A stretch of 64,000 nt of DNA from Pedobacter indicus (lineage in GTDB: Bacteria; Bacteroidota; Bacteroidia; Sphingobacteriales; Sphingobacteriaceae), in contig NZ_QRGB01000001.1 in NCBI RefSeq assembly GCF_003449035.1, forward strand, positions 1,364,001 through 1,428,000, in the 5' to 3' direction. The notes beneath the pieces were generated by a model. The model made no database searches. It was not told the origin of the DNA and worked only from the letters and a program-made list of their open reading frames with translations. The number at the start of each line of letters is the position of its first letter. The first letter of the stretch is position 1. A program made the position numbers and the translations under genes. Below are positions 1 to 64,000 of this stretch, piece by piece.

Positions 1-567
1 AGCCCCATCGTTTACAATCTGTACACCAGTAGCCCGGCCCTGTAATGCTTCCACGGCGCTACCTGCAGGTTGTGATTTTAGCTCCGTTACGTTAACTACC
101 GCCACAGATCCGGTCAAATCCTTTTTTCGTTGAGAGCTATAGCCCGTAACTACTACTTCATTCAGGTCACTGCTGTCTTCTGAAAGTTCAATTTTGATCG
201 CCTGATCTGATGATGTAACGGTATATCGCGCTGTAACAAATCCTAAAAAGCTGACTTCGAGTATATCGTTTGGTTCAGCATCGATAACGAAATTTCCAGA
301 AGCATCCGTTGTGGTACCCGTTGTTTTCCCGACGATTTTAATAGTTGCTCCTGGAATTGGTAATTGGTCTGCTTGGTTGATGACCGTTCCTTTTACCGGA
401 GTTTGCACGACATTCAATAATGAATGCGTAGAGATTTTGTTCCATACTGAACCTTCCGATGCGGTTGCACTGCCCATAACGAGCATACCCATGGAAATCA
501 GTAGCCCATTCTTTAACGATCTTTTGGAAACGAAAGAACGGCTATGGAATTTCATAGTTTTTCCCAT
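1..567 (-). CDS. SusC/RagA-like TonB-dependent outer membrane receptor, N-terminal part (cut by window edge)
   Basis: Reading the minus strand from an ATG at 567 gives 189 codons open to the left edge. Seen: a basic N-terminus with a hydrophobic signal segment (about residues 20-36), a carboxypeptidase-regulatory-like beta-sandwich (about 54-130, with the GxTIKIVGKTTGTTTD pattern around 73-88), a TonB-box-like stretch NEVVVTGYSSQRKKDLTGSV (136-155) and the beginning of the plug. This is the standard N-terminal layout of SusC proteins, which import oligosaccharides or peptides across the outer membrane with a SusD lipoprotein. The SusD partner would lie to the left, outside the window. A second start at 555 is possible. 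Substrate unknown. Confidence 0.88.
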   Translation of the reverse strand, partial: MGKTMKFHSRSFVSKRSLKNGLLISMGMLVMGSATASEGSVWNKISTHSLLNVVQTPVKGTVINQADQLPIPGATIKIVGKTTGTTTDASGNFVIDAEPNDILEVSFLGFVTARYTVTSSDQAIKIELSEDSSDLNEVVVTGYSSQRKKDLTGSVAVVNVTELKSQPAGSAVEALQGRATGVQIVNDGA

Positions 568-989
568 AATAGATTTTGTTTTTTGGTTGATGATTAGGTG
601 ATTATCATAATTTTGGACATAACATATCCGTTAACCAACTGTAGTTCAGTTGATCTTGTGCACAAACAAATAGGTTTATGCGAAGAAGAGTTACTTCTTT
701 TTACTAATTGATACTGGTGTTTAGGTTGGGGTTAAGTAGCTGTGTTTCATTCAGTTGATAATTTATGTTTATATAATTTTTTGATTTTAATAAAACCCAT
801 AAATCCTGATCAACCAATAAACACACACAAAGTCCTCCGACGGCATCTAATCAACCCAGCGATAAAATCACAAAAGGAGGGACACGATCACAGAATAAAA
901 TAGGCCTAGTAGTTAGTTTGTTTTAGGTACACTAAGCTATGAATTATTTTTTAGAAAACTGAATTCCGGAAATTATTATTTCGCCCCGA
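568..989. other. Gene-free stretch upstream of the SusC-like gene
   Basis: About 420 bases with no convincing reading frame. It must hold the promoter of the minus-strand SusC-like gene. A small inverted repeat (CAACTG at 636-641, CAGTTG at 647-652) is visible about 70-85 bases upstream of that start; its meaning is unknown. No clear TAnnTTTG/TTTG pair, RNA gene or repeat was found. Confidence 0.4.
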
Positions 990-1289
990 TCATTCCCCTT
1001 GTGACAAGATACATAGGCTATCTGCCCTAGCTTCGACAGAATGCATCACTCCAACAGGTATATCGACTTCGTCATACTGGTCAAGTTCAATCGTTCTGTT
1101 TTCTTCCTTATAAACGACAGATCCTTCCATAACCGTTAGTTTGGATTTGATGTGTGCCTTGTGCTCTTTCAAAATCATCCCATTGTTAAAAGCCATGATC
1201 AGGACCTTAAACCCTGAACCTTGATGTAATGATTGAGCAACCGGGCCTCTCGATGTTTTCAACTTTTCTTTTACTTCCTTGATTGTCAT
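990..1289 (-). CDS. Small cupin-domain protein
   Basis: 99 residues, about the size of a single cupin barrel and little else. Seen: the second cupin motif near residues 73-84 (DEVDIPVGVMHS pattern with Pro, Gly and His) and a histidine pair (HKAH) in the first motif near residues 43-46. The first motif lacks the usual HxH spacing, so metal binding is uncertain. No signal peptide, hence probably cytoplasmic. Such mini-cupins are often sugar- or small-molecule-binding or isomerase-like proteins, but nothing here fixes a substrate. It is divergent from the sulfatase gene with about 120 bases between them. Confidence 0.75.
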   Translation of the reverse strand: MTIKEVKEKLKTSRGPVAQSLHQGSGFKVLIMAFNNGMILKEHKAHIKSKLTVMEGSVVYKEENRTIELDQYDEVDIPVGVMHSVEARADSLCILSQGE

Positions 1290-1406
1290 ATGCAGAGTTT
1301 TTATTTAGTGATTGAAATTCCAAATAGCATAAAAATAGCAATAAAAGATGGAGTCTTGATATAATTGGTCAAGCTTGCTCCAATTTTATTTTTTTACATT
1401 TACGTT

Positions 1407-2822
1407 ATGAGTACATATTACAATATGAATATCTCCATTTGGGTCGCTATCTTTTTGATCTTATTTGGTGGCAAACAAGAGGTTAGAGGATCAGAAGACC
1501 CCAAAAAACCAAACATTATTTTTATTTTAATAGATGATATGGGGTGGGCAGATCTTTCCAGCTTCGGAAATCCTGATGCTCAGACCCCCAATATTGATCG
1601 ATTGGCTTCAGAGGGAATAAGCTTCGACCAATTCTACGTCAATGCACCCATATGTTCCCCTTCGCGTACCGCAATCTTAACAGGCACTTATCCACAACGT
1701 TGGGATATCACATCATATTTATCCAACCGCAAGGAAAATGCGGAACGCGGATTAGCAAACTGGTTGGATCTTTCTGCGCCGACTTTAGCCAAAGACTTAA
1801 AGCGAGCTGGATATGCTACCGGTCATTTCGGAAAATGGCATATGGGCGGACAACGAGACGTTGCCGAGGCACCAGCAATTGCCGAATATGGATTTGATAA
1901 GTCACTGACAAACTTTGAAGGGATGGGGCCTAAATTGTTACCACTCACTAAGAATGCCAAAGGTGAAGTGGGCCGGATCTGGGAAGATGCAGAACGGCTC
2001 GGTGGATCGTTTACCTGGATGCAGCGCTCTGAAATAACGACTGGATTTATCGATGCCGCGATGGACTTTATCGAGGACTCGAAAAAGTCGAATAAGCCTT
2101 TTTACATCAATATTTGGCCTGATGATGTCCACAGCCCTTTTTGGCCACCTTTCGAAGATTATAACCTAACCAAAGAAGATAAAAAGCGCGCACTCTATCT
2201 GGCGGTTCTTGAGTCGATGGATAAACAATTCGGTAAACTGTTTGAATATGTAAAAAGTGACCAGGAGCTTCGGGACAACACAATCATTATTTTTTGTTCT
2301 GACAATGGACCTGAACCAGGGGCCGGAAGTGCTGGTGATCTCCGAGGGTTTAAAGGGCATTTGTATGAAGGCGGAATTCGTTCTTCTCTCATTGTTTGGG
2401 GGCCGACTTTTGTTTCTAAAAAAGTACGGGGACAGCATAATAAGCAAAATTACTTCACGGCGGTCGACCTCAAACCGTCCATTTTAGAGCTGACGGGTGT
2501 TGATGCGCAGCAGGGTGAATTAGCAGATGGTGAAAGTGTGTTACCGACCTTGCTTGGTAAAAAACAAACCTCCCGACAATCACCTGCGTTCTGGTCGCGC
2601 CCACCCGATCGGAAACACTTCAAAGACTTTGATCAGCCTTTACCCGATCTCGCAATTCGAGAAGGAAACTATAAACTACTCTGTGACTTTGATGGGGGAA
2701 GACCAGAACTGTTCGATCTAACGAAAGACCCCGAGGAAAAGAATAACCTTGCAGCTAAACATCTCGATAAAGTAAAAGAGATGACCAAGAAGGTCATGAA
2801 CTGGTATCGGGAAGTGACTTAG
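1407..2822 (+). CDS. Sulfatase (arylsulfatase family S1), exported
   Basis: Hydrolyses sulfate esters, probably on a sulfated carbohydrate in the periplasm. The ATG at 1407 gives 471 residues and an N-terminal hydrophobic segment (about residues 9-22), a signal peptide; the frame is open further upstream only through a TTG at 1365. Seen: the metal-binding IDDMGWADL motif (about 42-50), the CSPSR motif (Cys near residue 83), whose Cys would be converted to formylglycine, and a SDNGPEPG motif in the middle. The C-terminal third has the usual sulfatase subdomain (KLLCDFDGGRPELFDLTKDPEE pattern split over a turn). No sulfatase-maturing radical SAM gene lies next to it. S1 subfamily and substrate cannot be told from the sequence alone. 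Confidence 0.92.
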   Translation: MSTYYNMNISIWVAIFLILFGGKQEVRGSEDPKKPNIIFILIDDMGWADLSSFGNPDAQTPNIDRLASEGISFDQFYVNAPICSPSRTAILTGTYPQRWDITSYLSNRKENAERGLANWLDLSAPTLAKDLKRAGYATGHFGKWHMGGQRDVAEAPAIAEYGFDKSLTNFEGMGPKLLPLTKNAKGEVGRIWEDAERLGGSFTWMQRSEITTGFIDAAMDFIEDSKKSNKPFYINIWPDDVHSPFWPPFEDYNLTKEDKKRALYLAVLESMDKQFGKLFEYVKSDQELRDNTIIIFCSDNGPEPGAGSAGDLRGFKGHLYEGGIRSSLIVWGPTFVSKKVRGQHNKQNYFTAVDLKPSILELTGVDAQQGELADGESVLPTLLGKKQTSRQSPAFWSRPPDRKHFKDFDQPLPDLAIREGNYKLLCDFDGGRPELFDLTKDPEEKNNLAAKHLDKVKEMTKKVMNWYREVT

Positions 2823-2933
2823 TGACGTAGTGGTAATGGTGGAGACGGTATTTCACCTACTACGCAGGAGCACGCTTGGAAAACCGACGAAAGAAACGAG
2901 TACACAATCAAATTTAAATAAGCTTTTCTTGAA

Positions 2934-2954
2934 AACCCAGAAAGAATCTGGGTT
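2934..2954. repeat. Short hairpin downstream of the sulfatase gene
   Basis: Perfect 8-base arms (AACCCAGA at 2934-2941 and TCTGGGTT at 2947-2954) around a 5-base loop. On the minus strand it is followed by a short T run, so it could be a weak terminator for nhaA transcription running leftwards; on the plus strand no T run follows. Confidence 0.4.
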
Positions 2955-2958
2955 AGGA

Positions 2959-3081
2959 CTTGTTTAGGCTTGTCTCTTATTTAACCCGTAGTGCTCCCAG
3001 TATCAACTCGTACAAACCATCGGTTTTAACGGGTTGGCAACGGGAGCACTACGGGTTGACAACGGGTTCACCCTAAACAAG
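2959..3081. repeat. Nested long inverted repeat between convergent genes
   Basis: Outer arms CTTGTTTAGG (2959-2968) and CCTAAACAAG (3072-3081) enclose perfect 16-base inner arms (AACCCGTAGTGCTCCC at 2983-2998, GGGAGCACTACGGGTT at 3042-3057). The right half also contains two near-identical 16-base direct repeats (about 3030-3045 and 3051-3066, one mismatch). It fills the gap between the convergent sulfatase and nhaA genes. It could be a bidirectional transcription stop, a small mobile-element remnant or a structured RNA; there is no T tract beside the inner stem. Confidence 0.6.
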
Positions 3082-3126
3082 GTCATTACGAAATTAACTC
3101 GTTTTGTCTTATACAAAGTGTCGCGC

Positions 3127-4287
3127 TTAGGTTTTTTTAGTTTTTGCGTTGTTTAATATTGTATAACCAATAATTCCCGAAAGGAGCGAAGCTATCAGAA
3201 TTGAGAACTTAGCTTCGGCAATCAGCGACTGGTCATTAAAAGATAGAAGAGCTATAAAAATTGCCATCGTAAAACCGACGCCTGCCAGGGATCCTATGCC
3301 GATAATGTGTTTCCAGTTAGCGTGGGCAGGGAGCTGAGCGATATTGAGTTTTGTTGCTAGTTTAGACATTAGCAAAATACCCACCGGCTTGCCGATACAG
3401 AGACCCGCAAGGATACCCAAGCCTAAAGGTGATAGAAGGCCATCTAGCATTGTGCTTTCAAAGCGGATATTGGTGTTGGCCAAAGCAAATAACGGGACGA
3501 TTAAGAAGTTTACCGGGGTAATGAGGGCATGTTCTAGTTTGAGCAAAGGAGATGTCTCCTTATTTTTATCACCCAGTGGAATGGTCATCGCTGTAAGGAC
3601 ACCAGCGACAGTAGCATGTATTCCTGAATGATGAATAAAGTACCAAATGAAAAGTCCGGGTATCAGGTAGAAAACTAACGAACGTATTCCCATTCGATTG
3701 AAGAGGATGAGCAAGAGCAATATTGCACCAGCATAGCCTAAATAGCTAATTTGCAGTTCCGCAGAATAAAAGATTGCGATAACGAGAATGGCGATCAAGT
3801 CATCGACAATAGCCAAGGCAGCGAGGAACACTTTCAGCGAGGAAGGGACTCTTTTGCCTAGCATAGCAAGGATGGCAAGAGCAAAGGCAATATCCGTGGC
3901 CATTGGAATTCCCCAACCAGAGGCAGTTTCTGTACCGGCATTGGTAAGGAGGTAAATGCCTGCTGGAATGAGCGCCCCACCAAACGCACTAAGGATAGAT
4001 AAAGCCGCCTGACGAGGCGTAGACAGTCCGCCATTGACTACCTCTCTTTTGATTTCCAGACCGACCAGGAGAAAAAAGATAGCCATAAGTCCGTCATTAA
4101 TCCAAAGCGCTACCGAATATTTGAGGTGTATCGCCGGGCTTTCAAATCCTAACGGCAAATTAAGGAGCTTTTCAAATGAGGCCCCCCATGGAGAATTGGC
4201 AATAAGGAGTGAAATAATGACACAAAGAAAGAGGATAATCCCCCCGCTTGATGCTGAGTTGAAGAACTGCTGAAATATTTTTCTCAT
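3127..4287 (-). CDS. nhaA: Na+/H+ antiporter NhaA
   Basis: Inner-membrane electrogenic sodium/proton antiporter for pH and sodium homeostasis. 386 residues from the ATG at 4287, matching the usual NhaA length of about 390; an upstream in-frame extension to 4341 adds a non-conserved stretch that overlaps the promoter. Seen: the FNSASSGGIILF start typical of NhaA, the VGLEIKREVVNG segment, PMATDIAFALAILAMLG, and AIVDDLIAILVIAIFY, whose paired Asp residues correspond to the ion-binding aspartates of E. coli NhaA. About a dozen hydrophobic helices. A promoter match lies directly upstream. Confidence 0.96.
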   Translation of the reverse strand: MRKIFQQFFNSASSGGIILFLCVIISLLIANSPWGASFEKLLNLPLGFESPAIHLKYSVALWINDGLMAIFFLLVGLEIKREVVNGGLSTPRQAALSILSAFGGALIPAGIYLLTNAGTETASGWGIPMATDIAFALAILAMLGKRVPSSLKVFLAALAIVDDLIAILVIAIFYSAELQISYLGYAGAILLLLILFNRMGIRSLVFYLIPGLFIWYFIHHSGIHATVAGVLTAMTIPLGDKNKETSPLLKLEHALITPVNFLIVPLFALANTNIRFESTMLDGLLSPLGLGILAGLCIGKPVGILLMSKLATKLNIAQLPAHANWKHIIGIGSLAGVGFTMAIFIALLSFNDQSLIAEAKFSILIASLLSGIIGYTILNNAKTKKT

Positions 4288-4312
4288 TATAGAATATCGA
4301 AGTTTGTTTTTA

Positions 4313-4342
4313 CAAAGGTATAGCCAGAAGAAGGGTGGCAAA
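4313..4342 (-). promoter_or_regulatory. Promoter of nhaA
   Basis: On the minus strand TTTG (4339-4342) and TACCTTTG (4313-4320) are separated by 18 bases, matching the Bacteroidota -33/-7 pattern. It predicts transcription starting near 4307, a leader of about 20 bases. Confidence 0.55.
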
Positions 4343-4395
4343 AGTAAAAAATGGACATATCGGCTCTTGGGAAGCCTGTTATGAGCTTTTTACCG

Positions 4396-4403
4396 TATAT
4401 TTG
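4396..4403 (+). promoter_or_regulatory. -7 box abutting the AraC start codon
   Basis: TATATTTG fits the Bacteroidota -7 consensus exactly and ends 6 bases before the ATG at 4410, so transcription would begin at or next to the start codon. No clean -33 TTTG was found at the right spacing. Confidence 0.4.
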
Positions 4404-4409
4404 TAGGTA

Positions 4410-5252
4410 ATGCCTATCAAGTTATTGAGAAATATAAAATTAAATCGTTTTACCTTCTCGAAAAGTCAGGAGGAAAAAGGTGTGCTCGGTCAGCAATTCT
4501 CCGGTAAACATGTTCTTGGAGCGTACGTCTTTCCGTGTAAGGATTTAAAATCTAATCAACCGCTTTTTAACGATGGTTTTCCTTCGCTGATCTTTATGCC
4601 CCGATCTACCGATCATGTTCGCTTAAGAAGAAAAAAAGAGATTGCCCATTTAAAATCGGCTTGGGCTTGCTGCGGTGTTATTCAAGATACGCATTGGGAG
4701 ATTCCGGAGGGCCTTGAATATATTCTTGTTTTACGCTTCAATCCCTCGTCTTTTTACTCCCTGTTTAAAATTGATCCGATGGTTTTCCGGTCGGCACCTG
4801 TTTGCAGTTTTCAAGATTTGGTAAGTGCAGAATGGTCATCGATGATAAATGAGATGTATCAGAAAGAGGGTGTTTCAGAAAAGATCAGCTTCTTAGAAAG
4901 TGTGCTATCCGAACAGGACACAGATGACTATTTGCCTTATTTTTTACAGGCTGCAATTGATCATATCGAACTGCGTAGGGGGAATACGACAGTATCAGAT
5001 GTATTAAAAGCGCTGGGTGAAAAGGTAAATCATAAATGGTTGCAACGTAACTTTGTCAAATACCTGGGCATCTCACCAAAAAAGTACATCTCCCTTCAAC
5101 GTTTTATATACGCGTATGGAAGGTATGGTGAAAACAAGAACCCGGATTTACTCGATACGGCTCTTCATTCAGGTTATTATGATCATAGTCACTTCTATAA
5201 AGATTTCAAACAATATATCGGAATAACCCCTTCCCAGTATGCATGGGATTAG
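4410..5252 (+). CDS. AraC-family transcriptional regulator
   Basis: 280 residues. The C-terminal 90 residues carry the two helix-turn-helix units of the AraC family: the first is atypical (VSDVLKALGEKVNHKWLQRNF), the second canonical (ALHSGYYDHSHFYKDFKQYIGITPSQY). The N-terminal 180 residues resemble the beta-rich effector domain of AraC proteins annotated as DUF6597-like, but I cannot assign a ligand. Its target is unknown; it stands between nhaA (divergent) and the DsbA-like gene (convergent), so it may be a lone regulator. The start at 4410 sits right behind a -7 box, so the mRNA may be leaderless. Confidence 0.88.
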   Translation: MPIKLLRNIKLNRFTFSKSQEEKGVLGQQFSGKHVLGAYVFPCKDLKSNQPLFNDGFPSLIFMPRSTDHVRLRRKKEIAHLKSAWACCGVIQDTHWEIPEGLEYILVLRFNPSSFYSLFKIDPMVFRSAPVCSFQDLVSAEWSSMINEMYQKEGVSEKISFLESVLSEQDTDDYLPYFLQAAIDHIELRRGNTTVSDVLKALGEKVNHKWLQRNFVKYLGISPKKYISLQRFIYAYGRYGENKNPDLLDTALHSGYYDHSHFYKDFKQYIGITPSQYAWD

Positions 5253-5283
5253 TTATGAACGACATTGGCGTCTGTGGAAGCGA

Positions 5284-5943
5284 TTAACGAGTTGATCCAG
5301 GTTTTTCTTGCCATTCGGAGAATGATTTAGTCAGTGTGCTTAGAAAAGTCTGCACCGGCTGTGCTCCAGAAATTGCATATTTTCGGTCGAATACAAAAAA
5401 CGGCACTCCCGTTACACCCAGAATTCGAGCTTCCCTGATGTCCTCTTGCATTAATTGATGGTATTCTTCATTCGTCAATGCTGTTTGTACTTCTGTTTCA
5501 TCAAGTCCGATGTCTTTACCTAACTCGGTTAGCGTTTCAGTGTCAGCAATATTTTTTCCTTCGGTAAAATAAGCATAGAACAAACGTTCTTCGATTTCAT
5601 TACCCAGGTTCTTCGTTTTGGCAAACTGTATTAATCGATGAGCGTTCTGCGAGTTAGCCATTACCGCCTTTTCGAAATGATAATCCAATCCGGCGGCGCT
5701 CGCTGTTTGTGTCACACTTTCTAGCATTTCATCTACCTGATAATGACTCATCCCTTTTGTTTTCACCAGATAGTCTTTCATGCTCTCGCTGCTCACTTCT
5801 GGCGCAGAAGGATCTAATTGAAAGCTTTTCCAAATTATCTCTATTTGATTTTTATCAGTGAACTGTTCCATTGCCTTCTCCAGATTCCGCTTTCCGATGT
5901 AGCAAAATGGACACATTACATCACTCCAGATTTCTATTTTCAT
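5284..5943 (-). CDS. DsbA-family thiol oxidoreductase, FrnE-like
   Basis: 219 residues, the usual size of FrnE/2-hydroxychromene-2-carboxylate isomerase-like DsbA proteins. Seen: a thioredoxin-like beginning with a CPFC active site (Cys11, Cys14), the helical insertion in the middle, and the GVTGVPFFVFDRKYAISGAQP stretch (split by the cis-Pro loop VPFF) near residues 177-198. There is no signal peptide, so it probably acts in the cytoplasm, in thiol-disulfide chemistry or oxidative stress. The immediate neighbours are not functionally related. The precise substrate is unknown. Confidence 0.9.
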   Translation of the reverse strand: MKIEIWSDVMCPFCYIGKRNLEKAMEQFTDKNQIEIIWKSFQLDPSAPEVSSESMKDYLVKTKGMSHYQVDEMLESVTQTASAAGLDYHFEKAVMANSQNAHRLIQFAKTKNLGNEIEERLFYAYFTEGKNIADTETLTELGKDIGLDETEVQTALTNEEYHQLMQEDIREARILGVTGVPFFVFDRKYAISGAQPVQTFLSTLTKSFSEWQEKPGSTR

Positions 5944-5975
5944 ATATTCTATTATTATTTACTATTGCCTAAAGT

Positions 5976-6005
5976 TAAAGATATCACTATTTCTAAATTA
6001 TCCAA
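5976..6005 (-). promoter_or_regulatory. Likely promoter of the DsbA-like gene
   Basis: On the minus strand TTG (6003-6005) and TATCTTTA (5976-5983, one base off TAnnTTTG) are spaced by 19 bases, about 30 bases ahead of the ATG at 5943. Confidence 0.4.
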
Positions 6006-6155
6006 GTCCCCAATCCGGTTTGTGAGCCGATAATAAGTGTTGTATTTCTCCGCGAATATAAAGAATGGGTATTTGAAAAAATGTAACATAAATATTTTTC
6101 TGTTTAAACGGTTAAGCGTATCTTGGATGTCAGAAATCTACCAAGGTAAACTTAA

Positions 6156-7310
6156 ATGAATGACAAAATCAACAACAACATTAGTCGACGTAAAGCGCTT
6201 ACTGCTGCTGCTTCCCTAGCTGGATTGTCGGTAGTACCTTCATTCGCGCAAGAGACAGAGAATGCACAGGCAGTTTATCGCAAAAAAACTGAAGCGGCAG
6301 ATTCGCGACTTTATACTTTACGTAGCCAGGTTTCCAGGCAGTTTACGACTTTTAATGAAAAAACGAAACAGAAAGCGATTCCGATTAAGCCTGGAGGGAA
6401 AGTTGTTTTAGTTGAGCATGACAAGCCTGGTATTATCAGTCGGATGTGGATTACCTTTTCGGGATGGTTTTGGGAAAACTGGGATCTGAGTGAAGAAAAA
6501 TGGCCTGATCCAACTATTTTAAAGAAGTTGGTATTACGGATCTATTGGGATGGGAATGAATACCCCTCGGTAGAAGCACCGATGGGGGATTTTTTTGGTA
6601 TCGGTCATTGCGAATTTAAACATTATGTGTCTGACTACCTGGGAATGTCAAGCGGGGGTTTTTACTCTTATTTCCCGATGCCCTTTGAAAAGATAAAGAT
6701 CGAAGTCGAAAATTTTCATGACAAAGTAGAACCACATGTTTTCTTGAATGCAAACTATCAGGAAATGCAATCTTTACCCGCTGATGCCGGTAGGTTTCAT
6801 TGTTTATATAATGCCGGAACGAATGAGGGTCCGGATCCATTGACCATTGTAAAAACGAAGGGGAAAGGTCATTTTGTAGGTTGTTGTTTGTCGATGCAAA
6901 GTTGGTTGCCAAATTATATGGGTTACTTAGAGGCGCCTGAATACTTTTATATTGATACGGAAGATAGGACGAAAGCCACCATCGTAGGGACGGGCTTAGA
7001 AGATTATTTTAATGGGGGATGGTATTTCAGAGATGGGGAGTTTAACGCTCCATACCATGGAGTACCTTTAAAAGATCCGCTCCGTTCGATGATAAGTATG
7101 TACCGGTTTCACAACGAGGATGCAGTCTGTTTTGAGGAAAGTATAGAAATGGCATTTATCAATCATAGACCATCCCGACCCTTTAAGTTTTCTTCAACTG
7201 CGTATTGGTACCAAAACACGGCGGCGCGGTTAGCATTTCAATTGCCACCAAAAGATAAGCTTGTGGACTGGTACCGGATTCGGGATACAGATCACCAGTC
7301 TATTCCATAG
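6156..7310 (+). CDS. GH172-family protein (DUF2961), exported
   Basis: 384 residues. The DUF2961 fold is now glycoside hydrolase family 172, whose characterised members act on difructose dianhydrides and on alpha-D-fructofuranosides or arabinofuranosides. Seen: an N-terminal SRRKALTAAASLAGLS segment that resembles a twin-arginine signal, GKVVLVEHDKPGIISRMWIT in the first sandwich, and the family signature GTGLEDYFNGGWYF (about residues 278-291) with its acidic residue, followed by NAPYHGVPLKDP. Length is normal. It stands alone; no SusC/SusD or other carbohydrate enzyme adjoins it, so the substrate cannot be inferred from context. A Tat-like signal suggests export after folding, or it may mark a Sec signal of similar look. 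Confidence 0.87.
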   Translation: MNDKINNNISRRKALTAAASLAGLSVVPSFAQETENAQAVYRKKTEAADSRLYTLRSQVSRQFTTFNEKTKQKAIPIKPGGKVVLVEHDKPGIISRMWITFSGWFWENWDLSEEKWPDPTILKKLVLRIYWDGNEYPSVEAPMGDFFGIGHCEFKHYVSDYLGMSSGGFYSYFPMPFEKIKIEVENFHDKVEPHVFLNANYQEMQSLPADAGRFHCLYNAGTNEGPDPLTIVKTKGKGHFVGCCLSMQSWLPNYMGYLEAPEYFYIDTEDRTKATIVGTGLEDYFNGGWYFRDGEFNAPYHGVPLKDPLRSMISMYRFHNEDAVCFEESIEMAFINHRPSRPFKFSSTAYWYQNTAARLAFQLPPKDKLVDWYRIRDTDHQSIP

Positions 7311-7365
7311 GGAACAGTCTGTCTTATACCCACTGTCCGAGCGACTATAATTGGTTTGTAGTACA

Positions 7366-7767
7366 CTATTGTTTTTTGTATTTAGCTCTACAAGGTTCGA
7401 TGCAAGGGTAATTAATAATTAATATATCTCGGTCGTGTTCAAATGAATAGTTGCTGTATTCTGGGTCTAGACAGTCAGGAGAGGTAAATGTCGAATCAGC
7501 AATCGAATAAGTTCCTGAACTCGGACTGTCTGAATTCATTGACATATCACACAATCTACCATTTGATGTGATTATTCCGTTATTCTTAAAACTTATAATT
7601 TTATCACTCTCCACAGCAGTAAATGTCCCGCTTCCGTCGCCTGGATCAGCTAAAACTTCGATCAACTTCCAGTCGCCGATCAGTTCTGTGTTGTGAACAG
7701 TTTTGTCATTCTTGTCACAGGAAGCCAAAACTCCGATGATCGCCAATGTTAAAATAATTTTTTTCAT
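7366..7767 (-). CDS. Lipoprotein with lipocalin-like domain, function unknown
   Basis: 133 residues. Seen: a lipoprotein signal ending in GVLASC (Cys16), followed by a beta-rich domain with the GDWKLIEVL beginning typical of lipocalin-like (META/lipocalin_4-type) Bacteroidota lipoproteins, and four cysteines beyond the lipid anchor (about residues 78, 98, 121 and 125) that could form disulfides in the periplasm. Such proteins are common in Sphingobacteria and mostly uncharacterised. It follows the membrane protein at 7802-8536 on the same strand with a 34-base gap, so the two may be cotranscribed. Confidence 0.75.
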   Translation of the reverse strand: MKKIILTLAIIGVLASCDKNDKTVHNTELIGDWKLIEVLADPGDGSGTFTAVESDKIISFKNNGIITSNGRLCDMSMNSDSPSSGTYSIADSTFTSPDCLDPEYSNYSFEHDRDILIINYPCIEPCRAKYKKQ

Positions 7768-7801
7768 AATGTCTTGTACTTTTGGTTTTGCACTGATACC
7801 G

Positions 7802-8536
7802 TTATTTCTTATAAACGATGTTGGGTAAAATTTTTCTTATTTCATCTAGTATTTGTTCATTTGATTTATCTTTTGCGGAATAATAAATTTTCTTACCGTC
7901 AGTCTTAGTAAATAGAATAATAGGTTTGTTGTCCGAATTCAAAATCAGTTTTACTATTTCTCCATTTCTTGTTTTGAAATAACCTTTATTTATTGTTCCA
8001 AGTGCAAATCCATTTGTCTTTAAAGTGATTTCAGGCAATTGTTTGATTAGCTCAACGCTTTGGATTTCAGCTTCAGTTAACCTCTCTCCATAACTTCCTC
8101 TAAAAGATATGCTCTCAGAATCAATGCTTATTTTGTTTTCTTTAAATGCATACCCTAAAAGCCAGACAACAATGAGTAGTGTGAATATGAGTACAACAAT
8201 TCCTATTTTATTCCATTTTTCACTAAGTCCTTTCGAATATTTTGAACTTGTTGAGATAAAATAGATATAGGCGACAATGGGATAAATCCCTAAAAATATT
8301 CCGCCGGCATTGTCGTCGACAAAATATACTAAGATAGACCCAAGCACCGCAAAGGATATTCCTAAGAATATATGGAAATTTCGGAAATAGGGGATATATG
8401 CATGAATGTCCACCTTCTTTCTATCTTGTTCGTTCATTGTGTTGTAGCCCGAAAGAAGGTATTTGGCGTTATTTTCGGTGAGAATAAATCCAATTGCAAC
8501 AAAAAGCAAACTCGTTCCGATAATTACGTAAATCAT
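7802..8536 (-). CDS. Membrane protein with DUF3784 and a PH-like C-terminal domain
   Basis: 244 residues. The N-terminal half has four hydrophobic helices (about residues 2-20, 55-72, 78-96 and 108-130); the segment from the first helix through NEQDRKKVDIHAY and the second helix is the DUF3784 pattern. The C-terminal half (about 135-240) is soluble and beta-rich, resembling a bacterial pleckstrin-homology-like domain. No catalytic motif is visible, and the function of DUF3784 is not established. Its base composition is AT-rich compared with its neighbours. It may be cotranscribed with the lipoprotein downstream. Confidence 0.7.
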   Translation of the reverse strand: MIYVIIGTSLLFVAIGFILTENNAKYLLSGYNTMNEQDRKKVDIHAYIPYFRNFHIFLGISFAVLGSILVYFVDDNAGGIFLGIYPIVAYIYFISTSSKYSKGLSEKWNKIGIVVLIFTLLIVVWLLGYAFKENKISIDSESISFRGSYGERLTEAEIQSVELIKQLPEITLKTNGFALGTINKGYFKTRNGEIVKLILNSDNKPIILFTKTDGKKIYYSAKDKSNEQILDEIRKILPNIVYKK

Positions 8537-8650
8537 ATTTTTAAATTTTGCGTGACATTAGCATTAGTGAAACTGTTTCACCAATTCAACGTTTAAATGC
8601 ATTTCGATTTATAACTACGTAAAGATATTGAAATTTTGATTTGTGAGGAA

Positions 8651-9076
8651 TTATTGGTCGTCCGGTGTTTCGATCGTAACATTCCCTTTCAGAATTTTAG
8701 AGATCGGGCAGCTTCCAGAAATTTCTATTCGCCGTTGTTTAAGCTTATCGTCTACTTCCGTATCACCGAAGGAAATAGATTTATCGATACGGGTTGTGAT
8801 TTCGCCGGTTCTACTGTTAATCCGTTGACCGAGATTTGCTTCTACTGTAATTTCAGGGATATTAAGTTTTTTGTGGTCGATATACATTCTCAATGTTGCT
8901 GCAGTACAAGCCACTAGTGAAGATAAGAGTAAAGTGTGAGGATCTGGACCTAGATCTTTCCCTTCAATTTTTTCGGGCTCATCGGTAATGAATTCACCGT
9001 TTCGCCAGTGAATGGAGGTCTTGTATTTTTGTTCTCCGATTATAGCCTTTACCGGCTTTTCCATGATGTATTTCAT
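8651..9076 (-). CDS. OsmC-family peroxiredoxin-like protein
   Basis: 141 residues (or 137 from the ATG at 9064). OsmC/Ohr proteins reduce organic hydroperoxides through two cysteines. Seen: LLLSSLVACTAATLRMYID with Cys57 at the head of the central helix, and GSCPISKIL with Cys123, the two expected positions. The sequence after the first Cys (TAATLRMYID) and the overall length fit the OsmC subgroup (YhfA-like) rather than Ohr. It lies 15 bases downstream of the GNAT gene on the same strand, so the two are probably one transcript. Cytoplasmic. Confidence 0.9.
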   Translation of the reverse strand: MKYIMEKPVKAIIGEQKYKTSIHWRNGEFITDEPEKIEGKDLGPDPHTLLLSSLVACTAATLRMYIDHKKLNIPEITVEANLGQRINSRTGEITTRIDKSISFGDTEVDDKLKQRRIEISGSCPISKILKGNVTIETPDDQ

Positions 9077-9091
9077 TTCTTAGCGCTCGTT

Positions 9092-9391
9092 TTAATCTTC
9101 TTTTTTAAACCATATATCTTCATATTCCTCAGGTTGACGCTTGAACTGTGCATGCACGAAAGGGCAGAGGGGGACTATTTTTAAGTTGTTCTCACGTGCA
9201 TAGGATACCAGTTCCGTTAATAGTAATTTTGCAAATCCGCGACCTTCGTATTGTGGATCGACTTCAGTATGGTATACGGTTAGTCGAGGTGCATGTACTG
9301 AAATATCCATTTTTCCCGCTTTGTTACCATCTGAGGATAGTTGAATTTCTCCGCGGCCTTTTTCTTCTAATATTACTTTTGTTGTTTCCAT
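9092..9391 (-). CDS. Small GNAT-type N-acetyltransferase (YjdJ-like)
   Basis: 99 residues, the short form of the acetyltransferase fold (GCN5-related, YjdJ/NATD1-like). Seen: EVDPQYEGRGFAKLLLTELVSYARENNLKIVPLCPFV split as the acetyl-CoA-binding loop (Q/G-x-x-G-x-G/A: EGRGFA near residues 48-53) and the final strand IVPLCPFVHAQF. These proteins commonly sit beside OsmC genes in Bacteroidota, as here; the acceptor is not known. A TAGATTTG -7-like box lies about 45 bases upstream of the start. Confidence 0.88.
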   Translation of the reverse strand: METTKVILEEKGRGEIQLSSDGNKAGKMDISVHAPRLTVYHTEVDPQYEGRGFAKLLLTELVSYARENNLKIVPLCPFVHAQFKRQPEEYEDIWFKKED

Positions 9392-9625
9392 ATCAGTGAG
9401 GGTAATGATGTTTGTTATTGAACAAATCTATGGGGATGAAGTTTCGATACGATGCACTTAAGTTAAGAAAGAATGTTCGGGTGCTTCTTATCTAAAAAGT
9501 TGAAGAGTCCATGAACTTTTTTTTATATTAGTTTGATAGAAGCTGATATAACGGTTATCATAACAGTAACGCAGGATACTAAAACAAGCGAGAACGATAG
9601 ACGAACAAGTAAAACCTCAAAATCA

Positions 9626-10147
9626 ATGAAAAGATCAGACATTACAGAACTTCCAGACTATTTCGATTATTATATCAATTTGAATGAGGATATAGAGCTT
9701 ACAGAGGCTTTCGATCAAAGCTTGAGGCAAATTGATGATGTCGACATTGAAGAATTAAAACGTATTGGATTAAAAGTGTATGCGAAAGGGAAGTGGACAG
9801 TCAATCAAATAATACAACATCTGACCGATTGGGAACGTATTTGGTGCTATCGGACAATGCTTGGTGCTCGTCAAGAGGGCTCGCTCCCAAGTGGAAATGA
9901 CCATATTGCTATGGCCGACAATTCAAATGCGAATGATTTAACAATGGAACAGCTGCTTGCAGAACTCCGTGCAGTTCGTGTGGCGACCAAAGCGATGTTT
10001 GACACTTATAATCATGAAACACTTTCAGCAAATTGCAGATTCAAAGACACTCAAATGTCTGTTTTTGCGATGGGTTACAATATTATCGGGCATCAACTCC
10101 ATCATTTCAACATTATTCAAGAGAGGTATTCTCCGCTAGCGGATTGA
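9626..10147 (+). CDS. DinB-family protein
   Basis: 173 residues from the ATG at 9626; the frame is open upstream to a TTG at 9533, but that extension is not conserved-looking. DinB/YfiT-like proteins are four-helix bundles that bind a metal through three histidines; many act in thiol (for example bacillithiol) transfer or are of unknown role. Seen: WTVNQIIQHLTDWERIW with the first His (about residue 64), and GHQLHHFNIIQERY at the C-terminus with the further histidines. Cytoplasmic. No operon partner; followed by a strong terminator. Confidence 0.87.
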   Translation: MKRSDITELPDYFDYYINLNEDIELTEAFDQSLRQIDDVDIEELKRIGLKVYAKGKWTVNQIIQHLTDWERIWCYRTMLGARQEGSLPSGNDHIAMADNSNANDLTMEQLLAELRAVRVATKAMFDTYNHETLSANCRFKDTQMSVFAMGYNIIGHQLHHFNIIQERYSPLAD

Positions 10148-10225
10148 AAATATAGATAACATATTTAGGTCGCTTATCGCAAAAATAGCTTTCATGTTCC
10201 GTACCATCCGCCTTTTAGCCCATAT

Positions 10226-10260
10226 AAAAACCCTGTAAGTTAATTGCTTACAGGGTTTTT
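10226..10260. terminator. Bidirectional intrinsic terminator
   Basis: Perfect 14-base arms (AAAAACCCTGTAAG at 10226-10239, CTTACAGGGTTTTT at 10247-10260) with a 7-base loop and T runs on both strands. It ends the DinB gene on the plus strand and the tRNA on the minus strand. Confidence 0.9.
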
Positions 10261-10263
10261 CAG

Positions 10264-10337
10264 TGCGCCCACCTGGGCTCGAACCAGGGACCAAAAGATT
10301 ATGAGTCTTCTACTCTAACCAACTGAGCTATAGGCGC
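10264..10337 (-). tRNA. tRNA-Met (anticodon CAU)
   Basis: The minus strand folds into a 74-base cloverleaf: acceptor stem GCGCCTA paired with TGGGCGC (one G-U pair), discriminator A, D arm with AGTTGGTTAGA, anticodon loop ACTCATAAT containing CAU, and a T arm CCTGG-TTCGAGC-CCAGG. CCA is not encoded. The first acceptor pair is G-C, so it is not an obvious initiator tRNA; a CAU anticodon could also be the tRNA-Ile2 read after lysidine modification, but the elongator Met reading is more likely. Confidence 0.95.
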
Positions 10338-10364
10338 GGCAATTCTTTTTGGGTTTTGCGATTG

Positions 10365-10372
10365 CAAATGTA
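10365..10372 (-). promoter_or_regulatory. -7 box of the tRNA-Met promoter
   Basis: TACATTTG on the minus strand matches TAnnTTTG exactly and lies 27 bases upstream of the tRNA 5' end. The matching -33 box is not clear. Confidence 0.4.
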
Positions 10373-10401
10373 CATATTTGTATGTAGATATTGAAAAAAA
10401 T

Positions 10402-11031
10402 ATGCAAAATATAAAGAATATCATCTTCGATTATGGTAATGTAATTTTTGAACTGGATTTTCAGAAATTGGAACAGGCGTTTAAGGATATCGGGATTCCG
10501 GATACGGCTTCGTTTTTTACGCATAAAGTGCAGAATGAGCTGTTTGATCAATTGGACCTGGGTTCTATCAGTCCGGCAGAGTTTAGAAATGAGGTGCGAC
10601 GGATAGCTGGAAAACCGGATCTGCTGGATGATGATATTAACAATGCATGGAACGCGCTTTTGGTGGGTATCGCAGAAGGCAATCATGACGTGCTATTGGA
10701 AATGAAGGATAAGTACCGGACTTTTTTGTTGAGCAATAACAATGAAATGCATTATGATTATATTATGCGATACCTGAAAGATAATTTCGATCTGGATGAT
10801 AATTCTTCATTCTTTGAAAAGGATTATTACTCACATCTGATGGGGATGAGGAAACCGAATGCGGAGATTTTTGAATTTGTGTTGAATACGCACGGTTTGG
10901 TGCCTGAAGAGACCTTGTTTATCGATGATAGTCCGCAACACTTGGAGGCGGCAAGTAAGCTGGGAATAAAAACGGCTCTGGTGGAGAGACCAGAGCCGTT
11001 GAGAAATATTGTTGACCGCTTGGGCTTGTAA
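10402..11031 (+). CDS. HAD-superfamily hydrolase, YihX-like
   Basis: 209 residues from the ATG at 10402 (an upstream in-frame start at 10378 overlaps likely promoter DNA). HAD phosphatases remove phosphate from small metabolites; YihX of E. coli acts on alpha-glucose-1-phosphate. Seen: motif I FDYGNVIFELD with the nucleophile Asp10, motif II FLLSNNN, motif III in MRKPNAEIFEFV and motif IV FIDDSPQHLEAA, all in order, plus a helical cap between I and II. The second Asp of the classical DxD is replaced by Gly (DYG), as in this subfamily. Substrate unknown. Confidence 0.9.
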   Translation: MQNIKNIIFDYGNVIFELDFQKLEQAFKDIGIPDTASFFTHKVQNELFDQLDLGSISPAEFRNEVRRIAGKPDLLDDDINNAWNALLVGIAEGNHDVLLEMKDKYRTFLLSNNNEMHYDYIMRYLKDNFDLDDNSSFFEKDYYSHLMGMRKPNAEIFEFVLNTHGLVPEETLFIDDSPQHLEAASKLGIKTALVERPEPLRNIVDRLGL

Positions 11032-11034
11032 CAG

Positions 11035-12243
11035 CTAACGGTTTTGTTTACGTCTTTTGATTTCTTTGGTGATTAGACTAAGCTCACGACTGGTTTGTCC
11101 GGCTACAGAGGTGTTCTCTTGCGCACGACGTATCAAATAGGGCATAACGGAGACAATGGGACCGTAAGGCATGTACTTAGCGACGTTGTAGCCGGCTTCA
11201 GAGAGGTTAAAACTCAAATGATCACTCATCCCTAATAATTGGGCGAAATAGATATTTGAATGACTGTGCTGGATAGCACGCTTGTTCATTTCTTCTGCTA
11301 GAAGATTAGAGCTTTCTTCGTTGTGGGTGCCAGCCATAAAGGCAATCCGGTCTAGATGATCTAGGCAGAAGATGATGGCTGCATTGAAGTCTCTGTCTGA
11401 TGCGGCTTTGTTTGGTTGGATAGGCGATGGGTAGCCTTTTTCTTCTGCGCGTTCGCGTTCGATCTCCATATAAGCACCGCGAACGAGTTTTGCCCCGAGA
11501 TAAAAACCTGCAGTTTCAGCAAAATAGTAGTCTGCTTTGAGAGAGGCTAGCTTATCGTGACGATAGAGCTGGTAGGTATTGTAGACGATGGCTCTTTCAC
11601 GATTGTATTTTTGCATCATCTCTCTGGCAATGTCGTCGAAAACATCTTGAGTCCACGAAAACTCTGCATCGATTAGAACTAATAGATTAGTTTCATAGCA
11701 GCTTCTGCAAATCCGGTCGATGCGTTGTTTGATGCGTTCGAACTCTTGTTCTTCGGAAGGGCTTAGCTCTTCTTTATTATTAACCTTTTCGAATAGTTCG
11801 GTTCTTCCCAATCCGGTTGGCTTGAATACGGAGAACGGGATATTGGGGTCATGTTTTGCCCGTTCGATAGTTCTTAGAATCTCTTGACAGGTTTCGTCAA
11901 AATCGGCTTCTATGTCTTCGCCTTCAACGGAATAGTCAAGGATGGTGTGCACATGGTATTCTGCAAGCGAATTGATGGCTTGTTCACAGTCTTCGATGGT
12001 TTGTCCGCCACAAAACTGGTGGAAAATGGTTTTCTTGATAATCCCTTTGATGGGTAACCCGATCCGTAAAGCTAGATTAGCTAGAGGACTGCCTACTCTA
12101 ACAAGCGTGTTGCTTGAGATTAACTTGAATAGCCAGTAGGCTTGTTTAAGATCAGCGTCTGTCTTGCTCTTGAATGCAATTTCGGTATTGTCGAATGACA
12201 AGGCTTGCTTGCTTTCTGGAACCGCTGAAAGGTGTGTTTTCAT
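11035..12243 (-). CDS. Proline dehydrogenase
   Basis: 402 residues: a stand-alone FAD-dependent PRODH domain that oxidises proline to pyrroline-5-carboxylate, the first step of proline catabolism. Seen: the barrel region starting near residue 85, LVRGAYMEIERERAEEKGYP (the RGAYx(E) signature), and YMPYGPIVSVMPYLIRRAQEN near the C-terminus with the Arg pair that binds the proline carboxylate. There is no fused P5C dehydrogenase, as is normal in Bacteroidota. It is divergent from the S4 gene. A TAACTTTG box ends 4 bases before the ATG, so the transcript is probably leaderless. Confidence 0.95.
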   Translation of the reverse strand: MKTHLSAVPESKQALSFDNTEIAFKSKTDADLKQAYWLFKLISSNTLVRVGSPLANLALRIGLPIKGIIKKTIFHQFCGGQTIEDCEQAINSLAEYHVHTILDYSVEGEDIEADFDETCQEILRTIERAKHDPNIPFSVFKPTGLGRTELFEKVNNKEELSPSEEQEFERIKQRIDRICRSCYETNLLVLIDAEFSWTQDVFDDIAREMMQKYNRERAIVYNTYQLYRHDKLASLKADYYFAETAGFYLGAKLVRGAYMEIERERAEEKGYPSPIQPNKAASDRDFNAAIIFCLDHLDRIAFMAGTHNEESSNLLAEEMNKRAIQHSHSNIYFAQLLGMSDHLSFNLSEAGYNVAKYMPYGPIVSVMPYLIRRAQENTSVAGQTSRELSLITKEIKRRKQNR

Positions 12244-12247
12244 TGGA

Positions 12248-12255
12248 CAAAGTTA
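12248..12255 (-). promoter_or_regulatory. -7 box directly ahead of the proline dehydrogenase start
   Basis: TAACTTTG on the minus strand fits the Bacteroidota -7 consensus and lies only 4 bases from the ATG at 12243. Transcription would start at the A of the ATG or within a base or two. Confidence 0.45.
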
Positions 12256-12313
12256 AAAATAAATTGGTTTAAAATAGTGAGCGATTTTAAGCGTTTTTTG
12301 TAACTTCGGCGCT

Positions 12314-12520
12314 ATGACTGAATTTAAAATTGATTCTGAATTTATTCCCTTGATTTCTTTATTAAAGGCTACAGGCTTGGTGGAAAATGGCGGCGAGGCA
12401 CAGGCTGTAGTGACGGAGGGTTTGGTGAAACGCGATGGTGAAGTAGAACTGCGGAAGCGCTTTAAAGTGAGACCTGGGATGAAAGTAGAGTTTGCAGGAC
12501 ACACAATCAAAGTGATATAA
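12314..12520 (+). CDS. S4-domain RNA-binding protein, YbcJ/YaaA-like
   Basis: 68 residues, a single S4 RNA-binding fold as in E. coli YbcJ. Seen: FIPLISLLKATGLVENGGEA with the helix pair, then VVTEGLVKRDGEVELRKRFKVRPGMKVEF, the S4 signature with its basic strand. It probably binds structured RNA, perhaps on the ribosome. It is followed after 25 bases by aroB on the same strand. A TAACTTCG -7-like box (12301-12308) ends 5 bases before the start. Confidence 0.88.
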   Translation: MTEFKIDSEFIPLISLLKATGLVENGGEAQAVVTEGLVKRDGEVELRKRFKVRPGMKVEFAGHTIKVI

Positions 12521-12545
12521 GCGAATTAAGGTTTTGACGATAAAT

Positions 12546-13604
12546 ATGGAAAATATACAAAGCATAGGTTATTCGGTTGTTTTTGACGATGATTTTAAGC
12601 ATCTGGGCGATTTGTTGGCCGAAAGGAAATATGATAAGGTATTTGTGTTGACAGACCGGAATACTGGTGAGTTTTGTTTGCCGGTATTGACTAAATTGAT
12701 GCCGGCTGATTTTAAATATGATATTATTGAGGTTGATCCTGGGGAGGAAAATAAGAATATTGATTTCTGCATTGGGGTTTGGAAGATGTTGCTTGATTTT
12801 GGTGCAGAGAGAAATTCTCTGATGATTAATTTAGGCGGTGGAGTAGTGACCGACCTGGGTGGCTTTGCGGCTTCGACTTATAAGAGAGGGATAGACTTTA
12901 TTCAGGTTCCGACTAGCTTGTTGTCCCAGGTGGATGCTTCAGTTGGGGGAAAGACTGGCATCGACCTGGATTCGGTTAAGAATATTATAGGCACGTTTAC
13001 TCAGCCTCAGGCGGTGTATATTCATACTGAATTTTTGAAAACGCTGGATCAGAGGCAGCTTGTTTCTGGCTTTGCTGAGATGATTAAGCATGGGTTTATT
13101 TTTGATGCTGACTATTTCCAGGCATTGAAAGCTTTCGATTTTGAGAATCCGGATGCTGGGTTGATTTACCGCTCTGTGGAGATTAAGAATGAGGTGGTGA
13201 CAGAGGACCCAAAAGAGAAGGGTTTGAGAAAGATTTTGAATTTTGGACATACCATTGGCCATGCGGTGGAAACTTATTCGATTGAGAATGATGCGGAGCC
13301 TTTATTGCACGGGGAAGCAATTGCTGTGGGGATGATCTGTGAGGCTTTTCTTTCGCATAAGCATAATGGATTAAGGGCAGAGCAGTTGGAAGAATTGGTT
13401 CAATATATCCGCTCTGTATTTCCAAGTTATGAATTAAAATCTGCGAGCTTTGAGAGTCTGTTGGAAATCATGAAGAATGATAAAAAGAATGTGGGGGGGA
13501 GAATTGGTTTTGCTCTGTTGCAAGAAATAGGTAAATGCAGCTTTAACTTATATCTTGAAGAGGATAAAATTAAAGACGCATTTACCTATTACCAGTCTTT
13601 ATAA
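12546..13604 (+). CDS. aroB: 3-dehydroquinate synthase
   Basis: Second step of the shikimate pathway: DAHP to 3-dehydroquinate, NAD- and zinc-dependent. 352 residues from the ATG at 12546; the frame also has a TTG at 12534. Seen: the NAD-binding glycine-rich NLGGGVVTDLGGFAAS, the active-site stretch QVPTSLLSQVDASVGGKTGID, SGFAEMIKHGFI, and FGHTIGHAVE with metal-binding histidines. Probably cotranscribed with the S4 gene. Its stop codon overlaps that of the convergent TonB receptor gene by six bases. Confidence 0.97.
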   Translation: MENIQSIGYSVVFDDDFKHLGDLLAERKYDKVFVLTDRNTGEFCLPVLTKLMPADFKYDIIEVDPGEENKNIDFCIGVWKMLLDFGAERNSLMINLGGGVVTDLGGFAASTYKRGIDFIQVPTSLLSQVDASVGGKTGIDLDSVKNIIGTFTQPQAVYIHTEFLKTLDQRQLVSGFAEMIKHGFIFDADYFQALKAFDFENPDAGLIYRSVEIKNEVVTEDPKEKGLRKILNFGHTIGHAVETYSIENDAEPLLHGEAIAVGMICEAFLSHKHNGLRAEQLEELVQYIRSVFPSYELKSASFESLLEIMKNDKKNVGGRIGFALLQEIGKCSFNLYLEEDKIKDAFTYYQSL

Positions 13605-15464
13605 ACTGACTTTTATACCGAGGTTATACCATCTTCCAGGCATAGGCGTAGCAGCTACTTCGATGTATTCGGTATCGAAGAGGTTGCTCGCATTCGCGAA
13701 GATAGCGTAGGAGCGCCAGTGATAGCTGACTCTGGCATCGGTAATGAAATAGCTTTTGTAATTGATGCGTTCTTGAAAACGCTCGGTTAGGGTTACGTTA
13801 AATCCTTCATAGCCAAGTGTTGCTTTTGCTACTAATTGATGACGCAGGCTTTCGATAGCGTATTTGGATAGATTAGATTCAGGATCTTTACTTTCTAGAA
13901 CCGGATCAAGATAGGTGTAGGAAAGACCGGTCATTAAATTAATGCGATTTAGCTGACTGCGATAATCGATGCTCATGTTTAGACCATTCACCGTATTCTT
14001 GAGAAAGTTTTCGGAGCGCCAAGGTTGTTCCTCGTTTAAGCGTACCCAATCGATAAAGTCATCTACCGAGCGATGGAAGTAGCTTGCGTTCATACGGACT
14101 TTATCGTTGTTATATTTGATCCCTCCTTCAGCATACCATGATTTTTCTGCCTCGAGGTTTTCATTGCCGACATTGCTGGGGGTATCGTAGTATAAGTCGG
14201 TTAACGAAGGAATTCTCTGACCGGTACCGGTATTAACATATAGATTCCAGTAAGAGTTGATGCTGTAGCCTAAATCTAAACCGGGGTATACCTGCCAGCC
14301 GAATGCGCTATTGTAGTTGACATAAGCGCCGGCATTGATCTGAAAGTCTTTGATCTGTTCGGTTCCGAATTCAGCATAGATCCCAACATTTTTACGGGTA
14401 TGGTCGCCGATGTTGGAGCTGTTGATCTTTTCAAAGCGTGCTTCTGCTCCAAAACCAAAATCACCAAAGTCGGTCCGGTAGTTTGCATTTAGCTCCGGAC
14501 TGAGTACATGGGTGTAATGTTGGTTCCTGGCGGTGGCAAGGTCGTTTCGATAAAAACGATAGTCGTCATAATTGTAACGATAGTTGATTCTTGGGGATAT
14601 GCTTAGCCGATCATTTACTTGATTGGAATAGGTGACAGATCCGATGCCTGTCTGAACAATTTCAAGTGCTTCTTTGTCAATGGGCGCAGCGTAATAACCA
14701 TTAGCTCCAAAATTATTGTAAATATAGCCGGCCATGATAGATAGACGCTCACGCGGGCTTAACTGCACGTTGCCTTGGTAAAACAGTTTGTGATTTTTAA
14801 AGGCTGTATTATAGCGGTGTCCAGAACCACTTTGAAGATCGCCGGAAAGGAGATGATTTTGGTTTTCATCGGCATAGCTTCCGGCTATTTGGATGCCTTT
14901 TGATGAATAAATTTTATCAGGGTTTTCTTCGTTGTCTTTAAAATTGGTTCCGGTGTTGGCCTGAGCTTCGATTCCGGTTCGGTTGGGTTTGACAGTCACG
15001 ATGTTGATAGCACCGGTAAGGCTGTTGATTCCGTAGATTCTGGCGGCTGAGCCTTTGAGTACTTCAATTCTTTCGATGATGCCGATTGATACAGGAAGGT
15101 TCATGGTGTTGTGCCCCGTTTGGGGGTCGACCATCTTTACGCCGTTTAATAAGATGATCGTTTGCTCGAAGGTTCCGCCATCGATGCTGATGTCAGTTTG
15201 TGCGCCCCATGGACCTCGTTGTCTGACGTCGACTCCGGAAACATAGCTTAGGAGCTCGTTTACGGATTGGACAGGGAGTGTCTTAATTTGTTCTTTGTCA
15301 AGAATGTACACATTTCTGTTTTGGCCTGTAACGGGTAGCTGTAACCTGTTTTCGGTGATGACAACTTCATTAAGTGTCTGATCGTTCGTGTCTGAGCTAA
15401 TCTGTGCCTGTGCTGCAAAAATAGGAGCAGAGGCTGCAACGGTAAGGAGTAGTTTTCTTATCAT
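13599..15464 (-). CDS. TonB-dependent outer membrane receptor, BtuB/colicin-receptor type
   Basis: 621 residues from the ATG at 15464, giving a typical signal peptide (MIRKLLLTVAASAPIFAAQA). Seen: a TonB-box-like NEVVITE soon after the mature start, a plug with SVNELLSYVSGVDVRQRGPWGAQTDISIDGG-type spacing (DISIDGGTFEQTIILLNGVKM), the IERIEVLKGSAARIYG motif, and a beta-barrel ending in aromatic-rich strands with terminal Leu. It lacks the carboxypeptidase-like extension of SusC proteins. No cobalamin riboswitch was seen upstream. It follows the phospholipase-like gene after 50 bases on the same strand, so they may act together. Ligand unknown. Confidence 0.92.
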   Translation of the reverse strand: MIRKLLLTVAASAPIFAAQAQISSDTNDQTLNEVVITENRLQLPVTGQNRNVYILDKEQIKTLPVQSVNELLSYVSGVDVRQRGPWGAQTDISIDGGTFEQTIILLNGVKMVDPQTGHNTMNLPVSIGIIERIEVLKGSAARIYGINSLTGAINIVTVKPNRTGIEAQANTGTNFKDNEENPDKIYSSKGIQIAGSYADENQNHLLSGDLQSGSGHRYNTAFKNHKLFYQGNVQLSPRERLSIMAGYIYNNFGANGYYAAPIDKEALEIVQTGIGSVTYSNQVNDRLSISPRINYRYNYDDYRFYRNDLATARNQHYTHVLSPELNANYRTDFGDFGFGAEARFEKINSSNIGDHTRKNVGIYAEFGTEQIKDFQINAGAYVNYNSAFGWQVYPGLDLGYSINSYWNLYVNTGTGQRIPSLTDLYYDTPSNVGNENLEAEKSWYAEGGIKYNNDKVRMNASYFHRSVDDFIDWVRLNEEQPWRSENFLKNTVNGLNMSIDYRSQLNRINLMTGLSYTYLDPVLESKDPESNLSKYAIESLRHQLVAKATLGYEGFNVTLTERFQERINYKSYFITDARVSYHWRSYAIFANASNLFDTEYIEVAATPMPGRWYNLGIKVSL

Positions 15465-15514
15465 AAACAAAAAATTGAGCGCCAAAAGTAAGAATATTTT
15501 CCACAAATGGAACT

Positions 15515-16375
15515 CTATAGATCAGGTTGACCGGCGTCGACCCAGGCGGTATACCAATAACTGCCGATGGAGAGGATAGAGGCCTGCATCTGTCTTTCGA
15601 CCATTCCGCCAAGTGCTTCGTGATAGCTACGGGAGTAATTTTTTGAGTAGGTTCGGATCAAAATATTGTTTCTGGTTTCATAGATAAACTTCTGATCGGG
15701 AGCTGTGAGACTGTCCAACTGTTTTTCGATGTGCAAGAGCGTATCAGTTAATAATGAGCTGCTTTTGACGATATCCCATGCGTGAGATAGGGGTTGTTCG
15801 ATATAAGAAGCGCGACCGACGAAGTAATTGTATTCATGAGCAAAGAGTTCGGGTAGTCTGCTTTCCCAAAAGCCATGAATGCCTTCTTGCCCACTAAGTT
15901 GTCCATTGTAGTTTTCAGTAGTGTGAAGCGGTGAATGTGCATCAGCGATGTAATGACCGATATCTGCCGAAATTCTTAAAATCTGATTGATATTTTTTTC
16001 TTTGAAAGCTTCGACCAATTGATAATAGCTGAGGTGAATTTGCCAGGGCACGATGCCACGCTTGCGCAAGCTGTCTTCAGAGAATTTTGCCACCGCCTCA
16101 TCCCACCGTTTGGGAATGCTTTCGAAGGGGTCGGGCCCGTAGGTATCAATATCAATAAAATGACGTTCTGCCTCGCCCGGACTGACATAGCGCCTTTTAT
16201 CGGGATTTACGGAATTTTCGCTTATATACTCGATGTTGTTTTTGTAAAATTTTGATAATGAGCTGGGTAAGGTGTATACGGCAGCACGGTTAATAATTCG
16301 GTGAGCGTGAAACCCCCATGAACTTAATGTTGTGATTAGAAAAGCTGCAAAGCCATAAATAAACAAGTATCGCAT
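15515..16375 (-). CDS. Zinc-dependent phospholipase C / S1-P1 nuclease-like protein, exported
   Basis: 286 residues. Seen: a signal peptide (about residues 1-19) cut just before WGFHAHR, which supplies the N-terminal Trp and first His ligands expected for the trinuclear zinc site of the phospholipase C/P1 nuclease fold; AERHFIDID; SADIGHYIADAHSPLHTTENYNG with more His/Asp ligands; and GIHGFWESRLPELF. These residues match the zinc ligands of the family in order, so an active hydrolase is likely, but lipid versus nucleic-acid substrate cannot be decided. Many Bacteroidota carry this protein upstream of a TonB receptor, as seen here. Confidence 0.85.
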   Translation of the reverse strand: MRYLFIYGFAAFLITTLSSWGFHAHRIINRAAVYTLPSSLSKFYKNNIEYISENSVNPDKRRYVSPGEAERHFIDIDTYGPDPFESIPKRWDEAVAKFSEDSLRKRGIVPWQIHLSYYQLVEAFKEKNINQILRISADIGHYIADAHSPLHTTENYNGQLSGQEGIHGFWESRLPELFAHEYNYFVGRASYIEQPLSHAWDIVKSSSLLTDTLLHIEKQLDSLTAPDQKFIYETRNNILIRTYSKNYSRSYHEALGGMVERQMQASILSIGSYWYTAWVDAGQPDL

Positions 16376-16444
16376 CTTCCAAATTTAAAAGACACTAACA
16401 TAGCAAGCCGGCAGCAATTTTCAAAAGAATAAATTTTTAAAAAG

Positions 16445-16476
16445 TTTGATAATTTAAAATGTTCACGCTATATTTG
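16445..16476 (+). promoter_or_regulatory. Promoter of rpsT
   Basis: TTTG (16445-16448), 20-base spacer, TATATTTG (16469-16476): a full match to the Bacteroidota housekeeping consensus. The sequence after it, GCAGTCCGAAA, is nearly identical to that after the atpD promoter. Confidence 0.8.
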
Positions 16477-16514
16477 CAGTCCGAAAAACATAATTGGATA
16501 AACTAAGCTAAAAA

Positions 16515-16769
16515 ATGGCAAATCATAAATCAGCGATAAAGAGAATCAGAGCAAACGCTGCGAAGCGCTTAAGAAATCGTTACCAAGCTAAAACAACTCG
16601 TAATGCTATTAAGAAGTTGCGTTCAACTACTTCTAAAGAAGAGGCAGTAGCACAATTACCAGTTGTTGTTTCTATGCTAGATCGTTTGGCAAAGAAAAAT
16701 GTTATTCATAAAAAGAAAGCTAGTAATAACAAATCGCGCTTAACCAAATTTGTTAATACCTTATCATAA
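16515..16769 (+). CDS. rpsT: 30S ribosomal protein S20
   Basis: 84 residues, Lys/Arg-rich helical protein that binds 16S rRNA in the small subunit body. Seen: [22 protein letters not shown] at the start (split [18 protein letters not shown]) and [20 protein letters not shown] at the end, the S20 signatures. It is monocistronic, with a strong promoter about 40 bases upstream and a terminator about 36 bases downstream. Confidence 0.98.
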
Positions 16770-16805
16770 ATCAATTTGATTGGATATTTAAGAGATTAAA
16801 TACAA

Positions 16806-16848
16806 AACAACAAAAAGGGCTACCGAAACGGTAGCCCTTTTTGTTGTT
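16806..16848. terminator. Strong bidirectional terminator after rpsT
   Basis: Perfect 20-base arms (16806-16825 and 16829-16848, core GGGCTACCG/CGGTAGCCC) with a 3-base AAA loop and T-rich ends on both strands. Serves rpsT and the convergent DUF1080 gene. Confidence 0.95.
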
Positions 16849-16872
16849 CGTTGATTCTTTTATTTCTTAGTC

Positions 16873-17721
16873 CTATTTCTTATTTCTTAGTTTGGACAAG
16901 ACTTCATCCAGTTTTCTTTTATCTGCTTTGTAGGGTTCAAGATTAACTATTTCTACTTTGCGGTAATCAACAGGGTGGCTTTCACTTTGTAAATAGATGT
17001 AGCCTGACGATAGGGGTTTTCCATCTTCCTTTACTTTTTCATCGAAAAAGTCAACACCTCCACCGCCGATTTGAGGCTTCTCATAAGTCAGGACGGTATC
17101 GCCTTCGATTATGTGATGCACAACGGAATCGCCTAAAACCAGAAATTCGGCTTGTACCCATTGGTCGCCGTGATAGGTTTTGCTGCTCGAGTTGACACAA
17201 TGAGGTGTGTAAAGTTCACCGTCGAGTATAACATTGGTGCCCGGAGTGCATAGATTACCTGTACTGCGCTTGTTCGTGCCGTCGCCTCCTAAAAATTGGC
17301 CTTCAATGGAGATTGGAAAATCTTGATTCTTTAGCATGGTATAGGGATCCTGGCCGTGTAGCATAGCGCCACTGTTGCGAAACGCCCAACCAGGTCCGCC
17401 TGCAACCTGTTCTCCGTGAAACCGGTATTCCACCCTCAGTAAATAATAGGAGAATGGTTCTTTATAGGCAATATGACCATATTTCTCATCAAAATTTTCG
17501 TAACCGTCATAGGAAATCCGTAAAAGACCGTCTTCTACGCGAAACGTATTACCAAAATTGTCATTCACTTCGTGTTTGTTGATTTTTATGACCCAGTCAT
17601 TCAGGTCTTTCCCATTAAATAGGCTGATCCATTGAGGGTCGTCTGATTTTTTTGTATTGCTTATACTAGCGCAAGCTGCTAAGGTAACGGTAACCGCAAG
17701 TAAGAGTATTGCTTTTTTCAC
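16873..17721 (-). CDS. DUF1080 lipoprotein (3-keto-glycoside hydrolase-like)
   Basis: 282 residues. Lipoprotein signal ending in TLAAC (Cys17). The rest is a jelly-roll of the DUF1080 (3-keto-disaccharide hydrolase) family: QWISLFNGKDLNDWVIKI at the start, FRVEDGLLRISYDGY, YYLLRVEYRFHGEQVAGGPGWAFRNSG, and SGYIYLQSESHPVDYRKVEIVNL near the end. Family members cleave 3-keto-glycosides or bind sugars in the periplasm. It stands alone between rpsT and radC, so no substrate can be inferred. Length is normal for the family. Confidence 0.9.
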   Translation of the reverse strand: MKKAILLLAVTVTLAACASISNTKKSDDPQWISLFNGKDLNDWVIKINKHEVNDNFGNTFRVEDGLLRISYDGYENFDEKYGHIAYKEPFSYYLLRVEYRFHGEQVAGGPGWAFRNSGAMLHGQDPYTMLKNQDFPISIEGQFLGGDGTNKRSTGNLCTPGTNVILDGELYTPHCVNSSSKTYHGDQWVQAEFLVLGDSVVHHIIEGDTVLTYEKPQIGGGGVDFFDEKVKEDGKPLSSGYIYLQSESHPVDYRKVEIVNLEPYKADKRKLDEVLSKLRNKK

Positions 17722-17822
17722 ACAGAATAATTTTGGCGTGAATATATAGATTTTGATACTTAATTCCGGCTAATTGTCAGAATTTCCTTTTGATGCTTTA
17801 CTTGGCTATATTCGTCAGCATA

Positions 17823-18527
17823 ATGGAAATTTATGATAAACACCAACATTTGGCTATCCATAGCTGGGCCGAAGAGGACAGGCCAAGGGAAAAGCTGTTG
17901 ACACAGGGTCGGCGTGCGCTGACTGATGCGGAATTGATAGCGATTTTGATTGGGAGCGGTTCCAGAAATGAGTCTGCAGTGGAACTGAGCAGAAGGATAC
18001 TGTCAGAAGCGAACCATGACTTGAATGAGTTATCGAAGTTTACTGTTCAGGATTTGTGTAGATTTAAAGGCATTGGTGAAGCGAAGGCTATAACTATTGT
18101 AGCTGCTTTGGAATTAGGGCGTAGGAGACAAGAAACACCGCTTCATGAGCGTAAGCAGATAACAAGCAGTAGGGACGTGTTTGATGTCTTAAAGCCGAAA
18201 TATTCTGATTTGAATAATGAGGAGTTTTGGATTTTATTGTTAAATCAGGCAAATCGAGTTCAACGAGTCCATCTGATTAGTAAAGGCGGTAGGGCAGGGA
18301 CCGTGGTGGATGCGAAATTGGTGTTTGAGGCGGCGCTTCAATATAAAGCGACTTCTATTATTTTAAGTCATAACCATCCGTCGGGTAATCTAAAGCCGAG
18401 TGAACAGGACAGGGTACTGACAAGAAAAATAGTAGAAGGTGGTCGATTGTTGGATATTAGGGTGTTAGATCATTTGATCTTTGCAAATCATTCCTACTAC
18501 AGTTTTTCTGATGAAGGCGAACTATAG
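17823..18527 (+). CDS. radC: RadC-family JAB-domain protein
   Basis: 234 residues from the ATG at 17823 (upstream TTG in the same frame not chosen). Seen: an N-terminal helix-hairpin-helix region (SWAEEDRPREKLLTQGRRALTDAELIAILIGSG, here abbreviated to its motif ALTDAELIAILIGSG; FKGIGEAKA) and a C-terminal JAB/MPN domain with the metal site SHNHPSGNLKPSEQD (about residue 182 onward). RadC was first linked to repair of DNA damage in E. coli, but its true biochemical role is unsettled. Its end is about 67 bases from pheT, which has its own promoter. Confidence 0.94.
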   Translation: MEIYDKHQHLAIHSWAEEDRPREKLLTQGRRALTDAELIAILIGSGSRNESAVELSRRILSEANHDLNELSKFTVQDLCRFKGIGEAKAITIVAALELGRRRQETPLHERKQITSSRDVFDVLKPKYSDLNNEEFWILLLNQANRVQRVHLISKGGRAGTVVDAKLVFEAALQYKATSIILSHNHPSGNLKPSEQDRVLTRKIVEGGRLLDIRVLDHLIFANHSYYSFSDEGEL

Positions 18528-18552
18528 ATTCTGCAAACTTAGCGCGAATTTA

Positions 18553-18560
18553 TATCTTTG
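18553..18560 (+). promoter_or_regulatory. Promoter -7 box ahead of pheT
   Basis: TATCTTTG is an exact TAnnTTTG match 34 bases upstream of the pheT start and is followed by GCA as at the rpsT and atpD promoters. The -33 box is weak. Confidence 0.5.
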
Positions 18561-18594
18561 CACATCATCAATATAACAATAGCACCATACTCGA

Positions 18595-20985
18595 ATGAGA
18601 ATATCATATAATTGGCTCAAAGATTTTATAAAATTTGATCAATCGCCTGAAGAACTATCTGAAATATTAACCAATATCGGTTTGGAAGTTGAAAGTCTCG
18701 AAACCGTTCAAAGCATTCCTGGCGGACTGGAAGGTCTAGTGGTTGCCGAGGTTTTGACGTGCGAACGACATCCGAACGCAGACAAACTGAACCTGACGAC
18801 TGTTAACAACGGTTCAGAAATATTGAACGTGGTATGCGGTGCGCCCAATGTTGCGAAAGGGCAAAAAGTTGTTTTGGCGGGTGTTGGCACAACAGTTTAT
18901 CCGGTGGAGGGAGAGCCATTCAAAATCAAAAAAGCTAAAATCAGAGGAGAGGCTTCAGAAGGAATGATCTGTGCGGAGGATGAAATTGGCTTAGGTCAGT
19001 CACATGATGGAATTATGGTATTACCGGATGAGGCAGTGGTGGGCACCCGGGCGAAGGATTATTTCGGATTGCAAGATGATTATGTATTTGAGATAGGCTT
19101 GACTCCCAACCGTGCGGACGCAGCATCACATATTGGGGTTGCCCGCGATATTGCAGCCTATTTAAGAAGAAAGGTGTTGTTGTCAAAGGTTGTTGATATT
19201 GAGGAAGGTACGCCAAATATTAAAGTGACAGTAGAGGATAGTACTGATTGTCCAAGATACAGCTCTACAACGATTGAAGGAGTTACGGTAAAGGAGTCTC
19301 CACAGTGGTTGAAAGACCGATTAGCGAGTATTGGGATTCGTGCTATCAATAATATTGTAGATATTACAAACTATGTATTGCATGAGCTGGGTCAACCTTT
19401 ACATGCTTTTGATGCCGAAAAAATAAAAAACAGGCATATTGTCGTAAAAACGCTCCCACAGGGAACGAAATTCGTCACGCTGGATGAAGTAGAAAGGGAG
19501 CTGACGGATGAGGATTTAATGATTTGTGACGAAGAGAAACCACTGTGTATTGCGGGTGTGTTTGGTGGGCTTTCCTCAGGAGTGACAGCAGACACGACGA
19601 GTGTCTTTTTGGAGAGCGCCTATTTTAATTCGGTATCGGTACGAAAAACGTCAAAACATCACGGTTTGAAAACCGACGCTTCGTTTCGTTTTGAAAGAGG
19701 TACGGACCCTGATATTACGGTATATGCATTGAAGAGGGCTGTGAAGTTGATTCTGGAAATTGCCGGAGGAAAGCTTGTTGGTGGTCTTTCAGATGTTTAC
19801 CCGAAACCGATAGAGCCGTTTAAAATCTCTGTAAGTTATGCACGCGTGCGTAGTTTAATAGGAAAGGATATTCCGAGTGCGGAGATTAAATCGATTATCG
19901 AGGCGCTAGATATTAAAGTAGTTTCAGAAAGTGAGGATGGGCTAGAGTTAGAGGTGCCTCCATACCGGGTTGATGTAAACCGTGAAGTTGATATTATTGA
20001 GGAGGTCTTAAGGATCTATGGTTATAATAATATTGAAATTAAACAGCAGATAAAAGCGTCTCTGAATACATCTCCAAAACCTGACAAGGATGCGGTACAG
20101 GATCAAATTTCAGATCTTTTAATTGGTAATGGATTTCATGAGATATTGAACAACTCATTGACGAAATCTGCCTATGCGACTGATTCTGACCGGGCTGTCA
20201 AGATTCTAAATTCGTTGAGCAGCGATCTGGATACGATGCGCCAAAGTTTGTTGTATTCAGGGCTAGGTGTGATTGCCTATAACCAGAAAAGAAAGTACCC
20301 TAATCTTAGGCTATTTGAATTTGGGAATGTTTACTTTAAAGAAACTGAAGGATATGTTGAAAATAAACATTTGAGCTTGTTTATGACGGGTAACCAGGAA
20401 AGTGAACAATGGAACGCCACGTCAGATAAAATTTCATTCTACGATATGAAGGGTGTTGTTGACGGTCTCCTGGCGCGTTTAAAACTGGATGTACTTCAGG
20501 TTAGAGACTTAACAGCTCCAGGTTTGTCTTACGGACTGACCTATCACAGGGGCGATAAGGAATTTGTGAACTTTGGTGCGGTAAGTAAAGAGGCATTAAA
20601 ACTGACTGATGTGCAAGGAGAAGTGTTTTATGCTGAGTTTCATTGGGATACAATTCTGAAAGCGATTCGAAAAAATAAGATTGTATACAAAGAGATTTCA
20701 AAATTCCCATCAATGAGGAGAGATTTAGCAGTTTTGATTGATGAAGGTGTGAGTTTCGCATCGTTGAAGGAGCTCGCGGAGAAAACTGAACGTAAATTAC
20801 TGAAGGAAGTTAACGTCTTTGACGTATACAAGGGAGATAAACTTCCGGAAGGCAAAAAATCATATGCCTTGAGTTTTGTGTTTCAGGACGAGGAAAAAAC
20901 GCTAACGGATAAGCAGATTGATTCCATCATTCAGAAATTTATACGTAACTTTGAGAAAGAACTCAATGCTGAAATAAGAAAATAA
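18595..20985 (+). CDS. pheT: Phenylalanine--tRNA ligase beta subunit
   Basis: 796 residues, the full length of the bacterial beta subunit that with PheS charges tRNA-Phe. Domains seen in order: MRISYNWLKDFI start; an OB-fold tRNA-binding domain (about 40-150, GLVVAEVLTCERHPNADKL then VVCGAPN); the B3/B4 editing region (about 215-390); B5; the catalytic-like core (about 480-690, RLFEFGNVY); and a C-terminal anticodon-binding ferredoxin-like domain (about 700-796, YKEISKFPSMRRDLAVLID). pheS is not adjacent. It begins a co-directional run through zapA and rny. Confidence 0.97.
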   Translation: MRISYNWLKDFIKFDQSPEELSEILTNIGLEVESLETVQSIPGGLEGLVVAEVLTCERHPNADKLNLTTVNNGSEILNVVCGAPNVAKGQKVVLAGVGTTVYPVEGEPFKIKKAKIRGEASEGMICAEDEIGLGQSHDGIMVLPDEAVVGTRAKDYFGLQDDYVFEIGLTPNRADAASHIGVARDIAAYLRRKVLLSKVVDIEEGTPNIKVTVEDSTDCPRYSSTTIEGVTVKESPQWLKDRLASIGIRAINNIVDITNYVLHELGQPLHAFDAEKIKNRHIVVKTLPQGTKFVTLDEVERELTDEDLMICDEEKPLCIAGVFGGLSSGVTADTTSVFLESAYFNSVSVRKTSKHHGLKTDASFRFERGTDPDITVYALKRAVKLILEIAGGKLVGGLSDVYPKPIEPFKISVSYARVRSLIGKDIPSAEIKSIIEALDIKVVSESEDGLELEVPPYRVDVNREVDIIEEVLRIYGYNNIEIKQQIKASLNTSPKPDKDAVQDQISDLLIGNGFHEILNNSLTKSAYATDSDRAVKILNSLSSDLDTMRQSLLYSGLGVIAYNQKRKYPNLRLFEFGNVYFKETEGYVENKHLSLFMTGNQESEQWNATSDKISFYDMKGVVDGLLARLKLDVLQVRDLTAPGLSYGLTYHRGDKEFVNFGAVSKEALKLTDVQGEVFYAEFHWDTILKAIRKNKIVYKEISKFPSMRRDLAVLIDEGVSFASLKELAEKTERKLLKEVNVFDVYKGDKLPEGKKSYALSFVFQDEEKTLTDKQIDSIIQKFIRNFEKELNAEIRK

Positions 20986-20996
20986 TTGATAGAGAT

Positions 20997-21305
20997 ATGC
21001 CAACTGTTTCTGCACAACTAGATCGAATTGTTGATCGTTCTGCTAAGATGATTGACCTGTGTGTTACATTACAAGAAGAGAATGATTTATTAAAATTGGA
21101 AAATCAATCCTTACAGGTAGCGGTAGAAACTAGTACAGAAAAGATTAAGAGCCTAGAAGAAAAGGTAAAAGCACTCGGTGTTGCACGCACATTGGATGGA
21201 CTAAATGAGACGGCTGAATTATTAAATGAAAAAAATCTTGGCATAAAGCAAAAAATTGACGATTTTGTGCGTGAAATTGACAAGTGTATTTTGTTATTAA
21301 AATAA
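20997..21305 (+). CDS. Coiled-coil protein upstream of zapA, function unknown
   Basis: 102 residues, almost wholly helical. Heptad-like runs of Leu, Glu and Lys from about residue 20 to 60 (ENDLLKLENQSLQVAVE, EKIKSLEEKVKAL) predict a coiled coil, and a second helix follows (NEKNLGIKQKIDDFVREIDKCILLL). No signal peptide. It lies between pheT (11 bases) and zapA (33 bases) on one transcript, so a role in cell division is a fair guess; size and coiled-coil nature recall ZapB, the partner of ZapA in proteobacteria, but no sequence similarity can be claimed from reading alone. Confidence 0.75.
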   Translation: MPTVSAQLDRIVDRSAKMIDLCVTLQEENDLLKLENQSLQVAVETSTEKIKSLEEKVKALGVARTLDGLNETAELLNEKNLGIKQKIDDFVREIDKCILLLK

Positions 21306-21338
21306 AGACGGCAGATTGCCGGCGAACAAGGCTCGAAA

Positions 21339-21629
21339 ATGGGAGAGATTTCCATAAAAATAAATATAGCAGATCGGATATATCCTCTTCGTATTACAAC
21401 AGAAGAAGAAGAGATTATAAGAAGAGCTGCTAAGCTAATAAACGATCGCATCAAGGAGTTTCAGGAGAACTACGCGGTGCGTGACAAACAGGATTTGCTT
21501 TCGATGTGCGTGTTGCATTATGCAACTGCGTCATTGAAGGCTGAGGAGGCCTCTAAACACGAGGATAAAGATGTTGCGAAAAAGGTTCAGCAACTGGACG
21601 AAATCCTGGCAGATTTCTTTAGCGAATAA
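21339..21629 (+). CDS. zapA: Cell division protein ZapA
   Basis: 96 residues. ZapA binds FtsZ and helps bundle its filaments at the division ring. Seen: MGEISIKINIADRIYPLRITTEEEEIIRRAAKLIND with the short beta hairpin followed by the long helix (key part YPLRITTEEEEIIRRAAK), and a C-terminal coiled-coil helix. Length and layout fit ZapA. Followed on the same strand by a 6S-like RNA and rny. Confidence 0.9.
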   Translation: MGEISIKINIADRIYPLRITTEEEEIIRRAAKLINDRIKEFQENYAVRDKQDLLSMCVLHYATASLKAEEASKHEDKDVAKKVQQLDEILADFFSE

Positions 21630-21658
21630 CGTTCTTTAAAATAGAGCCATAAAAGTTT

Positions 21659-21829
21659 AGCCGCAGTTAAATGTAGGTTTTACTATTAAAAACTTAACGC
21701 TTCAATATTACATGCGTGAAAATGAGATGTATTCAATTTGACTCGTTCATCTAGAAATGATCAAAACGCAAATCCTGTAAATGAGAAGTTTTTAATACAT
21801 AAGACCTTAAATTTACTGTGGCTTTTTTT
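21659..21829 (+). ncRNA. ssrS: Candidate 6S RNA (6S-Flavo type)
   Basis: About 170 bases between zapA and rny fold into one long hairpin. The arms 21659-21695 and 21786-21823 pair almost throughout: AGCCGCAG with CTGTGGCT, AGGTTTTA with TAAGACCT (one G-U pair), and ATTAAAAACTT with AAGTTTTTAAT perfectly. Then comes an unpaired central bubble, then TTACA/TGTAA, TGCGT/ACGCA and AGATG/CATCT toward the terminal loop. The closing stem is followed by a run of seven T (21823-21829). This is the layout of 6S RNA, which binds the housekeeping RNA polymerase by imitating an open promoter. 6S RNA adjoins zapA in gammaproteobacteria, and a 6S-Flavo RNA family is described in Bacteroidota. Exact ends are inferred. 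Confidence 0.65.
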
Positions 21830-21855
21830 GTTAGGAACTTAATATAATAATCAAC

Positions 21856-23409
21856 ATGGAAATAATACTATACATAATTTTAGGATTGATAATAGGGCTC
21901 GTGATAGGTCGTTACCTGCTGAGAAAGGTGTTTAGAAAGCAGGAAATAGCTGTTCAGAATAAAGCTAAAAAGATTTTGAAGGAAGCTGAGCAGGACGCTG
22001 AGCATTTGAAGAAGAATAGATTATTGGAGGCGAAGGAAAAGTATCTGCAACTAAAATCAGAGCATGAAAAGGAAATCAGCCAGCGTAATAATACGCTAAA
22101 TCAGCGTGAAAACAATTTGAGGCAGAAAGAGCAAAATGCTAACCAAAGATTGGAGAAAATAAACCGGGAAAGCCAGGAACTAGAAAATAAGCGAAAAAAT
22201 TTAGAGCGCTTGACTGAACTTAATGAGAAGCGGCAGGAAGAGGTTGAAACATTGAAAAATCAACAAATAAAACAATTGGAATCTATCGCTGGATTGTCTG
22301 CGGAAGATGCCAGAAATCAATTAGTTGATAATTTAAGGGAAGAGGCAAGGACAAAGGCTTTGAGCCAAATTAAAGACATTGTTGCCGAGGCAAAGTTGAC
22401 AGCAAGTAAAGAAGCAAAGAAAATTGTCATCCAGACGATTCAAAGACAGGCGAGCGAAAGTGCAATTGAAAATACGGTTTCTATTTTCCATATTGAAAGC
22501 GATGAAATTAAAGGTCGGATTATTGGTCGTGAAGGTCGGAATATTCGTGCTTTGGAGGCTGCTACCGGTATTGAGATTATCGTAGATGATACGCCTGAAG
22601 CCATTATCTTGTCAGGCTTTGACCCGGTTCGTAGAGAAATTGCCAGATTGGCTCTGCATAGATTGGTTACCGATGGACGTATACATCCGGCTCGTATAGA
22701 AGAAGTTGTAGCGAAGACTAAAAAGCAGATTGAAGAGGAAATTGTAGAGATAGGGGAAAGAACCGTAATTGATTTGGGAATTCACGGTTTACACCCTGAA
22801 CTGATCCGTATGGTGGGAAGGATGCGTTATCGTTCTTCTTATGGTCAAAATCTTTTGCAGCACTCTCGTGAAGTGGCTAATTTCTGTGCGACCATGGCTG
22901 CAGAGTTAGGTCTGAATGTAAAGCTTGCCAAACGAGCTGGGTTGTTACATGATATAGGTAAGGTGCCAGATGATAATCCTGATCTACCGCACGCATTACT
23001 TGGTATGCAACTGGCTGAAAAGTATAAAGAGCATCCGGAAGTTTGTAATGCAATTGGAGCACACCACGACGAGATTGAAATGACTTCATTGATTTCGCCA
23101 ATTATTCAGGCATGTGACTCGATATCGGGCGCTAGACCGGGTGCGCGGAGAGAAGTGGTTGAAAGTTATATTAAGCGATTGAAAGATTTGGAATCACTGG
23201 CTTTGTCATATCCGGGAGTAGAAAAAACGTTTGCGATTCAGGCGGGTAGAGAGCTAAGGGTAGTAGTGGAGAGTGAAAAAATATCGGATGCTCAATCAGA
23301 GATTCTAGCAGCTGATATTTCTAATAGAATTCAGACGGAAATGACGTACCCTGGACAGATTAAGGTTACTGTTATCCGGGAAACGCGCTCGGTGTCATTT
23401 GCTAAATAA
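21856..23409 (+). CDS. rny: Ribonuclease Y
   Basis: 517 residues: a membrane-anchored endoribonuclease that starts bulk mRNA decay. Domains in order: an N-terminal membrane helix (about 2-20), a long coiled coil (about 30-200) of Lys/Glu/Gln-rich heptads, a KH RNA-binding domain (about 208-270, [20 protein letters not shown]), and an HD domain with LLHDIGK near residue 365, the metal-binding catalytic motif. Length is standard. DUF962 follows after 2 bases. Confidence 0.97.
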
Positions 23410-23411
23410 AA

Positions 23412-23930
23412 ATGGGTACAACAAATAAGCAGAAAGGCAAGGTTCCTGGTAAGATTGAGGGACTGTTTATTGAATATGCTCAAAGCCACCAAAACACAAC
23501 AAACGTCCTGATCCATTGGATTTGTGTGCCATTAATTACGTTTAGCCTTCTTGGCTTGGTTTGGATGATTCCATTTCCGCATATATCATGGTTGGGATCG
23601 ATGAATGGTTTCGTTAATTGGGCTTCATTTCTGATTGCTTTTGTGATTTATTACTATCTACAACTTTCACCTACTTTATCTTACGGAATGCTGTTTGTTA
23701 TTGGGATATTCAGCTTTTTTATTGTGCAATTAGAGTATTGGGAGGCTGCTGGTGGTTTACCTGTATGGATGGTCTGCGCTATTATATTTGTGTTGTCGTG
23801 GATCGGACAGTTTATAGGACATAAAATTGAAGGTAAGAAGCCTTCATTTTTAACAGATTTGAAGTTTCTTCTGATCGGACCGATATGGTTATTGTCAAAA
23901 CTTTATCGGAAATTGAAGATACCTTATTAA
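23412..23930 (+). CDS. DUF962/Mpo1-like membrane protein
   Basis: 172 residues with four hydrophobic helices. Seen: FIEYAQSHQNTTNVLIHWICVP near the start (the H-x3-N...H pattern conserved in the family) and WIGQFIGHKIEGKKPSFL near residue 136, the second family signature. Yeast Mpo1 is a dioxygenase that alpha-oxidises 2-hydroxy fatty acids with Fe(II) bound by such histidines; the bacterial members are uncharacterised. It starts 2 bases after rny, so it is translated from the same transcript. Inner membrane. Confidence 0.88.
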   Translation: MGTTNKQKGKVPGKIEGLFIEYAQSHQNTTNVLIHWICVPLITFSLLGLVWMIPFPHISWLGSMNGFVNWASFLIAFVIYYYLQLSPTLSYGMLFVIGIFSFFIVQLEYWEAAGGLPVWMVCAIIFVLSWIGQFIGHKIEGKKPSFLTDLKFLLIGPIWLLSKLYRKLKIPY

Positions 23931-23958
23931 GCATTTCGTTTAATATAAAATAGGGGAG

Positions 23959-24960
23959 ATGAATGTTTTGTACGCTATTCAGGGAACGGGGAACGGTCAT
24001 CTGTGTCGAGCCATGGATATTGTCCCCTCTTTGCGGAAACATGCCAATGTTGATATATTGCTGAGCGGAACGCAAGCTGATATTAATCTTCCGTTCGATA
24101 TAAAGTACCGACTCAACGGTTTAAGTTTTATTTTTGGCAAACACGGCGGAGTAGACCTATGGAAAACCTTCGTGCATTCTAAATTTAGGTTGTTTATTAA
24201 AGAGGTAAATGCGTGCCCGGTACAAGACTATGATTTAGTGATCAATGATTTTGAACCGGTAAGCTCATGGGCTTGTAATTTAAAGGAAAAGTTTTGTATA
24301 GCTTTGAGCCACCAAGCAGCAGCAGTTGATCACTCTGCTCCCAACACAGAAGAAATAGATCGATTAGGGAAGTTTATTTTAAAGCATTATGCCCCACATG
24401 ATGAGGCTTATGGTTTTCATTTTCAGTCTTACGCTAATAATATCTTTACCCCAATTATTCGTCAGCAGGTTCGGGAGAAAAAGCGAACTAATAAGGGCCA
24501 TTATACTGTGTATTTGCCTTCCTACGATGACGAGGCTTTATTGAGGTATCTATCTCGATTCCCGGATGTAAAGTGGGATGTGTTTTCAAAACATAATAAG
24601 CGAAAATTTACATCGAATAACATCAGTTTTCAGCCAATCGATAATACATTGTTCATCGAAAGCATGGCCAGTTCCGAAGGTATATTATGCGGTGCTGGTT
24701 TCGAAACGCCTGCGGAAGCCTTGTTTCTGAAAAAGAAGTTATTGGTAATTCCAATGAAAAACCAATATGAGCAGCACCTGAACGCTGCTGCTTTGAAAGA
24801 TCTGGGTGTACCGGTTGTTCGCAATATTAAACCAGAAAACGACGTTCAAATTAGAGATTGGTTAGAGAGTAATCGCATTGTAGATGTTGATTATAAGGAT
24901 GAAGTGGATGATATTATATATGCGATTCTTGAAAGGCATGCAAATAATATATATTCGTAG
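23959..24960 (+). CDS. Glycosyltransferase-like protein (MJ1255/GT28-like)
   Basis: 333 residues, two Rossmann-like halves of the GT-B fold. Seen: an N-terminal YAIQGTGNGHLCRAM motif (about 5-19), which matches the GxGxGH acceptor loop of GT28/MurG-like enzymes, and near residue 240-262 CGAGFETPAEALFLKKKLLVIPM with the donor-nucleotide loop (GAGFETPAEA). It is unlike MurG in length and lacks a membrane segment, so it more likely modifies a lipid or polysaccharide at the inner face. An uncommon GGGGAG Shine-Dalgarno-like run precedes the ATG by 1-2 bases. Donor and acceptor unknown. Confidence 0.82.
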   Translation: MNVLYAIQGTGNGHLCRAMDIVPSLRKHANVDILLSGTQADINLPFDIKYRLNGLSFIFGKHGGVDLWKTFVHSKFRLFIKEVNACPVQDYDLVINDFEPVSSWACNLKEKFCIALSHQAAAVDHSAPNTEEIDRLGKFILKHYAPHDEAYGFHFQSYANNIFTPIIRQQVREKKRTNKGHYTVYLPSYDDEALLRYLSRFPDVKWDVFSKHNKRKFTSNNISFQPIDNTLFIESMASSEGILCGAGFETPAEALFLKKKLLVIPMKNQYEQHLNAAALKDLGVPVVRNIKPENDVQIRDWLESNRIVDVDYKDEVDDIIYAILERHANNIYS

Positions 24961-24989
24961 ATAGAATTTGAATATTTAAGATATAGATT

Positions 24990-25505
24990 ATGAATAAGTT
25001 AAATCTAGTTTCATTTTTAGCTATCATCTTGTTGGTCGCTTGTCAATCCAATCGACAAGAGAGTGAGTCTGTAGAGACTGACTCTCTCACAAAGGCATCA
25101 GGAGATACCGTTTTTCATGGTATTGACGGTGAAGTTAATAATGGTGTGTTGACGAAAGAGTGTTATCTCGAGGTTGCCGGTAAGGATTCGTTAAAGTTGA
25201 ATATCGAGATTGATGAGCAATCAAAAGTGACAGGACGACTTGAGTTTGTGAATTATCAGATGGATAGCAGTTTTGGTGAAGTAACAGGAGAAGTGATTGG
25301 CGATACTCTAGTTCTTGTTCATGAATTTCAAGCAGAAGGTATGGATAATAAAGTGCAGAGGTTATTTCTTAAGAAAAACGATCAGTATTTTTTAGGAAAG
25401 GGAGCTACAGAAGAAGTAAATGGAATTTATATTTATCCGGACCGTAGCGAGGTGAGTTTTGAAAATACGCGTGTTTTGAAAAGGATCGATTGTGACATTA
25501 TCTAA
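24990..25505 (+). CDS. Lipoprotein of unknown function
   Basis: 171 residues. Lipoprotein signal ending in LLVAC (Cys18), then a short Ser/Glu-rich linker and a beta-rich domain (about 45-165). No known motif recognised. It lies 29 bases after the glycosyltransferase and 3 bases before the TonB receptor, so it is probably cotranscribed with the receptor and may act with it in the envelope. Confidence 0.75.
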   Translation: MNKLNLVSFLAIILLVACQSNRQESESVETDSLTKASGDTVFHGIDGEVNNGVLTKECYLEVAGKDSLKLNIEIDEQSKVTGRLEFVNYQMDSSFGEVTGEVIGDTLVLVHEFQAEGMDNKVQRLFLKKNDQYFLGKGATEEVNGIYIYPDRSEVSFENTRVLKRIDCDII

Positions 25506-25508
25506 ATA

Positions 25509-27821
25509 ATGAGTATCTCTCCAATACGTGGCCTTTTATCATTTGCGTTATTCTGCTTTGCTCAGTTGTGTTTTGCTCAGCAATATTCAGTAAGCGGAAC
25601 GGTTCGTGATGCTGCGACGGGCGAGACACTCATTGGTGCGTCAATCCGTGCTGGTGAAAATACAGCAGTAGCCAACGGCTACGGATTTTTTTCACTGACG
25701 ATGGCGGCGGGTGAGTATGAGTTAGTAGCCAGCTTTATAGGTTACCAATCGACCACCCAGTCGCTCATCCTCGACAAGGATACTACATTTACAATCCTAT
25801 TGGAGTCGGCGACAACGTTAGACGCAGTTGAAGTTAATGCAAATTCTGCTGCAAAGAATATTAATTCGCCGATAATGGGTGCGAATAACTTTCAGGTTCA
25901 GGATATCGAGAAAGTACCGGTTTTGTTCGGTGAAAAGGATATCTTGAAGACCGTACAGTTGTTGCCAGGGGTTATATCTGGTGGAGAAGGTAGTAGCGGG
26001 TTTTTTGTGAGAGGTGGAGCTGCGGACCAAAATCTTATTATTCTCGACGAGGCTACTGTATACAATGCGTCACATCTTTTCGGTTTCTTCTCTACATTTA
26101 ACTCAGATGTTATAAAGGAAGTAACTTTACATAAAGGGGGGATGCCAGCTCAGTATGGCGGACGGCTTGCATCTGTTTTGGATATTCATATGTTGGATGG
26201 GAATAAAAAGGAGTTTAGGGCAAAAGGGGGACTTGGTCTTATTGCTTCGAGACTAGCGGTAGAAGGTCCATTGAAAAAAGATAAGGGTTCTTTTATCATT
26301 AGCGGTAGACGGACTTACGCTGATTTATTTTTAAAGCTTTCGCCTGATTCGACGATAAACGGAAGCAAACTCTATTTTTATGACCTGAACCTAAAAGCAA
26401 ATTATCAGTTTAATGAGCGAAATACGCTTTATTTGTCGGGTTATTTTGGGAAAGATGTTTTAGGTTATGCCAATACTTTTGGGTTTGATTGGGGCAATGC
26501 GACAACAACCCTACGCTGGAATCATGTATTCAATAATCAGTTATTCTCGAATACGTCACTGATTTATGGACGCTTTGATTATAATGTCGATGTATTTGAT
26601 GAGGATGCAAACTTTAATATTGCATCAATAGTCGATAATTTTAACCTGAAGCAGGATTTTCAATATTACGCAAAAAACAATCATTCTCTTTTCTTCGGAT
26701 TTAATGTACTGAACCAGAAGGTTAGTCCGGCCGACTTTGTTTCGCGAGATACGACTACCTTATCGTCGATTGCGTCGGAACCAAGAAAAGGGATGGAGCT
26801 GAATGCCTATATTTCCCATGACTGGAAAATAACCGAACGGTTAAATGCACTTTATGGATTACGTGTTTCTGGTTTCCTTGCTCTTGGCCCGGGAACTTTT
26901 AATACCTATGATAAAGATGGAGATATAGTTGAATCAGTGTATTACGACGATGCATCAATTGTCGAACAGTACTTCATGCTCGAACCTCGGGTATCGCTGA
27001 ACTTTAAATTGAATGACCAATCTAGTATAAAAGGTTCTTATAACAGGAATAGCCAGAATTTACATTTGTTGAGTAATTCTACTGCTTCGCTGCCGACGGA
27101 CGTATGGGCTATGACGAGTCAGAATATTAAACCTCAGTTAGCAGATCAGGGGGCAATAGGTTATTTTAGAAATTTCCGGAATAATCAGTACGAGTTTTCA
27201 GCAGAGCTGTATTATAAAGAAATGTCTAATCAGATTGATTTTAAGACAAATGCTGATATCCAGGCAAATCCGAACGTTGAAGCTGATCTATTGTATGGTG
27301 ATGGCAGGGCTTACGGTTTGGAATTCTATCTGCGAAAGCATACGGGTCGGTTAAACGGATGGCTAAGTTATACCTTGTCAAAAAGTGAGAGAAGCTTTCA
27401 GGAAATCGATAATGGGGCTTGGTTTAATGCTCGTCAGGACCGAACTCATGATCTTTCATTGGTGGCGATGTATGAAATTAATGATCGTTGGAGTCTTTCC
27501 AGTACCTTCGTTTATAGTACAGGAAATGCAGTTACCTTTCCGAGTGGTAAATATCTTGCTGACGGAAAACCGATATGGTATTATTCCGAGAGAAATGGTT
27601 ATCGTATGCCTGATTATCATCGATTAGATATTGGTTTTACATATGAACCAAAATCGAAAGGTAAACTTAAATCGACTTGGGATTTTGGTATCTACAACGT
27701 TTATAGCCGCAAAAACGCATATATTATTGATTTTAGGGAAAATGAGGCGAATCAAACAGAGGCTTATAAAATCGCGTTATTTGGTATTATACCTTCCGTG
27801 ACTTGGAATTTTAACTTTTAG
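25509..27821 (+). CDS. TonB-dependent receptor with carboxypeptidase-like N-terminal domain
   Basis: 770 residues. Seen: a signal peptide (about 1-23), a carboxypeptidase-regulatory-like beta-sandwich (about 26-100, YSVSGTVRDAATGETLIGAS), then the plug (about 110-230, with VRGGAADQNLIILDEATVYN and EVTLHKGGMPAQYGGRLASVLDI) and a beta-barrel ending in an aromatic residue (NFNF). The plug motifs match the short TonB receptors that pair with DUF4249 lipoproteins in Bacteroidota rather than SusC. It is followed after 3 bases by such a DUF4249 gene. Ligand unknown; possibly a metal, small molecule or peptide. Confidence 0.93.
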   Translation: MSISPIRGLLSFALFCFAQLCFAQQYSVSGTVRDAATGETLIGASIRAGENTAVANGYGFFSLTMAAGEYELVASFIGYQSTTQSLILDKDTTFTILLESATTLDAVEVNANSAAKNINSPIMGANNFQVQDIEKVPVLFGEKDILKTVQLLPGVISGGEGSSGFFVRGGAADQNLIILDEATVYNASHLFGFFSTFNSDVIKEVTLHKGGMPAQYGGRLASVLDIHMLDGNKKEFRAKGGLGLIASRLAVEGPLKKDKGSFIISGRRTYADLFLKLSPDSTINGSKLYFYDLNLKANYQFNERNTLYLSGYFGKDVLGYANTFGFDWGNATTTLRWNHVFNNQLFSNTSLIYGRFDYNVDVFDEDANFNIASIVDNFNLKQDFQYYAKNNHSLFFGFNVLNQKVSPADFVSRDTTTLSSIASEPRKGMELNAYISHDWKITERLNALYGLRVSGFLALGPGTFNTYDKDGDIVESVYYDDASIVEQYFMLEPRVSLNFKLNDQSSIKGSYNRNSQNLHLLSNSTASLPTDVWAMTSQNIKPQLADQGAIGYFRNFRNNQYEFSAELYYKEMSNQIDFKTNADIQANPNVEADLLYGDGRAYGLEFYLRKHTGRLNGWLSYTLSKSERSFQEIDNGAWFNARQDRTHDLSLVAMYEINDRWSLSSTFVYSTGNAVTFPSGKYLADGKPIWYYSERNGYRMPDYHRLDIGFTYEPKSKGKLKSTWDFGIYNVYSRKNAYIIDFRENEANQTEAYKIALFGIIPSVTWNFNF

Positions 27822-27824
27822 GCG

Positions 27825-28601
27825 ATGAAAAACTTGTCGTTTTTTATAATTATTTTTTCCGCAGCTTTGCTCTCTTCATGTGAGAAAGTAATCGATTTAC
27901 AGCTGCGCGATGCCGAACCTGTTTTGATGATTGAAGGAACGATTAGCAACTTACAGGAATGGCAGGAGGTTAATCTTTCTCATACAGTACCCTTCGACTC
28001 GGAACTAAGAAGAATGCCTGTGACGGGAGCAAGGGTTTTTCTAAGAGAGGGCAATAATGCCTGGAAAGCACTTTCTGAGTTTCAAGACGGACAGTATATC
28101 ATTCGTGATTTTCGGGGTCGGCCAGGTGTGGAATATTCATTGCGTGTAGAGTATGATAACGAAACCTATGAGTCCACGTCGAGAATGCCGGAAGTCGTAC
28201 GAATCGATTCAACCGGCGTGAGCGTTATGACCTTCGATGAAACAAGGCGAACTCCCCTTGTTTTATTTCAAGATCCGCCAGCGGAAAAAAACTATTACTA
28301 TTTTGAGGTGGAAGTGAATGGTGATGTTGTGCCCTCGCTGTTTTTGTATAATGATAAATTTAATAATGGGAAATACGTAACAATTAACCTAGATGATTTT
28401 GAATTAAACCTGAATCCGCTAGATAGCGTGGTCGTTGAATTAAGGAACATCGATGAAGGGAGCTATAATTTTTGGAAAGGCGTACAATCTCAAACGGCGA
28501 CATCTGCTTCGCCCGGCAACCCTCCATCCAATATATCGAATGGTGCCTTAGGCTACTTTTCTGCGTATGCTGGTAACAGTGTCTACTTTATAATGGAATA
28601 A
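27825..28601 (+). CDS. DUF4249 lipoprotein
   Basis: 258 residues. Lipoprotein signal ending in LLSSC (Cys19). The rest is a beta-sandwich protein of the DUF4249 family: DAEPVLMIEGTISN, TGARVFLREGN, and a C-terminal GALGYFSAYAGNSVYF. These lipoproteins regularly follow a TonB receptor in Bacteroidota, as here (3-base gap), and are thought to act as surface partners much as SusD does for SusC, but this is inference. The known length of the family is somewhat longer in some members. Confidence 0.88.
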   Translation: MKNLSFFIIIFSAALLSSCEKVIDLQLRDAEPVLMIEGTISNLQEWQEVNLSHTVPFDSELRRMPVTGARVFLREGNNAWKALSEFQDGQYIIRDFRGRPGVEYSLRVEYDNETYESTSRMPEVVRIDSTGVSVMTFDETRRTPLVLFQDPPAEKNYYYFEVEVNGDVVPSLFLYNDKFNNGKYVTINLDDFELNLNPLDSVVVELRNIDEGSYNFWKGVQSQTATSASPGNPPSNISNGALGYFSAYAGNSVYFIME

Positions 28602-28645
28602 CGTAATAATAGAACAAATGTGTCTGGCGCTAACGCGGTCAGTAC

Positions 28646-29257
28646 CTACAAGGTTTTGAAGCGATACCCTTTTTTCTTCCAGTATTCGATTGCTCTCGGT
28701 AATGCATATAATACACGTTCCCGTGACTTGATATTATCATGAAAAACGATGATTGAACCGTTTTCTGCGGTTGACAAAACGTTTTTTAAACACTGTTTAG
28801 GGGTGATAGTACGATCAAAATCACCACTCATAACATCCCACATGATGATTTTATACTGTTTCTCCAACTTCCGATATTGCTTTCTGGTACCTCGACCGTA
28901 TGGAGGACGGAAAAGGTCTGTTTGAGCAAGTTGATTGCAATGTTCGACGTTTTCTATGTAGTCATTATAGGGGGTATTCCAGCCTTTGAGATGATTATGC
29001 GTATGATTGCCCACTCGGTGACCCTCGTCTAGGATACGTTGGAAAATATCAGGATGTTTTTTAATATTATCACCTACGCAAAAAAAAGTAGCCTGAATCT
29101 GGTACTCTTTCAAAATATTTAAGATTGCAGGTGTAACATCTGGTATGGGTCCATCGTCAAACGTTAAAAATAAATAAGGTAGATCACGGCTATGATGCCA
29201 GATGAGCCGAGGATATAACCAACGAAGCCAAATAGGTGATTTTATAGGATACCACAT
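28646..29257 (-). CDS. Polysaccharide deacetylase family protein (NodB-like, CE4)
   Basis: 203 residues covering one NodB domain. Seen in order: LTFDDGP (Asp34, Asp35; motif 1), NHTHNH (His85 and His89; motif 2), RPPYGRGTRK (motif 3), and IIVFHDN (motif 5). The metal ligands and catalytic Asp are present, so it should be active on N-acetylated or O-acetylated glycans or peptidoglycan. No clear signal peptide is visible, which is odd for a cell-wall enzyme; the N-terminus with MWYPIKSPIWLRWLYPRLIW may act as a membrane-associating helix. Convergent with the DUF4249 gene. Confidence 0.92.
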   Translation of the reverse strand: MWYPIKSPIWLRWLYPRLIWHHSRDLPYLFLTFDDGPIPDVTPAILNILKEYQIQATFFCVGDNIKKHPDIFQRILDEGHRVGNHTHNHLKGWNTPYNDYIENVEHCNQLAQTDLFRPPYGRGTRKQYRKLEKQYKIIMWDVMSGDFDRTITPKQCLKNVLSTAENGSIIVFHDNIKSRERVLYALPRAIEYWKKKGYRFKTL

Positions 29258-29267
29258 GTTTGTTAGG

Positions 29268-29275
29268 CAAATATA
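29268..29275 (-). promoter_or_regulatory. -7 box near the deacetylase start
   Basis: TATATTTG on the minus strand fits TAnnTTTG exactly and ends 10 bases upstream of the ATG at 29257; a leader of only a few bases is predicted. The -33 box is unclear. Confidence 0.4.
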
Positions 29276-29322
29276 AGAATAGGAATGGAAGACTTTAGTT
29301 TTGAATTAGATAAATATGCCAA

Positions 29323-30684
29323 ATGAAGGATCGTAATTATTACATAAAATACATAGCTGTTTTGGCTTTTCTTTGTTTGGGTGCTTTCTGGTTTCCGGCA
29401 AATGCGCAACAGGTCATTACGCTTAGGGAGTCGATTGAGCTGGCACAAAAAAACAATTTACAAGTGAAACAGGCGTTGTTTCAGGCAGCTTTGACGGAGC
29501 AAGATGTTTATCAATCGAAAATGAATTTCTACCCAAGGTTAAACGCCGGAGTTGACGGGAGCTTAAGATGGGGAAAAAGTTTTGACCAGCTGACCGGTGG
29601 ACTGACGGAGTCAATCAAGTCTTTGAATGGAAGTGTAAATGCGTCAGTACCTATTTTTCAGGGGTTTCAACGTGTTAATGAGGTGGCTGCCAATAAATAT
29701 CTTTTGCTGGCAGACCAGAGTAATACAGAGAGGATAAAGAATGATCTGGTATTAGCTGTTGTAACAACTTATTTGGAGGCACTGACGAATCAGGATTTGC
29801 TAACAGCAGGTAAGCAGCAATTAGCTCTCTCTCAAGAACAACTTAAGGCTGAAGAGATAAACTTCGAGGTTGGTAACAGGACGCTAGCTGATTTGTCTCA
29901 AGCAAAAAGTCAGGTAGCCACCGACGAATTGAATGTGACTTCAGCTCAAAATGCTTATGATGTTTCTATCCTTGACTTAAAGCAGTTAATGGAATTAGAC
30001 CCATCGACGGAAATTGTTTTGGAACAACCACCGTTGCCGGAGTTCGAAAACATAACAACAGCTTATGCAGCGGATGAGGTTTATCTTGAAGCGAAGTCGA
30101 TTTACCCAGAGATCAAACAAGCTGGCTATAATACGTTGGCAGCTGAGAAAAATATTGATATCGTGCGAGGCGGTTATTATCCCACGTTAAGTTTGAGCGG
30201 CGGATTAGGGAGTGGGTATTCGTCTGCTGATAAGGATTATACAACAGGGGAAGAGCGGCCGTTTCACCAGCAGATAGATGATAACTTCAGTACATTTGTT
30301 GGGTTGTCGCTGTCGATTCCTATCTTTAATAATTTCCAAACCCGTATTGCTGTTAAAAAAGCGAAGATTTCCTATGAGAATGCATTATTGGGGGAACGAC
30401 AAGCGGAAAACAATCTGGCTAAGGTGATTCATCAAGCAGTAGTGGATCTTCGGGCAGCTGAGAAAAGCTACTATTCAAACGAACAGGCATATGACGCCTC
30501 TAAACAAGCATTTGAAGTTATCAAGCAGCGTTATGAGGTGGGACTAGCTAATTCAATTGAGCTAAATACATCGCAGACGAATATGAATAAAGCTGAGTTC
30601 GATTTGATTCAAGCAAAATATAATCTGATCTTTAGAGGTAAGGTGATTGATTTTTACCTTGGTAAACCGATCACGTTCAACTAA
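29323..30684 (+). CDS. TolC-family outer membrane efflux protein
   Basis: 453 residues. Forms the outer membrane channel of a tripartite efflux system. Seen: a signal peptide (about 1-28, ending in FPANA) and the two repeated halves of the TolC fold, with LRESIELAQKNNLQVKQALFQAA at the first helix (key part ESIELAQKNN) and NRTLADLSQAKSQVATDE and ANSIELNTSQTNMNKAEFDLIQAKYN in the second half. It is followed after 20 bases by a periplasmic adaptor gene, so the two are one operon. Confidence 0.95.
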   Translation: MKDRNYYIKYIAVLAFLCLGAFWFPANAQQVITLRESIELAQKNNLQVKQALFQAALTEQDVYQSKMNFYPRLNAGVDGSLRWGKSFDQLTGGLTESIKSLNGSVNASVPIFQGFQRVNEVAANKYLLLADQSNTERIKNDLVLAVVTTYLEALTNQDLLTAGKQQLALSQEQLKAEEINFEVGNRTLADLSQAKSQVATDELNVTSAQNAYDVSILDLKQLMELDPSTEIVLEQPPLPEFENITTAYAADEVYLEAKSIYPEIKQAGYNTLAAEKNIDIVRGGYYPTLSLSGGLGSGYSSADKDYTTGEERPFHQQIDDNFSTFVGLSLSIPIFNNFQTRIAVKKAKISYENALLGERQAENNLAKVIHQAVVDLRAAEKSYYSNEQAYDASKQAFEVIKQRYEVGLANSIELNTSQTNMNKAEFDLIQAKYNLIFRGKVIDFYLGKPITFN

Positions 30685-30704
30685 AACCTATACGAAATAA
30701 TACT

Positions 30705-32096
30705 ATGGCAAAGAAGAAAAATAAACTAAAATATGTTATCATCGGCTTGGTAGTGCTATTGGTGTTTGTGATTATTGCAAATAAAATGGGCTGGATTGGT
30801 CAAGGGAATATAACAAAGGTAGCAACCGAAAAAGTAGAAAAACGAACGGTTAATGAAACAGTTTCCGCTAGTGGTAAAATCCAACCAGAGATTGAAGTGA
30901 AGTTGAGTTCAGAAGTTTCTGGTGAGATTGTGGAGTTAAATGTGAAAGAAGGAGATATTGTAAAACAAGGGCAAGTGCTCTGTCGTGTAAAACCGGATAT
31001 TTTACAATCAGGTTATGATCGTGCGGTCGCGTCTTTGAACTCACAGAAAGCTACTTTGGCAGCCGCGCAAGAACAGTTAAAGCAAACCGAAGCGTCTTTT
31101 GAAAATATTGAGGCAAACTTTAAACGTAACGAGGAACTATTTAATAAAAAAGTGATCTCAGTGGCTGAATTTGAAACAGCACGATCGGAATATTTAGGTG
31201 CAAAGGCTAATTTGGAAGCACAGAGACAAAATGTTGTGGGCACTCGTTATGGTATTGACCAGTCGCAGGCGATGGTTAAAGAAGCGGCAGATAATTTGGC
31301 GCGGACTACAATTTACGCTCCGGTTGATGGTGTTGTTTCCATGTTGAGCGTTGAGCTAGGTGAGCGTGTAGTGGGTACCGCGCAGATGGCAGGTACTGAA
31401 ATTATGCGGATAGCAAATATGGTGTCTATGGAGGTAAATGTTGACGTAAATGAAAATGATATCAATCGCGTCGCTGTAAATAATGAGGCAACGATCGAAG
31501 TCGACGCATTTAGAGATCGCAAGTTTAAGGGTATTGTTACTGAAATTGCAAGTTCTGCTAATGATCTGGCTACTGCCACGACTGAGCAGGTAACCAACTT
31601 TAGCGTTAAAGTACGCATATTGAGAGAGTCTTATGAGGATTTAGGCAAGGATGGAAATCTTTTGACTTCTCCGTTTAAGCCAGGATTGTCAGCAACGGTT
31701 GATATCCATACACAGAAAGACAACGGCTTGTCTGTTCCTATACAGGCTGTGACTACTAGAGAGCGTGGATCTGCTAACGAAAACCAGACAACGGATAAAG
31801 ATAGTACAGCAACGGATAATGCCAATGCGCCTGATGATACAGCGAACGTTGCAGGGAGAAATGGCACCACAACCAACCAACCTGCAGGAAACCTCCAAGA
31901 GGTAGTATTTGTCTATCGCGAGGGGAAGGTTCATCAAGTTGAAGTAACGACCGGTATACAAGATGATAAATATATTCGGATTTTAACGGGATTGAATGAG
32001 AATGATGAAGTCGTTGTTAGTCCATTTACTGCAATATCCAAGACATTAAAAGATCAGGAAACCGTTGAGAAAGTGAAGCAAGAGGAGCTTTTCTAA
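30705..32096 (+). CDS. Efflux periplasmic adaptor (HlyD/RND type)
   Basis: 463 residues. The bridge between an inner-membrane pump and TolC. Seen: an N-terminal membrane helix (about 8-26), a lipoyl-like half (VSASGKIQPEIEVKLSSEVSGEIVELNVKEGD, split over two strands with IVELNVKEGDIVKQGQ), a coiled-coil helical hairpin (about 95-200), a second lipoyl half (DGVVSMLSVELGERV), a beta-barrel, and a Thr/Asn/Asp-rich low-complexity insert (about 355-390). This layout suits ABC-type (MacA-like) systems. No transporter gene follows: the next gene is a desaturase. Confidence 0.93.
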   Translation: MAKKKNKLKYVIIGLVVLLVFVIIANKMGWIGQGNITKVATEKVEKRTVNETVSASGKIQPEIEVKLSSEVSGEIVELNVKEGDIVKQGQVLCRVKPDILQSGYDRAVASLNSQKATLAAAQEQLKQTEASFENIEANFKRNEELFNKKVISVAEFETARSEYLGAKANLEAQRQNVVGTRYGIDQSQAMVKEAADNLARTTIYAPVDGVVSMLSVELGERVVGTAQMAGTEIMRIANMVSMEVNVDVNENDINRVAVNNEATIEVDAFRDRKFKGIVTEIASSANDLATATTEQVTNFSVKVRILRESYEDLGKDGNLLTSPFKPGLSATVDIHTQKDNGLSVPIQAVTTRERGSANENQTTDKDSTATDNANAPDDTANVAGRNGTTTNQPAGNLQEVVFVYREGKVHQVEVTTGIQDDKYIRILTGLNENDEVVVSPFTAISKTLKDQETVEKVKQEELF

Positions 32097-32127
32097 GGTA
32101 TTTTTCAATAATTAAAAGTGCTTTCTG

Positions 32128-32135
32128 TATCTTTG
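32128..32135 (+). promoter_or_regulatory. -7 box of the desaturase promoter
   Basis: TATCTTTG, an exact TAnnTTTG match, ends 8 bases upstream of the ATG at 32144. It suggests the desaturase has its own start of transcription rather than depending on the efflux genes. Confidence 0.5.
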
Positions 32136-32143
32136 TTGTATCT

Positions 32144-33136
32144 ATGCAAGAACAAGAACCAATACACGAAGGGTCCCGAAAAGAAGTCATGGCATATCTT
32201 GAGCCGTTTATGCTCAATGAGATGAGTGAATATTTAAAACCGGTAGAACAAATGTGGCAACCGGCCGATTTTCTGCCGGATGCTTCAAGAGATACATTCT
32301 TCCAAGAGGTTAAAGACCTCCAAGAATCAGCGAAAGAGCTTTCGTATGACACGGTAGCGGTTTTGATTGGCGATACGATTACAGAGGAAGCACTTCCCAC
32401 CTATGAATCCTGGCTAACCATGGTTGAAGATGTTTCAAAGAATGGTCAGGGTGGTTGGATGAAATGGGTCAGAGCCTGGACAGCTGAAGAGAACCGCCAT
32501 GGCGATTTGTTGAACAAATATCTTTACCTTTCGGGTCGGGTGGATATGCGTCAAATGGAGATATCTACTCAGTATTTGATTCAAGATGGATTTGAGATTG
32601 GTACTGGCCACGATCCTTATAGGAATTTTATTTACACTTCATTTCAAGAACTAGCCACGAATGTATCTCATCGTCGTGTGGCTGGTCTGGCAAAACAGTC
32701 AGGCGATAAATTACTAGCGAAGATGTGTGGCGTTATTGCTTCTGATGAAGCACGACACGCAAAAGCCTACATGTCTTTTATAAAGAAGGCGTCTGAAGTC
32801 GACCCGAATGAGGTATTGATAGCATTTGCTGATATGATGCGCCATAAGATTGTAATGCCTGCTCATTTCTTACGGGAAATGGGGGTAAATATAGGTCAGA
32901 CCTTTGGACATTTTACAGATGCTGCACAACGTTTGGGTGTCTACACCTCCGTAGATTATGTTGATATTATGAAGACCCTTATTACGGAATGGAACGTTGA
33001 ATCTATGCGCAACTTAAATGAAGCTGGTGAAAAGGCACGTGATTATGTAATGACTTTGCCTGATAGATTAATGCGTGTTGCTGAAAGGGTTCGTTTACCC
33101 AATATCGAATACAAATTTAAATGGATTCACGGTTAA
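32144..33136 (+). CDS. Acyl-ACP desaturase
   Basis: 330 residues, soluble di-iron stearoyl-ACP-desaturase type that puts a cis double bond into acyl chains bound to acyl carrier protein. Seen: EEALPTYES (Glu81/82), AEENRHGD (Glu115, Glu116, His119) and DEARHAKAY (Glu202, His205), the carboxylate and histidine ligands of the two irons in the right order. The N-terminal ACP-docking region is conserved in length. The gene has its own promoter and no obvious operon partner; it likely adjusts membrane fluidity. A ferredoxin partner is not adjacent. Confidence 0.95.
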   Translation: MQEQEPIHEGSRKEVMAYLEPFMLNEMSEYLKPVEQMWQPADFLPDASRDTFFQEVKDLQESAKELSYDTVAVLIGDTITEEALPTYESWLTMVEDVSKNGQGGWMKWVRAWTAEENRHGDLLNKYLYLSGRVDMRQMEISTQYLIQDGFEIGTGHDPYRNFIYTSFQELATNVSHRRVAGLAKQSGDKLLAKMCGVIASDEARHAKAYMSFIKKASEVDPNEVLIAFADMMRHKIVMPAHFLREMGVNIGQTFGHFTDAAQRLGVYTSVDYVDIMKTLITEWNVESMRNLNEAGEKARDYVMTLPDRLMRVAERVRLPNIEYKFKWIHG

Positions 33137-33393
33137 GTCGAGTCTTTAGTCATTAGATACGTTAAGAAACCACAAACCTAGTCCCTTCCATTTATACCTT
33201 GATTTGCCGTTACTAGCAGGGTATGGCATTATTTCAAAAATAAATCTATAGTCGATCCTATTTATTGATAAAAAACTATATTTGTTTATAATTTAAATTC
33301 AGTCTAAATAAAATATAATACAAATAGACGAATTTATTTGATGGATAGTTGTAACATAAACTGTAGTTCCGACTGTGAGAATTCGGTATAAAT

Positions 33394-34341
33394 ATGGATC
33401 AGGGAAACAGCATATCTCAATATCAGGTAGATCGAAGATTATCGACTAGGGACGAGTCCTGCAGGCGGGAAAATAAAGACAGTGGTGTTCATTTGGTTTT
33501 CAAGGGGATTTATATCTGGCATTCAAAAATAAGAACAGAAATATACCATAAGGTATCCACCCGTTTCGATATGCCTTTCTTACAAATGTTGTTTTGCATA
33601 GATGATCAACGCTCGTTAAAAGGGCATGTCGGTGGATTAAACTCCGAGTCGCACTGTCTTTTTTATGTTCCGAAGAATACAGCAAATCGTTTACATACCA
33701 AATTTTCTTCGGGCGCGGAGGTTATGGGAGTTAATATTGAAATGCCACTGTTTTTTGATCTTTTACCAAAAGATAATAAGATTCTCGTCTCTCTAGAGAA
33801 AAAAATCAAGGACAATGAAGCTGTCAATTTATCTCTAGGTTTTCAGCCTTTAACAATTGCTATGAAAGAAGTCATCCACCAGATTTTAAATTGTATGCGA
33901 AAGGATGACTGCCGCTGCCTCTTCTTTCATGCAAAAGTTGTCGAGCTGCTGAGCCTTCAGTTGGAACAGCTAGAGCTAGCGAGCAATCACGCTAGCCCTC
34001 CTCCTCATAAGTTACTTAAAGAAGAGGAGTTAAAACGAGTGTATCGAATAAAAGAGATTATTGAAAAGAACCCGCAGAAAAAGTTTAGTCTGATTGGGCT
34101 TGCCCATACTGTAGGTACCAACGATTCCACTTTAAAAAAGCATTTTAAAGCTGTATTCGGAATGACTGTTTTCGGCTACCTGCATGCATTTCGTATGGAG
34201 CAGGCAAAGCGGTACTTACTCGATACCGATATGAAAATTAGTGTGATTGCTCAATGCTCTGGTTATAAATATCCAACACATTTTAGTGCCGCCTTTAAAA
34301 AGTACTTTGGTTATTTACCAACCCAGATTAAGCAGAGCTAA
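33394..34341 (+). CDS. AraC-family transcriptional regulator
   Basis: 315 residues. C-terminal double helix-turn-helix (about 220-310): KFSLIGLAHTVGTNDSTLKKHFKAVFG and ISVIAQCSGYKYPTHFSAAFKKYFGYLP (key parts LAHTVGTNDSTLKKHF, QCSGYKYPTHFSAAF). The N-terminal 200 residues show no recognised ligand-binding domain. About 250 bases of AT-rich DNA precede it, including the gap after the desaturase. The last bases overlap the convergent hypothetical gene by four (CTAA). Targets unknown. Confidence 0.88.
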   Translation: MDQGNSISQYQVDRRLSTRDESCRRENKDSGVHLVFKGIYIWHSKIRTEIYHKVSTRFDMPFLQMLFCIDDQRSLKGHVGGLNSESHCLFYVPKNTANRLHTKFSSGAEVMGVNIEMPLFFDLLPKDNKILVSLEKKIKDNEAVNLSLGFQPLTIAMKEVIHQILNCMRKDDCRCLFFHAKVVELLSLQLEQLELASNHASPPPHKLLKEEELKRVYRIKEIIEKNPQKKFSLIGLAHTVGTNDSTLKKHFKAVFGMTVFGYLHAFRMEQAKRYLLDTDMKISVIAQCSGYKYPTHFSAAFKKYFGYLPTQIKQS

Positions 34342-34556
34342 TTCTCTTTTCCCCGTTTTTCAGAACTCTGATTTCCACGATTAACATTAGACTGTTTATT
34401 GTCCGTTTCATTAGCAGTTTGTCCACCGCTATTTGGAATGCCCTGATTCTTTTTTAATTTTTTTACGTCCGTATGTTCGCGGTTAGCGATTGAGTCAGGT
34501 TGGTGCTTAGCGTCCCGCTTTGCCGGATCAACTATATTTTTTTCTTGATCTTTCAT
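34338..34556 (-). CDS. Small hydrophilic protein of unknown function
   Basis: 72 residues from the ATG at 34556 (an upstream extension to 34589 is possible). No hydrophobic segment; rich in Lys, Asp, Glu, Asn and Gln and predicted disordered (NIVDPAKRDAKHQPDSIAN, KKNQGIPNSGG, SNVNRGNQSSEKRG). Such short charged proteins occur in Bacteroidota genomes; no function is known. The stop overlaps the AraC stop by four bases. Whether it is expressed is uncertain. Confidence 0.5.
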   Translation of the reverse strand: MKDQEKNIVDPAKRDAKHQPDSIANREHTDVKKLKKNQGIPNSGGQTANETDNKQSNVNRGNQSSEKRGKEN

Positions 34557-34599
34557 ATCTTCTTTATTTAACCTTGTATATAAAACCAACGTTGGGGAG

Positions 34600-34628
34600 T
34601 TGTTTTTGTTTAAATATCTATAACTTTG
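34600..34628 (+). promoter_or_regulatory. Promoter of the radical SAM gene
   Basis: TTG (34600-34602), 18-base spacer, TAACTTTG (34621-34628), then CGGA and the ATG at 34633. The short distance means the transcript would start at the start codon, a leaderless mRNA. Confidence 0.55.
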
Positions 34629-34632
34629 CGGA

Positions 34633-35589
34633 ATGGGTACATTATTAGATTCGGGTCATAAGCCGTATAATTACTATGGGTCATATCTTCGTGATAAATA
34701 CGACGGAAAGCGCGTTTTCAAGATTATCGTAGATGGACACTTTACTTGTCCTAACCGGGATGGCAGTAAGGGGTATGGTGGATGCTCTTATTGTAATGTC
34801 GACTCATTCACACCCGATACAGCACGTAAATTACCCAGTATCCGTCAGCAAGTAGAAGAGGGTATCGAACGGGCAGTTAAAGGCTATCGCGCAGAGAAGT
34901 TTATTATCTACTTCCAACCTAACACCAATACCTATGCGCCCGCCCATTATCTAAAATCATTATATGACGAAGCTTTGAGCATAGCGCCGGAAAATGTAGT
35001 CGGACTCTCTGTCGGTACGCGACCTGATTGTATTGATTTTGAAAAAATTGCGCTGCTAGAGAGTTATACTGACCGTTATGATGTGGATCTGGAAATGGGA
35101 ATGGAGTCGATCTACAATGATACTCTTAATCGGATTAATCGCGGTTGCTCGCACGAAGAATTGGAGTCTGCCCTTAACTTAGTAAAGAACAGCCCTCTTG
35201 ATATTTGCGTACATACGATCTTCGGGTTCCCTTGGGAAACAAAAGAGATGATGCTCCGCTATGCGGATGAAATAAACCGCTTCCCGCAGATTAAATTTGT
35301 GAAATTACATCATCTACATATCGTTGAGGGGTCTATTATGGGCGTTCAGTACAAAAGGGAACCATTCAAAGTATTTAGTCTCGAAGAGTATACTGATTTC
35401 TTGTGTGAGTTTATTCCTCTTTTAAGACCGGATATCGTCATCCAGCGGCTGTTCGGATTAGCAGATCAGGAATTATTGATTGCTCCAAATTGGGGTAAGG
35501 GAAAGTCAGCAATCCAAACTTATATTGATAAAGAATTAGAAAAACGGGGAGCTGTACAAGGGTCAAAGTATCAGCTCGTTGCAATATAA
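34633..35589 (+). CDS. TIGR01212-family radical SAM protein (YhcC-like)
   Basis: 318 residues. The radical SAM cluster is seen as Cys39, Cys51 and Cys54 (spacing C-x11-C-x2-C, typical of the YhcC/TIGR01212 group). Further: NVVGLSVGTRPDCIDFEKI, DLEMGMESIYNDTLNRINRG and VKLHHLHIVEGSIMG. The family is conserved widely and implicated in tRNA or small-molecule chemistry without a fixed substrate; I will not assign one. It is probably leaderless. Confidence 0.93.
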   Translation: MGTLLDSGHKPYNYYGSYLRDKYDGKRVFKIIVDGHFTCPNRDGSKGYGGCSYCNVDSFTPDTARKLPSIRQQVEEGIERAVKGYRAEKFIIYFQPNTNTYAPAHYLKSLYDEALSIAPENVVGLSVGTRPDCIDFEKIALLESYTDRYDVDLEMGMESIYNDTLNRINRGCSHEELESALNLVKNSPLDICVHTIFGFPWETKEMMLRYADEINRFPQIKFVKLHHLHIVEGSIMGVQYKREPFKVFSLEEYTDFLCEFIPLLRPDIVIQRLFGLADQELLIAPNWGKGKSAIQTYIDKELEKRGAVQGSKYQLVAI

Positions 35590-35677
35590 GATTGCTTTTT
35601 TGTTTATATTTCCAATTCGCTTCGTTAAACTTTTGTGAAATTTAAGGGTCTATTAAGTAGGATCAACTCTGGATATT

Positions 35678-36214
35678 ATGAAAAGTTTGAAAAAAATCTA
35701 TCAGGCACTTTTAATAGTAGCATTCCTTTTTGCAATTACAGATGTTTCTGCTCAACCGCGTCATAAGAAGTATGAGAAGGCGCGGAAAGAATATGCAAAG
35801 AAAAGAGAGAAAGCGTACAAATCGTATAAAAAGAACGAACGAAAATGGGTTAATGAACGTCGTCATCATGATGAAAGGTATCGAAAAGAACACGGTAGGA
35901 AGGTAAGGTATGTTAAACGTAATGGCCCACCATCATGGGCACCTGCTCATGGTTATCGCGCCAAACATCATGTTTATTTCCGCGATTACTATACATTTTA
36001 TGATCCGTATAGAGAGGGTTATGTATACCGCACGAATAATGGTTGGAGATTTTCAAGAAATGTTCCATCGTTTATGGTTGGGATAGATTTAGGACGAGCT
36101 CGTATTCAATTACTCACTGACCTACCTTTGAATAGGCGACCGGAACAGTATTACGATCGTTATGCGAAAAGATATCCTCGTGATTCCAGGATACATATAA
36201 ACATTAACCTTTAG
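35678..36214 (+). CDS. Secreted basic protein of unknown function
   Basis: 178 residues. Signal peptide about residues 1-26 (ending VSAQP), then a highly charged Lys/Arg/His/Tyr-rich region (about 27-85, KYEKARKEYAKKREKAYKSYKK) and a C-terminal domain with WAPAHGYRAKHHVYFRDYY and YVYRTNNGWRFSRN. The pattern is familiar from Pedobacter and Sphingobacterium proteins of unknown role, possibly a periplasmic or surface protein. It is followed by a strong terminator and has no operon partner. Confidence 0.7.
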   Translation: MKSLKKIYQALLIVAFLFAITDVSAQPRHKKYEKARKEYAKKREKAYKSYKKNERKWVNERRHHDERYRKEHGRKVRYVKRNGPPSWAPAHGYRAKHHVYFRDYYTFYDPYREGYVYRTNNGWRFSRNVPSFMVGIDLGRARIQLLTDLPLNRRPEQYYDRYAKRYPRDSRIHININL

Positions 36215-36222
36215 TAAATAAT

Positions 36223-36273
36223 TTTTATAAGAACGGCCTTGAGATTAAGATTCTTAAGGCCGTTCTTATAAAA
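36223..36273. terminator. Bidirectional terminator between convergent genes
   Basis: 18-base perfect arms (36223-36240 and 36256-36273, core AAGAACGGCCTT / AAGGCCGTTCTT) around a 15-base loop. It ends the basic secreted protein gene on one strand and the ilvA end of the amino acid operon on the other. Confidence 0.92.
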
Positions 36274-36290
36274 TATTCAACAGGGGATAT

Positions 36291-37541
36291 CTAAATTAGA
36301 TATTCGAAGAGAGTCTGATCACGATTGATTTCTTTAAAATCAAATCGCTTTTCTTTCATTCGTTCTACTAAGGAATCGTAATCTTCAGGTGACCGTAATT
36401 CGATTCCTACTAAGGCCGGTCCACGCTCCCTCTCTGTTTTTTTGATAAACTCAAATCGAGTAATATCATCGTGTTCACCCAATACTTCAGTAACAAATAA
36501 ACGCAAAGCGCCTGGACGCTGTGGGAAATTAACCAAGAAATAGTGTTTTTTCCCTTCATATTGAAGAGATAGTTCTTTGATTTCAGCCATCCGATCAAAG
36601 TCGTTATTTCCTCCACTCACGATGCAAGCTACCTTTTTGCCCTTAATGACATCTTTATAAGCATCTAATGCTGCGACAGTAAGCGCCCCGGCGGGTTCCG
36701 CGACGATTGCTTCGTGGTTATATAATTCTAGAATAGTAGAGCAGACTTTTCCTTCTGGTACAAGTTCGATCCGCGAAATATATTTTTGACAATATGCAAA
36801 GGTCAGCGTGCCCGCTCTTTTTACCGCGGCACCGTCTACGAACGTATTAATATGATCTAAAGTAATTGGTTCTTTAGCGGAGAATGCCGACTGCATGCAT
36901 GCTGCACCAAGCGGTTCTACTCCATAGCAAACCGTATCCGACTTAGCTTCATGAAAATAGTGTCCAACGCCGGAGGCTAGTCCGCCACCGCCAATGGGAA
37001 GCAAAACTATATCAACATCTGGTAAGTCTTCTAATATCTCAACACCAACAGTCCCTTGTCCTTCTATGACGGCTGAGTCATCAAATGGCGGGATAAAAGT
37101 CATCTCATGCTGATCCGTGTAAATTAATGCTTCACGTAAGCAATCATCAAAAGTATCTCCGACAAGAATAATCTCGATGAAGTCACCGCCGAACATGGCT
37201 GTTTGATCTATCTTTTGCTTAGGTGTATGACTAGGCATGAAAATTACGCCTTTGATTTGTTGGTTTTTACAGGAAAAAGCAAATCCTTGGGCATGGTTGC
37301 CTGCACTAGCACAAACGACTCCCTTCTTACGTTCGTCGTTTGTTAATCTAGAAATCTTATTAAAAGCACCCCTTAATTTATAAGAGCGGACCACCTGCAT
37401 GTCTTCGCGCTTCAAATAGATTGATGCTTCGTATTTCTTCGATAATCTTGCGTTTTTTTGCAGAGGGGTTCTATTGATGACAGATTGAATACGTTTCAAC
37501 GCACTCACTGAATCTATCTTTAAATCTGAACGTTCGTTCAT
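36291..37541 (-). CDS. ilvA: Threonine ammonia-lyase (threonine dehydratase)
   Basis: 416 residues. Deaminates threonine to 2-oxobutyrate, the entry to isoleucine synthesis; PLP-dependent. Seen: KREDMQVVRSYKLRGAFNKI with the PLP lysine in SYKLRGA (about residue 56-62), GNHAQGFA, the phosphate-binding LLPIGGGGLASGVG and a C-terminal ACT-like regulatory domain (about 330-416). The length fits the short-form dehydratase with one ACT-like domain. It is the last gene of the cluster, 7 bases after leuA. Confidence 0.96.
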   Translation of the reverse strand: MNERSDLKIDSVSALKRIQSVINRTPLQKNARLSKKYEASIYLKREDMQVVRSYKLRGAFNKISRLTNDERKKGVVCASAGNHAQGFAFSCKNQQIKGVIFMPSHTPKQKIDQTAMFGGDFIEIILVGDTFDDCLREALIYTDQHEMTFIPPFDDSAVIEGQGTVGVEILEDLPDVDIVLLPIGGGGLASGVGHYFHEAKSDTVCYGVEPLGAACMQSAFSAKEPITLDHINTFVDGAAVKRAGTLTFAYCQKYISRIELVPEGKVCSTILELYNHEAIVAEPAGALTVAALDAYKDVIKGKKVACIVSGGNNDFDRMAEIKELSLQYEGKKHYFLVNFPQRPGALRLFVTEVLGEHDDITRFEFIKKTERERGPALVGIELRSPEDYDSLVERMKEKRFDFKEINRDQTLFEYLI

Positions 37542-37548
37542 TTAATAT

Positions 37549-38721
37549 CTATGCGTTTAAAGTCGTCTTATTTACCAAGTCAGTTAAATCATCGTCAGTG
37601 ATGTTCTTTTTTCCGTCCGCTAAGTCTAGGAACTTATGGTATACAATATCCAATTCTCCTTTTTCTAGTTGGAAACCAATGCGCTCCAAATGATGTTTTA
37701 ACGCATGTCGGCCACTTCGTGCAGTTAAGATGATGTCCGCTTCGTCCAACCCGACGTCCTCTGGTTTGATAATCTCATAATTTTCGCGATGCTTCAAGAA
37801 CCCGTCTTGATGAATTCCAGAACTATGAGCAAAAGCGTTTCGTCCCACAATCGCTTTATTAGGTTGAACAGGCATATGCATCATGCTCGCAACCTTACGG
37901 CTGATAGCGGTAAATTGTTTGCTATTGATGTTTGTTTTTAGACCATCAAAAGCATTCTGATGAACCTGGACGATCATAGCGACCTCCTCTAAAGAGGTAT
38001 TCCCTGCCCGCTCACCAATACCGTTGATCGTACACTCGACCTGTCGGGCGCCTGCCAATACACCGCTGATTGAATTGGCAGTTGCTAATCCCAAATCATT
38101 ATGGCAATGAACGGAAATAATCGCATTATCAATGTTTTTTACATTTTCTTTCAAGTATTGGATCTTGGCAGCATATTGATGCGGTAAGCAGTAACCATTT
38201 GTATCTGGGATATTTACCACGGTTGCGCCCGCAGCAATTACAGCTTCAATCATCTTTGCCAAATATTCGTTATCGGCACGCCCAGCGTCTTCTGCGTAGA
38301 ATTCTACATCTTCAACCAATGATTTTGCATATTTGACTGCAGCTACGGCGCGTTCCAAGATCTTTTCACGCGTACTGTTAAATTTGTACTGGATATGCAT
38401 GTCAGATGAACCAATACCTGTATGAATCCTGCCTCTTTTTGCATATTGCAGTGATTCTGCTGCAACTTTGATGTCGTTCTCATTAGCACGGGTCAACGCA
38501 CAAATAATTACATCTTTTAAGTTTTTAGATAGTTCAACGACGCTTTGATAATCGCCCGGACTCGATACAGGAAAACCTGCTTCTACAATATCGACACCTA
38601 ATCGCTGTAGTTCTATTCCAATTTCAACTTTCTCAGGGGTGCTTAATTGACATCCCGGTACTTGTTCGCCATCGCGAAGCGTTGTGTCAAAAATATAGAG
38701 GTGATTTGGATCATGTAACAT
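37549..38721 (-). CDS. leuA: 2-isopropylmalate synthase, short form
   Basis: 390 residues. Condenses acetyl-CoA with 2-oxoisovalerate in leucine synthesis. Seen: [12 protein letters not shown] near the start with metal-binding Asp, [27 protein letters not shown] with the second pair of metal ligands, and [15 protein letters not shown]. The protein ends after the helical subdomain and lacks the C-terminal LeuA dimerisation and leucine-binding domain found in enzymes of about 510-520 residues. It is not a fragment; the stop is clean and ilvA follows after 7 bases. Confidence 0.93.
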
Positions 38722-38750
38722 AATAAGATCTTTTTACTGTTTAATAAATT

Positions 38751-39845
38751 CTATTGGACGACTTGCTTTTGAGCTTCGATTGCTTCAAGGACCTTTGCAC
38801 CCATATCCGCCGTACCCAAAATATAATCTTTTGATGTAGAAATATTGGTGATATCGGTTGTTCGGTAGCCTGCCTTTAGCGTATCAGAAACCGCATTTGT
38901 AATCGCTTTAGCTTCTTCTTTCAACCCAAAACTGATCTCTAACATCAGAGCTGCAGATAGGATGGAAGCGAGTGGGTTTGCAATGTTTCGGCCAGCGATA
39001 TCATGAGCTGAACCGTGTATAGGCTCAAAGAAACCTGTACCATCACCAACGGATGCGGAAGCTAACATACCCATAGAACCGGCAATCTGCGAAGCTTCAT
39101 CCGTCAGGATATCGCCGAATAAATTAGCGGTCAGAACCACATCAAATTTTCGAGGATTCTTAACCAGCTGCATCGCTGCATTATCGATAAACATGTGTTC
39201 AGTTTCGACATCCGGATACTGCTTGCTTACTTCTTGAACTACATCTCTCCACAAACGCGAAGTTTCTAAGACATTCGCTTTATCCACCGAACATAGGCGT
39301 TTACTTCTCAAACGCGCCGCTTCAAATGCTTTTACCGCTATCCGTTCTATTTCATAACGATGGTAATTCATCAAGTCAGATGCAAAACTTCCGTCTTCGG
39401 CTTTATGTTTTTCACCGAAATATACATCACCCGTCAATTCACGGAAAAAGAGAATATCCGTACCTCTTAAAATTTCAGGCTTAAGACTTGAAGCATCCAG
39501 TAATTCATCAAAGAGTAGAATCGGGCGTAAATTAGCATACAATCCTAATTCCTTTCTTATTTTCAATAAGCCCTGCTCTGGGCGTATTTTAGCTGACGGA
39601 TCGTTATCATATTTTGCATGACCAATTGCACCGAAAAGAATAGCGTCACTGTTTTTAGCTTTGTTCAGAGTGTCTTCAGGTAGGGGAGAACCGGTTGCTT
39701 CTATTGCTACATGTCCCATGATAGCCTCATCGAACGAAAATTGGTGACCGTATAAATCCGCAATTTTCTCAAGCGAAGCTTTGCCCCATTTTGTTACCTC
39801 CTGTCCAATGCCATCTCCGGGAATTACTAGAATGTTTTTTTCCAT
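38751..39845 (-). CDS. leuB: 3-isopropylmalate dehydrogenase
   Basis: 364 residues. NAD-dependent oxidative decarboxylation of 3-isopropylmalate. Seen: VIPGDGIGQEV at the start, RPEQGLLKIRKELGLYANLRP, the LFFRELTGDVYFGEK segment with substrate-binding residues, metal-binding AsP residues around LFGDILTDEASQIAGSMG, and FEPIHGSAHDIAG, the NAD-binding loop of the family. Normal length. It is 21 bases from leuD and 29 from leuA. Confidence 0.97.
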   Translation of the reverse strand: MEKNILVIPGDGIGQEVTKWGKASLEKIADLYGHQFSFDEAIMGHVAIEATGSPLPEDTLNKAKNSDAILFGAIGHAKYDNDPSAKIRPEQGLLKIRKELGLYANLRPILLFDELLDASSLKPEILRGTDILFFRELTGDVYFGEKHKAEDGSFASDLMNYHRYEIERIAVKAFEAARLRSKRLCSVDKANVLETSRLWRDVVQEVSKQYPDVETEHMFIDNAAMQLVKNPRKFDVVLTANLFGDILTDEASQIAGSMGMLASASVGDGTGFFEPIHGSAHDIAGRNIANPLASILSAALMLEISFGLKEEAKAITNAVSDTLKAGYRTTDITNISTSKDYILGTADMGAKVLEAIEAQKQVVQ

Positions 39846-39866
39846 AGATTATCTTATTACGAAAGC

Positions 39867-40466
39867 TTAAACATATTGGCGTCTAAGCTCGTATTCTTCA
39901 ATTTTATCTTTGTTACTTAAAATAAAGTCAATATCATCGTAGCCATTTAAAAGACAGGCTTTTTTGTAGGGATTAATCTCAAATTTAGCAGTTTCTCCCG
40001 TAGGAATCAAAGTTATTTCCTGTGCTTCCAGATCCACTTTAATTGAAGCATCGGAGTCTTTATAGATTTCTGTAAAGATGCTTTGCAAAAACTCCTCAGA
40101 TACTTGGATGGGCAGGATACCGTTATTTAGCGCGTTCCCCTTAAAGATATCAGCAAAGAAGCTGCTGATTATCACATCGAACCCATAATCGCCTAATGCC
40201 CATGCTGCATGTTCACGACTACTCCCGCATCCAAAGTTTTTACCAGCAACCAAAATGTTTCCCGAGTAAGTGTCATCATTTAATACAAATTCGGCTCTTG
40301 GATTATTCTCTGAATCGTAACGCCAGTCGCGAAACAGGTTTTCTCCAAAACCTTCGCGCGTTGTCGCTTTTAGAAAACGCGCTGGGATAATTTGATCGGT
40401 GTCTATATTTTCTGTCGGCAATGGTACTGCCGAGGATTCTATGTTTTTAAATATTTTTGTTGCCAT
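39867..40466 (-). CDS. leuD: 3-isopropylmalate dehydratase small subunit
   Basis: 199 residues. With LeuC it isomerises 2- to 3-isopropylmalate. Seen: [34 protein letters not shown] (the aconitase swivel signature GCGSSREHA), and [19 protein letters not shown]. Normal length. It starts 2 bases after the leuC stop, so the two are translationally coupled. Confidence 0.98.
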
Positions 40467-40468
40467 TT

Positions 40469-41866
40469 CTATATCATCTCTCTAATATCTGTAACTTTTC
40501 CAGTAACCGCTGCAGCCGCCGCCATCAACGGACTAGCTAAGAATGTTCGTGAATTCGGCCCTTGTCTTCCTTCAAAATTTCTATTGGAAGTAGAAATACA
40601 GTATTTCCCCGCTGGAATTTTGTCTTCATTCATGCCTAAGCAAGCACTACAACCCGGTTCTCGCAAAGCGAAGCCAGCTTCAACAAAGATCTTATCAAGA
40701 CCTTCCTCTTTAGCCTGTTGTTCAACCTGTTTCGAACCAGGAACAATCCAAGCAGTTACATTATCAGCTTTACGCTTCCCTTTAACAAAGTTAGCGACCT
40801 GCCTTAAATCTTCTATTCGTGAATTCGTACAACTTCCGATAAATACATAATCAACATGGTGACCGAGCATCGCTTCATTATCCTTCAACCCCATGTAGTC
40901 CAAGGATTTTAGATAGGATTGTTGTTCTTGCTTATCGAACTCATTCCGATCTGGAATATTTTGAGAGATACCGATTCCCATTCCTGGATTGGTTCCGTAT
41001 GTGATCATGGGCTCAATATCTTCGGCTTTAAAATTTAAGATCTTGTCAAACTCGGCATCATCATCAGAATAAAGCGTTTCCCAATACGCCAATGCTTTGT
41101 CCCACTCTTCGCCTTGCGGAGCAAACTTTCTACCCTTTATATAGTCAAATGTTGTCTGGTCTGGGGCAATAAGACCTCCGCGCGCACCCATTTCAATACT
41201 CATATTGCAGATCGTCATCCGACCTTCCATGCTTAATGAACGAATAGTGTCACCGGCATATTCAACAAAATACCCAGTACCACCAGCTGCGGAAATTTGT
41301 GAAATAATATATAAAATAATGTCTTTGGCACCTACCCCTTTCTGCAGTTCTCCATTCACTTCAATTTTCATTCTTTTTGGTTTCTGCTGTAGCAGGCATT
41401 GAGTAGCTAGAACCTGCTCAACCTGCGATGTACCGATACCAAAAGCAATCGATCCGAAAGCACCGTGTGTTGAAGTATGGCTGTCTCCGCATACGTAAGT
41501 TCCACCCGGACGGGTTATGCCTAACTCGGGTCCGATAACATGCACAATCCCTTGAAAAGGATGTCCTAAACCGTAGAGCTCGATTCCAAATTCATCACAA
41601 TTTTTCGTTAACATATCCACCTGTACTCTCGAGAGCTCTTCCTGGATAGGTAGGTGTTGGTTTATAGTTGGAACATTATGATCAGCCGTCGCTACTGTCT
41701 GCTTTGGCCTAAAAACTGGAATATTTCTTTCTCGCAGGCCATTGAAGGCTTGCGGGCTAGTTACCTCATGGATAAAATGAGTGTCGATATATAAAATATC
41801 CGGAAAACCTTCCCGATTACTCACCACATGATTATCCCAAATCTTATCGAACAATGTTTTCCCCAT
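40469..41866 (-). CDS. leuC: 3-isopropylmalate dehydratase large subunit
   Basis: 465 residues from the ATG at 41866; an upstream in-frame start at 41908 falls in the hairpin region. Holds the iron-sulfur cluster. Seen: [35 protein letters not shown], and [19 protein letters not shown] with the three cluster cysteines (one in GSCTNS, two in CSAC). Coupled to leuD. Confidence 0.97.
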
Positions 41867-41903
41867 AGTATGTTTTCTTGTCTTTTGTTTTTTAAATAAT
41901 CTA

Positions 41904-41987
41904 TCCACTTAGCCTGACTTTTCCTGTTTTCACAAGAATCAAGCTAAGTGGAAGTAATAAAAACTTACTCTTTTAACGAGTAAGTTT
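41904..41987 (-). terminator. Two tandem hairpins between ilvC and leuC
   Basis: First hairpin read on the minus strand: arms at 41978-41987 and 41961-41970 (10 bases, AAACTTACTC/GAGTAAGTTT) with a 7-base loop, followed by TTATT, terminator-like. Second hairpin: arms 41943-41952 and 41904-41913 (10 bases, TCCACTTAGC/GCTAAGTGGA) around about 29 bases, ending 38 bases ahead of leuC. They may lower or process transcription from the ilv half into the leu half of the cluster. Confidence 0.55.
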
Positions 41988-41999
41988 GCTGTGTGTTTA

Positions 42000-43058
42000 T
42001 TAGATCTCTTCTGTCTGATTTTCAGGACGAAGGCTACGTACAGCCTTTCCAGCCTGCCACATTTCGCTATCCTGAAGTTCTTTTAGTTCAGCATCAAGTT
42101 TAACGCGATAATCGGATTTGCTGTTACTGTCAATTGACCTTTGAGATTCTTTTCCAGTCGAAACGCTATCATAAAGCTCGTTAAATACCGGAAGGGTAGC
42201 ATCGCGGAATTTTTTCCACCAGTCTAGAGCACCGCGTTGAGCTGTTGTCGAGCAATTTGCGTACATCCAGTCCATTCCATTTTCTGCCACAAGAGGCATC
42301 AATGATTGTGTTAGTTCCTCAACAGTCTCGTTGAATGCCTCAGAAGGGGAGTGTCCGTTATTACGAAGCACCTCATATTGAGCAGCAAAGATACCTTGGA
42401 TAGCACCCATTAATGTTCCTCTTTCACCGGTTAGATCAGAAAATACTTCTTTCCGGAAGTCAGTTTCAAATAAATAACCCGATCCAACACCAATACCCAA
42501 GGCGATGGCGCGGTCTCTCGCCTTGCCCGTTGCATCTTGATGAATTGCAAAAGAAGAGTTTAGTCCTTTTCCTTCTAAGAATAAGCGACGTAAAGATGTT
42601 CCAGAACCTTTCGGAGCAACCAAAATTACATCAACGTCTTCGGGGGCTACAATACCTGTTTGGTCTTTGTATGTAATACCAAAACCATGTGAAAAATAGA
42701 GTGCTTTTCCAGCTGTTAAATGTTTTTTTATAGTTGGCCAAAGTGTAATTTGTCCTGCGTCAGATAGTAGATACTGAATGATGGTTCCTTTTTCAGCCGC
42801 CTCTTCAATTTCAAATAGAGTTTCACCTGGTACCCAGCCGTCAGCAACCGCTTTATCCCATGTTTTTGAGTCTTTACGTTGACCAATAATAACATTGATA
42901 CCATTGTCTTTTAAATTCAACGCTTGCCCCGGTCCCTGTACACCGTATCCGATAACTGCAATAGTTTCGTCTTTCAATGTCTCTTGGGCCTTGCTCAAAG
43001 GGAATTCTTCCCGGGTTACAACTTCTTCTATCGTTCCACCAAAATTAATTTTTGCCAT
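42000..43058 (-). CDS. ilvC: Ketol-acid reductoisomerase (NADP+)
   Basis: 352 residues. Rearranges and reduces acetolactate or acetohydroxybutyrate, Mg- and NADPH-dependent. Seen: the Rossmann loop IAVIGYGVQGPGQALNLKDNG (GYGVQGPGQA), VILVAPKGSGTSLRRLF with the catalytic region, and a C-terminal helical domain with YLFETDFRKEVFSDLTGERG holding the metal-binding Asp and Glu. Length is that of class I enzymes. It lies between ilvN (56 bases) and leuC with a hairpin pair in between. Confidence 0.97.
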   Translation of the reverse strand: MAKINFGGTIEEVVTREEFPLSKAQETLKDETIAVIGYGVQGPGQALNLKDNGINVIIGQRKDSKTWDKAVADGWVPGETLFEIEEAAEKGTIIQYLLSDAGQITLWPTIKKHLTAGKALYFSHGFGITYKDQTGIVAPEDVDVILVAPKGSGTSLRRLFLEGKGLNSSFAIHQDATGKARDRAIALGIGVGSGYLFETDFRKEVFSDLTGERGTLMGAIQGIFAAQYEVLRNNGHSPSEAFNETVEELTQSLMPLVAENGMDWMYANCSTTAQRGALDWWKKFRDATLPVFNELYDSVSTGKESQRSIDSNSKSDYRVKLDAELKELQDSEMWQAGKAVRSLRPENQTEEI

Positions 43059-43114
43059 TGTTTTCTACTTTTTTTTGTTAGTATAAATTTAAATATAATA
43101 ATGTTTATATAGAA

Positions 43115-43705
43115 TTACATCGTGAAAACTTTGTCCTGCTTATCCAGAAACTCATTCTCTTTCACTTCTGGAGCTGGTTCTTCACGCTCAAACTCCTTGA
43201 GTTTCTTATGGAAGCCTTCACTATTTTTAATGATCGCAATTCGTCCACTTCGTACAAATTCAATTAAACCGAAGTTGGCCAATGCTTCTGTCAGCTTGTC
43301 AATATCTTCAGTATGTCCTGAAGTTTCAAATACCGTGTAATCATTTCTAATCACTACTGCGCGTGCTCCGTATATCCTAGCTAGGCGTTCAACATCAGCT
43401 CCTTCAGTTACTTTTTCGGTAGCAACTTTAAAAAGAGCTTGCTCTTGCCAGACAATTTCACTGTTGGTGTTGAAATACGCTTTCAAGATATCAACTTGTT
43501 TTTCGAGTTGTCGACACACTTTTCTAACCACCTCTTCACTTTCATTGATTAAAATAGTAAAGCGAAAAATTCCAGCGACTTCCGACGGTGAACCGCTGAT
43601 ACTTTCTATATTGATCTTTTTTCGGGAGAATAAGATAACGATTCTGCCGATAATTCCAACCTTATTTTCGGTATAGATGGTTAATGTATATTCTTGCTTT
43701 GTCAT
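43115..43705 (-). CDS. ilvN: Acetolactate synthase small (regulatory) subunit
   Basis: 196 residues. Regulates the catalytic subunit and confers valine feedback inhibition. Seen: an N-terminal ACT domain (about 5-80, with TENKVGIIGRIVILFSRKKINIESIS, NKVGIIGRI key) and a C-terminal ALS_ss_C-like domain (about 95-175). Longer than the E. coli small subunit (IlvN) because of the C-terminal domain and a charged tail. It lies 12 bases downstream of ilvB. Confidence 0.93.
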   Translation of the reverse strand: MTKQEYTLTIYTENKVGIIGRIVILFSRKKINIESISGSPSEVAGIFRFTILINESEEVVRKVCRQLEKQVDILKAYFNTNSEIVWQEQALFKVATEKVTEGADVERLARIYGARAVVIRNDYTVFETSGHTEDIDKLTEALANFGLIEFVRSGRIAIIKNSEGFHKKLKEFEREEPAPEVKENEFLDKQDKVFTM

Positions 43706-43717
43706 CTTCTTCGATTT

Positions 43718-45466
43718 TTATTTTAACCTGATTTCTGCAACGCTGCTTCCTTGTGCTACCATCGGGAAAACATTGTTTTCTTTTCCTACCATTACTTCAA
43801 GTAAATAGGAATCCGGATGATCCAACATGGTTTTCAATGCATCTTTCAATTGTTCACGTTCACTTATTCGTTGACCGTCAATATGGTAACCCTTTGCTAC
43901 AGTTACAAAATCCGGACTGGTTATATCAACAAATGAATAGCGCTTGTCATTGAACAGTTGTTGCCATTGTCTCACCATTCCTAAAAACTCGTTGTTGAGA
44001 ATCAAAATCTTTACTTTCGCACCAAACTGCATGATGGTACCCAGTTCTTGAAGAGTCATTTGAAAACCACCATCGCCAATAATAGCGACGATCGGTCGTT
44101 CGGGGGCACCGTACCAAGCTCCGATTGCGGCCGGGAGTCCAAAACCCATAGTCCCTAACCCGCCGGAAGTAACATTACTCTTCGACTGGTTGAACTTAGC
44201 ATAACGGCAAGCTACCATCTGATGCTGGCCAACGTCCGTTACAATAACTGCATCGCCGCCAGTTAACTCGTTTAATACTTTGACAACTTCACCCATTGTC
44301 ATGATATCGCTGCTTGGATTTAACTCCTCTTGGATCACTTCTTTAACCTCTTCCTTTTCCAGTTCACGGAAATGAGCAAGCCAATCAGTGTGCGATTTCT
44401 TGTCGACTAATTTAGTTAAAATAGGGAGTGTTTCTTTACAGTCACCCCATACCGCGACGGTGGTCTTTACATTTTTATCTATTTCTGCGGGGTCAATATC
44501 CAGATGAATAATTTTTGCCTGTTTTGCATATTTGTCAAGACGGCCTGTAACACGATCATCAAACCTCATTCCGATCGCGATTAAAACATCGCATTCATTG
44601 GTTAAAACATTCGGTGCATAGTTGCCGTGCATACCCAGCATGCCCACGTTTTGTGGATGATCGGTTTCTAATGCACTCAGACCCATTACTGTCCATGCAG
44701 CAGGAATACCGCTTTTTTCGATAAACTCTTTGAATTCTTTCTCTGCTTTTCCTAAAATAACCCCTTGACCAAAAAGAACAAGTGGTTTTTTTGCCTGATT
44801 GATAAGGTCAGCTGCCTCTTGTATGTGTTTGTTCCGAACAATCGGTTTTGGTCGGTAGCTTCGGATATGACTACATGGTTTGTAGCCAAGGTAGTCGAAG
44901 AGTTGAACCTGCGCATTCTTTGTTATGTCGATCAACACCGGTCCCGGCCTTCCCGAACGAGCAATATAGAATGCCTTGGCGAGCGCTTCAGGGATTTCAC
45001 TAGCTTCAGTTACCTGATAGTTCCATTTAGTGACCGGTGTTGTAATATTGATCACATCCGTTTCTTGAAAAGCATCCGTGCCCAGTAAATGAGCAAAAAC
45101 CTGACCCGTAATACAGACTATTGGGTTGCTGTCAATCATCGCATCTGCTAATCCTGTTATCAGGTTAGTTGCTCCCGGTCCACTCGTGGCAAAAACAACG
45201 CCGACTTTGCCGGATGTTCTGGCAAAGCCCTGGGCAGCATGAATGCCTCCCTGCTCATGCCTCACCAGAATATGCTTAAGTTTATCGTTATAATCATATA
45301 ACGCATCATATATAGGCATAATGGCGCCCCCCGGATAGCCGAAAACAGTTTCGATACCTTCGGCTAACAAAGCTTCCAGGACTGCTTGAGATCCTGAAAT
45401 TTGTGTCTTGGCAACAGTCTCGGTAGCGGTCTTGCTATCCTCGTTTTTTGTTTCTACCGTGTTCAT
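43718..45466 (-). CDS. ilvB: Acetolactate synthase large (catalytic) subunit
   Basis: 582 residues, thiamine diphosphate enzyme that makes acetolactate or acetohydroxybutyrate. Seen: FGYPGGAIMPIYDAL, RHEQGGIHAAQGFAR with the catalytic Glu, ATSGPGATNLITGLADA, and GDGGFQMTLQELGTIMQFGAKVKILILNNE with the GDG...N ThDP motif. Usual length. An N-terminal charged extension of about 25 residues precedes the domain. Confidence 0.97.
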   Translation of the reverse strand: MNTVETKNEDSKTATETVAKTQISGSQAVLEALLAEGIETVFGYPGGAIMPIYDALYDYNDKLKHILVRHEQGGIHAAQGFARTSGKVGVVFATSGPGATNLITGLADAMIDSNPIVCITGQVFAHLLGTDAFQETDVINITTPVTKWNYQVTEASEIPEALAKAFYIARSGRPGPVLIDITKNAQVQLFDYLGYKPCSHIRSYRPKPIVRNKHIQEAADLINQAKKPLVLFGQGVILGKAEKEFKEFIEKSGIPAAWTVMGLSALETDHPQNVGMLGMHGNYAPNVLTNECDVLIAIGMRFDDRVTGRLDKYAKQAKIIHLDIDPAEIDKNVKTTVAVWGDCKETLPILTKLVDKKSHTDWLAHFRELEKEEVKEVIQEELNPSSDIMTMGEVVKVLNELTGGDAVIVTDVGQHQMVACRYAKFNQSKSNVTSGGLGTMGFGLPAAIGAWYGAPERPIVAIIGDGGFQMTLQELGTIMQFGAKVKILILNNEFLGMVRQWQQLFNDKRYSFVDITSPDFVTVAKGYHIDGQRISEREQLKDALKTMLDHPDSYLLEVMVGKENNVFPMVAQGSSVAEIRLK

Positions 45467-45492
45467 ATAATTTAAGCTATTAATAAAACATA

Positions 45493-47172
45493 TTATTCAT
45501 CTGTTACGCAGCCTTCACTTGCGTCTTTAACACTTTTGTGATATTTGTACAAAGCACCCTTGCTGACTGGTGGGGGTGGTTGCTTCCAGTTTAGACGACG
45601 TTTTTCTAATTCCTCATCACTTATCAAAACGTTGATTTCATTTTTTACAGCATCAATTCGGATGAGGTCGTTTTCTTGGATCAGCCCGATGTTGCCACCT
45701 TCCCATGCTTCGGGCGTCACGTGTCCAACTACAAACCCATGTGTTCCTCCCGAAAACCTTCCATCTGTAACCATTGCGACTGATTTTCCTAAACCGGCAC
45801 CAATAATAGCAGAAGTTGGCTTTAGCATCTCAGGCATTCCGGGAGCGCCCTTAGGACCCACCTGCCGGATAATTATCACATCGCCAGCATGTACTTTCCC
45901 AGATTCAATTCCCTCAATCAACTCATATTCGCCCTCAAAGACACGTGCAGGTCCTTCAAAATATTCGCCTTCTTTGCCACTGATCTTTGCCACCGAGCCT
46001 TTTTGTGCGATGTTGCCATATAAGATTTGCAAATGTCCCGTTTTCTTGATCGGTGCCTCAATCGGATAAATAATCTTTTGATTTTCGAAATCCAAGTCTT
46101 GAGCCTCTTCCAGATTTTCAGCGACTGTTTTTCCTGTTACAGTCATACAATGACCATGTAACATGCCTTTTTTCAGAAGATACTTCATGACAGCCGGAAT
46201 ACCGCCTATTTCATGCAGGTCCTCCATGAGGTATTTACCACTCGGTTTAAAATCAGCGATTACAGGCGTTACATCACTTATTTTTTGAAAAGTATCTTGT
46301 GTGACTTCAACTCCGATGGCTTTCGCGATAGCAATGAAATGTAATACTGCATTTGTAGATCCCCCTAAAACCATTAAAGTTACAATCGCATTGTGAAATG
46401 CGTCGGCAGTCATAATATCAGAAGGTAGAATGTTTTTTTCCAATAGCGTGCGGATAGCTTTGCCCGCTTCTTCACATTCTTTTTCTTTATCACTGCTTAA
46501 AGCCGGATTAGAAGAACTATAAGGAAGGCTCATGCCTAGCGCCTCGATAGCGGAAGCCATTGTATTCGCAGTGTACATCCCTCCGCAGGCTCCAGCGCCC
46601 GGACAGGTATTTCTAATAATGCCTTGAAAGTCTTCTTCATTCAGGTTGCCTGCTATTTTTTGTCCTAACGCTTCAAATGCCGACACAATATTAAGGGCCT
46701 CTCCTTTGTATTGTCCGGAATGGATTGTGCCACCGTATAGCATAATAGAAGGTCTATTTAGTCTCGCCATAGCTATAAGTGATCCCGGCATATTTTTATC
46801 GCAACCCGGTATGGTGATTAGTCCATCGTAATACTGGCAACCTACAACAGCTTCTATAGAATCGGCAATGATATCACGGGTAGTTAACGAATAACGCATT
46901 CCCGGCGTGCCGTTTGACATGCCGTCGCTGACACCAATCGTGTTAAATATTAAACCAACTAAGTCTGCCTCCCATACCGATTTCTTAACTAGGTCTGCCA
47001 ATCCATTCAGGTGCATATTACATGGGTTACCGTCATAACCCATGCTTGCAATACCTACCTGGGCCTTATTCATGTCTTCTGTTTTAAATCCAATTCCATA
47101 AAGCATGGCCTGTGCTGCCGGTTGGGTTGGGTCCTGAGTTAATGTTTTACTATACTTATTTAATTCTGACAT
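45493..47172 (-). CDS. ilvD: Dihydroxy-acid dehydratase
   Basis: 559 residues. Iron-sulfur enzyme of isoleucine/valine synthesis. Seen: [13 protein letters not shown] with a cluster cysteine, [39 protein letters not shown] (two cysteines) and [18 protein letters not shown], with [10 protein letters not shown] in between. Normal length. First gene of the cluster, with 333 bases of leader DNA upstream and no other gene. Confidence 0.97.
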
Positions 47173-47212
47173 CTTGTTGATATGATATTCTAATTGTTTT
47201 TTGTTTGCGAAT

Positions 47213-47243
47213 TCAAGTTAATGGCTTCGGTTAGAATCGGCAA
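47213..47243 (-). promoter_or_regulatory. Possible promoter of ilvD
   Basis: On the minus strand TTG (47241-47243) and TAACTTGA (47213-47220, two bases off consensus) with a 20-base spacer. It gives a leader of about 35 bases. Alternatives further upstream cannot be excluded. Confidence 0.3.
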
Positions 47244-47450
47244 GGAAAAATCAAAATAAATTTATTTAGAATTTTATTTCGTAAAACAGGAATGTTGTGA
47301 TATTATATATTTTGTACTTGTTTTTTTATTGTGATAAAAAGAAATAAAAATACCATAGACGAAATCGGTATTTGGTTCAATAATATGCTTGCATAGCGAT
47401 TTTAACTGTTTTTCTGCGTAAAAGCACTCCCGCGACGGCAAAACCATAAA
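47244..47450 (-). other. Upstream DNA of ilvD with a possible leader peptide
   Basis: AT-rich DNA upstream of the amino acid cluster. A 17-codon reading frame (47303-47356, minus strand) begins MVFLFLFITIKK and is rich in Val, Leu, Ile and Phe. Branched-chain leader peptides that control attenuation have such composition, but there is no G+C-rich terminator hairpin before ilvD and the best promoter match lies downstream of it. Otherwise nothing is seen here. Confidence 0.25.
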
Positions 47451-47483
47451 AAAAGCCTACAAAATTTGATTTTGTAGGCTTTT
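47451..47483 (-). terminator. Terminator of the atpD-atpC operon
   Basis: Perfect 14-base arms (AAAAGCCTACAAAA at 47451-47464, TTTTGTAGGCTTTT at 47470-47483), 5-base loop, with a T run on the minus strand; it begins 23 bases after the atpC stop. Confidence 0.93.
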
Positions 47484-47505
47484 AGATTTTTTTTTAAAAT
47501 ATTGA

Positions 47506-47751
47506 CTAGTCAACTACCGCTTCAGCTAAGACGATTATTTTGTTATCTAATACTTCAACAACTCCTCCCTTAATACCAATAATTTGTTCTTTATTGTTTT
47601 CATTGATAATGACATCACCGTCCGATAGGGTTGAAATGATGGGAGCGTGGTTCTTTAAAATCTGGAAGGAACCGTTTGTGCCCGGAACGGTAACGGAGGT
47701 GACCGTTCCTTCAAATACCAGTTTGTCGGGGGTAAGAATATTTAAAGTCAT
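47506..47751 (-). CDS. atpC: ATP synthase F1 epsilon subunit
   Basis: 81 residues, the beta-sandwich domain of epsilon only. Seen: MTLNILTPDKLVFEGTVTSVTVPGTNGSFQILKNHAPIIS (key part VPGTNGSFQILKNHAP) and IKGGVVEVLDNKIIVLAEA. The C-terminal helical domain that inhibits ATP hydrolysis in E. coli epsilon is absent, giving the short form that is usual in Bacteroidota. It lies 11 bases after atpD. Confidence 0.95.
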   Translation of the reverse strand: MTLNILTPDKLVFEGTVTSVTVPGTNGSFQILKNHAPIISTLSDGDVIINENNKEQIIGIKGGVVEVLDNKIIVLAEAVVD

Positions 47752-47762
47752 AATAGATTGGA

Positions 47763-49280
<1,518 letters not shown>

Positions 49281-49335
49281 TTAATATAAATAGTTAACGA
49301 TTTACGTCTTATTCATCAGACCTAATTTCGGACTG

Positions 49336-49365
49336 CAAAAATAAGGTTTATACTCGGATTTCAAA
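49336..49365 (-). promoter_or_regulatory. Promoter of atpD
   Basis: On the minus strand TTTG (49362-49365), 18-base spacer, TATTTTTG (49336-49343), followed by CAGTCCGAAA exactly as at the rpsT promoter. A leader of about 65 bases is predicted. Confidence 0.72.
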
Positions 49366-49466
49366 CAGATTCTTCAAAAGAATTTTATTTTACGCTAATT
49401 GGACAAAAGATGGTTGATAAATCATAGGGAAAGAGATATTTATATTACTTTCGCAATGAACGAAAC

Positions 49467-50378
49467 ATGACCGTTATGAAGAAAATTCTTGTAACCGGAA
49501 GTAATGGTTTTATTGGCCAAGAGCTGGTGAATCAGATACTACTTAGACAAGACATGAACCCAATCGCGTTGTCTCGGGGGGATAATAGGATTCAGCATGA
49601 AAAAGAATTCATTTATCAATCTGCCGATGTTTGTGATGAAGAGGCTTTGAAGTCGGTCATAGAGGAATACAAACCCGATACGGTCATTCATACGGTGGCC
49701 TTGGCCAATGTGGATCAATGTGAAGCGGATCCTGCTGAATGTAACCGTATCAATGTTACTCCTGTACAGCATCTGACCCGAATGGCCGAACAATTTGGTT
49801 TTCACTTAATTTACCTTTCAACTGATTTTATATTTGATGGTTTGAACGGACCTTATAAAGAAGAGGATGAAGCACGTCCCCTTAATCATTATGGTGCCAG
49901 TAAGTATGAAGCTGAACGAATCATACAGCAATCCAATAGTCTTTGGTCGATTGTACGAACGATCTTAGTATATGGTGCGCCTCGCGATCGTAATCGTTCC
50001 AACTTCGTATTATGGGTGAAAAAGTCGTTAGAGAATAAACAGGAAATACAAGTAGTGACAGATCATTTTCGCATGCCGACCCTTGTAGATGACCTTGCTG
50101 AAGCCTGCCTAACTATTGCTGCTAAAAGGGTAACGGGAATTTATCATATCAGTAGTGAAGAACTTTTCAGTGTATATGAAATCGCGCAAGAGGTGGCTGA
50201 TTTCTGGAATCTGGATAAATCGTTACTAAGACCTGCCAAATCAACTGAGCTTGCATCCAAGGTAGAAAGACCCTCATATACTGGGTTTAATATCGATAAA
50301 GCCAAGGAGGATTTAGCTTTTTCTCCATCCAGTTTAAAAGAGGGTCTTGAAAAGATAGACCATGCCTTTTTTCGCTAA
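49467..50378 (+). CDS. RmlD-like NAD(P)-dependent sugar reductase/epimerase
   Basis: 303 residues of the extended short-chain dehydrogenase family. Seen: the nucleotide loop VTGSNGFIGQELV (GxxGxxG), ADVCDEEALKSVI, LSTDFIFDGLNGPYKEED, and YGASKYEAERII with the catalytic Tyr and Lys. The pattern STDFIFDG...YKEED...YGASKYEAE fits dTDP-4-dehydrorhamnose reductase (RmlD) or a close relative, but no rml cluster adjoins it, so the substrate is open. A second ATG at 49476 would give a slightly shorter start. Confidence 0.85.
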   Translation: MTVMKKILVTGSNGFIGQELVNQILLRQDMNPIALSRGDNRIQHEKEFIYQSADVCDEEALKSVIEEYKPDTVIHTVALANVDQCEADPAECNRINVTPVQHLTRMAEQFGFHLIYLSTDFIFDGLNGPYKEEDEARPLNHYGASKYEAERIIQQSNSLWSIVRTILVYGAPRDRNRSNFVLWVKKSLENKQEIQVVTDHFRMPTLVDDLAEACLTIAAKRVTGIYHISSEELFSVYEIAQEVADFWNLDKSLLRPAKSTELASKVERPSYTGFNIDKAKEDLAFSPSSLKEGLEKIDHAFFR

Positions 50379-50433
50379 GCTATAATTTTTTCTATTTTTA
50401 CCGAAAATAACACTGAACCACAATAAAACCTTT

Positions 50434-51765
50434 ATGGCGAAGACTAAGAAAATAGCTTTACATACCAAGATTTTGATCGGCATGATTGTCGGCATTGTAG
50501 CAGGTGTCATAATCAAGCAACTGGGTTTAGATCCAGAAACATTACAAACCATAATTGCTTGGGTAGAACCGGTAGGGCAAATATTCTTAAGGATGGTCTT
50601 CATGACCGTAATACCTTTGGTGTTTGCTGCTTTGGTTATGGGTATTGCTGAAATCGGAGATCTGAAGCGCGTGGGACGAATAGGGGTGAGGCTCTTGTTC
50701 TACAGTTTAATTGTGAGTTCTGTTTCTGTGTTTATTGGGATAACCCTCGTTAATGTGTTTGAGCCCGGACACAGCTTGTCGCCCGAAACACGTGATTACT
50801 TAACAACCGAGTTTAAAGATCAATCTGACGCGGCTTCTCAAAATGCAGAGTTTGCCAAGGAACGGACTGTCGGCGATATTGTAACGAACATCGTGCCTAA
50901 AAACCCCTTAGCAGACATGGTAAGAGCTTTTGATGCGAACTATACCGGTGGCGGACTTCTGGCCGTGATGTTTTTCGCATTAATCTTTGGAATTGCCATG
51001 GCTTCGGTAGATGAGGAAAAAACCGTAACACTGAAGGCCTTTTTTGAGGGATTGTATGAAGTCGTCATCAAGATTATCGGTTATGCCATGCAGCTTGCTC
51101 CTTATGGTGTAGCCGCATTGCTTTTTAATTTAACTGTCAGCGTAGGAGCCTCGTTTCTACTTGTGCTACTTAAATACGTGTTGATTGTTCTGGCAGGTTT
51201 AGCCATCCATCAATTTGTTACCTATTCTATTATCCTTAAGTTTTTCGCTAATAGAAATCCTGCTGAATTTTTTCGTAAATCATCTGAAATTATCATTACA
51301 GCTTTTTCAACAAGCTCCAGTAATGCAACGTTACCTACCGCAATTTCAGTCAGTATCAATAAGCTGAAAATACCTAAGCCGATCGCGAACTTCGTTCTTA
51401 CCATTGGTAGTACCGCCAACCAGAATGGTACCGCATTATTCGAGGGGATTACCGTGCTGTTCTTGGCTCAGTGCTTTAATGTCGAACTAAGTCTTATGTC
51501 GCAGGTAACGGTTGTTTTTCTGTGTATTTTGGCTGGTATCGGCACGGCTGGTGTGCCGGGAGGTTCTCTTCCGGTGATTGTGACAATATTGGTGTCCATC
51601 GGCGTTCCGGGCGAGGCAATCGGACTTATTTACGGTGTTGACCGCATCTTGGATATGTCAAGGACCGTATTGAATGTGACTGGCGATGTTACTGCAGCTG
51701 CTTATATTCAGAATATCGAAGATAAGTCTGAGTTTAAAAGCATCGGCCTGGAGGAAAATCCATAA
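50434..51765 (+). CDS. Dicarboxylate/amino acid:cation symporter (DAACS)
   Basis: 443 residues of the glutamate/C4-dicarboxylate transporter family (GltP/DctA). Seen: multiple hydrophobic helices, the serine-rich hairpin AFSTSSSNATLPTA, NFVLTIGSTANQNGTALFEG (the NMDGT-type motif, here NQNGT), and GVPGGSLPVIVTILVSIGVP and VDRILDMSRTVLNVTGD near the end. The substitution of NMDGT by NQNGT is a feature of some transporters with different cation specificity; substrate open. Inner membrane. Confidence 0.92.
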   Translation: MAKTKKIALHTKILIGMIVGIVAGVIIKQLGLDPETLQTIIAWVEPVGQIFLRMVFMTVIPLVFAALVMGIAEIGDLKRVGRIGVRLLFYSLIVSSVSVFIGITLVNVFEPGHSLSPETRDYLTTEFKDQSDAASQNAEFAKERTVGDIVTNIVPKNPLADMVRAFDANYTGGGLLAVMFFALIFGIAMASVDEEKTVTLKAFFEGLYEVVIKIIGYAMQLAPYGVAALLFNLTVSVGASFLLVLLKYVLIVLAGLAIHQFVTYSIILKFFANRNPAEFFRKSSEIIITAFSTSSSNATLPTAISVSINKLKIPKPIANFVLTIGSTANQNGTALFEGITVLFLAQCFNVELSLMSQVTVVFLCILAGIGTAGVPGGSLPVIVTILVSIGVPGEAIGLIYGVDRILDMSRTVLNVTGDVTAAAYIQNIEDKSEFKSIGLEENP

Positions 51766-51875
51766 AGTCGTTTGTTTTTAATTTTCACATCCTATTGTTA
51801 GGAAATTCCATGTCAGGAAAGTATCTTTAAGAAATTTAAAACAAATTAACTTTAAAATTAACCTTACTTTTTCAC

Positions 51876-52856
51876 ATGGATCCTTCAATTATTTTTATGG
51901 TAATTGGCATTGTCGTTGCCATATTCATACTGCTCTATTTTTTACCGGTCAATCTTTGGTTTACTGCCCAATTATCAGGCGTGCGTGTAAATCTGTTGAA
52001 CTTATTGCTGATGAGGTTGCGGAAAGTATCACCTTCATTGGTCGTAAATTCGATGATTATCTCAACAAAGGCCGGCTTGAATATCACATCCAACGAAATT
52101 GAGACCCACTATTTGGCCGGCGGGAATGTGAATCGGGTGATTAAGGCCCTAATCTCTGCTGACAAAGCCAACATTCCTCTATCTTTTAAATCGGCTACTG
52201 CGATCGATTTAGCCGGGCGGGATGTGTTTGATGCAGTTCAAATATCCGTAAATCCGCGCGTCATCAATACTCCCCCTGTTGCTGCGGTTGCAAAGGATGG
52301 TATTCAGCTAATTGCAAAAGCCAGGGTAACGGTACGGGCAAATATTAACCAGCTTGTGGGTGGTGCCGGAGAAGAAACTATTCTAGCTCGCGTCGGAGAA
52401 GGCATTGTGACAACAATCGGTTCTTCCGAGACTCATAAACTCGTATTGGAAAATCCCGATCGTATTTCTAAAACTGTTCTCGAGAAAGGCTTGGATAGCG
52501 GAACAGCTTTTGAAATTCTCTCCATCGATATAGCAGATATCGATATCGGCGAGAATATTGGAGCAAAATTACAAACCGATCAAGCAGAAGCTGACCTGAA
52601 AGTAGCAAATGCGCGAGCTGAAGAACGGCGTGCCATGGCGGTTGCTTCTGAGCAGGAGATGCGTGCTAAGGCGCAAGAAGCGCGTGCCAAAGTGATTGAA
52701 GCTGAAGCTGAATTACCTCTAGCAATGGCAGAAGCTTTCCGGAGTGGCAATTTGGGTGTGATGGATTATTATAAAATTCAAAACATACAGGCTGATACAG
52801 ATATGCGAGACTCTATTTCGAAACCTGGAGATAAGCGAAGAGGCGATAAAAAATAA
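51876..52856 (+). CDS. floA: Flotillin-like protein FloA
   Basis: 326 residues (UPF0365 family). Membrane scaffold protein that organises lipid domains. Seen: an N-terminal membrane hairpin (about 3-22), the family region [35 protein letters not shown], an SPFH domain (about 80-220, [25 protein letters not shown]), and a C-terminal Ala/Glu-rich coiled coil ([33 protein letters not shown], in part). No NfeD partner gene adjoins it. Confidence 0.94.
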
Positions 52857-52943
52857 CGAGTAATTTTCCTGATATTTTGCGGATATCATGGAGAAACCTT
52901 GGTTTACATCATAGTGGATTCAAACTGCATTGATGCCGTATTA

Positions 52944-52974
52944 GGTCCGCATTTCTTGACGAAAAATGCGGACC
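52944..52974. repeat. Inverted repeat between floA and uxuA
   Basis: Perfect 11-base arms (GGTCCGCATTT at 52944-52954, AAATGCGGACC at 52964-52974) with a 9-base loop, between convergent genes. No T run on either side, so a terminator by position rather than by classical form. Confidence 0.5.
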
Positions 52975-53053
52975 CAATGCGGTTAATTTCGGAATTCATT
53001 TCACTTGGATCCTAAAGAAGGTCTTAACCAGTTCAGAAAAAGTCTTTTCCGAG

Positions 53054-54217
53054 TTACATCAGCTCGTTAAGGCCTGCTTCAAGTCCTCGAAGTTCGGCGA
53101 GTGCCTTTAACCTGCCGATTGCTGTATAGCCATGGTAGACTTTTTTGTGTAGATCATCTAACATCTGATGCCCGTGGTCTGGGCGCATCGGAATCCGTCG
53201 GTTTTCTTTGCGCATTAGGAGGATGGCTTCTTTCACCAGTTTCACCATGTTTGCATTGCCCTCTAAGTGATTCGCTTCATGGAAATTTCCGTTGCCTTCG
53301 CGTTGAACGCTACGTAAATGTAAGAAGTAGATTCTAGACCCTAAGCGCTGAATCATACCGGGTAGGTCATTCTCTGGACGCACTCCATAAGATCCGCTGC
53401 AGAAGCATAGTCCATTGGAAACACTTGGCACTGATTCTACCAAGAACGTTGCATCTTTCTCAGTACTCATAATACGGGGTAAACCGAGTACCGAAAAGGG
53501 CGGGTCATCGGGGTGGATAGCCATTTTTATATTGTTTTTTTCAGCGGTACCGATGATGTCTGAAATAAATTGAATGAGATTATTCCTTAACTTCTCTTCG
53601 TTGATATCTTTGTATTGGTCTAGCAAGCCTAATACATCAGAGACTGCGAAAACGCCCATGCTTCCCGGTAAACCTTGTAAACAGGCATTGCTAAGACTTT
53701 CCTGTTCATCGATTGACAGTTTGTCAAAATAGGCCTTTGCCTGATCGATTTCATCGGTAGAATAATCTTTTTCTGCGGTAGGCCTCTTTAATATGAAGAG
53801 GTCAAAGGCAATAAAAGCTAGCTTTTCGAATCGTAGTGTACGTGCCCGTGTTGGAGTCTCAAAAATAAGATCGGTACGTAGCCAATCCAATATCGGCATG
53901 AAGTTATAGGTCACGACCTCAACTCCGTTCTTGGCAAGGTTAACAAGACTTGTTTTATAGTTCTCAATATAGTCTTGGTAGTTGCCATTTCTCTTTTTGA
54001 TGTCTTCATGGACGGGAAGGCTTTCAACGACGGTCCATTTTAACCCTTCGGCTTCGATCAGGTTTTTGTGTTTTTCAATTTCTTCTGCGGACCATATTTC
54101 TCCTGGTTCGATATGATGCAGGGCTGTAACGACCTCTTCGCAACCTGCTTGCTTAATGTCAAGGAGGCTTACTGGGTCATTAGGACCGTACCACCTCATC
54201 GATTGAATCATTTTCAT
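53054..54217 (-). CDS. uxuA: Mannonate dehydratase
   Basis: 387 residues. Converts D-mannonate to 2-keto-3-deoxygluconate in hexuronate breakdown. Seen: [30 protein letters not shown]-type start (key parts [14 protein letters not shown] and VVTALHHI), [51 protein letters not shown] and [15 protein letters not shown], the last with metal-binding histidines of the UxuA family. Normal length. The gene is part of the locus with the fructuronate-reductase-like SDR and SusCD to the right. Confidence 0.97.
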   Translation of the reverse strand: [387 protein letters not shown]

Positions 54218-54306
54218 CTATGATAAGTTTAATATTTATTGATTATAAACGTAAGGTAACGAAAATAGACATAAAAAGCTTTATAACATAAAAAAATTAA
54301 TTTGAA

Positions 54307-54320
54307 TGCAATCGGTTGCA
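54307..54320. promoter_or_regulatory. CG-centred palindrome, LacI-operator type
   Basis: TGCAATCGGTTGCA is a 14-base palindrome with one mismatch and central CG, the form of many LacI-family operators. It lies between uxuA and the AraC gene, next to a possible -33 TTG (54322-54324) for the latter, which has TAGTTTTT 19 bases further on. A LacI-family regulator gene ends at the right edge of the window. Confidence 0.5.
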
Positions 54321-54419
54321 ATTGTCCGGGTAAATATGTACTTTAGTTTTTGTAATTTTTTAAAGTCGAACCAATAGTTCTTTGTTGGAAGCCTGATCAA
54401 TCATTTCAAAAAACCAATT

Positions 54420-55217
54420 ATGATGAAAAATCTTGGAATTACGCCTTCGAAAACAACCATACTCATGGTAAGTGTAGAGCAGGAAAGGGTAGGACTTATA
54501 ATCGATCGTTTCATGCCCCGTTATGAAGTTTTATTCGCTTTCGACGAGGATGAAGCAATGCATTATCTGGATAGAAAGATTGTGACCCTCATTATCGGTA
54601 ACGCGTCGGATTCGATTAACAAAGGTTTTGATTTATGTAAGAAAGTTAAATATTCTCGTCACCATTGTCATATCCCGATTATCTTACTGGTCGGAAAAGA
54701 CTCATTATCTGTTAAGATCAGAGGATTCGAATATGGCGCAGATGCTTATGTAGAGACACCGGTTTTCGCTCCTTATTTAGAAGCACAGGTTAATTCTCTT
54801 TTAAAAAATAGAAATCGGGTTAAAGAGCATTTCGAGACGACTAGTACGAATTCCTTTTTTACGAGGAGAATAGATGATTGTGAGGAAAGCTTTATACATG
54901 AAGTCGATTCGGTCATTCAGCAATATTTGGATGATCCGGGATTTGATGTTGAATTTTTAGCAGAAAAACTTCATGTGAGCAGACCGACGCTCTATAGGAA
55001 AATCAAGTGTGTAACTAACTTCAGTCCGAATGACCTAATTAATATGGCGCGACTGGACGAAGCTTTGGGTCTTCTCTCTGCTGGTTATCGGGTTTATGAG
55101 GTGTCTGATAGGGTGGGATATAGCTCTCATAGTCATTTTAGTAGAAATTTTCAAAAATATTATGGGATGAATCCGCGTGAGTATATTGCCAATAAAAAAC
55201 TATCGATGGTTGTATAG
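54420..55217 (+). CDS. AraC-family regulator with degenerate receiver domain (HTCS-like half)
   Basis: 265 residues. N-terminal receiver-like domain (about 12-130): ILMVSVEQE, VTLIIGNASDSINKGFDLCKKVK, HIPIILLVGKDSLSVKIRGFEYGADAYVETPVF. Compared with the receiver of hybrid two-component regulators, the phospho-acceptor Asp is replaced by Asn (IIGN), the acidic pair near the start is lost (VSVEQE), the Thr after LL is Val and the Lys of EKPF is Thr (ETPV). C-terminal AraC domain (about 165-260): FLAEKLHVSRPTLYRKI and RVGYSSHSHFSRNFQKYYGMNP. It is thus a free-standing regulator that cannot be phosphorylated in the normal way. Probably controls the hexuronate locus. Confidence 0.88.
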   Translation: MMKNLGITPSKTTILMVSVEQERVGLIIDRFMPRYEVLFAFDEDEAMHYLDRKIVTLIIGNASDSINKGFDLCKKVKYSRHHCHIPIILLVGKDSLSVKIRGFEYGADAYVETPVFAPYLEAQVNSLLKNRNRVKEHFETTSTNSFFTRRIDDCEESFIHEVDSVIQQYLDDPGFDVEFLAEKLHVSRPTLYRKIKCVTNFSPNDLINMARLDEALGLLSAGYRVYEVSDRVGYSSHSHFSRNFQKYYGMNPREYIANKKLSMVV

Positions 55218-55231
55218 TCCAGTATTTTCTG

Positions 55232-55270
55232 CTTTATACCTCCAATTCGGGGCTCAAATTGGAGGCATAA
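55232..55270. terminator. Possible terminator between convergent genes
   Basis: CCTCCAATT (55239-55247) pairs with AATTGGAGG (55257-55265), and after one mismatch the flanks TTTAT / ATAAA extend the stem. Without a T tract, termination is likely but not proven. Confidence 0.5.
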
Positions 55271-55344
55271 AATAAACAGGACATGCAGTTGATTTCCTCT
55301 CATTGGTTCCATTACGCTACTTGAGCTTGGTTCTAGTTTTCTAT

Positions 55345-56478
55345 TTAACGAGTATAAACTCCTGCTTCATGCATATTTACATTCTTAGAATTGCCGTAAT
55401 CATCAATAAAGGTAAATTTAAAATATTGAAATTCAGATGATTCCTCTAGTTGGAGATAGACTGGAACGCCCGCACCGCCTCCGTTCCTTTCCAATACATG
55501 CGTTCCCAAAGAAGTCCATATATTCCCATCGTTACTTATTTCTATATCAAGGGTTCGCGTTGGATTTAGGCTTCGCTGATAGAAATAGAAACCTTCAATA
55601 TTTTCTGTCATATTGCCCATATTAATAATTACCCAATGTGGATATGTATTTTCACTGGCAATCTCATTGACGAAAAGGTTTGTGAGGTTTCCGTCAATGA
55701 GATTAATGGCTAGTCGACCACCTTTTACATCTTCGCTGGAAGCTGTGATAGACCATCCTTCTGTACTGATAGGCACAGGTGAACCTTTTATTCGTAGCGA
55801 AGAATATTCTGTATAAAAGGTATCAATAGCTAGTCTGCTCGGCAGATAAAGTGTACGGTGACGGAATGTTTGTGGAGTGAAATTGGGAATGATCGTAGTA
55901 GCCTCCATTCCGTTGACAAAGATTTTTTCTTCTTTTCCTTCACTATCGCTATAGAAAACTTCCGAGCCAATGGCTGTCGTATCAGGAAGTGCTCCCCAGG
56001 CTATATGCAATGCTCCTTCATCCATTTCTGTTCTGTCGATCGGCCTAGTCAATAGAGAGCTGATATAATTTCCCCCATAGACTTTAGCTATTACTTCAAT
56101 TTTGATCGATCGATTGCCTTCGTCGTCGAATGTGAAAATTTCGAAAAGATAATTACCTTCTTCGAAATCATCAAAATATACCTTTACACTGTCTCGTTCG
56201 CTACCGGACCGGTCGATCGGCACATCGATCGAATCCAAACGATTGTTCCAGAATATTCTCGCTTTAATCGCTTTTGGATCCGATGGAGTTTTCCATGCTA
56301 ACAAAAGTCGATTGTGTCCAGGGTGAATGTGAATTGTATCTGGCCGGCCAGTATAGATGAGCTGTCCTTCCTCGAGGAACTCTTTATAGGTGTCGTTCAT
56401 CTTAGAACAACTAGCTGCCGAAATGATTACTAAGATGGCAAGCAGTAAGTTGTTTCTATAGCTATTGATCAATTTCAT
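55345..56478 (-). CDS. DUF4998-type lipoprotein of a PUL, with discoidin-like C-terminus
   Basis: 377 residues from the ATG at 56478; upstream frame open to 56553 overlaps the previous gene. Lipoprotein signal ending in SAASC (Cys23). About 30-215: repeats of Fn3/DUF4998-like character (KMNDTYKEFLEEGQLIYTGRPD, HNRLLLAWKTPSDPKAIKARIFWN). About 230-377: an F5/8 type C (discoidin)-like sugar-binding domain with GRLAINLIDGNLTNLFVNEI, HWVIINMGNMTENIEGFYFYQRS and FKFTFIDDYGNSKNVNMHEAGVY. Probably a surface glycan-binding protein that feeds the adjacent SusC/SusD. Ligand unknown. Confidence 0.82.
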   Translation of the reverse strand: MKLINSYRNNLLLAILVIISAASCSKMNDTYKEFLEEGQLIYTGRPDTIHIHPGHNRLLLAWKTPSDPKAIKARIFWNNRLDSIDVPIDRSGSERDSVKVYFDDFEEGNYLFEIFTFDDEGNRSIKIEVIAKVYGGNYISSLLTRPIDRTEMDEGALHIAWGALPDTTAIGSEVFYSDSEGKEEKIFVNGMEATTIIPNFTPQTFRHRTLYLPSRLAIDTFYTEYSSLRIKGSPVPISTEGWSITASSEDVKGGRLAINLIDGNLTNLFVNEIASENTYPHWVIINMGNMTENIEGFYFYQRSLNPTRTLDIEISNDGNIWTSLGTHVLERNGGGAGVPVYLQLEESSEFQYFKFTFIDDYGNSKNVNMHEAGVYTR

Positions 56479-56500
56479 ATTTTTATCGTTTAAAATTATC

Positions 56501-57691
56501 CTATTGTAATTGACCCCAAAACGTAAGTTCTGTGATATAGATATAGTCCACATAGCCCCAGGTTTCTACTGTCTTAAATCGAAGATACCTAACTGGTGGT
56601 GTGCCCGTTGGGAAGATAAAATCCTCGCCAGTTGTTGTGGCATACATAGCATCTTCAGAAGTGACTGGGCCATCACCCGACGGTTTATATGAATCGCAAT
56701 CCATTAGTTTGGTCCAGCCATCCCAACTGCCATCAGGAGCCGGTGGGGTGAGCGAGCCATAAACTTCTAATTTTTTAGGAGAACCTAGCTGATAAGCCCA
56801 TTGTGTTCCTGGTCCTCGATGAAACAATTTAAAACGACTCAACACAGCCGTCTGTCCCATGTCAAATGTGAACGATTGCGGCATGTTAGAACCTGGTTTT
56901 GTATGGAAAACAGGTACCCCGCCATTAGGACCAATTCGATCGTCCCACATTTTATCAACAGTATGGTTGTTCTGTGGGTGCGGTTCATAAGTATCGTTCT
57001 GAAGAAAAACACCGTTAAAGTCATTCTTTGGAATGAGCTGCTCGAAAACGGGTGTTCGCGTAGCGGTAAGCGTGTCCGATAGGTTACCCCAGCGGTCGCG
57101 GATGACCGCGCCGAAGATTGTTGGCTTTGCCTCAAAGCCCCGAACGGAATGGATGCCCTCTAAAGCTTTTGTATAATAGGTTTCGATTTCGCGCATTCGA
57201 CCAGACGAATCGACTAACAGTGTTACGGCCAAGCTAGCTTCTCCACTATTCGTAAAGGATATGGTTATTCCTCCAAAAGTCTCAGCGAAGTCCAGCGAAG
57301 AAAATGCTTCTTGTAAGGGAGACTCTAAGGGCCGAATCTTGACGGTGACTGGACTAGATTGTTTTTCCCCTTTACTTACCGCGTAGAGAGTTACTTCGTA
57401 TTCGTCCGTAGACGGGAACCCATCCACGATTACCTCATCGGTGTACAAAGATGACTTCGTTTCTCTAGTATAATCGGGTCGGATATTGTAGACCGCTTTT
57501 ACATAGCGTAGACTTTTGTCGTTTGGTAGATCATATGTAATTCGCGCTCCGCCCGGGAGGCTTTCTACTTGCACATTGCTGATAGGTCCGGGTGCTGCAT
57601 CATCATCAATAGGTTCAGTATATTTTTCTTCTGAACAGGCATTGATAAAAACAAATGCTATAAAAAAGTAGAGTAATGCAAAATTCTTCAT
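56501..57691 (-). CDS. DUF4959/DUF5126/DUF5000-type surface lipoprotein of a PUL
   Basis: 396 residues. Lipoprotein signal ending in FINAC (Cys19), followed by acidic SEE (residues 20-22), a feature of surface-exported lipoproteins in some Bacteroidota. Layout: Fn3-like DUF4959 region (about 30-120, PGPISNVQVESLPGGARITYDLPNDKSLRYVKAVYNIR in part), a middle DUF5126-like region (about 125-225), and a C-terminal DUF5000/discoidin-like domain (about 240-396, MPQSFTFDMGQTAVLSRFKLFHRG, RYLRFKTVETWGYVDYIYITELTFWG in part). Likely binds the glycan and hands it to SusD/SusC. It follows susD after 20 bases. Confidence 0.86.
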   Translation of the reverse strand: MKNFALLYFFIAFVFINACSEEKYTEPIDDDAAPGPISNVQVESLPGGARITYDLPNDKSLRYVKAVYNIRPDYTRETKSSLYTDEVIVDGFPSTDEYEVTLYAVSKGEKQSSPVTVKIRPLESPLQEAFSSLDFAETFGGITISFTNSGEASLAVTLLVDSSGRMREIETYYTKALEGIHSVRGFEAKPTIFGAVIRDRWGNLSDTLTATRTPVFEQLIPKNDFNGVFLQNDTYEPHPQNNHTVDKMWDDRIGPNGGVPVFHTKPGSNMPQSFTFDMGQTAVLSRFKLFHRGPGTQWAYQLGSPKKLEVYGSLTPPAPDGSWDGWTKLMDCDSYKPSGDGPVTSEDAMYATTTGEDFIFPTGTPPVRYLRFKTVETWGYVDYIYITELTFWGQLQ

Positions 57692-57711
57692 GGTTTATAA
57701 CTTTAATGATT

Positions 57712-59604
57712 TTACCACCCGGGGTTTTGAACCGTATTCTTATTTGCTAATAATTCGTTTTCACGAATAGGCCAAAGGTAGTCACGCGTTGTGAAGCTTT
57801 GTTGAAAAAGCACCTTTTCTCTGTAATACCCTTCAGGTGTGCGTTGTTCGATATCCCAACCTGTAATTGGTTTGTTTAATTCTTCTGTTGCTTTTTTCCA
57901 CCTCCGTAAATCCCAATAACGTTGACCTTCCAAAGCAAGTTCTATGAGTCGCTCACGATGGATTATTTCACGCAGACCATCTTGATTGAGCGGTTTTGTT
58001 GGATTTACAGAATGTTGGTTCCAGGAATCAACAACCCCTGCTAAACCGGCTCGTTCGCGTACTAGGTCAAGCCATTGATAAACCTCAGATGATGGGCCGT
58101 TGGATTCATTTAATGTTTCAGCATAAAGTAAGTATATATTTGCCAGACGAATAGTTGGCCAGGGGTATTGTTCTCGATTATAGCCGGTCGCAGTAATTAC
58201 ATTGGTGTAGTTAACGAGTTTTTTTGCCCAATAACCTGTTGCATTAAATGTGCTGTTAGTAACATTTGATGCGGGATCGCCTTTTTTGGCGGATACAAAG
58301 AATGCCTCTTCTTCGTTAAACTTTCCTTGACCGAACCAGATACCGCCGTCGAAACCTAAGCTTGCGTAAAATCGCTGTTCACGGTCAAAATTGAGATTCG
58401 CGGTTGTGTATCCTAATTTAATTAAATGGTCTTCCTCAGCTGAGGCTTGCCTTAAGTTAAATCGGCCTGCATAATCCCACGCTTTGTCTTCTTCAATTGG
58501 CACACCATTTTTTGAATAAAACATGGATGCTATTTTAATGGGAACCCCTGCATTGCCTCTGGCTCCAGCACTAGCACGATTTGCTGGATCAAGACCGCGA
58601 GGAGTGGCCTGAACTTGCATATTATCAGTCATACTATTGGAGTGGCCCCAAATAATTTCATCGTTCCACTTTTCGGTGACTGCATTGCGAATATTCATCT
58701 GAATCTCCATATCTGGCGAAACATTGTATTGCTGTCCACTTTGGCTATAATAATAAAGTCGGGCGCCTGCTGTTTCGGCTGCTTCGATGGCTAACCGGCA
58801 GGCTTCTTTGGCACGTTCCCATTTTTCGGCTGAATAGGTGGTGCTGAAGATTAGGTTCCCCTGCTTGTCTTTAAAATTGGCATAGTCGGGATTCCCATTA
58901 AAGAGAGGACTGGCAGCCGTTGTAAGTATATAGGCTTTTACCGCCAATGCGATTGGCTGGGTAATTCTACCTAGTTCTGTCGATTCATTTAGAATTTTGG
59001 GAGGAAGGTCGGCGGTGGATTCATCGAGTAACTCAACCACATATTCGAAGCACTCATCCAACGTATTGCGAGGAACTTTTACTGTTTCAGGGTTTGCATC
59101 AATCGGGAGATTCTCCTTCTTTAACGGGATCGGGCCATACATTCTAATGAGATAGAAGTGATAGTAAGCCTTTAAAAATTTAACTTCAGCGATCCATCTT
59201 AGTCGTTCGCTTTCCTCCATATCGGGCACGACACCTATATTCTCGAGAAAAATATTGCAGTCGCGTATGGCTTGATAGAGGTCGTCTCCAGAACGGGTTC
59301 CTTGCCAATAATTAAGAAAGGGATCGACTAAATTCTGATTGCCTTGAGCAATCTGCCATCCGGGAGTAATATAGTTGTCATGTAGCCATATTTCATCTCC
59401 TGCAGTAAATGCTGGATTCTTTTCTATGTTGCTTAGTTTAGGTAAATAGCTATAACAACTGAACAGAAAGCGTTCTGCGGATACCCTCATATTGAAAGAA
59501 TTATCAATTGTAGCTACATTATCGGGTACGATATCCAGATAGTTTTGACAGGATCCGAAAGTGAGACCGGTGATCAGGCTGACGTATATATATAGTTTTT
59601 TCAT
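57712..59604 (-). CDS. SusD/RagB-like glycan-binding lipoprotein
   Basis: 630 residues from the ATG at 59604 (one more in-frame ATG at 59610). Lipoprotein signal ending in LTFGSC, then NYLDIVPDNVATIDNSF, the N-terminal SusD pattern; RWIAEVKFLKAYYHFYLIRMYGPIPL (SusD tetratricopeptide-like region), and the C-terminal REIIHRERLIELALEGQRYWDLRRWKKATEELN that is typical of RagB/SusD. It forms the lid of the SusC channel and captures the glycan. It starts about 5 bases after the susC stop. Confidence 0.96.
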   Translation of the reverse strand: MKKLYIYVSLITGLTFGSCQNYLDIVPDNVATIDNSFNMRVSAERFLFSCYSYLPKLSNIEKNPAFTAGDEIWLHDNYITPGWQIAQGNQNLVDPFLNYWQGTRSGDDLYQAIRDCNIFLENIGVVPDMEESERLRWIAEVKFLKAYYHFYLIRMYGPIPLKKENLPIDANPETVKVPRNTLDECFEYVVELLDESTADLPPKILNESTELGRITQPIALAVKAYILTTAASPLFNGNPDYANFKDKQGNLIFSTTYSAEKWERAKEACRLAIEAAETAGARLYYYSQSGQQYNVSPDMEIQMNIRNAVTEKWNDEIIWGHSNSMTDNMQVQATPRGLDPANRASAGARGNAGVPIKIASMFYSKNGVPIEEDKAWDYAGRFNLRQASAEEDHLIKLGYTTANLNFDREQRFYASLGFDGGIWFGQGKFNEEEAFFVSAKKGDPASNVTNSTFNATGYWAKKLVNYTNVITATGYNREQYPWPTIRLANIYLLYAETLNESNGPSSEVYQWLDLVRERAGLAGVVDSWNQHSVNPTKPLNQDGLREIIHRERLIELALEGQRYWDLRRWKKATEELNKPITGWDIEQRTPEGYYREKVLFQQSFTTRDYLWPIRENELLANKNTVQNPGW

Positions 59605-59615
59605 GATCATGATTC

Positions 59616-62600
59616 TTAAAAAGATGCTTGTATTCCAATATTATAGACTTTTTGTACTGGATATCGGAGACCGTTGCCGGCCATTTCTATGTCCCATAGG
59701 TCAAACTTGCTCCAAGTAAGAAGATTGGTGCCGTTAGCATATATTCTTAGGTTGCTAATTCTGATCTTTTCGGTCATATGCGTCGGAACAGTATATCCCA
59801 ATTCAACCTGTTTAAGTCGCAGAAATGCGCCATTACGCAGAAACCAAGTACTCGATTGAATATTGTTTTCAATAGGGTAGGTGCTTAAACGAGGAAATAG
59901 CGCATACAAATCTCGGTTATCTTCCGACCAGTAGCTGTCTGCGTAAGCTTGCAGTAGTTGATTGCGATAGAGTATTCCTGAATCACGTTCTTGATCGCTA
60001 TAGTGATAGGGAACGAAAGGGGCGGTAGCTTCAGGGTCGATCCAAAATGATTCACGAGCCAGACCCTGAAAGAAGGTAGAAATGTCAAAATTCTTAAAAC
60101 CATAAGAAACACCGAAGCCGTACACAATTTCTGGCATTGTTGGATAGCCGATAGGCACCATGTCCAGTTCGGTAATTTGCCCATCTTTATTGATATCCCG
60201 ATATTTGATGTCACCTGCTAAATACTCACCGAAATTTTGTCTCGGTGAGTTCGTTACCTCTGCTTCGTCAACAAAAAGACTTTCTGCAATGTATCCCCAG
60301 CGTTGATTAATAGGGTATCCAACTCTCGATTTCCACCATTCATTGGTATAGTCGTATTCTTCGAAGATTTCGTATGCACTGGTGGCGTAAGTAAAGTTTG
60401 CCCGGGCTTGTATCCAGGATCCATTAAGAAAAGACTGATTATAATCCAATGAGAAATCGATGCCTTCTCCTTTTGCTTCACCGATGTTAGCTGCCGGTGT
60501 AGCCCATAAACCCATTGACGCAGGTGTTGAAGCGCGACTCTGGAGGATATTGGTACGATGTTCCCGGAAATATTCAGCAATAATGTTCCAGCGTTTCGAT
60601 ATACCCAGCTCTAATGCGATATTTGTCTTTTTTGCAGTTTCCCAGGTAATATTCAGGTCTGAGTATCTAGAAATAGAAACACCATTTCTAGGGTATCCAT
60701 TGTTAGTTCCGAAAACGGCACGACGATTTTCGTCGTTTGGATTCACTTCCGATAAATACAGAAATCTGCCTGCGCCAATTGCGTCGTTGCCAACAAGGCC
60801 GTAGGTTCCCCGTAATCTGAGATTCGTGATGGTTTCCTTGAGTGGCTCCCAGAATTTTTCATTTGAAATCGTCCATGCTAAACCGGCCGAAGGGAAAAAG
60901 CCAAAGCGTTGTGCTTTATAAAAGCGTTCAGATCCGTTGTATCCAAAATTAAATTCCGCATAATAACGGTTATCATAGGAGTAGGTAGCCCTTCCTGATA
61001 GACCGACATTCCTAAATGGTAACGATTCTTGTAGGGTAGCAGAGTTTGCGTCTAGTGCTTCCCGAAGAATATAGACCAGCATACCACTTACATTATGTTT
61101 TTCAGCGAATGTTCGATTGTAATTGACAGCTGTCTCAAGGTAGACTGTCGAGCTAATTGTTTTTTCACCCGGTTGATAACTCAAATAATCTTCACCATCG
61201 TCGGGGTTAATGATGTTGACTTGATAGGTATTGTCGCGTAAGTTGTAGGCTCCTAACTGATAGTAGAATGGCTCGTATTGCCTAATTACGTCGAAAAATG
61301 ATATGCGGGCGGTATTGACCAGTCCTCTGGCACTCAAGCCTTCGGTTATGAAACCGAAATCTTGTTGTAATTGAAATTGAGCATTCATGTTAGAGCGTGC
61401 ATAATCTTTATAGCCTCGCACCATATCTGCATATGGATTCAGGTAATTTCCATCCTCAAAGTTTCCAAACATGATGTGTTTCACAAAACTATGATCAGCA
61501 TCGACCGGATAATAGGCTGGGAAAAGGACAGGATTTGCTCTCATAACTCTCGTATAAAAACCTCCACCAGAGTAAATTGGACCAGTATAATCATCGAAGG
61601 TTCCTGAAAGTCGGGTAATTAATTCGGTTGTAGGGGTAAGGTTGATATTTACATTGGCACGTAAAGACGAGGTTTTGAGATTGATATTATTATTGAAGTT
61701 ATTGCGATTGTCTACCTTTAAAACGCCGTTATCCTGATTAAACGAGCCTGCAACATAGTATCGAGCGACTTTTCCACCTCCGCTTACACTTAAATTTGCC
61801 CGTTGGTTGATAGCATGATCTTTAAATAGTTCTTCCCTCCAGTCTGTAGAAGGGAAAATTAGCGAGTTGGATCCTAGGACTGTATTGTTTATTTTTTCAT
61901 CGGAATAGAGCAGACGCCCTAAGGGGTCCCTAGTGAGGATCGCCTCATTGTTCAATCGCATATAGGTTATCGGATCAGCAAGTTCGACGTCTTGTGTTGG
62001 GCTCGAAACTGAATTTTCGAGCCTGAAAGAAACGCGGGCTTGACCTTCCTTTCCTTCTTTTGTGGTTACTAATATTACCCCATTAGCACCTCGTGCTCCG
62101 TACAATGCCGTTGCTGTTGCATCTTTCATTATCGAAAAACTGGCAATATCGTCGGGATTTAGTCGAGCGAGATCGGTAGAAGTGAGTTCGATGTTATCTA
62201 TTAGGATTAACGGGTCTTTTTTATATCCGAATGTGGTAACGCCACGAATAAAGAACTCTGCATTGTCAGCACCTGGTTCGCCGCTTCGTTGATAAGCAAT
62301 GACTCCGGCCAGGCGCCCTGCAAGAGCGGTGGTTAGGTTACTCGAAGGAACTTTAAGCTCGCTAGGATTGATTGATGTAACAGAACCAATTAGGTCAGTA
62401 CGTTTTTGTGTGCCAAATGCGACGACCACAGCCTCGCCTAACTGAGTAGAAGAAACTTGAAGTGTTACATCAATTGAGGTTTGATTGCCGATGACTATCT
62501 CGTGTGGATCGAAACCAACCATGCTAAATACCAAGGTTGTATTGGGATTGTCTGGAACTTCCAGAATATATTTTCCGTTCAGATCGGTGGTCGTGCCCTT

Positions 62601-62795
62601 TGTCGTATTTTTTATGGTGACGGAAACACCGGGGATCGGCCCGACGGAGTCTCTGACAGTGCCATATACTTCTTTCGTCTGTAAGATTTGCTCTTTGTCC
62701 TGATCGATCTCATTTCCTTGGGCTTCAAAGGAAAGAACGGTGGACATGAGAATCAGAAAAGCAATACATCCAAAGAGTAATGAATTGTTCATCAT
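59616..62795 (-). CDS. SusC/RagA-like TonB-dependent receptor of the hexuronate locus
   Basis: 1059 residues, usual SusC length. Signal peptide about 1-25; carboxypeptidase-like domain about 42-115 (VYGTVRDSVGPIPGVSVTIKNTTKGTTTDLNGKYIL in part); TonB-box-like LGEAVVVAFGTQKRTDLIGSVTSI (about 115-140); plug with LAGRLAGVIAYQRSGEPGADNAEFFIRG and PLILIDNIEL and GARGANGVILVTTKEGKEG; and a beta-barrel ending in VQKVYNIGIQASF. Imports the glycan bound by SusD. A promoter is not clear; the 190 bases upstream contain TAGCGCTA palindromes of unknown meaning. Confidence 0.97.
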   Translation of the reverse strand: MMNNSLLFGCIAFLILMSTVLSFEAQGNEIDQDKEQILQTKEVYGTVRDSVGPIPGVSVTIKNTTKGTTTDLNGKYILEVPDNPNTTLVFSMVGFDPHEIVIGNQTSIDVTLQVSSTQLGEAVVVAFGTQKRTDLIGSVTSINPSELKVPSSNLTTALAGRLAGVIAYQRSGEPGADNAEFFIRGVTTFGYKKDPLILIDNIELTSTDLARLNPDDIASFSIMKDATATALYGARGANGVILVTTKEGKEGQARVSFRLENSVSSPTQDVELADPITYMRLNNEAILTRDPLGRLLYSDEKINNTVLGSNSLIFPSTDWREELFKDHAINQRANLSVSGGGKVARYYVAGSFNQDNGVLKVDNRNNFNNNINLKTSSLRANVNINLTPTTELITRLSGTFDDYTGPIYSGGGFYTRVMRANPVLFPAYYPVDADHSFVKHIMFGNFEDGNYLNPYADMVRGYKDYARSNMNAQFQLQQDFGFITEGLSARGLVNTARISFFDVIRQYEPFYYQLGAYNLRDNTYQVNIINPDDGEDYLSYQPGEKTISSTVYLETAVNYNRTFAEKHNVSGMLVYILREALDANSATLQESLPFRNVGLSGRATYSYDNRYYAEFNFGYNGSERFYKAQRFGFFPSAGLAWTISNEKFWEPLKETITNLRLRGTYGLVGNDAIGAGRFLYLSEVNPNDENRRAVFGTNNGYPRNGVSISRYSDLNITWETAKKTNIALELGISKRWNIIAEYFREHRTNILQSRASTPASMGLWATPAANIGEAKGEGIDFSLDYNQSFLNGSWIQARANFTYATSAYEIFEEYDYTNEWWKSRVGYPINQRWGYIAESLFVDEAEVTNSPRQNFGEYLAGDIKYRDINKDGQITELDMVPIGYPTMPEIVYGFGVSYGFKNFDISTFFQGLARESFWIDPEATAPFVPYHYSDQERDSGILYRNQLLQAYADSYWSEDNRDLYALFPRLSTYPIENNIQSSTWFLRNGAFLRLKQVELGYTVPTHMTEKIRISNLRIYANGTNLLTWSKFDLWDIEMAGNGLRYPVQKVYNIGIQASF

Positions 62796-62987
62796 ATCAC
62801 TTTAATTTAGGTTAACGTATGAATTGGTTTGTCCTAATGGTTTAGGTTAAAGCTATAGCGCTAAGTATTAATTGGTTGAATAGTATGTAAATTGGTTACT
62901 TAAAGCAATTGGTATTTTATTGATAGCTGTGTATCAGTGTTTCGATGTGCCTCCTATTTTAATATTTACAAATAATGCTTATTGATG

Positions 62988-63809
62988 TTAAACACCACTA
63001 AAAGCATTGAAACCGCCATCCACTAGAATCGTTTCTCCCGTAACAAAGCCTGATGCGTCGCTCAGGAGAAAAATCAACGTTCCCGTTAGTTCTTCTGGTT
63101 TACCTAATCGCCTATAGGGTGTATTATCTATAAATTGTTTTGTTCTTTGTGTGTAATTGCCGGCGGAATCGATCAGTAGGTCTCTATTTTGTTCGGTTAA
63201 AAATACACCTGGTGCGATTCCGTTAACGCGGACGCCATCTCCATAACGTAATGCTAATTCAGACGCCATCCATCTCGTGTAACCTTCGATTGCCGACTTG
63301 GCCATTGTATACCCCAGCCCTCTGGTGATCGCCTGCTGCGCTGCTAGAGATGAGATATTAACGATGGATCCCTTGCCTTTTTCCGCGATAACCTGACCGA
63401 AAATATGGGTAGGTATGACTGTGCCAAAAAGGTTAAGATCTACGGCTTTTTTGGTGTCTTCTATTTTGGCACTGAATAAATTTTGATCTGGCTGTATTGT
63501 TGCGCCAGCGATGTTGCCTCCCGCAGCATTTACCAGGCCGTCAATGGTTCCCCATTTGTCTATAATATCTTCTTTGGCCCGACGGATCTCGTCTTCAGAG
63601 AGCACATCGGCTAAAATGTAGAAAGCTTGCCCGCCGATGGCTTCTATTTCAGAAACTCGTTTTTGCGCACGCTCCTTGTTACGACCTAGAACAACCACCT
63701 TTGCACCAGCCCGTGCTACTTCTAAAGAAAAGGAAGCTCCCAAAACACCGGTCGCCCCGCTAATAACGATCACTTTGTTCTCCAATGAAAACTGTTGTAG
63801 TCCTTGCAT
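62988..63809 (-). CDS. SDR family oxidoreductase, probably D-mannonate oxidoreductase (fructuronate reductase)
   Basis: 273 residues. Classical SDR: GATGVLGASF (about 18-28) binds NAD(P), NAAGGNIAG follows, SSLAAQQAITRGLGYTMAKSAIEGY contains the catalytic Ser, Tyr and Lys, and PGVFLTEQNRDLL completes the core. Many uxuA loci in Bacteroidota and Firmicutes carry an SDR of this kind that reduces D-fructuronate to D-mannonate in place of the classical UxuB. The presence of uxuA in the same locus, about 9 kb away, supports this. The enzyme is not directly assigned by sequence alone. Confidence 0.82.
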   Translation of the reverse strand: MQGLQQFSLENKVIVISGATGVLGASFSLEVARAGAKVVVLGRNKERAQKRVSEIEAIGGQAFYILADVLSEDEIRRAKEDIIDKWGTIDGLVNAAGGNIAGATIQPDQNLFSAKIEDTKKAVDLNLFGTVIPTHIFGQVIAEKGKGSIVNISSLAAQQAITRGLGYTMAKSAIEGYTRWMASELALRYGDGVRVNGIAPGVFLTEQNRDLLIDSAGNYTQRTKQFIDNTPYRRLGKPEELTGTLIFLLSDASGFVTGETILVDGGFNAFSGV

Positions 63810-63923
63810 GTATGGATGTCTGATTTAGTATGATAATTTACCCTATTACAAATAAAAAAGTAATTAAAGAGATAAGAAAGCTAATTTGTGTCAATGATAA
63901 TTGAATTTGTCTCAAGAACTCTG

Positions 63924-64000
63924 TTATCTTTTCTGTGAGGATTTCCGGACAATTAGTTCTGTGTCTAATATAATTGTACTCGTGATACTTGTATTTTCTT
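63924..64000 (-). CDS. LacI/GalR-family transcriptional regulator, C-terminal end only
   Basis: The minus strand holds 25 codons up to the stop, encoding ITSTIILDTELIVRKSSQKR. The stretch after the final strand (ILDTELIVRKSS) is the usual end of LacI-type regulators, whose last strand holds L-x-x-E-L-I-V-R-x-S. The rest lies to the right of the window. Being next to the mannonate oxidoreductase gene, it may repress or activate the hexuronate genes. Confidence 0.65.
   Translation of the reverse strand, partial: ENTSITSTIILDTELIVRKSSQKR

Follow-up and report, generated by a model that had tools for sequence, protein, structure and literature searches.

The DNA analysed here, a stretch of 64,000 nucleotides of the Pedobacter indicus genome (the window), carries between zapA and rny a structured RNA that, judged from its sequence, is very probably the 6S RNA gene (ssrS) of Sphingobacteriaceae; we put the probability of this reading at roughly 0.88. 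A 6S-like RNA had been proposed at this place in a first-pass annotation, and the proposal gains support from covariation, from a shared zapA-rny locus and from covariance-model matches that run both ways but are incomplete. The kind of RNA is already known, and the link with a boxA-like site is the new part. Two covariance models were used: R1, based on 25 Sphingobacteriaceae rows, and R2, built from 17 loci of the 6S-Flavo family (RF01685) without Sphingobacteriaceae. The parts of the locus are as follows.

21339-21629, forward strand: zapA, the upstream neighbour (Pfam PF05164, E 4e-19)
21630-21638, forward strand: boxA-like element CGTTCTTTA, abutting the zapA stop, with [CT]GTTCTT[AT] conserved
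21653-21828, forward strand: 6S-type RNA, whole covariance-model match (R1 148.4 bits, with the window copy itself among the 25 rows of its seed; fold z -5.18; R2 match 21659-21822)
21659-21695, forward strand: closing stem, 5' arm, pairing with 21786-21823 (consensus helices 1-4, 90-97% of cells paired)
21696-21710, forward strand: 5' strand of the central bubble, AACGCTTCAATATTA, nearly invariant in the 25 rows and unpaired in the consensus, with a core common to 6S-Flavo loci
21711-21769, forward strand: apical stem, interrupted by internal loops and capped by a terminal hairpin (helices 5-7, in which the sequence varies, two-sided changes are frequent and 74-81% of cells are paired)
21770-21785, forward strand: 3' strand of the central bubble, unpaired in the consensus, with a CUAA..CUGU-like motif common to 6S-Flavo loci
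21786-21829, forward strand: closing stem, 3' arm, together with the T run, a terminator-like end (arm pairing; seven T at 21823-21829)
21856-23409, forward strand: rny (RNase Y), the downstream neighbour (NCBIfam TIGR03319, 668.5 bits, above cut-off; Pfam PF12072)

zapA runs to the end of its stop codon at 21629 and rny starts with its ATG at 21856, so that both the 226-base gap and the position of rny as the next gene, as first annotated, are borne out by the coordinates and by the Pfam and NCBIfam gene identities; against the NCBIfam zapA model, the zapA of the window scored under the cut-off of that model. The comparison with gammaproteobacteria, in which zapA is also the neighbour, likewise stands, as a zapA-ssrS link is reported for beta- and gammaproteobacteria in the accessible part of PMC7641849. 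Directly 5' of zapA lies an open reading frame of 102 amino acids (20997-21305, forward strand), coiled-coil-like by weak matches, among which is ZapB at 17.4 bits, below its cut-off of 31.5. If this gene were zapB-like, the order zapB-like, zapA, 6S would parallel by analogy the ZapB-ZapA-SsrS array of beta- and gammaproteobacteria, as far as it is described in that source.

The structural features that had been proposed were all recovered. The almost unbroken pairing of the two arms is seen as an inverted blastn match at 79% identity between 21659-21695 and 21786-21823, and as a nearly continuous duplex of -33.2 kcal/mol; the RNA ends in the T run (seven T, 21823-21829), and the central bubble and the apical hairpin region are both present in the consensus structure. 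At about 175 nt, the rod has the shape of the 6S class, in which a closing stem, a central bubble and an apical stem make up a total length of about 160-200 nt. A stretch of 178 nt folds at -44.5 kcal/mol against a mean of -27.6 in 200 dinucleotide shuffles (z -5.18), and none of the 200 was as good. Among 204 low-GC segments of 178 nt taken from both strands of the window, nine fold equally well or better, the best eight of them coming from two places at about 16.7-17.0 and 36.1-36.4 kb. The strength of the fold is not unique within the window, and comparative evidence was therefore needed. Other inverted repeats of the window include those at 16806-16848 (perfect, 20-nt) and 36223-36273 (95%, 22-nt), which lie in low-GC sequence and are perhaps terminators, and one at 2959-3081 with 60-nt arms, 73% complementary, and a 3-nt loop, at a place where the window scan gave its strongest local fold.

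The comparative evidence comes from Sphingobacteriaceae, in which the zapA protein was present in 196 of 201 genomes. Seventy loci were compared, 30 set out by the search and 40 chosen for the spread of genera among the places listed, a sample that leaves out genera g5, g8, g9, g11, g23 and g24. In all 70, rny comes after zapA, at a distance of 120-385 nt, and most of the zapA-rny gaps among those listed hold the same rod and T run. MAFFT/RNAalifold on 68 sequences, and again on 52, gave little consensus fold because of indels and of rows that had lost the core. The seed of R1 consists of 25 well-aligned rows picked by hand, the window copy included, with a consensus structure taken from averaged pair probabilities; it has 52 pairs, with 88.0% of cells paired. 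Two-sided change was found in 29 of the 52 pairs, against a shuffled mean of 18.6, with none of 500 shuffles as high, and the covariation score was 0.290 against 0.186 for shuffled and 0.05-0.13 for slid versions; the choice of rows by hand and the derivation of the structure from those same rows favour the structure, an effect that the slid and shuffled controls bound only partly. The expectation that the zapA-rny gaps of relatives would show conserved pairing with compensatory changes thus agrees with the data (29 of 52 pairs against 18.6 shuffled). In the 25 Sphingobacteriaceae rows hardly any change is seen in the unpaired bubble strand CUUAACGCUUCAAUAU, and few stretches of the RNA are as conserved in this alignment as the 5' strand of the bubble.

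When R1 was run on the 45 Sphingobacteriaceae loci outside its seed, 33 scored 75-159 bits, 11 scored 16-59 bits and L015 scored 9.2 bits (E 9.3), and a full copy was thus counted in 58 of the 70 sampled loci (the 25 in the model and the 33 with at least 75 bits). In a further set of named loci, the best 80 of 368 zapA loci, from genomes partly shared with the 70-locus sample, R1 matched in 76 at the cut used (E < 1e-7), always immediately behind zapA; the set includes Albibacterium, Daejeonella, Pedobacter, Mucilaginibacter, Hufsiella and Sphingobacterium. In the genome of the window R1 finds a single place, the RNA described here. Antisense strands of Sphingobacteriaceae loci also receive 10-41 bits from R1, because the rod is near-palindromic.

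The Rfam models did not recognise the RNA. At gathering thresholds cmscan of the window returned tRNA only, and in a permissive scan the zapA-rny gap matched eukaryotic families only, at chance level; searches of the own genome with RF01685 (6S-Flavo) and RF00013 (6S), run to E <= 10, came back without a match. The search with these two models that had been proposed as a check thus failed, a result that by itself speaks against the proposal: there was no match in the window, the own genome or the 20 Sphingobacteriaceae loci scanned, and the gathering scores of the curated families (85 bits for RF01685 and 46.4 bits for RF00013) were not reached. Across the Rfam scans of the window, the 20 Sphingobacteriaceae loci, 20 rny junctions and 11 R2 loci, no bacterial RNA family was found at the Sphingobacteriaceae zapA-rny place; elsewhere the same scans gave weak RF00013 or RF01685 matches (L139, L183) and some small RNA or eukaryotic families at chance level. 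Taken with the locus, the covariation and the model evidence, the missing Rfam match suggests an effect of sequence divergence. The 108-position 6S-Flavo model of Rfam does not reach the RNA of the window, and it is by locus and by cross-matching of R1 and R2 that the RNA is related to recognised 6S RNAs.

The locus is shared widely. Over 198 genomes of the phylum, RF01685 gave 21 matches, nine of them above the gathering score, and 20 of the 21 lie between zapA and rny by tblastn, the exception being the weakest, L100. RF00013 gave 24 matches at E <= 0.001 over 198 genomes, one of them above the gathering score, and all 24 are directly upstream of rny on the same strand. A ZapA-like open reading frame precedes all 24 by eye, and Pfam ZapA was found in ten out of ten tested, whereas a zapA profile built on Sphingobacteriaceae recognised only three of the 24 loci. 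The recognisable 6S RNAs of the phylum mostly share the slot of the window RNA, and adjacency to 6S loci is not in itself proof of function.

The RNA is like 6S-Flavo (RF01685; Weinberg et al. 2010, PMC2864571, in the part available) in its zapA-rny locus, shared by 20 of 21 matches, and further in the order of closing stem, bubble, apical stem and T run, in bubble strands that can be aligned, and in model matches both ways. It differs in the sequence of the closing stem, and the bubble-side stem is of the AAGCUU/AAACUU type as against the AAACUC type. The likeness to 6S/SsrS (RF00013) lies in deeper branches of the phylum, where the matches stand before rny and after a ZapA-like open reading frame; the sequence has diverged, and RF00013 has no match in the own genome. 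With proteobacterial ssrS the RNA shares the link to zapA, while the genes downstream there are FAU1/YgfA or EVE genes, according to the accessible part of PMC7641849. The 6S RNA of Bacteroides thetaiotaomicron, described with pRNAs (PMC7366714, in part), belongs to the same phylum and was compared without its locus or sequence.

R1 matches 19 of the 21 RF01685 loci over the full length and on the sense strand only, at 29-42 bits (L090 and L100 were missed), and in L080-L099 the RNA is free of overlapping R1 matches on the antisense strand. Two other stretches, one of 50 nt in G349, outside its RF01685 locus, and one of 36 nt in G145, also score with R1 (36.4 and 30.1 bits respectively) and are presumably terminator hairpins; as short stretches reach comparable scores, the matches of 29-42 bits count only through their length, strand and place. 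With stricter filters over the 198 genomes, R1 missed the RF01685 loci and returned short hairpin-like matches instead. R2, for its part, shows two-sided change in 21 of 37 pairs against 8.3 shuffled. Its best match in the 64-kb window is the RNA itself (21659-21822, 23.0 bits, E 0.005), followed by a hairpin-like match of 38 nt (E 0.034), and in the whole own genome R2 finds nothing at E <= 0.1. Of the 69 other Sphingobacteriaceae loci, 42 gave an R2 match at E <= 10, 17 of them at E < 0.01, and the remaining 27 gave none; the top match reached 51.3 bits (E 7.6e-9). Among 12 loci of the RF00013 type (11 of the 24, and L139), R1 matched three over the 6S RNA on the right strand at 20-24 bits and missed nine. 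The homology to recognised 6S RNAs is thus seen in the locus and in two-way model matches that are weak and partial, and for the RF00013 type in three of 12 loci only.

It might be argued from the weak and partial R1/R2 cross-matches, and from the lack of an Rfam 6S match, that some other trans-acting structured RNA, not 6S in function, has taken over the slot. This is very improbable, since the bubble sequence, the order of stems and the locus are common to the 6S-Flavo and canonical 6S matches, and since full-length matches on the sense strand were obtained with models built from either side.

Another possible explanation would be that the RNA acts in cis, as a leader or attenuator of rny, its structure and T run setting the amount of RNase Y, perhaps through cleavage by RNase Y of the leader of its own message. 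A precedent for a leader of this sort is RNase E, which cuts the leader of its own mRNA. The rny ATG comes 26 nt after the end of the T run, and rny follows in every one of the 70 Sphingobacteriaceae loci. In addition, R1 gives less than 65 bits in 12 of the 70 (L015, L040, L041, L042, L049, L055, L056, L066, L069, L070, L071 and L075), and in most of these, judged by eye, the conserved core has disappeared or changed strongly, with closing stem and T run still in place. No convincing R1 copy was found elsewhere in the genomes of the 12 weak loci (G006 has a match of 18 bits over 39 nt elsewhere), and the remnant at these loci may be a terminator or an attenuator of rny. As the main role of the RNA the cis reading is nevertheless improbable, as the bubble is conserved to the same degree as the terminator end, and as proteobacterial 6S RNA sits after zapA with other genes downstream (PMC7641849, in the accessible part). 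Moreover, of 13 rny loci from the Bacteroidia families f2 and f5-f9, nine are zapA-rny junctions whose short spacer R1 does not match, and the remaining four have no zapA close by. Two genomes combine an RNA-less junction with an R2-matching copy elsewhere (L178 in G248, 54.0 bits; L100 in G236, 43.7 bits), and neither zapA nor rny was found within flanks of about 1.5 kb of these copies.

R2 was also run on 40 genomes of the class and matched in 12, with zapA and rny flanking seven matches (one of which, L176, is the locus already counted as L099), zapA alone beside one, and neither gene beside four, of which L187, at least, resembles a simple hairpin. L178, L100 and L182 are R2-matched 6S-like RNAs away from both zapA and rny. 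These matches suggest that the 6S-like RNA has been relocated in some families of Bacteroidia, and the RNA seems to be separable from rny. That RNase Y might process the RNA, as proposed earlier, is speculation.

The second part of the finding concerns the boxA-like site at the end of zapA. Within the first 30 nt after zapA, [CT]GTTCTT[AT] (boxA-like CGTTCTTT) is present in 61 of the 70 Sphingobacteriaceae gaps, while 0.25% of 30-nt stretches taken from the window contain it. In the own genome AACGTTCTTTGACAT stands in the 16S-23S spacer, and AACGTTCTTT is common to the zapA 3' site and to the spacer of the same genome. By its position and sequence we take the spacer site AACGTTCTTTGACAT to be boxA, which is expected in a 16S-23S spacer. 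The rrn boxA, to which NusB-S10 binds and which has a part in rrn antitermination (PMC10931766, in part), is similar in that CGTTCTTT after zapA recurs in the spacer as AACGTTCTTT, and different in that the site of the window precedes a 6S-type RNA and not rRNA.

A looser form of the motif lies not more than 150 nt upstream in seven of eight zapA-linked R2 loci, in one of nine RNA-less junctions and in none of five unlinked loci. Among the 21 RF01685 loci, 14 have GTTCTT, three have GTTCAT (L085, L086, L090) and one has GCTCTT (L095), and none of these forms was found in L098 and L099 (family f3) or in the relocated L100. Near the zapA end of the RF00013 loci GTTCTT was found in L140 only (1 of 24), and the motif is therefore not phylum-wide. 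In Sphingobacteriaceae absence of the motif accompanies decay of the 6S core: it is missing from six of the 12 weak loci against three of the 58 others (Fisher p 0.0005, with loci taken as independent of kinship). Ten loci (L035, L036, L038, L064, L065, L068, L069, L070, L072 and L073) carry insertions in front of the RNA, behind the boxA-like site, that differ from lineage to lineage and reach about 80 nt. A fixed promoter combining CGTTCTTT with a TAAGAT-like box was considered and rejected, since its spacing from the RNA is not constant (28-40 nt in 50 of 60 cases measured, with a maximum of 113), and a scan of the own genome for this promoter pattern gave no match, the pattern being too strict to fit the window itself.

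The boxA-like site suggests rRNA-style antitermination across the 6S stretch. More broadly, it can be proposed that the 6S RNA of Bacteroidia is made in the way of rRNA: boxA at the zapA stop would load an antitermination complex onto the polymerase leaving zapA, 6S would escape Rho, and zapA-boxA-6S-rny would be an old operon of the phylum. We hold this proposal tentatively, at a little short of even chances.

The 6S reading leads to the following mechanism. The RNA would be transcribed together with zapA or just after it, and NusB-S10, recruited by the boxA-like site behind the zapA stop, would keep the polymerase from being stopped by Rho while it crosses the untranslated stretch; most transcripts would end at the closing stem and T run, and readthrough would reach rny. 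In the finished RNA the closing stem would act as the downstream duplex and the bubble would mimic an open promoter, and under low nutrients the RNA would trap RNA polymerase carrying the housekeeping sigma factor. On outgrowth the polymerase would copy the 5' strand of the bubble (CUUAACGCUU) into a short pRNA, which would lead to release, and the pRNA is predicted to begin near 5'-AAGCGUUAAGUUUUUAAUAG, antisense to about 21680-21706. We infer the template start region of the pRNA to be the 5' bubble strand at 21696-21710, a conserved strand that is assigned as template because of the geometry known for E. coli 6S RNA. Binding of sigma-RNA polymerase by 6S RNA and its release by pRNA synthesis are described in PMC11077062; within Bacteroidetes, evidence from dRNA-seq for pRNAs of a Bacteroides 6S RNA is given in PMC7366714, and PMC9723704 lists a 6S RNA of Flavobacterium psychrophilum, each as far as the accessible part of the source goes. 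No 6S RNA of Sphingobacteriaceae, zapA-6S-rny unit or boxA before 6S was described in the paper listings and passages searched, and an earlier description, for instance in the survey of Wehner et al. 2014 (PMC4615782), is possible.

With this finding, a large family passed over by the Rfam models gains a likely 6S RNA, together with R1 and R2 as working covariance models, and zapA-rny becomes a conserved address for 6S RNA searches in a large part of the phylum. Lineages in which the core has gone and much of the stem has stayed are natural experiments on the loss of 6S RNA. The boxA-like site makes the escape of 6S from Rho testable, and, if the proposal is true, the zapA-boxA-6S-rny operon would tie together cell division, polymerase sequestration and RNA decay.
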